DNA of 23,912 nucleotides from a virus. The stretch is from the IMG/VR virus record IMGVR_UViG_3300041955_000038, positions 1-23,912 of that record; one strand, given 5' to 3'. Shown one piece after another: positions 1-23,912 of this stretch; within the stretch, counting starts at the first letter, position 1, and each line of letters opens with the position of its first letter. The translations under genes were made by a program, and so were the position numbers. The notes below the pieces were generated by a model. It was not told the DNA's origin. It saw only the letters and a program-made list of their open reading frames with translations, and did not search any database.

Positions 1-57
1 GGCCGTGAACAGGACACCGATGATCGCGCCGGTGACTGCGCCTGCAGGTAACTTCAT
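1..57 (-). CDS. Partial small membrane protein, possible holin
   Basis: Only the first 19 codons lie in the window; the gene runs off the left edge. The start ATG at 57 is preceded by a strong ribosome binding site, GGGAGG, ten bases upstream. The visible protein is MKLPAGAVTGAIIGVLFTA, a hydrophobic, glycine- and alanine-rich stretch that looks like the start of a membrane segment or signal anchor. It follows the GH108 endolysin gene after a 37-nt gap. A small membrane protein beside an endolysin is often a holin or spanin component, but this is inference from position. A short exported or structural protein is equally compatible with 19 residues. Confidence 0.5.
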   Translation of the reverse strand, partial: MKLPAGAVTGAIIGVLFTA

Positions 58-94
58 TGCCTAGCCTCCCATTGCATCAAAGGTAACAATCGAG

Positions 95-775
95 TCACGT
101 GGTCATGAAATTGGAAATTCCGCTCCAGGTGTCCGCTGCCAGGTGTGCGAACAGATCGTCGGGCGACGCGGCGCCCTTGGCCATCGGCTGTTCGTCGGTG
201 GCGACGTGCGGCGCAAGCGGCGGCGACGCCACGACAGGCGGCGTGTTGCTGTGAGCGGCCCACATATGCAGCGAGATCGAATCCACGCTGCGCACGCGCG
301 ATCCCCATCCCTTGCCGAATTCATCCCACGTCGACAGGTGCTGCAGGAAGTTCAGGCGCTCATCGTTGACGGCCTGGATCAGCTTGGCTGGATCGTGCTT
401 GGCGATCGCCGCCAGCACGTCGGGCGTGACGTGCCAATCGTTCTGCGGCAGGCCCAATTCAAGGCGCAGGATGCGGCCTGATCGCGCGATGCCGGAATTC
501 ACGCCATAATCGAAGATCGTATAATCCAAGCCGCCCGGCAGCTGATCGCAGGCGAGCGCATCCCAATATTTCGGCTTGTAGATCGCCTGCGCGACCGACA
601 GCGGCATCGCCTTCATGTCGGCCGCCGTTGCGTCCTTTTTCCAGTACATCCGCGCGTCATAGATCGTGATGCCCCAATTCGTCGGGCCGCCCGGATCGCG
701 CGGATTATTGGTGTAGCCGCCTTCGGATTTCAGAACGTTGTCTTCGCACGGATGCGGATAGTCTTGCGCGGCCAT
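95..775 (-). CDS. Endolysin, glycoside hydrolase family 108 (N-acetylmuramidase)
   Basis: The 226-residue protein is predicted to cleave the glycan strands of peptidoglycan at host lysis. Residues 17-37 carry the GH108 signature SEGGYTNNPRDPGG followed by TNWGIT; Glu18 is the expected catalytic acid. Residues about 85-190, with DYTIFDYGVNSG and later FLQHLSTWDEFGKGWGSRV, fit the peptidoglycan-binding domain usually paired with GH108. The last 45 residues are proline/alanine-rich and not typical of the family. No signal peptide is visible, so export would need a holin or another route. The start at 775 is chosen because it forms a TGATG overlap with the stop of the preceding gene; an upstream in-frame start at 811 would overlap that gene more. 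Confidence 0.9.
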   Translation of the reverse strand: MAAQDYPHPCEDNVLKSEGGYTNNPRDPGGPTNWGITIYDARMYWKKDATAADMKAMPLSVAQAIYKPKYWDALACDQLPGGLDYTIFDYGVNSGIARSGRILRLELGLPQNDWHVTPDVLAAIAKHDPAKLIQAVNDERLNFLQHLSTWDEFGKGWGSRVRSVDSISLHMWAAHSNTPPVVASPPLAPHVATDEQPMAKGAASPDDLFAHLAADTWSGISNFMTT

Positions 776-1095
776 CACACAATCTCCCCGGCTTTGATGT
801 GGCCATGCCACATATGAATCCCGCCATCGATCGACGGCGATACGGTCATGGTTTCGAAAGTCGCCGCATCGATGCCGCCGGCGATCTGCCAGCCGCAGGC
901 TTCGTTCGATGGTTGCCAGTTGATATCAGCGCCGATCGCCGCTTCGACCGCGGCGGCCTGATCGTCATAAGGCGTCGGCACGGCAAAGCACGCCATGCGC
1001 CACTTCGCGCGATCGGGATTCGGGCAGCGGAAGATGAAGCCGATGTGCTTGCCGCCTTTTAGCAGCCATCGTGGATCAAGATCGGTGAGCTTCAC
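775..1095 (-). CDS. Small WHG-motif phage protein, DUF6527-like
   Basis: This 106-residue protein starts with KLTDLDPRWL and ends with MTVSPSIDGGIHMWHGHI then KAGEIV. I recognise that beginning and end from a widespread family of small phage proteins of unknown function, which I believe is Pfam DUF6527; the assignment is from memory. A FRCPNP segment near residue 22 may be what remains of a zinc knuckle. The start is a GTG at 1095, giving a GTGA overlap with the upstream gene stop; the same arrangement is used by the RlpA-like gene at 2547. It sits between the endolysin and a longer Cys-rich protein that shares its C-terminal motif. Confidence 0.7.
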   Translation of the reverse strand: MKLTDLDPRWLLKGGKHIGFIFRCPNPDRAKWRMACFAVPTPYDDQAAAVEAAIGADINWQPSNEACGWQIAGGIDAATFETMTVSPSIDGGIHMWHGHIKAGEIV

Positions 1096-1694
1096 GTGTG
1101 CAGCACGCCGCCGTGCAGGAAGCCGTGCCAGCTGCCGGTTTGAATCGAGCCGGCGCCAGCGTCGCACGTCAGGCCGTTCTTATCGACGTGCAGCGTGCCG
1201 TCTTCCGGCCGCCCGCTGCGGACCCAGCAGCGATGCGCTGGAGTCGAATCTTCATAGCTGCAGGCCGCGTCCTTATGATCGCGGTATTTCACCTGGCATT
1301 TTGCGCACGGGCTGCCGCAGTTGCTGGCGCGTCCGTCAATGAACCAATGATGGCCGTCCGGACACACGCAGATCAGCCCGCGCCGATCGGGACCTTCGCG
1401 ATAGCCGCCCTCGTAAACGGCGCCGGCCAGCAGGCCGTCCTTCAGGCCAACTTCTTCTCCGGTATCGGCGCGGCGAAAGATGCGGCGCGATCCGCGTGAC
1501 ATTTTTTGCGCAGGCTCCCCGCACTCCGCGCAGCTGATCTTTTTGTCGGAGTCATAGGGCTGCGCGCGCCAGGCGTCTTCGGTCATGCGGCCAAGATCGA
1601 TTTCGGTGCGATGATCGGCGGCGCAATAGAACGTTTCGTTGGCCACGACTTCGCCAGTGGCGGCGCAAAAGAAAACCTTGATGCCTTCCGTCAT
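1092..1694 (-). CDS. Cysteine-rich zinc-ribbon-like phage protein with C-terminal WHG motif
   Basis: The 200-residue protein is not assigned to a named family. Several cysteine pairs suggest zinc binding: SCAECG near residue 55, then CVCPDGHHWFIDGRASNC, then CAKCQ, and a later HRCWVRSG. The C-terminus reads TCDAGAGSIQTGSWHGFL then HGGVLHT, which echoes the WHG ending of its downstream neighbour, so the two may be related. The start ATG at 1694 forms an ATGA overlap with the preceding gene. The middle part (CPDGHHWFIDGRASNC) is a pattern I have seen in phage proteins of rhizobial genomes, function unknown. Its place in the lysis block does not prove a lysis role. Confidence 0.6.
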   Translation of the reverse strand: MTEGIKVFFCAATGEVVANETFYCAADHRTEIDLGRMTEDAWRAQPYDSDKKISCAECGEPAQKMSRGSRRIFRRADTGEEVGLKDGLLAGAVYEGGYREGPDRRGLICVCPDGHHWFIDGRASNCGSPCAKCQVKYRDHKDAACSYEDSTPAHRCWVRSGRPEDGTLHVDKNGLTCDAGAGSIQTGSWHGFLHGGVLHT

Positions 1695-2119
1695 GCGCCG
1701 CTGCCCGGCACGAAGCAGCGGATTTGCGCGGCGCCGGCGTTGTCCGTGTAGGGCCATACCACGGCATCTTGAAAACTTTTCGGGCGATCCTCGGAGATCA
1801 CCACGGCCGTCATCGGTACTTCGATCCAGGCACCGTTCAGCCGCACGCGGTAGCCGCTGCCGCCGTTATCGCGACTGCCCAGCGTATCCCAATCAACGTC
1901 GGCGATCGCCACGCCATCGGCGAACGAACAGCACAGGCCCTTGTCGCTGCGCAGCTTGTCAAACCACGCCTTCAGCTTCGGATCGGTGTTCGCATAGCGG
2001 CCATCGTCGCGGCCGAATGTGATCGTGGGCTCGACGAGCGCGGCGCCAACGGCTGCGGCCGCGAGCGTCATCAGCAACGCGCTTAGCACGTCGCCGCAGA
2101 TGTGAAGGAATGCGCGCAT
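1691..2119 (-). CDS. Exported conserved protein of unknown function (CCS motif)
   Basis: The 142-residue protein begins with a hydrophobic segment at residues 4-30 (FLHICGDVLSALLMTLAAAA) that should act as a signal peptide or membrane anchor. After it come KLKAWFDKLRSDKGLCCSFADG, a short beta-rich part with YRVRLNGAWIEVP, then VVWPY and IRCFVPGS at the end. These motifs match a small secreted protein family I associate with Bradyrhizobium and relatives; no function is known to me. The start at 2119 gives a TGATG overlap with the RlpA-like gene, which is also exported. The pair CC plus the later Cys near the C-terminus could form disulphides in the periplasm. Confidence 0.6.
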   Translation of the reverse strand: MRAFLHICGDVLSALLMTLAAAAVGAALVEPTITFGRDDGRYANTDPKLKAWFDKLRSDKGLCCSFADGVAIADVDWDTLGSRDNGGSGYRVRLNGAWIEVPMTAVVISEDRPKSFQDAVVWPYTDNAGAAQIRCFVPGSGA

Positions 2120-2547
2120 CAAAACCCCATGTCGCCATGTTTTGGAATCCACGGCTTGCCCGGCAGCACCTCCAGCTGCAGCGGGCCAAGCCGTGAGAAT
2201 TTGAGCCGATCGCAAGCGCCGTCCGTCAGGTCGATTTCGCGATCGTAAAGATGCGTGCGCTTGTCGCGATGAAACGGCCCACGGTCATTGATGCGAACCA
2301 CGATGGTTCGGCCGTTGTCCGGATTGACCAGGCGGACGAAGGTGCCGAACGGCAGCGTGCGATGCGCAGCCGTGCAAAAGCCGTCGCGCGTGTGACAGGT
2401 CCAGCTGAACGGTTCGCCGCTTGATGTGGCGTTCGGCGATTCCGGGCCGTAGCACGAAGCGATGATTTCGGCGGCCGCCGCCGGCGTCGCGATCGCGACG
2501 GCCAGCGCGAGCGCCAGGCCGCCGACGCCGGAGATCATCCTTTTCAC
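2119..2547 (-). CDS. RlpA-like double-psi beta-barrel protein, predicted exported peptidoglycan enzyme
   Basis: The 142-residue protein has a basic start and a hydrophobic signal peptide (residues 5-26, ending in AAAA). The double-psi beta-barrel follows: ASCYGPESPNATSSGEPFSW, then CTAAHRTLPFGTFVRLVN, then VVRINDRGPF and REIDLTDGACDRL. His62 and Asp88 sit where the catalytic pair of RlpA lytic transglycosylases lies. The family normally has ASWYG; here the tryptophan is Cys32, which also creates a lipobox-like IASC that may be coincidental. The GTG start at 2547 is chosen because it gives a GTGA overlap; the alternative ATG at 2538 has a ribosome site too close. The protein lacks a SPOR domain, so it is the core enzyme only. 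Confidence 0.85.
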   Translation of the reverse strand: MKRMISGVGGLALALAVAIATPAAAAEIIASCYGPESPNATSSGEPFSWTCHTRDGFCTAAHRTLPFGTFVRLVNPDNGRTIVVRINDRGPFHRDKRTHLYDREIDLTDGACDRLKFSRLGPLQLEVLPGKPWIPKHGDMGF

Positions 2548-2894
2548 GCAGGCTTCGCGGCCGCCCTGATCACGCCGGTCCACTCGTAAAGCACGCTGCC
2601 ATCGGCCAGCGTCACGATCAGCCAATCGATATAATTGCCGGGCGCGATCGCCGCCGTGACGCTCGCCGGCACGGTGACAAGGATCAGCGCGCAGGATGCG
2701 TCAATGATCTGGATGCCGCCAACTATAGCGTTGTCGCAAGCAGCAACATTGGCTATGCCGTCCGCGCTATCCAGCCGCCACTGTATCGTCGCGCCGGTGA
2801 GATTGAGCGGGCAGCCGCGCGCGTCTTCCAGCGGCCCGGTATATTCCCACGTCGCGCCGCAGATTTCGTTGATCGGATGATGCGTGGTTGTCAT
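2544..2894 (-). CDS. Small beta-sandwich tail accessory protein, BppU N-terminal-like
   Basis: The 116-residue protein starts MTTTHHPINEICGATWEYTG and continues with PLNLTGATIQWRLDSADG, GIQIIDASCALILVTVP and PGNYIDWLIVTLADGSVLYEWTGVI. This order (interaction strand, LTGATIQWRL, then GNY.DWL...DG) is typical of short immunoglobulin-like domains attached to phage baseplates and fibres, such as the N-terminal domain of BppU-type proteins. That is a fold-level inference. The start at 2894 makes an ATGA overlap with the tryptophan-repeat gene, so the two are probably translated together. A longer in-frame start exists upstream but would lie wholly within that gene. Confidence 0.6.
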   Translation of the reverse strand: MTTTHHPINEICGATWEYTGPLEDARGCPLNLTGATIQWRLDSADGIANVAACDNAIVGGIQIIDASCALILVTVPASVTAAIAPGNYIDWLIVTLADGSVLYEWTGVIRAAAKPA

Positions 2895-4090
2895 GGCCGC
2901 CCTTTGATGAAGTGACCGGATCGCCCGATGATCCGCTTCGGGCCGGATCGACCATGGATATATCGCGCGGCCAGCGGTTCGCGCTCGCTGACGATCAGCA
3001 ACGAATTGATAAGGATCGCCGCAGCATCGGGCGCACCAGGCCAGAACGCATCCTGCGCCGGCGCCGGCCACCACAATGATCCGGAGAATGGCGCAGTCAC
3101 CGCCGGTGCGGAGAGGGCGCCGATCGGCGCGGTGGCACGCCAAGCCCAATAAGGCCCTTCGATCGCCTCGCGATGCCATGACGATGCGATGAACGGCGCC
3201 GCGGACGACAAGAACCGCGCGCGTTGCGCCGAAAATATCCAAGGCAGCGCTTCGGCAAGATCGTGGTGCCAACGCACGGCACGCGCCGGGCCAAGATCGG
3301 TAAGAAGATCGGCCAGCATCGCGCTTGATAGCGGCTGCCACGCCCATGGCGGACCTTCAGACGAAAAATCATAGCGCCAGAATTTGGTCGGGACTTCGCC
3401 ACTCTGCCCATAGAAAAACTGCGCCGCCGGCAGGCGAATAGAAACCGAATTGACTGGCGATCCCTGCCACTTCGGCAGCTGATCGTCAAAATCCCAGCGC
3501 CACAGCTTCGCCGGCGCCTGGCCGCCGGCAGTAAAGAATTTCTGCGCCGTCAGCAAGCGCAGCGGCGCTGCGCCCGCAGCCGCAGCCTGCGGAGCGGTTT
3601 CGATCTGATCAAAGCGCCAGCGATAGAGCGGCGGCCGCGTTGCGTTGCCAGTCGCCAGCGCGAGATTATATGGCGCCGTATTCCACGCCGGCGCGACGCT
3701 ATCGCCGATCGTCAGCCAATGCGGCGTCACCCCTTGGCCGCCGGCACCTTCGATCGCCTGTGCCGTCAGCAGCGGAATTGGCGCTGCCGCGCCAGGACCG
3801 CCCTGCCATTGCGGGAATTCGATCAGATAATCGCAGCGCCAGAACTTCGCTGACACGCTGCCGCCGGCGGTAAAGAAATGCTGCGCCGTCAGCAGCTGGA
3901 TCGGCGCCGCGTCATTCGGCGCGCCCTGCCATTTCGGCAGCTGGTCGTCAAAATCCCAGCGCCAAAGTTTTGTCGGCACCTGGCCGCCGGCGCCGAAGAC
4001 TTCCTGCGCCGTCAGCAACGACAGCGGCGCGCTATTTACAGCCGAACCGATCCAGATTGAATCCGGCGGCGGATTAGGGACGTAGACCAT
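2891..4090 (-). CDS. Tryptophan-repeat protein of unknown function, probable fibre or tail accessory component
   Basis: I do not recognise a named family for this 399-residue protein. It is made mostly of units of about 31-41 residues with the core [FL]WRxDFDDQLPKWQGAP. Clear units lie at residues 30-70, 71-111, 184-224 and 225-265; weaker ones contain HWLTIGDSVAPAW, YRWRFDQIETAPQ, VRWHHDLAEALPW, SWHREAIEGPYWAW and LWWPAPAQDAFWPGAP. The C-terminus (RSGPKRIIGRSGHFIKGRP) is strongly basic. The same repeats occur in the 674-residue gp48 fusion at 8942-10966, at high DNA identity. The flanking genes are a LamG-like protein and a beta-sandwich protein, which suggests a virion surface role. There is no signal peptide. 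Confidence 0.75.
   Translation of the reverse strand: MVYVPNPPPDSIWIGSAVNSAPLSLLTAQEVFGAGGQVPTKLWRWDFDDQLPKWQGAPNDAAPIQLLTAQHFFTAGGSVSAKFWRCDYLIEFPQWQGGPGAAAPIPLLTAQAIEGAGGQGVTPHWLTIGDSVAPAWNTAPYNLALATGNATRPPLYRWRFDQIETAPQAAAAGAAPLRLLTAQKFFTAGGQAPAKLWRWDFDDQLPKWQGSPVNSVSIRLPAAQFFYGQSGEVPTKFWRYDFSSEGPPWAWQPLSSAMLADLLTDLGPARAVRWHHDLAEALPWIFSAQRARFLSSAAPFIASSWHREAIEGPYWAWRATAPIGALSAPAVTAPFSGSLWWPAPAQDAFWPGAPDAAAILINSLLIVSEREPLAARYIHGRSGPKRIIGRSGHFIKGRP
3296..4003 (-). repeat. Tryptophan-repeat array in the 399-residue protein (6 units here, 3 weaker ones downstream)
   Basis: Units 1 and 2 (4003-3881 and 3880-3758) are each exactly 123 bp, as is the unit at 3541-3419. Between 3757 and 3542 the units are degenerate and of unequal length, and after 3418 they fade further while keeping a W...P.W pattern. 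The spacing of the leading tryptophans (residues 43, 84, 125, 158, 197, 238, 274, 305, 340) is 41, 41, 33, 39, 41, 36, 31 and 35. Confidence 0.85.
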
Positions 4091-4101
4091 TGCTCATCCA
4101 C

Positions 4102-4911
4102 TCACATGAAAACGAGTGGCTGAACGAAAGGAGTGGCTGCAGCACCGCCGCTCGCCCCTTGCGAGAACCAAGCCGGACGCATTGTGCCAGCGTAGGGATG
4201 CCAGAAGGACCAGGGGCTTTGCCCCCATTGGTAAAGTTGTGGGATAGATAGATAGTTCGACGCGTACATAAACCTTGCGATTGGGCTAGTCGATGCTGCG
4301 CCAGCACCGCCAGGGTCCCCAATCGTGACATAATTATTGCTGGCAGGAAACGCGTTCGTATTGGTGGCAGATGAAGTCCAAATTTGTCCGGTTGCCAGAT
4401 TACGAAGAACGAAATTAACGCCAACGCCGCTAAGACAACTCGCCGCACAGAAATAGGGCTGGCCAGCGATCAAATTAGGGATGCTGCTTGCTACCATCCC
4501 GCCGCTGCTACCGTAGTAAACGCCAAGGGTGCCAGCTGAGAAATATAAACCGAAAGACGGAGGGAACGGTGATACAGCCCCATTGCCAGCCCAACCGAGA
4601 CTCCCCGCCGCGCCATATTGGACTATACCCGCAAATGTGCTTCGCGATTGCGGAAAATTTGGAATGGCGTTGGGGTATGAGATGCCAGTATTGCCAGCCG
4701 CCGCAAAGGCGGTCGTTGGCCCGATAAGGCTGCTGACGCCCAATGTTGGCGCAGTCGAATATCTGGTTGGCGCGACGGGCGCTGTAAGCTGCAAAAAATC
4801 CTTTCCCAGCGCTACCAGCGATAAACCGAGATTTTGCGAGGCCGGATGCGACCAATCAATCCCCGGTGGTGTACCCGGATAGACCAGCGAAGGCCGTTGA
4901 ATGATGGTCAT
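4102..4911 (-). CDS. LamG/concanavalin-like phage structural protein, possible receptor-binding component
   Basis: The 269-residue protein looks like a jelly-roll (LamG or concanavalin-like) domain. Visible parts are FAGIVQYGAAG near residue 93, FGLYFSAGTLGVYYGSSGG, NFVLRNLATGQIWTSS, and the typical ending SPIARFMYASNYLSIPQLYQ followed by SPWSFWHP, which corresponds to the common phage pattern of a last strand, a short helix and a PW..F.P motif. Such domains bind sugars on fibres or capsid decorations. Two 120-nt samples in the gene are 57-58% GC against about 63% elsewhere, which fits a recently exchanged module. The start at 4911 gives a TGATG overlap. The final 30 residues are low-complexity. 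Confidence 0.6.
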   Translation of the reverse strand: MTIIQRPSLVYPGTPPGIDWSHPASQNLGLSLVALGKDFLQLTAPVAPTRYSTAPTLGVSSLIGPTTAFAAAGNTGISYPNAIPNFPQSRSTFAGIVQYGAAGSLGWAGNGAVSPFPPSFGLYFSAGTLGVYYGSSGGMVASSIPNLIAGQPYFCAASCLSGVGVNFVLRNLATGQIWTSSATNTNAFPASNNYVTIGDPGGAGAASTSPIARFMYASNYLSIPQLYQWGQSPWSFWHPYAGTMRPAWFSQGASGGAAATPFVQPLVFM

Positions 4912-5411
4912 CAGGCATTCGTGTACTGGGTGACGTCGGCGCGGCTGACGACTTGCGTCGCATTGAGGTTGACGCCGGTGTTGTGCACGATGAACACGCC
5001 GTAATTCGCCGGCATGTGACCGCCGAAGAATTGTGCCACGTCAACGCTGAACGGATAGACGCGATTGCTGGTGCTATCGACGGTGATACAATCCACCAGC
5101 TTGAACGCGCCCGCGTTCAACACATTGGTCGAGGTGATGGTGAACGCACCCTCAGAGCCGGTAATCACATCAGGATAGGTCGGCGTGCCGTCGAGACACG
5201 ACCACAAATAGACATTGATCTGCGTGCCTGCGGTCGGGCTTGTTCCGGTCTTGAGCAGCCCGGTGATCTTCTCCGTGACTGAAAGATTTGTGCCGTTGGC
5301 GATGACAGCCGACGACCATCCGGCCAGCAGATTTGTATCACTCGCCAGCGAATCTAGATGTGTGACTGTTAGCGCGGCGGACGAGCCGTATGACGGCTTG
5401 AGGGTGGTCAT
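4911..5411 (-). CDS. Hypothetical phage structural protein
   Basis: The 166-residue protein is acidic to neutral, rich in Thr, Ser, Asn and Val, with no signal peptide or cysteine cluster. It has alternating beta-strand-like segments (INVYLWSCLDGTPTYPD, NRVYPFSVDVAQFFGGHMPA, NYGVFIVHNTGVNLNATQVV) typical of virion beta proteins. The last of these reads like a closing strand pair of a small jelly roll. The start ATG overlaps the upstream stop by one base (TAATG). It is coupled to the LamG-like gene downstream, so a role in the same fibre or decoration complex is plausible. No family recognised. Confidence 0.55.
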   Translation of the reverse strand: MTTLKPSYGSSAALTVTHLDSLASDTNLLAGWSSAVIANGTNLSVTEKITGLLKTGTSPTAGTQINVYLWSCLDGTPTYPDVITGSEGAFTITSTNVLNAGAFKLVDCITVDSTSNRVYPFSVDVAQFFGGHMPANYGVFIVHNTGVNLNATQVVSRADVTQYTNA

Positions 5412-5935
5412 TAGCTAAGCCCCGCGTTGTTCAGATAACCAAGGCCGATTGACGGGCCGTAGTCATTCGCCTGCGACCACGGGATTGTCGTCGCGGCGAG
5501 CGCGAGCAATCCGTCATGGATGGCCTGAGTGAATCCGGTACTTCCCGGCGTCGCGGTTTCCTGCGCCAAGATGGCGTCAGCCATGCCCTTGACGATGGCA
5601 TAGGTTGTGGAATTCGACGTTCCGAACGGTGGCACATTCGGCAGCGTCAACAGCGCCATGAGCGTCTTGGCCGCGCCTAAAGCAGTGTCATGCGTTGCAT
5701 TGCCGGTGGGTGCGCCTTGGCTAAATGCCGCAAGCGTCAGGTAGGCGCCGGACAGCATCAGATTGCCGACGACGGCCTCCACTGGAACGTCCACGGTGCC
5801 GGCCACGGTCCAGCCGTTGATGGCATCGAGCTTCTGCGCTGTTGTCATCTGCGCAGTCAAGCCAGTCCCGGTCACGCCGGCCGGCGGCTGCGTGGCATTA
5901 TTCCACGCTGCGATCAATGCATCATAAAAGGCCAT
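5411..5935 (-). CDS. Hypothetical phage protein, alanine-rich helical
   Basis: The 174-residue protein begins MAFYDALIAAWNNATQPPAG and is rich in Ala, Thr and Leu with predicted helices (TTAQKLDAINGWTVAG, TALGAAKTLMALLTLPNVPP, TYAIVKGMADAILAQETATP, AIHDGLLALAATTIPW). The pattern INGWTVAG..VDVPV resembles small proteins encoded beside tail fibres, but I cannot name the family. A good ribosome binding site (GAGGTAAGG) lies just before the ATG. The TAATG junction couples it to the next gene. No membrane segment long enough to be confident is present. Confidence 0.55.
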   Translation of the reverse strand: MAFYDALIAAWNNATQPPAGVTGTGLTAQMTTAQKLDAINGWTVAGTVDVPVEAVVGNLMLSGAYLTLAAFSQGAPTGNATHDTALGAAKTLMALLTLPNVPPFGTSNSTTYAIVKGMADAILAQETATPGSTGFTQAIHDGLLALAATTIPWSQANDYGPSIGLGYLNNAGLS

Positions 5936-5939
5936 AGCC

Positions 5940-6275
5940 TTACCTCAAAAGCAGATTGGGAACGATGCTAGGATCGGCGCAGGGGACAGCCTGCCCCATC
6001 AAGAAGATCGTGAAGCCGTTGGCGCCGCTCCAGCAGCTATCGCAGATCGGCGGATCGGTTCCGTCATCTGCCATCATCAATCGCGTGCGCAGCTGGCCGC
6101 GCTCGCGGATCGATCGCTCCTGCTGTTGCGCCGGATCGAACTTTTCCAGGCACCAGCGGCAGGTGTTGCGCGAACCGAGATCGGCCGCGCGTGTATCGGC
6201 GACCGACTGCCGCGGCGCGGCTTCCACCGGGAAGAACATCTGCGCGTTGCGTTGCCCTGCGGGAACTTCATTCAT
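5940..6275 (-). CDS. Small CxxC protein, predicted zinc finger, unknown function
   Basis: The 111-residue protein contains a pair of CxxC motifs, CRWC near residue 47 and CDSC near residue 88, separated by a charged helical segment (EKFDPAQQQERSIRERGQLR). That arrangement suggests one zinc-binding site. The start at 6275 is chosen because AGGGA lies about eight bases upstream and because a longer reading frame would run through the hairpin and the next gene. It follows the hairpin at 6303-6329, so it may head a separate transcript or be read through from upstream. The hydrophobic C-terminus (GFTIFLMGQAVPC) is unusual for a zinc finger. Confidence 0.55.
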   Translation of the reverse strand: MNEVPAGQRNAQMFFPVEAAPRQSVADTRAADLGSRNTCRWCLEKFDPAQQQERSIRERGQLRTRLMMADDGTDPPICDSCWSGANGFTIFLMGQAVPCADPSIVPNLLLR

Positions 6276-6296
6276 GGCCGATCCCTCACTTGCTTG

Positions 6297-6329
6297 AAAA
6301 ATGCCGGCGGCCTTTTCCATGCCGCCGGC
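6297..6329 (-). terminator. Possible Rho-independent terminator hairpin
   Basis: A perfect 9-bp inverted repeat, GCCGGCGGC and GCCGCCGGC, with a 9-nt loop occupies 6303-6329. On the minus strand it is followed by ATTTTC, a short and weak U-tract. It lies in the 80-nt gap between the 171-residue gene and the 111-residue CxxC gene. It may terminate, attenuate or simply stabilise the transcript. Confidence 0.5.
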
Positions 6330-6355
6330 AGCTACAATGGCCGAAGGAAAGCCGC

Positions 6356-6871
6356 TTACAGCGACTCGTAGATCATGTGCGCGCCGATCGCGCCGGGCGT
6401 GCCGCCGGTGAAGGCGGACAACGACGCTTCGCCCAGCGACGCGGTGTTGCCCAGGACGGCCGGGCATTCCTCGACTTTGTTGGCACGCCAGAAATACACG
6501 CCGCCGAAGGCGTTCAGCGAGCAGTTCAGCAGATGCAGCGTGGACGAACGCTGCGGCTTCGTGGTGGCGTTCGAATTACCCGTGATCGCTGGCGCGCCCA
6601 GCGCCGCGGTCGCCGGATCGAGCGGCGCATCGGTCTGGCCGGTGCCATCGGAGTTCGTGCCGGTTGCCACGGTGGAATCGCGGGCCAGCAGCATGAAGGT
6701 GGGCGACGAAGACGACGCCGCCTGCCCCGAGATCGAAAGTTCGTGGATGCGGTTCAGCTGCGAGCTCGAACCACCCTGCAGCAGGAACGGATAGGTCGCG
6801 TCCACCAGGTTCGCGGTGTCCGCAGTCGCGGTCGGCGTGATGGTGGTAACCGACACAATGCGTCTGGCCAT
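6356..6871 (-). CDS. Hypothetical phage structural protein
   Basis: The 171-residue protein starts MARRIVSVTTITPTATADTA and is rich in Ser, Thr, Ala and Asn. It contains SSQLNRIHELSISGQAASSS, an apparent beta-strand array, and LNAFGGVYFWRANKVEECPA in the middle. The composition suits a virion decoration or fibre-associated protein. GGAG eight bases before the ATG supports the start. It is bounded on both sides by non-coding gaps with hairpins (80 nt downstream, 113 nt upstream), unlike most genes here, so it may be expressed at a different level. No family recognised. Confidence 0.55.
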   Translation of the reverse strand: MARRIVSVTTITPTATADTANLVDATYPFLLQGGSSSQLNRIHELSISGQAASSSSPTFMLLARDSTVATGTNSDGTGQTDAPLDPATAALGAPAITGNSNATTKPQRSSTLHLLNCSLNAFGGVYFWRANKVEECPAVLGNTASLGEASLSAFTGGTPGAIGAHMIYESL

Positions 6872-6943
6872 TTAGGGCTCCATCTTCAGAGAGGAATGGC
6901 GCGTCATGCGCCGATTGCCTTGCCCAAGGGCGTTCGGGCGGCT

Positions 6944-6978
6944 TTTGAACCGGCCGCATTGACGCGGCCGGCCCAAAA
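6944..6978. other. Hairpin in the 113-nt intergenic gap
   Basis: CCGGCCGC and GCGGCCGG form a perfect 8-bp stem at 6950-6971 with a 6-nt loop; outer TTTT and AAAA blocks can pair around it. No U-tract follows on the minus strand. It lies between the zinc-ribbon gene and the 171-residue gene. It may be an RNA processing or weak stop signal. I see no promoter in the rest of the gap. Confidence 0.35.
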
Positions 6979-6984
6979 CGGAAT

Positions 6985-7341
6985 TCACGGCCGGATGATG
7001 GACGGCGCCGGCTTGTTCTTCGCCGCGGCGTTCAAGAAGTCATCGATGACTTGCTTGAACGGCACGTGCACATAGCCGGGCGCAACCATCGCCGCGCCGC
7101 AGCCGTCGCACACGTAGTGATCGCACTGCCGGCACCAGGCGCGCTCGCGCTGCCGGTTCGGATTGATGACCACGATGGCCTGGCAGTGCGAACAGGTCAG
7201 CGTCGGCGCTTCCAGCGTCATGCCGCGGCCGACCGGCATATTGGGCGCAAGACCGGCAGCAGCGAGATCGGCGGGCGCAAAGCCGGGACTGTCCGCGTGG
7301 TCGATCTTCAAATAACCTTCCTGTTCGCGTTTGGAAAACAT
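6985..7341 (-). CDS. Small zinc-ribbon protein, unknown function
   Basis: The protein (118 residues from the ATG at 7341) has three CxxC motifs within about 30 residues: LTCSHCQ, WCRQCDHY and VCDGCGAA. This is enough for one or two zinc sites in a compact ribbon. The N-terminus FSKREQEGYLKIDHADSPG is charged; the C-terminus ends NKPAPSIIRP. A GTG at 7347 is a real alternative start: AAGGG lies five bases before it but eleven before the ATG. It sits between the tail fibre gene and a structural gene. Zinc ribbons of this kind occur in phage regulators and in virion proteins; neither is shown here. Confidence 0.55.
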   Translation of the reverse strand: MFSKREQEGYLKIDHADSPGFAPADLAAAGLAPNMPVGRGMTLEAPTLTCSHCQAIVVINPNRQRERAWCRQCDHYVCDGCGAAMVAPGYVHVPFKQVIDDFLNAAAKNKPAPSIIRP

Positions 7342-7358
7342 GACCACTTTTTCCCTTG

Positions 7359-8927
7359 TTAGATGCGATAGCCGGTGATGAACAGCGCCGCCGGCGTGCC
7401 GTCCGTGGTCGACCAGTAAAGCGTTTGCGCCGTCACCAATCGAAGATCAACGAAGGTGAAGAACGGCGCGCCCCACTGCGCGCCAAGACCGCTTGGAAAC
7501 GACGTCGTGGAGCCCGCCGCCGGATAGGACGTCGGCGACGAACAAACCGACATGGGATTGGCCAAACCCTGTGCGCCGCCGATGCCCTTGGCGAAGGCCG
7601 CGTTTGCCGGGACGACTGTCGATATCGATTGCACCTGATAGGTGTACTGGCCGCCCACCAGCGGCGGCGCCTGCGTCAGCGGAGCATTGCCGCTCATTCC
7701 GAAAATCGAAACCGGCGTAACGTCAATGTTGCCGTTGCACTGCACGAACTGCAGAATGTTGCCGTTGATATCGCATTTGCCGGACCAGATCAGGATCGAA
7801 GCGGCATAGCCGGACGGCATGTTCGAACCGCTGTAAATCTTGCCGTTCGAAACCGATCCCAAACAACCCAGCGTGTTCCAGACGTTCAAGGTCGGATTGT
7901 AGATCACGTATATCGATAGATCCGCCGTGTTCGGCGTTGCGCCGGTGTCCATGCCGCCGGCGCCGGTGCCCGCACCGTTGAAGGCGAGCGAAAGATTTGC
8001 CGCCTTGAACGACGTGCCGCCTAGAACGTTTTCGGCGACGATTTCGCCCGCGGTCCACGCCGCCGTTTTCGTTGCACCTGGCGCCGATCCGATCAGGCCA
8101 GAATATCCCGCCATCGATCCGCCGCCACCGGAGCCACCGCCGCTGCCGCTGGAAGCATAAAGCTGCCAGGTCGATCCGGAACGTATCAGCAGCGCCATCT
8201 GGCCGGCGACCAGGGCGCCGATCGCGAGCGGCGTGCCGTCGCGGTTCACCACATTCGCCAAGGCTAATGCATTGACGCCGATCTGCGTGGCGCCGCTGTT
8301 GGCGTTCGCGATCTTGACCAGGATTGGATTGCCGTCGACCGGCGCCGTGATCGCCGGCGAGAATGGCGCCGTGATCAGGTTCGGCGTGACGCTGGTATCG
8401 GCGACGTAGGGAATTTCAATGAAGTAATTATTGACAGTCCCACCGCCGCCGCCGCCCACCGTCGAATTCACCAGCTGAAAATGCGTGCCGTCCCAAACCA
8501 ATTCCGCGATCATGCCGGCGACAAGTTCGTTAGCGGACAGAGCAGCGCCGCCGGACAACACGATCGGCGCAACGCCAAGCCCGTCATTGAAGGTCGAAGC
8601 GCCGGTATTGTTGTTCAGAATCTTGACGCGATAGGGCTGGCCCAGCTGGCGCACCAAAAGCGCCGGCGTGTAGGCGACGCTGTAGGCGTTCACCGATCCG
8701 GTATCGACCGCATAATTGACGAATTGCGATCGCACGGATTCCAGCAGCTGCTGAAGATCGCTATCGGTCGGCACCAGCCCCGATGCGATAATCAGATTGA
8801 CGATTTCGGTTTGCGGATTCTGAAATACCGCCGCCGATGGAATCGATCCTTCCGTCCCCGTCGCCGGGTTGCCATTGATATAGGGCGCGTTCGGATCGGC
8901 TACGCCATAAGGCTGTTCGTATTTCAT
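7359..8927 (-). CDS. Tail fibre-like protein with two repeated domains
   Basis: The 522-residue protein begins MKYEQPYGVADPNAPYINGN, a start typical of phage fibre proteins attached to a baseplate. Two related segments follow: residues about 80-155 (PYRVKILNNNTGASTFN...ELVAGMIAELVWDGTHFQLV) and about 180-260 (PILVKIANANSGATQIGVNA...LVAGQMALLIRSGSTWQLY), each ending in a glycine-rich linker. The C-terminal 250 residues look like a beta-rich tip. AGGGGAAG upstream of the ATG supports the start. It lies directly after the gp48-containing fusion, where Mu carries its fibre genes S and U, so a host-recognition role is likely. Confidence 0.75.
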   Translation of the reverse strand: MKYEQPYGVADPNAPYINGNPATGTEGSIPSAAVFQNPQTEIVNLIIASGLVPTDSDLQQLLESVRSQFVNYAVDTGSVNAYSVAYTPALLVRQLGQPYRVKILNNNTGASTFNDGLGVAPIVLSGGAALSANELVAGMIAELVWDGTHFQLVNSTVGGGGGGTVNNYFIEIPYVADTSVTPNLITAPFSPAITAPVDGNPILVKIANANSGATQIGVNALALANVVNRDGTPLAIGALVAGQMALLIRSGSTWQLYASSGSGGGSGGGGSMAGYSGLIGSAPGATKTAAWTAGEIVAENVLGGTSFKAANLSLAFNGAGTGAGGMDTGATPNTADLSIYVIYNPTLNVWNTLGCLGSVSNGKIYSGSNMPSGYAASILIWSGKCDINGNILQFVQCNGNIDVTPVSIFGMSGNAPLTQAPPLVGGQYTYQVQSISTVVPANAAFAKGIGGAQGLANPMSVCSSPTSYPAAGSTTSFPSGLGAQWGAPFFTFVDLRLVTAQTLYWSTTDGTPAALFITGYRI

Positions 8928-8941
8928 GGTTCCGCTTCCCC

Positions 8942-10966
8942 TTACGGTGTTCCAGCAAACGGGCCGCCGGCGGCGAGGCCGCTATAGTCGAAGACGATCT
9001 CCGTATGCGCGGGCTTGATGCGCGTCAGCAGACAGTCGAGATCTGTGGCGATGCCGATGCGCAGCATCGGATCGACGCCGGCTTGCCCCGAACTGGCGCG
9101 GAACCAGGACAGCCGCGCTTGCGCGATGCTGGTGGTCCAGTAGAAGCGCATTTCCGGCGGCCCGATCTGCCAGCGAGGCGAGCCATCGTTGTCCGGATTT
9201 TGTGCCGTCGTATCGCCGCAGCGCGACACGCCGCACATGAACGGCGCATATTCCTTGATCGTGATTGCGTAGCCTTCGCGCGCGGCCTGCGCGGTCATGA
9301 AGGCACGCGACTGCGCGCCCAGCATGGTCATCTTCGCGACCAGGGCCTTTTGCCGATCGGCAACCGTGAGCGGTTCGGCCAGACATTCATCCGGCAGTCC
9401 CCACGCCTTTTCCCAATCGGGCAGCAGGATCACGGTCTGCCGCGGATCGCTTTCGTTCACCAATAAGCGCGCCGCCAGCACCTCGACTTCATCGCCCCAA
9501 ATCTGCGCCAGGCCCGCCAGCACGATCTGCAGCACGTGATCCGGTTCGCGCGGCCATGCTGGACCAGTGGGCAAAAGCCCGGACCACGCCAGCGCATATT
9601 CCGCGCCGGTGCGCTGCACCCATTGATCGCCCCGCGCTTCCAAAGGCGATACCGGAGGCGGCGCCGGCGTAGGCGTGTTGCTGCCGGCCGGTTCTTCGGT
9701 CGCCATTGGCAGCGTCGCCAGAACGATCGGCGCGCCCTGCCATTTCGGCAGCTGATCGTCAAAATCGTAGCGCCAGAATTTGATTGGCGCCTGGCCGCGC
9801 GCACCGAAAAATTCTGTGGTCGCCGGCATCCGCAGCGATGCTGCAAGAAGCGGATCGCCCTGCCACTTCGGCAGCTGATCGTCAAAATCGTAACGCCAGA
9901 ATTTTGTCGGCGCCTGGCCGCTAACGCCGAAAAACTTACCTGGCTCAGGAAATCCCGCCGTCGCTGCCCTTAGCGGCGCACCCTGCCATTGCGGGAATTC
10001 GATCAGATAATCGTAGCGCCAGAATTTCGCCGGCGCCTGGCCGCTTTGATCGAAGAACGTTGCCGCTGCAGGCTGCAGCATGGCCGCCGCGATTTTCGGC
10101 GCGCCCTGCCATTTCGGCAGCTGATCGTCAAAATCGTAGCGCCAGAATTTTGTCGGCGCCTGGCCGCCAGCGCCGAAAAACTTTGCAAAATAAAGCAGGG
10201 CGAGCGCGGCCGCGCCATGCGGCTTCGGCCGCCATATCGGGTCCGGCACTGCAGCTTCGTCAAGCGATACCCACTGCGGAACAACAAACGGTTCAGCCGT
10301 GGTGTAAATGACGATGATGCAGCCCGGCGCGCCGGCGCCGCCCGCGGAATTGACGCAACTGCTAGGAGGGCCGCCGCCGCCGCCGCCAGCACCATAGTTG
10401 GCGGCGGCGGAGCCGTTGCCGTTCGTGCCGCCGCCGCCGCCGGCGCCCGGACCTGCGTTGCCGCCTGCGGTTAGCGTATAGGACGGCGTACCTGCGGTTC
10501 CGGGAGCTCCGCCAACTAAGACGGAACAAATATTTTGGCCCGGCCCACCTATGCCGCCGGGCGTTGAGAGGCCAGGCGCGCCGCCGCCGCCGCCGCCGCC
10601 AGTCCCGCCGCACAGATTGGATGTGCCGCCAGGCGACCCAGCGACGATGTGCGATCCCACGCACGCCGCCGGCGACGTCGATTTCGAAGAAGCCAGAACG
10701 GTTGTGGGCGAACCGAACCAGCAGGGATTGCTCGATCCGCCCGCTGGAATCTGGATCGCGACGCTGCCCGACGACGGCAGCGTCAATCCGGAGATAGAAG
10801 CAACGCAGCCCGACGCGCCGCCGGCGCCGCCAACAGAGCCGCCAGCAGACGAAGGCGCGCCGTTATCGCCAGCGCCCCAGCAGATGATCTGTGCGCTCGC
10901 GCCGTAAGCATCCGGCGGCGGTGTCCACGAGGTGCCGGATAGGATGACGACAGTTTTAGTCGTCAT
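8942..10966 (-). CDS. Fusion of glycine-rich fibre-tip domain, tryptophan repeats and Mu gp48/YmfQ-like baseplate domain
   Basis: The 674-residue protein has three parts. Residues 1-225 form a glycine-rich domain (TVVILSGTSWTPPPDAYG...CWGAG...GGGGG runs...CIIVIYTT), of the kind found at receptor-binding tips of phage fibres. Residues 228-425 contain one weak and four strong tryptophan repeats. Residues about 447-674 match the gp48/YmfQ (DUF2313) family: LLPTGPAWPRE, LLVNESDPRQTVILLPDWEK, AWGLPDECL and REGYAITIKEYAPF. YmfQ proteins are usually near 190-200 residues and stand alone just after gp47. Here the reading frame is continuous through all three parts. An internal ATG at 9706 could start a free gp48 domain but has no good ribosome site. 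Confidence 0.85.
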   Translation of the reverse strand: MTTKTVVILSGTSWTPPPDAYGASAQIICWGAGDNGAPSSAGGSVGGAGGASGCVASISGLTLPSSGSVAIQIPAGGSSNPCWFGSPTTVLASSKSTSPAACVGSHIVAGSPGGTSNLCGGTGGGGGGGAPGLSTPGGIGGPGQNICSVLVGGAPGTAGTPSYTLTAGGNAGPGAGGGGGTNGNGSAAANYGAGGGGGGPPSSCVNSAGGAGAPGCIIVIYTTAEPFVVPQWVSLDEAAVPDPIWRPKPHGAAALALLYFAKFFGAGGQAPTKFWRYDFDDQLPKWQGAPKIAAAMLQPAAATFFDQSGQAPAKFWRYDYLIEFPQWQGAPLRAATAGFPEPGKFFGVSGQAPTKFWRYDFDDQLPKWQGDPLLAASLRMPATTEFFGARGQAPIKFWRYDFDDQLPKWQGAPIVLATLPMATEEPAGSNTPTPAPPPVSPLEARGDQWVQRTGAEYALAWSGLLPTGPAWPREPDHVLQIVLAGLAQIWGDEVEVLAARLLVNESDPRQTVILLPDWEKAWGLPDECLAEPLTVADRQKALVAKMTMLGAQSRAFMTAQAAREGYAITIKEYAPFMCGVSRCGDTTAQNPDNDGSPRWQIGPPEMRFYWTTSIAQARLSWFRASSGQAGVDPMLRIGIATDLDCLLTRIKPAHTEIVFDYSGLAAGGPFAGTP
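9692..10183 (-). repeat. Four tandem 123-bp repeats encoding the 41-residue tryptophan unit
   Basis: Units lie at 10183-10061, 10060-9938, 9937-9815 and 9814-9692, each exactly 123 bp. The protein core is KFWRYDFDDQLPKWQGAP in units 1, 3 and 4 (with small changes) and KFWRYDYLIEFPQWQGAP in unit 2. Leading tryptophans are at residues 275, 316, 357 and 398. A weaker unit precedes them at residues 230-261 (QWVSLDEAAVPDPIWRPKP). Confidence 0.9.
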
Positions 10967-10969
10967 CGC

Positions 10970-11260
10970 TTACCGTCCCGGTTCTGGCAGATTTACGATA
11001 TGCGTTCCATCGACCAGCGCGCGGATCGCGTGCTGGCGTCCTTTCGGAAATTCCACAAAGCTGCCGGCCTCCACGATCGCGGACTTGCCCGCATCGTCAT
11101 AGATTTCGCATCGGCCGATCAGCACGCAAGTCGAATGAAAGAACGGATGGACGTGAAGCGGGATTTCATCGCCCGCCTTGACGAAGCGATAATGCGAAAC
11201 CCTTTGCGAGCGCCCATCCGGCAGCGTGGTCATGAACGTTGCCGTGACCGGGAGGGCCAT
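10970..11260 (-). CDS. Small single-domain cupin protein
   Basis: The 96-residue protein is essentially one cupin barrel. Motif 1 is seen as GDEIPLHVHPFFHSTC (His36, His38) and motif 2 as GSFVEFPKGRQHAIRAL (His78). The usual glutamate of motif 1 is absent; His42 lies near its place. Cupins bind a metal and can be enzymes, sugar isomerases or binding proteins, so the substrate cannot be told. The start at 11260 gives a one-base TGATG overlap; the TTG at 11263 is less likely. It lies between gp47-like and gp48-like coding parts, where Mu has nothing. Confidence 0.75.
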   Translation of the reverse strand: MALPVTATFMTTLPDGRSQRVSHYRFVKAGDEIPLHVHPFFHSTCVLIGRCEIYDDAGKSAIVEAGSFVEFPKGRQHAIRALVDGTHIVNLPEPGR

Positions 11261-11484
11261 CAAAATTCGACCTTGTTCGCCGGCGTAGTGGGCGCGGGCG
11301 CCTCATCCTGCACCGGCGGCGCAAAGCCTGTTGCCGGATCATAGGTCCAGTTTTCGTGACAGCCGTCCGGCGCATCGATCCATTTCGCATCGGCCGGAAA
11401 TCCGGACGGCTTCGGATCGATCGTCGCATCCGCCATCAACACGGCAGCGATGCTGTTGTCGGCAAGGATGACGGCGGCGGGCAT
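11260..11484 (-). CDS. Hypothetical small phage protein (74 residues)
   Basis: The protein reads MPAAVILADNSIAAVLMADA at its start, then DPKPSGFPADAKWIDAPDG, NWTYDPATGFAPP and a proline-rich tail ending in NKVEF. The pattern of a short beta-hairpin start followed by W.YDP.TG.F is common in small proteins next to tail fibres, including fibre assembly chaperone-like ones, but there is no firm family match. It lies 9 nt after the baseplate J gene and overlaps the cupin gene by one base, so all three should be co-translated. It may pair with the cupin. Confidence 0.6.
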   Translation of the reverse strand: MPAAVILADNSIAAVLMADATIDPKPSGFPADAKWIDAPDGCHENWTYDPATGFAPPVQDEAPAPTTPANKVEF

Positions 11485-11493
11485 CGGCGGTTC

Positions 11494-12618
11494 TCATGTG
11501 TAAGTGACGTTGCCAAGCACGGCCATCGATCCGTTGTTTGGCATGACGAAATCCGCCATCGTCAGATCGAAATAATCCACGTCCGGCGTGTTCAAGATCG
11601 CGTCGCTGACCCATGCCGAATAGATCGTGGTGGGCGGGATCAGGACGCCGTTGAGCGACGAAGACGGCGCCGCCTTCGCCGCCAGCATTGCCGCGATGCT
11701 GGCGTTGATCGCCGCCTGCGTATTGGCATCGCTTTGCGAAAGATCGCTGATCGTGCAGTTCAGCGGCGCCGGCAGCGGCGGCTCGACGAAGAAATCCTTG
11801 ATCGAAACCGGGCGCAGGTTCGACATGAAGGCCAGCACGTTCGCCACATCGGCATCTTCCGGGAAGCCGCCGCCGTGGCCGCGGCCGGCGCCATCGATCG
11901 TCAGCGGCCCGGCGTTCTTTTGATCCATCATGAAGCGAACAGTGATGGTGCCGATGCCCATTTCCTGCGGCGCGCACCAGGCCCGCGTGACGCCGGGGAA
12001 GGATAGCGCCCACTGCACATAATCGAACGCGTCGCCGCCCATCGGCGGTTCGCGGATGCGATCCAGGACGCGCACGCGCAGTTCATCGTCGGTTTCCGCC
12101 GGCGCGCCATCTGACAGCACGGCGATCGTCGCCGTGCCCGATAGGCCCGGAACCACGCTGGCGAGATTGAGAACGGCGGCCGCCGTCAACAACGTTTGGC
12201 CTGGCGTCAGCGCCGCGATCGGTGCCGGCGTCGGCGCGCCGCCAAGCGTCACGGCCTGCGTTGTTTGAACAGCGATGGTCTTAGAACCGACCTGCACGGT
12301 ATAAAGCGTTCCCGCCGGCACCAGTGTTAACGCAATGCCTGTCAGCAGCGCCGTGCCGGATGCAAAGTTCGCCGGTTTCCTTCCGCCTAGCCAGATATTT
12401 CCGTACCGGTCAAGCCACTCTTTCTCTGCCGTGTCCGGCATCAATTGTTTGGCCAGCCACGATAGGTAGAGCAGCGTCAAATATGCCAAGCCGGCGTTCG
12501 CATCAGACATGACGCGAAGCACGCTGTTCGGGATCATTGGTCCCGACCGCAGCTTCGCCTGAACGTTGTCGCGATTGAGCGCGCGCAACGCTTGGAGAGT
12601 TCGCGTCTGCCAAGGCAT
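11494..12618 (-). CDS. Baseplate J-like protein (Mu gp47 homologue)
   Basis: The 374-residue protein fits the baseplate J / gp47 family, a wedge component joining hub and fibres. Typical features are the N-terminal helical part (PNSVLRVMSDANAGLAYLTL, LMPDTAEKEWLDRYGNIW), the central G.A.LTG..L..VPAGT segment, and the signature DDELRVRVLDRIREPPMGGD followed by YVQWALSFPGVTRAWCAPQE. The C-terminal part includes KDFFVEPPLPAPLNC. Length is close to Mu gp47. GAGGAA about ten bases upstream supports the ATG. It follows the gp46-like gene after 15 nt, as in Mu. Confidence 0.9.
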   Translation of the reverse strand: MPWQTRTLQALRALNRDNVQAKLRSGPMIPNSVLRVMSDANAGLAYLTLLYLSWLAKQLMPDTAEKEWLDRYGNIWLGGRKPANFASGTALLTGIALTLVPAGTLYTVQVGSKTIAVQTTQAVTLGGAPTPAPIAALTPGQTLLTAAAVLNLASVVPGLSGTATIAVLSDGAPAETDDELRVRVLDRIREPPMGGDAFDYVQWALSFPGVTRAWCAPQEMGIGTITVRFMMDQKNAGPLTIDGAGRGHGGGFPEDADVANVLAFMSNLRPVSIKDFFVEPPLPAPLNCTISDLSQSDANTQAAINASIAAMLAAKAAPSSSLNGVLIPPTTIYSAWVSDAILNTPDVDYFDLTMADFVMPNNGSMAVLGNVTYT

Positions 12619-12633
12619 AGGCGGCTATTCCTC

Positions 12634-13152
12634 TTATTGCGACGCTTTGCTTGATGGAAACAGTTCAGTCCAAAGCGGCTCGAATTCCAGCGCGATCGCG
12701 GACTTCGGCCCCCGGTAGATCGTGACGCGCGCCAGGATGCGATCGTTGCGATCCGTGGACTTCCAGACTTCCACATTGAACGCCGAACAGATGCCGGCGG
12801 TGACGAAGGGCTGCAGGCATTGCTGCAAATATTGCTGCACGCGCGTTACTGTCGCACCCTCGCGCGCGCCGGCGTCCACGATGCTCGCGCGCGTCAAAAG
12901 CCACAGCTTCGAGCCCAGCGGCCAGCCGTTCCAGATTGCCGCCGCATCCATATCGCCCCACCAACCGCGGCGATCGTCGCTGCGCGGATCGGGCAGCACA
13001 TCGGATGGCGCCGCGACCGCATCGGAATTGAATGCGACCAGAACCGCCGTGATCAGTTCATTCGTTTCGTCAAGCAAGCCGGCCGGCGTCTGCAGCCAAT
13101 CGAACGTCACCACATCCGGCGTGGCAACCGGCACCAGGCGAATATCAGGCAT
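12634..13152 (-). CDS. Baseplate wedge protein, Mu gp46-like
   Basis: The 172-residue protein matches the phage GP46 family: DIRLVPVATPDVVTFDWLQT at the start, SDDRRGWWGD near residue 65, GSKLWLLTRA and later LARVTIYRGPKSAIALEFEP. GP46 proteins are small baseplate wedge parts (T4 gp25-like role). The ATG at 13152 overlaps the preceding gene by 8 nt; a GTG at 13164 is also in frame. The gene sits directly before gp47, the canonical order. It is slightly longer than Mu gp46. Confidence 0.88.
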   Translation of the reverse strand: MPDIRLVPVATPDVVTFDWLQTPAGLLDETNELITAVLVAFNSDAVAAPSDVLPDPRSDDRRGWWGDMDAAAIWNGWPLGSKLWLLTRASIVDAGAREGATVTRVQQYLQQCLQPFVTAGICSAFNVEVWKSTDRNDRILARVTIYRGPKSAIALEFEPLWTELFPSSKASQ

Positions 13153-13534
13153 CGTGCGCGGCACCGATTTTGCGATCCAGCGCCGAATAACCGGACGGCG
13201 GATCGCCGAAGAACGTCGCCGTCAGGTCGCGCCGATCGGCGGCGTCCCTGCGGCGATCCCGTTCGATGATTGCCGCTGACGATGCGCGAAAGCTGCCCTG
13301 TGACTGTCGCGGCTTATCGAACGAAGGGCCGCAGTCGACGCGGCGCCCTTGAACACGCGACACGCTGCAGTTCAGGGCTTTCGCGATCAGCGTTTCGGCG
13401 CGGGCGACGATGCCGAGACGTTGATGGCCAACGTCATCGCCATAAATATCCGTGACCTCGCGCTGCCAGATTTCGGCGGCGAGTCCGATTTCCCATTCCT
13501 GCCAGGCAACATTGTTCCATGGGCGTTTGCTCAT
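13145..13534 (-). CDS. Predicted DNA-binding protein with helix-turn-helix (GcrA/Myb-like)
   Basis: The 129-residue protein has an N-terminal region of WQEWEIGLAAEIWQREVTD followed by a typical recognition helix segment AKALNCSVSRVQGRRV. This spacing resembles GcrA- and Myb-type helix-turn-helix proteins. The C-terminal part is charged (IIERDRRRDAADRRDLT) and ends with FFGDPPSGYSALDRK, a tail I associate with small regulator-like proteins of Bradyrhizobium and relatives. The ATG at 13534 starts two bases after the previous stop; an ATG at 13543 is an alternative. Its location inside the baseplate genes is unusual. It may be a regulator or a structural protein that has kept the fold. Confidence 0.6.
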   Translation of the reverse strand: MSKRPWNNVAWQEWEIGLAAEIWQREVTDIYGDDVGHQRLGIVARAETLIAKALNCSVSRVQGRRVDCGPSFDKPRQSQGSFRASSAAIIERDRRRDAADRRDLTATFFGDPPSGYSALDRKIGAAHDA

Positions 13535-13536
13535 AT

Positions 13537-14310
13537 TCACCATCCCGCGGTTACGTCAAAGGCGATCACGGCGGCAACCGTATTGAGCGCATCGATCGCG
13601 GCTTCGTTTGTCAGCCGCGCCGCCTGCAGCGAAGCGCGGCGAGCAACGATCGCGGCCAGCAATCCAATGCATTCGGTCGCGCTTAGCGCCACCGGCGCGG
13701 TCGCGCCGATCGGCGTCCACGAGATCGAAACGGAATTGGTGAATCCGGCGATGCTTTGCATGGCCTGGCTGCCGCCGCTGGGCGACGATCCATTCCAGAG
13801 CACAGTGATGGATGCCGCATTGAACACGAAAGCGACATTCAGCAGCTGCGCATTGATGGCCGCGATAACCGTATTTGTCTGCCCAACCAAAGTAGCGAAC
13901 GCGGCCAGCAGTGCCGAAAACAACGCCAGCGTCAGCGCCGCCACGCCTTCATCGCTCGCATCCCAAGATGCGCCAGGCGCGGCGGCAACCGAGTAGGCGA
14001 TCGGCGCAATCCGGTAGGCTTCGAACAGCGCCTCGACCAGTTCGACCTTGACGACCTGCGCCTGCGCAACCGTCAGCGCCGGCGTCGCCGCCGCCATGGC
14101 CGTCATCCAGTCATCGATCAGCGGCTGATAGGGCGACGGATCGCTGAAGCTGGTGCGCAGCGCCACGCCGGTATTGCTTTCGACAAAGCCATCGCCGGCT
14201 TCATTCCAGATCACGTAAATCACGCTTTCCGGCAGCGACGAGCAATCCATGGTGACGGCCACATTATCGATCGCCATCAGATCGTCGGCGCGGCTGATAA
14301 AGAACCTCAT
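13537..14310 (-). CDS. DUF4376-like tail protein
   Basis: The 257-residue protein contains IYVIWNEAGDGFVESNTG near residue 30 and an alanine-rich middle, then a C-terminal segment (SVSISWTPIGATAPVALSAT, VARRASLQAARLTNEAAIDA) that matches the general pattern of DUF4376, a domain often found at the ends of phage tail fibre or accessory proteins. The ATGA overlap with the spike gene supports the start at 14310; an ATG at 14277 is possible. Mu has no gene in this place between gp45 and gp46. The family assignment is by pattern memory and is moderate. Confidence 0.5.
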   Translation of the reverse strand: MRFFISRADDLMAIDNVAVTMDCSSLPESVIYVIWNEAGDGFVESNTGVALRTSFSDPSPYQPLIDDWMTAMAAATPALTVAQAQVVKVELVEALFEAYRIAPIAYSVAAAPGASWDASDEGVAALTLALFSALLAAFATLVGQTNTVIAAINAQLLNVAFVFNAASITVLWNGSSPSGGSQAMQSIAGFTNSVSISWTPIGATAPVALSATECIGLLAAIVARRASLQAARLTNEAAIDALNTVAAVIAFDVTAGW

Positions 14311-15032
14311 GATGTGAAGGAATTCGTAGCCAGGCCGCTGATATCCATATAGCCGCCGGTATCGACAGTGCCCTTCATGGCCACCGGAATTTGACCCTGC
14401 AAAAACGATTTGCCGCCGCCGTGCGTGACGGTTGAGGCATTTTCCGTAATGCTGTCATCGGTCACCGTCACCGAACTTTTGCCCACCGCAACGGTGGTGG
14501 TGCCGCTCGCCAGTGCAACGTTGATGGTGTTCTTCGTCACGGTCACGTTGGCAACGGGCTTGGGAACTACCGTGGAATCCTGGCCCATGACGGGCTGCGC
14601 ATTGCCCTGCTGCGGCTGATCGATCTGCATCTGGATCGTCTGGCCGTTCGGCGCCTTGACCAGAATTCCATTGCGCTTGAGGTGAATCCATTGGCCCTGA
14701 TCGTCATGCAACGCGACTTCGCCCTCCTTCATCTTGTAAAGCCGGAAGCGGCGGTCGGCGACCTGGAGAACGACACCGTGTGAGCGATTGCCGCGAAGAT
14801 AGTTCCCAAAGGCCGCCGCATAGCGCATCACGCCTTGAACCATCGACGGCTTTTTCGGATACGTGGAAAAGCCGTAGGGATGCGCGTGCTCGATTGTCTG
14901 CTGTTGCTCGCCGGGAAAGCCCTGGTGGGACAGCTCCTGCAGCAGCTGCGTGTCATCGGCGCTGCTCAGCACCGAGCGCGTCATGCCGCCGCCCATGCGA
15001 TCGGTTGACCCGCGCGCGCTTTCGAATTTCAT
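14307..15032 (-). CDS. Baseplate spike protein, Mu gp45-like (baseplate assembly protein V)
   Basis: The 241-residue protein fits the Mu gp45 family, the trimeric central spike that pierces the outer membrane. Visible features are HQGFPGEQQQTIEHAHPYGF, the OB-fold-like stretch GVVLQVADRRFRLYKMKEGE, VALHDDQGQWIHLKRNGI, and the C-terminal beta-helix-like repeats (VANVTVTKNTINVALASG, TTTVAVGKSSVTVTDDSI) ending in GTVDTGGYMDISG. It is somewhat longer than Mu gp45 (197 residues). It follows the hub gene after 3 nt, as in Mu. Confidence 0.92.
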   Translation of the reverse strand: MKFESARGSTDRMGGGMTRSVLSSADDTQLLQELSHQGFPGEQQQTIEHAHPYGFSTYPKKPSMVQGVMRYAAAFGNYLRGNRSHGVVLQVADRRFRLYKMKEGEVALHDDQGQWIHLKRNGILVKAPNGQTIQMQIDQPQQGNAQPVMGQDSTVVPKPVANVTVTKNTINVALASGTTTVAVGKSSVTVTDDSITENASTVTHGGGKSFLQGQIPVAMKGTVDTGGYMDISGLATNSFTS

Positions 15033-15035
15033 CTG

Positions 15036-16160
15036 TTACTGCCCCGGCTGCGCCGTGCCCATCAATGGCACATTGAGTCCGCTCGTTGACTGCCCTTGGC
15101 CGAGCGCGCCCAGCGAACCGGGATCGCACACTTCCAGCTTCGTGATGGTGCCGTTTTCGTTGTCCTGCAGACTGATCACGCCCTTGAGCGCCAGCACGAT
15201 CTGGCCGCCCGGAACCAGCGTCGGCGAATTGATGGTGACCAGGCCGCCCACCTGATCGAGCCAAAGCGCGCCGCTATCGATGAACCAGCCCGGCACCGTG
15301 ATCACACCTTCGATGTACTGCGCCAAATTCCAGGCCGCGACACGCGCCGCATACATCGCGGCATCTTGATTATCGCCCGGCTGCGGCATGCCAACGGTTT
15401 GCGGCGTCTTCGCCGGCATATTCGGCGAGGTGACCGTGGCCGACACGTCGCGCGCGGCATTGTCATCGATCGTTGTCTGACTGCCGGCGAAGTTGTCGCC
15501 GACCGTGCGCGCGGGATTGCCGTATTCATCGTTGCGCAGCGTCAGCTGCGCCGCCAGGATGTTGCGGTTCGCCCCGCCTTCGTTCAGCGTCGCAACCGTG
15601 CCGGTAACGCCGCGCGTGGCAACGAGCGTTCCCATGCCGTCGTCGCGCAAAAACAGATTGCGCATATTGGCAAGCCGCGAAATGAAGGCGAACCGCGTTT
15701 CGCCGATGTGTTCGGAAACGCGCGGGAAGACTTTATCGGCGCCCGCCGGCGCGCCCATGATCTGGAAGCCAACGCCGACTTTGCCAGTGACGGCCGCCGC
15801 GATCTGCTGCAGCGTATAGTTCTGATAAAATCCCGGCACGCCATCGACGGTAGAAGCGTTCAGCGCCATCGTGTTCGACGCCACGATGATCTGCGTCGAA
15901 TGGGTTTCCTTATCGTAGGACACCTGGCGCACGCAGACCTGGCCGCTGATCGCGAGCTCGCCGCCCAGCGATCCGGTCGCTTGCATGCCGGGCATCAACT
16001 GCACAGCCGCGCCACCAGGACCGCCCCCGGAATTTTCCGCCACCTCGAGCGTCATATGCGAGATCACGTCGCCGTAGCGGCGGAATATCTGCACCGACGT
16101 CCAGCCGCCGTAAGTCATGCCGCCGGCGCTGACGGTCGCAACTTCCTGCGGTAAAGGCAT
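15036..16160 (-). CDS. Baseplate hub protein, Mu gp44 (P)-like
   Basis: The 374-residue protein resembles Mu gp44, the trimeric hub that links tail tube and spike (T4 gp27-like fold). Recognisable segments include YGGWTSVQIFRRYGDVISHM at the start (the usual Y.GW..v.V.rs.e..s), the middle HIGETRFAFISRLANMRNLF, and VPGWFIDSGALWLDQVGGLV followed by PGGQIVLALKGV near the C-terminus. Length is close to Mu gp44 (379). The gene lies 5 nt after the second N-type gene and 3 nt before the spike. Confidence 0.88.
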   Translation of the reverse strand: MPLPQEVATVSAGGMTYGGWTSVQIFRRYGDVISHMTLEVAENSGGGPGGAAVQLMPGMQATGSLGGELAISGQVCVRQVSYDKETHSTQIIVASNTMALNASTVDGVPGFYQNYTLQQIAAAVTGKVGVGFQIMGAPAGADKVFPRVSEHIGETRFAFISRLANMRNLFLRDDGMGTLVATRGVTGTVATLNEGGANRNILAAQLTLRNDEYGNPARTVGDNFAGSQTTIDDNAARDVSATVTSPNMPAKTPQTVGMPQPGDNQDAAMYAARVAAWNLAQYIEGVITVPGWFIDSGALWLDQVGGLVTINSPTLVPGGQIVLALKGVISLQDNENGTITKLEVCDPGSLGALGQGQSTSGLNVPLMGTAQPGQ

Positions 16161-16166
16161 CGCCGG

Positions 16167-16841
16167 CTACGAAGAAAGCGCGAAGCCGCGCTGCATCATG
16201 AACAGCGGATGGATTGGATTATTTTCAGCGATCAGCTGCCCGTAACGCGTCGGGTCCTGATAAAGCCGCTGCGCCAGCGACAACGCCGCCATGCGCAGCG
16301 GAAAATCATAGCGCACCAGGCGCGGCAGCGGCTGCGCCCGATTGGCCAGATCGTTCGATACCGCGGCGTAAAGCGCGATCAGGGCTTCGTAAGCAATGTT
16401 GTCCTGATTATCGGCCGCGACCACGATGGCGCATTCGAAGGACAAGTTGATCTGATCGAACAAGCGATCGATCTGCTGGCGGCTGGTGAAGTTCGTTGCC
16501 GCCAGAATCTGACCCTCTTCGGCCAGCGCCAGGCGCACGCAGAAATTCTTGATTGCGATCGCGGGCAGTCCCGCCGGCGTCAGTGCTTCCGCGGCCGCGC
16601 GCACCGCGTCCATTGCCGCGAAGCTGGAGCCGGCGATCCGCGCCAGTTCGAAGCAATTGGCGAGATCAGACCAGAACTGCGCGCCGGCGATCAATTCCGC
16701 GCCGGCATTTGTTTCCAGCGCACTGACCGCCAGCAGCAGCTGCGCGCCGGCGGTCCCCGTGACGCCGCCCAGCGTCGCCAGCAGCACGCCAAGCACGGCG
16801 ATCGTTGCCGATACCGCTTCGTTCAGATCGGCCTTTGTCAT
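16167..16841 (-). CDS. C-terminal part of DNA-circularisation protein N, as a separate gene
   Basis: The 224-residue protein matches the second half of the Mu N family. The strongest marker is the end: LPRLVRYDFPLRMAALSLAQ, RLYQDPTRYGQLIAEN, NPIHPLFM. Before it are alanine-rich helices (SFECAIVVAADNQDNIAYEA). In Mu the N protein is a single chain of about 490 residues; here it is a second cistron overlapping the first by ATGA. The two products (169 and 224 residues) together would form the baseplate/tail protein. There is no frameshift or stop inside either piece, so this looks like a functional split rather than decay. Confidence 0.75.
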   Translation of the reverse strand: MTKADLNEAVSATIAVLGVLLATLGGVTGTAGAQLLLAVSALETNAGAELIAGAQFWSDLANCFELARIAGSSFAAMDAVRAAAEALTPAGLPAIAIKNFCVRLALAEEGQILAATNFTSRQQIDRLFDQINLSFECAIVVAADNQDNIAYEALIALYAAVSNDLANRAQPLPRLVRYDFPLRMAALSLAQRLYQDPTRYGQLIAENNPIHPLFMMQRGFALSS

Positions 16842-17347
16842 GGATTGGCGCCCACAAGCCCGGCGATATCGCTTGACTGCTGGAATAGCGCGATCGCCGA
16901 TTGAGCGGCGCCGATCGCGCTCGCTGCCGTGTCCTTCGTCGGCGTGGTCGCGATCTGCGATCCGGCTTCGGTGAATTCAATTTCGAATTCCGCCATGCCG
17001 CCGGCTTCGGCAAGCCGTTCGGTGACGGAGTAGGGGCCAACGTCAACGGTATCGACGCCCATCGTCGGATGAACAAGAATGCCCGGCCCTTCGGCTTCCA
17101 GCTGCGCGATCAGCGCATCGCGGTTCGGCTCATAATCGAAGCCGTTGAAAGCGCACTGGATCACATAGGCATGCACAGTGAAATGCCGCGCGCGGCGCCC
17201 CATGTCTTCGGTATAAGGCGTATCGCTTTTCGGAAATTCATGCACCACCAGGCGCCGGCCGCCGGCCTTCATGTCCACGGGGACGTGAAACTGCACGCCA
17301 TTGAAGGACGCCGGCTGCAGCGCCGCGCGCCATGGGGCGATGGCCAT
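16838..17347 (-). CDS. DNA-circularisation protein N-terminal domain (Mu N-like)
   Basis: The 169-residue protein matches the N-terminal domain of the DNA-circularisation (Mu N) family: ALQPASFNGVQFHVPVDMKA, GRRLVVHEFPKSDTPYTEDM, GRRARHFTVHAYVIQ, then GPGILVHPTMGVDTVDVGPY and AEFEIEFTEAG. In Mu and related phages this is followed in the same chain by a helical C-terminal half. Here the chain ends after a short alanine-rich helix (AASAIGAAQSAIALFQQSSD) and the remaining half is the next gene. The gene starts two bases after the tape measure stop. Confidence 0.85.
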   Translation of the reverse strand: MAIAPWRAALQPASFNGVQFHVPVDMKAGGRRLVVHEFPKSDTPYTEDMGRRARHFTVHAYVIQCAFNGFDYEPNRDALIAQLEAEGPGILVHPTMGVDTVDVGPYSVTERLAEAGGMAEFEIEFTEAGSQIATTPTKDTAASAIGAAQSAIALFQQSSDIAGLVGANP

Positions 17348-17349
17348 GT

Positions 17350-19611
17350 TCAGCTATCCTGACTTGCAGGCACCATGGCGCGGCCGCGGTTCAGGCGCAC
17401 TTCGCTAAAGCCCGAATGCGCCATCTTCGTGCGGGCGCCTTTCGGGAAGCCATTCAGATCGATTGCCAGGTGTGCGGAGCCTTTCAGCTGGCCGCCCTGA
17501 TTAACGCCGGATTGCTTGCCCAGCTGGCCGGCGTGCCCGCGATAGCCGAAATGGACGCGCAGCTCTTTGCCATGCAGCCCGTAAGGCGAATACATTTCCG
17601 CGGAATAGCCGGGCGCTGCCCACACGCCGCCGCCGCGGCTTGCTCGCGCCATCCGTTCGAACGCCTCGCGCCATCGCGCGGCGCCGGCGTGACCGCCAGG
17701 ACCGCCGCCCCAATCGTTGAACACCTGGCCGCCGATGATCGTTCGGCCGCCAGGCCAGCGGCCGTTCGGATCGATGATCATGCCTTGATCCGTAGCGCCG
17801 TGGATCGTGTCGCTGCCGCCGAGCGCCTGATTGATGGCCGCGTTCATGCGCGCCATAAGCTTGGGATTTTGCTGCAGCTGGCGCATGAAGCCCGGCAATT
17901 GACCGCGATTGATCGGGCCGTAGAATCCGCTGTGCAGCATCTGCGAAAGGGTCTTGTTAGCGAACAACGAACGGTTCATCGCGCTTTCCGCAGTTGGAAG
18001 CGGCGTGCCTTCCGATAATAGCATCGCGGCGAATTCCATCCGCTTGTTCGGGTCTTTCAGTTCTTCGGCAAAGCGCGCGCGCGCGCTCGCGATGCTCGCC
18101 GACCCTGTGCCATCACCCCCGCCGCCGCCGCCGCCGCCCGTCAGCGCATCGTGAATGTCGCCGATCGAAAACTGCCGCGACGATCCGGACGAAAGCCGCC
18201 CTGCCGCGCCTGCGCCGCCCATGGGCATGCCGGCGCCACCGGACGGATGATAAGCCGCGGGCGAAAAGCCGCCCATGCCGCCACCGCCCATGCCGCCCGT
18301 GCCGCCGCCGCCGCCCGCTGCATCGCCTTCCATTTCGTAGCGGAATTCGCGCAGCGCCTGCAGCACGCCGATATGCGTGCCCCTGGCAATGACTTCTTCC
18401 GGACTGCCGCTTGACGTGCCTGCGCCCATCATCGTGAAGCCGCCGCCCGATCGCAGTCCGCCGGCGCCGGGATGATAGGCCATCGGCATAAAGTCGGCGC
18501 CAGGTGGAATGTTCGATGGCTGCTGCAGATGATCCCAAAGCCGCTGGCCCTGGCCGGAATGCTTCGAAAGCCAATCCAGCGCATTGCGCCCCTTATCGAG
18601 CGGGCTGCCGGGAATTATGTGGGGCGTAATCGGGCTTAAATCGCCCGATTTTAGCTTTTGATATTCGGTCATAAGTTCGCGAACATCCTTTAGAACGTGC
18701 CCGATCTCGGCGGAAACGTCCTTCAGGACGGGGATCAAACCGCCGCGGTTTTCATTAACGAACTTACTGATCTGATCCATCGCATCCGAAAAAGCACCGG
18801 CCAACTCAGGGCCGATCGTAAATTTTAGATTTTTAATCGACTCATTCATCCGATTCATTGCAGCCTGAAATCGCTGGGCGGCTTTTTCCGCATCCGGCCC
18901 CACTTTGGCCTGTTCCTTGCGAATTTCTTCCATCGCGTCGCGCAATTCTTTGACGGTCATATTAGCAAAATCTTCCGGCAGACCGAGCATTCGCAGCCAC
19001 TTGCGCTTGTCTTGCGGGCTGGGAATGCGATCAAGAAAACCGATCGCGCCGGACAGAGCGTCCGCGTTGCTCATTCGCGACAAGCTGCGCACGAATTGAT
19101 TGGCGTTGCGATCGAAGCCGGATGCCCACGCATTCAGTTCGTCCGGCGCCATGCGCCGAATATCCTGCATGTGCTGGGCGAAGTTCTGAATGCCCTTGTT
19201 CATAGCCTCCGGCGTCGAGCCGACGCGTTCCGCTAGAGACTGATATTGCCTCAGCGTATCGATAGCGAGGCCCGTTTCTCTGCGCAGAAATATCAGCTTC
19301 TGTGTGGAATCGCCGAAGCCGAACACCGCATCTTTTACCGCCGCGACCGCGCCGGCGACGCTAAGGGCGCTGACGCCGAACGCCGCCATGGTTTCCAGGC
19401 TGGTCGACTTGACGTGTTCATCAAGCCGCTGGAATTCGCGGCGCAGACCGCTGACCGCTTCGCCATGTTTCTTCGCATGCGTGACGCCGGCGGCATGCGT
19501 GCCCTTCACGTCGTCGGCAAGCTTGCGCAGATCGCGCCGCATGTCGGTAAGCGGGCCGGACCATTTATTAACCACCTCTGCGGCCAAGCGCATGACTTCA
19601 TCTTGTGACAT
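17350..19611 (-). CDS. Tail tape measure protein with glycine-rich segment and possible C-terminal lytic domain
   Basis: The 753-residue protein sets tail length and lies where Mu gp42 does. Residues 1-70 are helical and coiled-coil-like (MRRDLRKLADDVKGTHAAGV), 72-100 are hydrophobic (MAAFGVSALSVAGAVAAVKD), and 105-320 are helical with AQRFQAAMNRMNESIKNLKF. Residues about 380-505 are rich in Gly with GGGGG runs. Residues about 511-600 (RARFAEELKDPNKRMEFAAM, LLSEGTPLPTAESAMNRS, LSQMLHSGFYGPINRG) look like a small lytic or glycan-binding domain with a conserved Glu534; such domains occur in tape measures that cut peptidoglycan. That part is inference. The start is 4 nt after the end of the frameshift extension. 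Confidence 0.85.
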   Translation of the reverse strand: MSQDEVMRLAAEVVNKWSGPLTDMRRDLRKLADDVKGTHAAGVTHAKKHGEAVSGLRREFQRLDEHVKSTSLETMAAFGVSALSVAGAVAAVKDAVFGFGDSTQKLIFLRRETGLAIDTLRQYQSLAERVGSTPEAMNKGIQNFAQHMQDIRRMAPDELNAWASGFDRNANQFVRSLSRMSNADALSGAIGFLDRIPSPQDKRKWLRMLGLPEDFANMTVKELRDAMEEIRKEQAKVGPDAEKAAQRFQAAMNRMNESIKNLKFTIGPELAGAFSDAMDQISKFVNENRGGLIPVLKDVSAEIGHVLKDVRELMTEYQKLKSGDLSPITPHIIPGSPLDKGRNALDWLSKHSGQGQRLWDHLQQPSNIPPGADFMPMAYHPGAGGLRSGGGFTMMGAGTSSGSPEEVIARGTHIGVLQALREFRYEMEGDAAGGGGGTGGMGGGGMGGFSPAAYHPSGGAGMPMGGAGAAGRLSSGSSRQFSIGDIHDALTGGGGGGGGDGTGSASIASARARFAEELKDPNKRMEFAAMLLSEGTPLPTAESAMNRSLFANKTLSQMLHSGFYGPINRGQLPGFMRQLQQNPKLMARMNAAINQALGGSDTIHGATDQGMIIDPNGRWPGGRTIIGGQVFNDWGGGPGGHAGAARWREAFERMARASRGGGVWAAPGYSAEMYSPYGLHGKELRVHFGYRGHAGQLGKQSGVNQGGQLKGSAHLAIDLNGFPKGARTKMAHSGFSEVRLNRGRAMVPASQDS

Positions 19612-19615
19612 GCGG

Positions 19616-20436
19616 CTAATCGTCCTCTTTCATCCGCTTCAGCGCATCCAGCGTGTGATCGTAAAGCCCGGCGATCACAGCCGGCGAACGGCCAAGCATC
19701 ACGACGGGATCAACTTTGTAGAGCAGCGCGAGATCGATGCAGTCGGCGATGAAGTCGCCTAGATCACTACCGAAAAAAAAGGTGTCACCGCCCACGCCAG
19801 ATCGGTCAATTCGCGCGCGGAAATCTCGTTGAAAAGTGCGATCGGCACTTCGGCAAGACGCGCCAGCATCGCCGCCAGCTTCGGATAATCGTGCCGGGTT
19901 TCCGGCGGATCGATGAACGGCGCATCGATCACCGGATTGCCGATTTCCAGCATATCGACGGCGCCGGGTTGTTTGATAACCAGCGCGGAGATTTCCTTTT
20001 GTTCGTCTTTTTTGAAAGTGACGATCACCGGCTTATCCAGCTGGAATTCGATATGATCGTCCTTCCATTGCCCCTTCGACTTCGCCGGTGGCATAAGCCA
20101 AGGGCTGATCGCCCACGCCAGCGCCACCAGTTCATGCGGCAGAATCTTGCCCAGCGACGATGACGGCACGCCGCTAAGCCGCGCCGCGATCGACACCACG
20201 CGGGGCAGATCGTGGCGCACTTCCGGCGGAAACACGGACGGCGTGAAGATCACGGGATTGCGCACCACCGCGATCAAGTCCGCGCCGGTAGGACGGCGCA
20301 GCTTCAGCGTTGATACCTTTTCCTTGTAAGCCGGGATCGGCGCCTGCAGCGTGAATTCGAACATGCCGCCGTCAGGCTGCACATCGGGCGCAACCGCATC
20401 CACGGCGGCCGCGTCCTTCACTTCGCCTTCACTCAT
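19616..20436 (-). CDS. Predicted -1 frameshift product of the tail assembly chaperone (273 residues)
   Basis: If ribosomes slip back one base on the T run, translation leaves the zero frame after Phe221 and continues FGSDLGDFIADCIDLALLYK, then VDPVVMLGRSPAVIAG, then LYDHTLDALKRMKEDD, and stops at 19616-19618. The extension of 52 residues has no start codon with a ribosome site that would make it an independent gene and fills the 147-nt space before the tape measure ATG. A minor extended chaperone form is a known feature of tail assembly genes in long-tailed phages, including Mu. The interval contains one base read twice (within 19773-19780). Expression is inferred. Confidence 0.75.
19745..19780 (-). 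promoter_or_regulatory. Frameshift signal: T_TTT_TTT slippery site plus short downstream hairpin
   Basis: Eight consecutive T on the minus strand (plus coordinates 19773-19780) contain the slippery heptamer in the zero frame phase CCT TTT TTT. Thirteen bases downstream is a 5-bp stem GGCGA and TCGCC with a 5-nt loop (19745-19759). The hairpin is weak; the run itself is the main evidence. Confidence 0.75.
19759..20436 (-). CDS. Tail assembly chaperone (Mu gp41-like), tandemly duplicated domain
   Basis: The 225-residue protein fits the Mu gp41 (Phage_TAC_7-type) tail assembly chaperones, which bind the tape measure during tail assembly. Unusually it has two copies of the domain. Copy 1 (about 26-115) contains NPVIF, PPEVRHDLPRV, ARLSGVP and HELVALAWAISPW. 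Copy 2 (about 128-221) contains NPVID, PPETRHDYPKL, ARLAEVP and RELTDLAWAVTPF. Each copy is near the length of a whole gp41-type protein. The ATG at 20436 is chosen because AAAGGG lies eight bases upstream; the GTG at 20466 is less likely. The zero frame stops at TAG just after a run of eight T. Confidence 0.88.
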   Translation of the reverse strand: MSEGEVKDAAAVDAVAPDVQPDGGMFEFTLQAPIPAYKEKVSTLKLRRPTGADLIAVVRNPVIFTPSVFPPEVRHDLPRVVSIAARLSGVPSSSLGKILPHELVALAWAISPWLMPPAKSKGQWKDDHIEFQLDKPVIVTFKKDEQKEISALVIKQPGAVDMLEIGNPVIDAPFIDPPETRHDYPKLAAMLARLAEVPIALFNEISARELTDLAWAVTPFFSVVI

Positions 20437-20488
20437 AAACTGGCCCTTTCGAAAAGCCAAAGCCACTCACTGCGCGGACGGCTAAAGC

Positions 20489-20857
20489 TTAAGTGATCTC
20501 TTCGCAGGTGATGCCCTGGAACGTCACCTCGACCTTGCCTTCCACGGTGTCGACGTCGAAGGCGGACGTGACCCAGGCTTGCGTCAGCACATAGGTATTG
20601 CCGTTCGCCAGCTGCACCTGCACCGTGGAATCCGTGATCTCTTCCAGGGCTTCCAGCGACAACTGATTACCGATGGACATATCGCCTTTGATCGAAGGCA
20701 CCACAGGCATTTCGGTGTAGCCGTGAACGCCATCCTGCCCGGCGATACCGTCGCGCTTCACCGTGGATGGCGTGACGTGAAAGTTGCCGCGGGCCTCGTA
20801 TTGATTGCCGTCAACCTTCAACGACAATACGCCGCCGATGCGATTTGTGGTCGCCAT
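20489..20857 (-). CDS. Tail tube protein (Mu gpM-like)
   Basis: The 122-residue protein matches the Mu gpM tail tube family closely in layout: NRIGGVLSLKVDGNQYEARG, then VKRDGIAGQDGVHGYTEMP, VPSIKGDMS, LEALEEITDSTVQVQLANG and TYVLTQAWVTSAFDV with EGKVEVTFQGITCEEI at the end. It polymerises into the inner tube inside the sheath. GAGG lies seven bases before the ATG. The HNH gene lies just upstream, separating tube from sheath; in Mu the two genes are adjacent. Confidence 0.93.
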   Translation of the reverse strand: MATTNRIGGVLSLKVDGNQYEARGNFHVTPSTVKRDGIAGQDGVHGYTEMPVVPSIKGDMSIGNQLSLEALEEITDSTVQVQLANGNTYVLTQAWVTSAFDVDTVEGKVEVTFQGITCEEIT

Positions 20858-20919
20858 GGTGATGCCTCACGTTCGGGATTGATCTGGAAACGCGGTGTCA
20901 GGAACGCGGCGCCCGCGAT

Positions 20920-21648
20920 TTAGACCGCGATGCGTTTTCGGAATTCATCGGGCATGTGCGCCCACTTGCGGCTGTTGCAGCTACGGCAAGCCGCAACGAT
21001 GTTATCGGGGCCGTTTGAACCACCGCGCGCGAGGGGGACGTAATGATCTTCGGTAGGTTCGACGCGTATATCGGCCGAACACCAAAAACAGCGATAGCTC
21101 TGTTTTGCAAGCTGGCGGTCAAAGTCGGCGCGGGTATGTGTGCCCTCCGCACCTAGTTTGAGCGCGCGGCGATTAGAAAAGGCAATCGGCGCCCACTTCT
21201 GCCGTGCCGCTTTCAACTTCTTCCGACCCGCCGCCGTCGATTTGAGCCGTTCATAGCGGCGCGCGGCACGCTTGGCCCTCGCCGCCGGGCTGCGACTCTC
21301 ATATTGAGCTACGCGATCCGGATGTGCGGCACACCAGGCGCGATTGCGTGCGAGGTGTTTCTCATATTCGACCGGATCGGCAAGTTGCCGGCGCTTGTAA
21401 TCACGGGACCATTTGCGATCGCGCTCACGGAAGGCTGGGTCCTTGCGGCGTTCGCGCACCGCGTCGGTTGCGCGTTTAATGAGCCAGCGGCGATATTTCT
21501 CATTCGTCGCGTATCTTTTTTTGGCGCGGATGCACCAACACGGCCGGCAGTAAGAGAGAAACTGTCCCAGCCGATCGCTTCTCTCGATGAAGCAACGAAC
21601 CGGCAGGGATTGTTTGCAAGCCGCGCAAATCTTATAACGACTGGACAT
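20920..21648 (-). CDS. HNH endonuclease, probable free-standing homing endonuclease
   Basis: The 242-residue protein has an N-terminal zinc finger (CAAC near residue 8 and YCRPC near 36), a long basic helical middle (many Arg/Lys, e.g. RDRKWSRDYKRRQLADPVEY), and a C-terminal HNH domain: CFWC at 187-190, DHYVPLARGG at 201-210, NIVAACRSCN at 216-225 and RKW. Cys187, Cys190, Cys221 and Cys224 bind zinc; His202, Asn216 and Asn225 fit the catalytic positions. The start at 21648 is chosen because a longer frame from 21744 would overlap the sheath gene. It interrupts the usual sheath-tube pair and is flanked by AT-rich spacer, which fits a mobile insertion. Confidence 0.88.
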   Translation of the reverse strand: MSSRYKICAACKQSLPVRCFIERSDRLGQFLSYCRPCWCIRAKKRYATNEKYRRWLIKRATDAVRERRKDPAFRERDRKWSRDYKRRQLADPVEYEKHLARNRAWCAAHPDRVAQYESRSPAARAKRAARRYERLKSTAAGRKKLKAARQKWAPIAFSNRRALKLGAEGTHTRADFDRQLAKQSYRCFWCSADIRVEPTEDHYVPLARGGSNGPDNIVAACRSCNSRKWAHMPDEFRKRIAV

Positions 21649-21700
21649 CGACCCAAAAGATAAGTTCGGCTTGCTTTTTTTGTCAAGCAAAAACCGCCGA

Positions 21701-23230
21701 TTACGACGTGCTAATCGGAGGGTATTCCAGGCGAAATTGTGCAAGCACCGCGAACTGGCGCAGCTGTCCAGCCAATTGGGGGGGCCACAATACGTTTACG
21801 CGATTGGGGTTATTGTCGTCAATTTCCACGATCAAATTGCTTTTGAAGTCATCCAGATCGGCCACCAGGCCGTCATACATGGCCAAGCCGAATTCGGAAA
21901 TCAGTTCCGCCTTGAGATCGGTAGGCGTCACAGCGGCCTGGCCGGGGCCAAGCTTCGTGCCATCCGGCACCAGCTTCACGCGCGGATATTTGGTGGTGAT
22001 CGCCGCGCGCATGCGTTTGAGCAATTCTTGCAGCGTCGCCAGCACCGTCAAGAGCCCGAACGCGGTATCGGCCTGGCCGAAGGAATTGAACTGATACTGC
22101 GTTTGCTCCGTCATGATCATGGGATTGCCATCAGGCGCGGTGGCCTGGATGGCAAGCCCGGAATTGACCAGGTTGTTCAGCTGCGTCAGCGAGAAGCGAT
22201 TCTGCGTCAGCGCCGGCATGATGCCGATCATTTCCAAAGTCTGCAGCGGCCGCGCCGGATCGTCACTAAAGCCTAGCGCCGCGAGCGCACAATAGGCGGC
22301 GCCCCATTCCCATACCGGCGAGGGCGCACCCTGTTCGATGACCATGGTCGACATGACCGGCGAATTTTGCGACAGCCCCCACTCCAGCGCATCGGCATAA
22401 TCGTCGCGGAAGGCGTTGACGATGAAGCCGTATTGCTGGCGAACGTAATTCCAGCGGCCGCCCGAACTGAAACCGTATTCGGTATTCCAGGAAGTCATGC
22501 TTGCGGTGTCGGTATAGGGCATCCCGACGTAATCGAATTCCTGCGTCTGGATCGCCGAAATGGCGTTGACGAAATTCGGTTCGCCCGTGCCACTCGCGAT
22601 CGGCGTGATCGCGTAAGCGACGCCGGCCGGCGTGACCTGGCCACCGTACAGGCCGAGATAGTTGACGATCAGCGTGATATCGTTGCCGGTGAGGCCCTTC
22701 CACTTACAGGTGAACAGCACGTCCGGGCTGTTCGTTGCCGCGAGTGCTGCCGTAACCGGCAGCGACGGAATAGCGTTCGCAGCCGCAACACAATTGGCCG
22801 CGATAGTTGCCGCCGTGTCAGTGGAATAGATCGTCCACTGCACCAATTGCCCGGCGATATAGAGCGAGAACACTCCGGACCCCGTGACCGATGTGCCGGC
22901 GAAATTGATGCCGCCTTCCGCGAAGGTGCCGGCGGACGGATCGGCGACGGGCAGCGCCCACAGTTCTTGCGTCACGTTCGAATTGAAGAACGCATAAACC
23001 ATGCGATAAAGCATCGAACCGACGCCGAACAGATTGCCCGCGAGCGCGAGTGATCCGACCGGAACCGCGACATTCAGCGTTGCCGTGCCCGCGGCCGCGC
23101 CGGTGGTGAACATCTGTCCCACCAGTAGCGCCGGCCCGACTTCCGTAAGATTGCCAGCGCGCGTGCCGTCGACCGTCGCCCAGAACAGCGGCAGTTTCCA
23201 ACTTTCCGGGATGGTAGTGCTGATCGCCAT
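21701..23230 (-). CDS. Contractile tail sheath protein (Mu gpL-like)
   Basis: The 509-residue protein fits Mu-type sheath subunits, which surround the tube and contract at infection. Recognisable points are PESWKLPLFWATVDGTRAGN near the start, GPALLVGQM, WKGLTGNDITLIVNY, the conserved FDYVGMPYTDTASMTSWNTE, then GRWNYVRQQYGFIVNAFRDD, SPVMSTMVIEQGAPSPVWEW and DDPARPLQTLEMIG. The C-terminal part has TTKYPRVKLVPDG and FKSNLIVEIDDNNPNRVNVL, the usual end. Length is close to Mu gpL (495). A GGAGG site lies five bases before the ATG. Confidence 0.94.
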   Translation of the reverse strand: MAISTTIPESWKLPLFWATVDGTRAGNLTEVGPALLVGQMFTTGAAAGTATLNVAVPVGSLALAGNLFGVGSMLYRMVYAFFNSNVTQELWALPVADPSAGTFAEGGINFAGTSVTGSGVFSLYIAGQLVQWTIYSTDTAATIAANCVAAANAIPSLPVTAALAATNSPDVLFTCKWKGLTGNDITLIVNYLGLYGGQVTPAGVAYAITPIASGTGEPNFVNAISAIQTQEFDYVGMPYTDTASMTSWNTEYGFSSGGRWNYVRQQYGFIVNAFRDDYADALEWGLSQNSPVMSTMVIEQGAPSPVWEWGAAYCALAALGFSDDPARPLQTLEMIGIMPALTQNRFSLTQLNNLVNSGLAIQATAPDGNPMIMTEQTQYQFNSFGQADTAFGLLTVLATLQELLKRMRAAITTKYPRVKLVPDGTKLGPGQAAVTPTDLKAELISEFGLAMYDGLVADLDDFKSNLIVEIDDNNPNRVNVLWPPQLAGQLRQFAVLAQFRLEYPPISTS

Positions 23231-23295
23231 GATGGCCTCCAGATGCGCGCCGCGCCGATCGGCGCCGCGTCAAGATGAAATGGAACGCGTGCGGC

Positions 23296-23523
23296 TTACT
23301 GTTTCGCGGGCGCCACCGGCACGTCGCGCGCTTGCAAGCGCGGATGCGGTGCGCCCACATAGGCTTTCGCTTCGTCTTGCGTCAGCAGCCCGTCGCTGAG
23401 CATGCGCGACGTGAAGCCGTCCATTGGCCAGGAACTGCCGCCCAGCTGCACAAGCCCGGCGTCCGGGTGCCTGATCAGCAGCGCGGATTGTTTGGTCGCA
23501 TAGACTTTGACTTGCGTGGCCAT
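23296..23523 (-). CDS. DUF2635-like small protein (Mu gp38 position)
   Basis: The 75-residue protein (MATQVKVYATKQSALLIRHP, then DAGLVQLGGSSWPMDGFTSR and MLSDGLLTQDEAKAYV) fits the size and place of DUF2635/gp38 proteins, which sit just before the sheath gene in Mu-like phages. The pattern of a start strand, an RHPDAG turn and a closing W...R.L.DGL is typical. The ATG at 23523 is two bases after the upstream stop and has AGGGAG about seven bases before it. A longer upstream frame exists but would overlap the preceding gene entirely. Confidence 0.65.
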   Translation of the reverse strand: MATQVKVYATKQSALLIRHPDAGLVQLGGSSWPMDGFTSRMLSDGLLTQDEAKAYVGAPHPRLQARDVPVAPAKQ

Positions 23524-23525
23524 GG

Positions 23526-23912
23526 TTAGCTCCCTGGAACGGTGATGATGGCGGGAATGGTGTCTGCCGGCTGACTTGAACTGCCGGGGCCGAACGGCTG
23601 CGCCGTCACGCTGACTTCCGTCAGCGCATTCGGCGCGATCGGATCGTAGTAGCAGCGGAAGCGGCAAACGATATGCAGCCGGCCTTCGGCATAGAACGTG
23701 TCGCCCTGCTGCGGAAACGAAAACGTGCGCCGGACCCTGGCGATGCCTTCCAGCAGGGGCTGGCCCTGGCGTGTCGTGAGCGCAACGAACGAAGCATCCT
23801 TGAACAGCACGTTCTTGATCGCGTTCATGCGCGCTTCGATCTTGCGCCGCGTCGCTTCCGATTTGGCGGCATCTTCGATGACGGATATCGCGATCGTCGC
23901 GTCTGAAATAAA
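23526..23912 (-). CDS. Partial neck/tail protein upstream of sheath (Mu gp37 position)
   Basis: The last 128 codons of a gene that starts beyond the right edge; the reading frame is open to the last base of the window. The visible protein begins FISDATIAISVIEDAAKSEA and includes IKNVLFKDASFVALTTRQGQ, ARVRRTFSFPQQGDTFYAEG and RLHIVCRFRCYYDPIAPNAL. It reads as an alpha/beta protein with a closing beta-sheet. By position it may correspond to Mu gp37 or a tail terminator-type protein; I see no family signature strong enough to decide. An internal ATG at 23828 exists but is unlikely to be the true start. Confidence 0.6.
   Translation of the reverse strand, partial: FISDATIAISVIEDAAKSEATRRKIEARMNAIKNVLFKDASFVALTTRQGQPLLEGIARVRRTFSFPQQGDTFYAEGRLHIVCRFRCYYDPIAPNALTEVSVTAQPFGPGSSSQPADTIPAIITVPGS

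Follow-up and report, generated by a model that had tools for sequence, protein, structure and literature searches.

A stretch of 23,912 nucleotides from an uncultured virus (referred to here, at its full length, as the window) contains a gene in which a Gly_rich_2 domain and four tandem tryptophan-rich repeats (W-repeats) are joined in frame to a baseplate wedge protein of the Mu gp48/YmfQ type. The repeats belong to a large and apparently undescribed family of tryptophan-rich repeat proteins in uncultured phages, whose members vary in unit number and are encoded in a cassette together with a zinc-ribbon protein and a 171-aa beta-sandwich protein. This conserved, probably structural cassette occurs at no fewer than 121 loci of uncultured viruses, yet is represented neither in Pfam nor in PHROGs nor in about 50,000 sequenced phages, and its absence from databases has so far left no foothold on its role. 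The fusion of W-repeats to gp48 provides a natural clue to location, as it suggests that the repeat proteins reside on the tail or baseplate of the virus, and makes a direct test possible.

A baseplate wedge protein with tryptophan-rich repeats

The 2,022-bp frame of the fused gene (Table 1) is unbroken. The encoded 674-aa protein scores 31 bits with PF21722 (Gly_rich_2; Pfam cutoff 24.3) and 66.2 bits with PF10076 (Mu gp48, matching residues 464–662; curated cutoff 37.4), and its C-terminus matches the baseplate wedge family phrog_203 of PHROGs at 1.7e-53. The C-terminal 217 residues represent a clear member of Mu gp48/YmfQ, being up to 41 % identical to the proteins of annotated phages and sharing the same neighbour, gp47. 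In annotated phages, however, gp48 is a separate gene: it overlaps gp47 at its end or follows it almost without a gap, its product begins with the gp48 domain itself, and the protein has a usual length of about 195–240 aa without any N-terminal module. The window protein does not fit this pattern, since it possesses about 440 extra N-terminal residues comprising the Gly-rich domain and the W-repeats. Likewise, gp47 and the gp48 domain do not directly adjoin in the window, but are separated by a gap of 527 bp including a cupin ORF, followed by the N-terminal extension. The cupin ORF (97 aa; 10970–11263, minus strand; PF07883, 5.8e-7) occupies the place between gp47 and the fused gene where annotated relatives have no gap.

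The fusion is known from two near-identical contigs only. The second contig (L004) is 99.94 % identical over 9,361 bp and carries the same fusion, with the frame intact in both records, so that a simple assembly error is unlikely; it also harbours the same four units, so that variation within this virus was not visible. Among the 79 closest gp48 relatives on viral contigs (48–59 % identical; 42 of them with at least 3.5 kb of downstream sequence), neither a repeat fusion nor a W-repeat ORF nor the cassette was found in any. By inspection, the upstream extension of the gp48 frames in three loci (L277, L280 and L238) proved to be an overlapping open frame rather than a domain.

In the window, Gly_rich_2 is followed by W-repeats and gp48, and in a further virus locus (L152) by W-repeats alone, without gp48. 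Gly_rich_2 probably has an adhesive role. The gp38 proteins of T-even-like phages are polyglycine-sandwich adhesins, and the Gly-rich region and the tail-tip context suggest that the window protein may have a similar use; the gene order differs from that of the gp38 adhesins.

Table 1 Coordinates of the features in the window
Feature	Position	Strand	Remarks
Fused gene, 674 aa	8942..10966	-	Gly_rich_2 domain, four W-repeats and gp48/YmfQ baseplate wedge domain; single open frame
Gly_rich_2 domain, residues 11-221	10304..10936	-	PF21722
Mu gp48/YmfQ baseplate wedge domain, residues 446-662	8981..9631	-	PF10076 and phrog_203
Repeat unit A1	10061..10183	-	
Repeat unit A2	9938..10060	-	variant core YDYLIEFPQWQG
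Repeat unit A3	9815..9937	-	
Repeat unit A4	9692..9814	-	
Second repeat protein, 399 aa	2891..4090	-	five scored units and degenerate ones
Repeat unit B1	3881..4003	-	
Repeat unit B2	3758..3880	-	YDYLIEFPQWQG variant like A2
Repeat unit B5	3419..3541	-	
Repeat unit B6	3296..3418	-	
171-aa beta-sandwich cassette protein ("MARRI")	6356..6871	-	44-84% identical homologues; AlphaFold2
Zinc-ribbon cassette protein, 120 aa	6985..7347	-	conserved cysteines
gp47 baseplate J protein	11494..12618	-	normally followed directly by gp48

Two repeat arrays in the window

Array A (9692–10183) consists of four head-to-tail units, which start at residues 262, 303, 344 and 385 and are spaced by exactly 41 codons, bearing out an earlier note on this DNA that had described four units of exactly 123 bp. 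At an offset of 41, the 165-aa region shows 70 residue matches, as compared to 27 in the best of 10,000 shuffles (all offsets from 20 to 59). The single core which the note assigned to all four units is present in units 1, 3 and 4 only (KFWRYDFDDQLPKWQG), whereas unit 2 reads KFWRYDYLIEFPQWQGAP / KFWRYDYLIEFPQWQG. The proposed contrast between a constant core and a variable tail holds at the DNA level: cores A1, A3 and A4 are 85–93 % identical with 2–4 synonymous changes per about 25 shared codons, versus an identity of about 44–50 % for the 12-residue tails, which look saturated.

A 20-mer pointed out in the earlier note occurs in array A in two exact copies and a third with one mismatch. Further matches with 2–3 mismatches at positions 3479 and 3941, where none are expected by chance, revealed the second array (B) in ORF 2891–4090. 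Units B1-B2 share 82 % DNA identity with A1-A2 over about 200 bp, with the core types in the same order, and the cores of A1 and B1 are 87 % identical with two synonymous changes in 24 codons. Whole-unit duplication alone would not account for the contrast between cores and tails together with the likeness of A and B cores; judging from the few sites concerned, copying or conversion of core segments combined with selection would. The earlier note had noticed neither array B nor the fusion to gp48 nor the gene cassette.

Each of the two repeat proteins of the window scores about 139 bits with a profile of the window's repeat type (R1) built from all relatives (W-R-x-D...W-x-G-x-P, several tandem units). 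The 2891–4090 protein has an N-terminus of the form YVPxPxxDxxWxG, which matches the standalone relatives L007, L008, L018 and L025 and is absent from the fusion protein. Its gene is located on the same strand downstream of the 171-aa and zinc-ribbon genes, with further genes intervening, whereas the fused gene is found upstream of these two. Judged by its standalone-type N-terminus and its place downstream of the other cassette genes, the 2891–4090 protein is the canonical cassette member, and the gp48 fusion a derived form.

Repeat family in uncultured phages

Relatives on uncultured viral contigs were gathered with two degenerate DNA motifs and a query made from an alignment; the profiles built from these recruits were then also run on loci that the neighbouring 171-aa gene had brought in. 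Searches of viral and genome contigs with single proteins either remained without a match or returned no more than the near-identical virus or the contig of the query itself. Overall, 21 distinct proteins of type R1 (including both window proteins and the near-identical L004 copy) and 19 distinct proteins of the sister type R2 ("DWPNPRG") were identified. R2 proteins (L011, L012, L013, L015 and L016) resemble R1 in the shared cassette, the FFGAxGQxP lead-in, the alternation of long and short units and the richness in W and P; they differ in the core, which is DWPNPRG...LRTW in R2 and WRYDYDD..WQGAP in R1. The two profiles match over 11 columns with a score of 18.3 (20 shuffled controls, ≤7.2), a result which is supporting only, since part of that motif had served to recruit the R2 seeds. 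A search with the motif WxxxYDDxxxW gave 14 matches: three known members, one new member (L025) and a remainder of non-members.

The family proteins contain 2–15 scored units, and near-identical tandem duplications (97–99 % match) are found in L150. There is no fixed number, in line with the earlier proposal of a modular repeat able to grow or shrink. A tandem array at the DNA level is present in 6 of 31 genes. The positions of W, R, D and P are conserved across very different phages. The repeats of most members are not preceded by any domain; those of L005, L016 and L177 follow other long N-terminal regions, that of L016 weakly resembling a minor tail protein (2e-3).

Profile and sequence searches of Pfam, PHROGs and PDB sequences returned no match to the repeat, which places it in no well-described family, in line with the earlier note, which had not recognised one, and no description of it was found in the open-access literature. 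A set of 50,697 phage genomes does not contain the repeat either, and tblastn of the repeat proteins against phages and plasmids gave no repeat homologue; while repeats may be hidden by the low-complexity filter of BLAST, the non-repetitive 171-aa protein is likewise missing from the phage records. The expectation of related prophages was not supported: the relatives all derive from viral contigs, none of 113 matches from a motif scan of GTDB genome contigs was confirmed by profile, and the 171-aa gene gave only one weak and partial match in about 1,180 bacterial genomes (class and phylum sets around a Mesorhizobium genome and a phylum set around an acidobacterial one), the positive control matching four out of four virus records. 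The family seems to be carried by phages and to be scarce in, or missing from, bacterial genomes.

Three-gene cassette

All 12 independently recruited repeat loci (L005, L007, L008, L010, L011, L012, L013, L015, L016, L018, L019 and L025; the protein of L007 is that of L010) adjoin a 171-aa gene, and a zinc-ribbon gene is also present at 11 of them; both genes occur in the window. A reverse search with the 171-aa alignment yielded at least 121 uncultured viral loci, 80 of which were kept. The zinc-ribbon gene is present in 78 of these 80 and a W-repeat ORF on the same strand in 43. In 42 of the latter, the repeat ORF is located 11 bp to 4.2–4.3 kb downstream of the 171-aa gene (within 30 bp in 13 cases); the 43rd is the window copy (L145) with the fused array upstream. 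The remaining 37 loci, in which no repeat gene was detected, do not count as true negatives: about ten end within 1.2 kb, and W/P-rich ORFs of other types are present in several (L178, L199, L203, L204 and L212). The W/P-rich repeat ORFs of L199, L203, L204 and L212 lie 3' of the 171-aa gene and were missed by both profiles, so that the family extends beyond R1 and R2.

The cassette neighbours a Mu-like tail in the window, terminase and portal genes in L005, a terminase gene in L016 and a major capsid gene in L013; it hence occurs in unrelated phages. A search of 50,697 phage records did not retrieve it.

Proposed role of the repeats

Wedge protein 3 of the Mu baseplate is gp48, with one copy in each of the six wedges; the fibre, gp49, is held by the fibre docking loop of gp48 (PMC11915804). 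From the fusion we infer a placement of the repeats on the baseplate, and we consider it reasonably likely that the fused protein adds W-repeat arms to the baseplate at the fibre-docking site, with the cores acting as binding sites. The fusion protein would be produced and incorporated into the baseplate by way of its gp48 domain, such that each of the six wedges would carry an extra N-terminal arm at the fibre-docking periphery. The repeats would form an extended string with the Gly-rich, probably adhesive, domain at its tip, and the W/Y/D/P cores would represent repeated binding sites and not mere filler, the number of units setting both the length of the arm and the number of sites. The standalone 2891–4090 protein most likely acts alongside it in the same virion, representing the ordinary form without fusion. 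If true, this would account for a frequent class of W/P-rich repeat proteins annotated as "hypothetical" and reveal a route by which phages lengthen or multiply their surface appendages.

The cores may bind the 171-aa protein, a host surface sugar or each other, and genetic linkage and the tracking of subtypes favour docking to the 171-aa protein. In the tree of this protein, all 21 R1 loci fall inside one 24-row clade (support 100), and the R1/R2 subtype requires one change on this tree versus three on the zinc-ribbon tree. The tracking of the subtype with the beta-sandwich protein offers a concrete binding hypothesis, according to which each W-repeat core would be a linear motif binding the 171-aa protein, many copies of which would be strung on the virion. 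This possibility, compatible with W-repeat arms on the baseplate, is put forward tentatively. It would fit the joint occurrence of the repeat and 171-aa genes (12/12; at least 43/80), although genes of the same operon are co-inherited even without contact of their products.

Structure predictions point in the same direction, with the repeats appearing unstructured on their own and the candidate partner folding confidently. For the four repeat units, AlphaFold2 predicted neither a fold nor secondary structure (28-row alignment, mean pLDDT 37); the beta-solenoid or tryptophan-caged modules envisaged in the earlier note are not supported, this pLDDT being weak evidence either way owing to the shallow alignment. 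The 171-aa protein was modelled as a beta-sandwich (pLDDT 92, pTM 0.87). Its Foldseek matches in the PDB are jelly rolls at E 1.6e-3 and weaker (none at E ≤ 0.001), a weakness that speaks against docking; they include ExsF, the structure of which has been solved with an anchor peptide. The best viral fold matches of the model are uncharacterised phage proteins with a TM-score of about 0.6. A TNF/C1q-like jelly roll is a candidate fold for the 171-aa protein.

A more far-reaching picture, which we regard as speculative and probably not correct in full, is that of a widespread three-gene virion module without a counterpart in cultured phages. The W-repeat protein would form a ruler-like string, whose cores would dock the co-encoded jelly-roll protein and whose unit number would set the number of copies displayed, and in the present virus a second string would have been welded to the fibre-docking baseplate protein.

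Alternatively, the repeats might merely keep the Gly-rich domain off the baseplate, their sequence being of little importance. The varying unit number, the lack of a predicted fold and the position of the array between two folded domains would agree with such a passive spacer; however, W, R, D and P are kept across very different phages while the adjoining 12 residues change freely, and the absence of a domain ahead of the repeats in most family members also renders this explanation rather doubtful. A fresh recombination accident, producing a fusion of little function with gp48 translated from an internal start, is quite improbable: while the fusion is unique to this virus as compared to the 79 gp48 relatives and the A and B cores are unusually alike in DNA (A1-B1, 87 %), as fits recent copying within the genome, the frame has no interruption and is preserved in both records, the architecture of the front part recurs in L152, and the fully diverged spacers indicate that the array is not brand-new.

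Further sequence features

Within the window, an inverted repeat of about 33 bp (7029–7061) was detected by self-BLAST in the 3' part of the zinc-ribbon gene, and an ORF between the tail tube and sheath genes (20920–21744, minus strand; 274 aa) was judged by eye to be HNH endonuclease-like. Among the cassette loci, L205 contains the 171-aa gene in two tandem copies (5461–6507). In L005, TPR-repeat and methyltransferase-like ORFs, likewise judged by eye, are located between the cassette and repeat genes (4806–6880) and perhaps relate to modification of virion or surface sugars. Loci L156 and L157 (IMGVR_UViG_3300031708_000019) are two identical stretches of 12,513 bp in opposite orientation at mirror positions of a 63,512-bp contig, probably reflecting an inverted-duplicate assembly or large inverted repeats.
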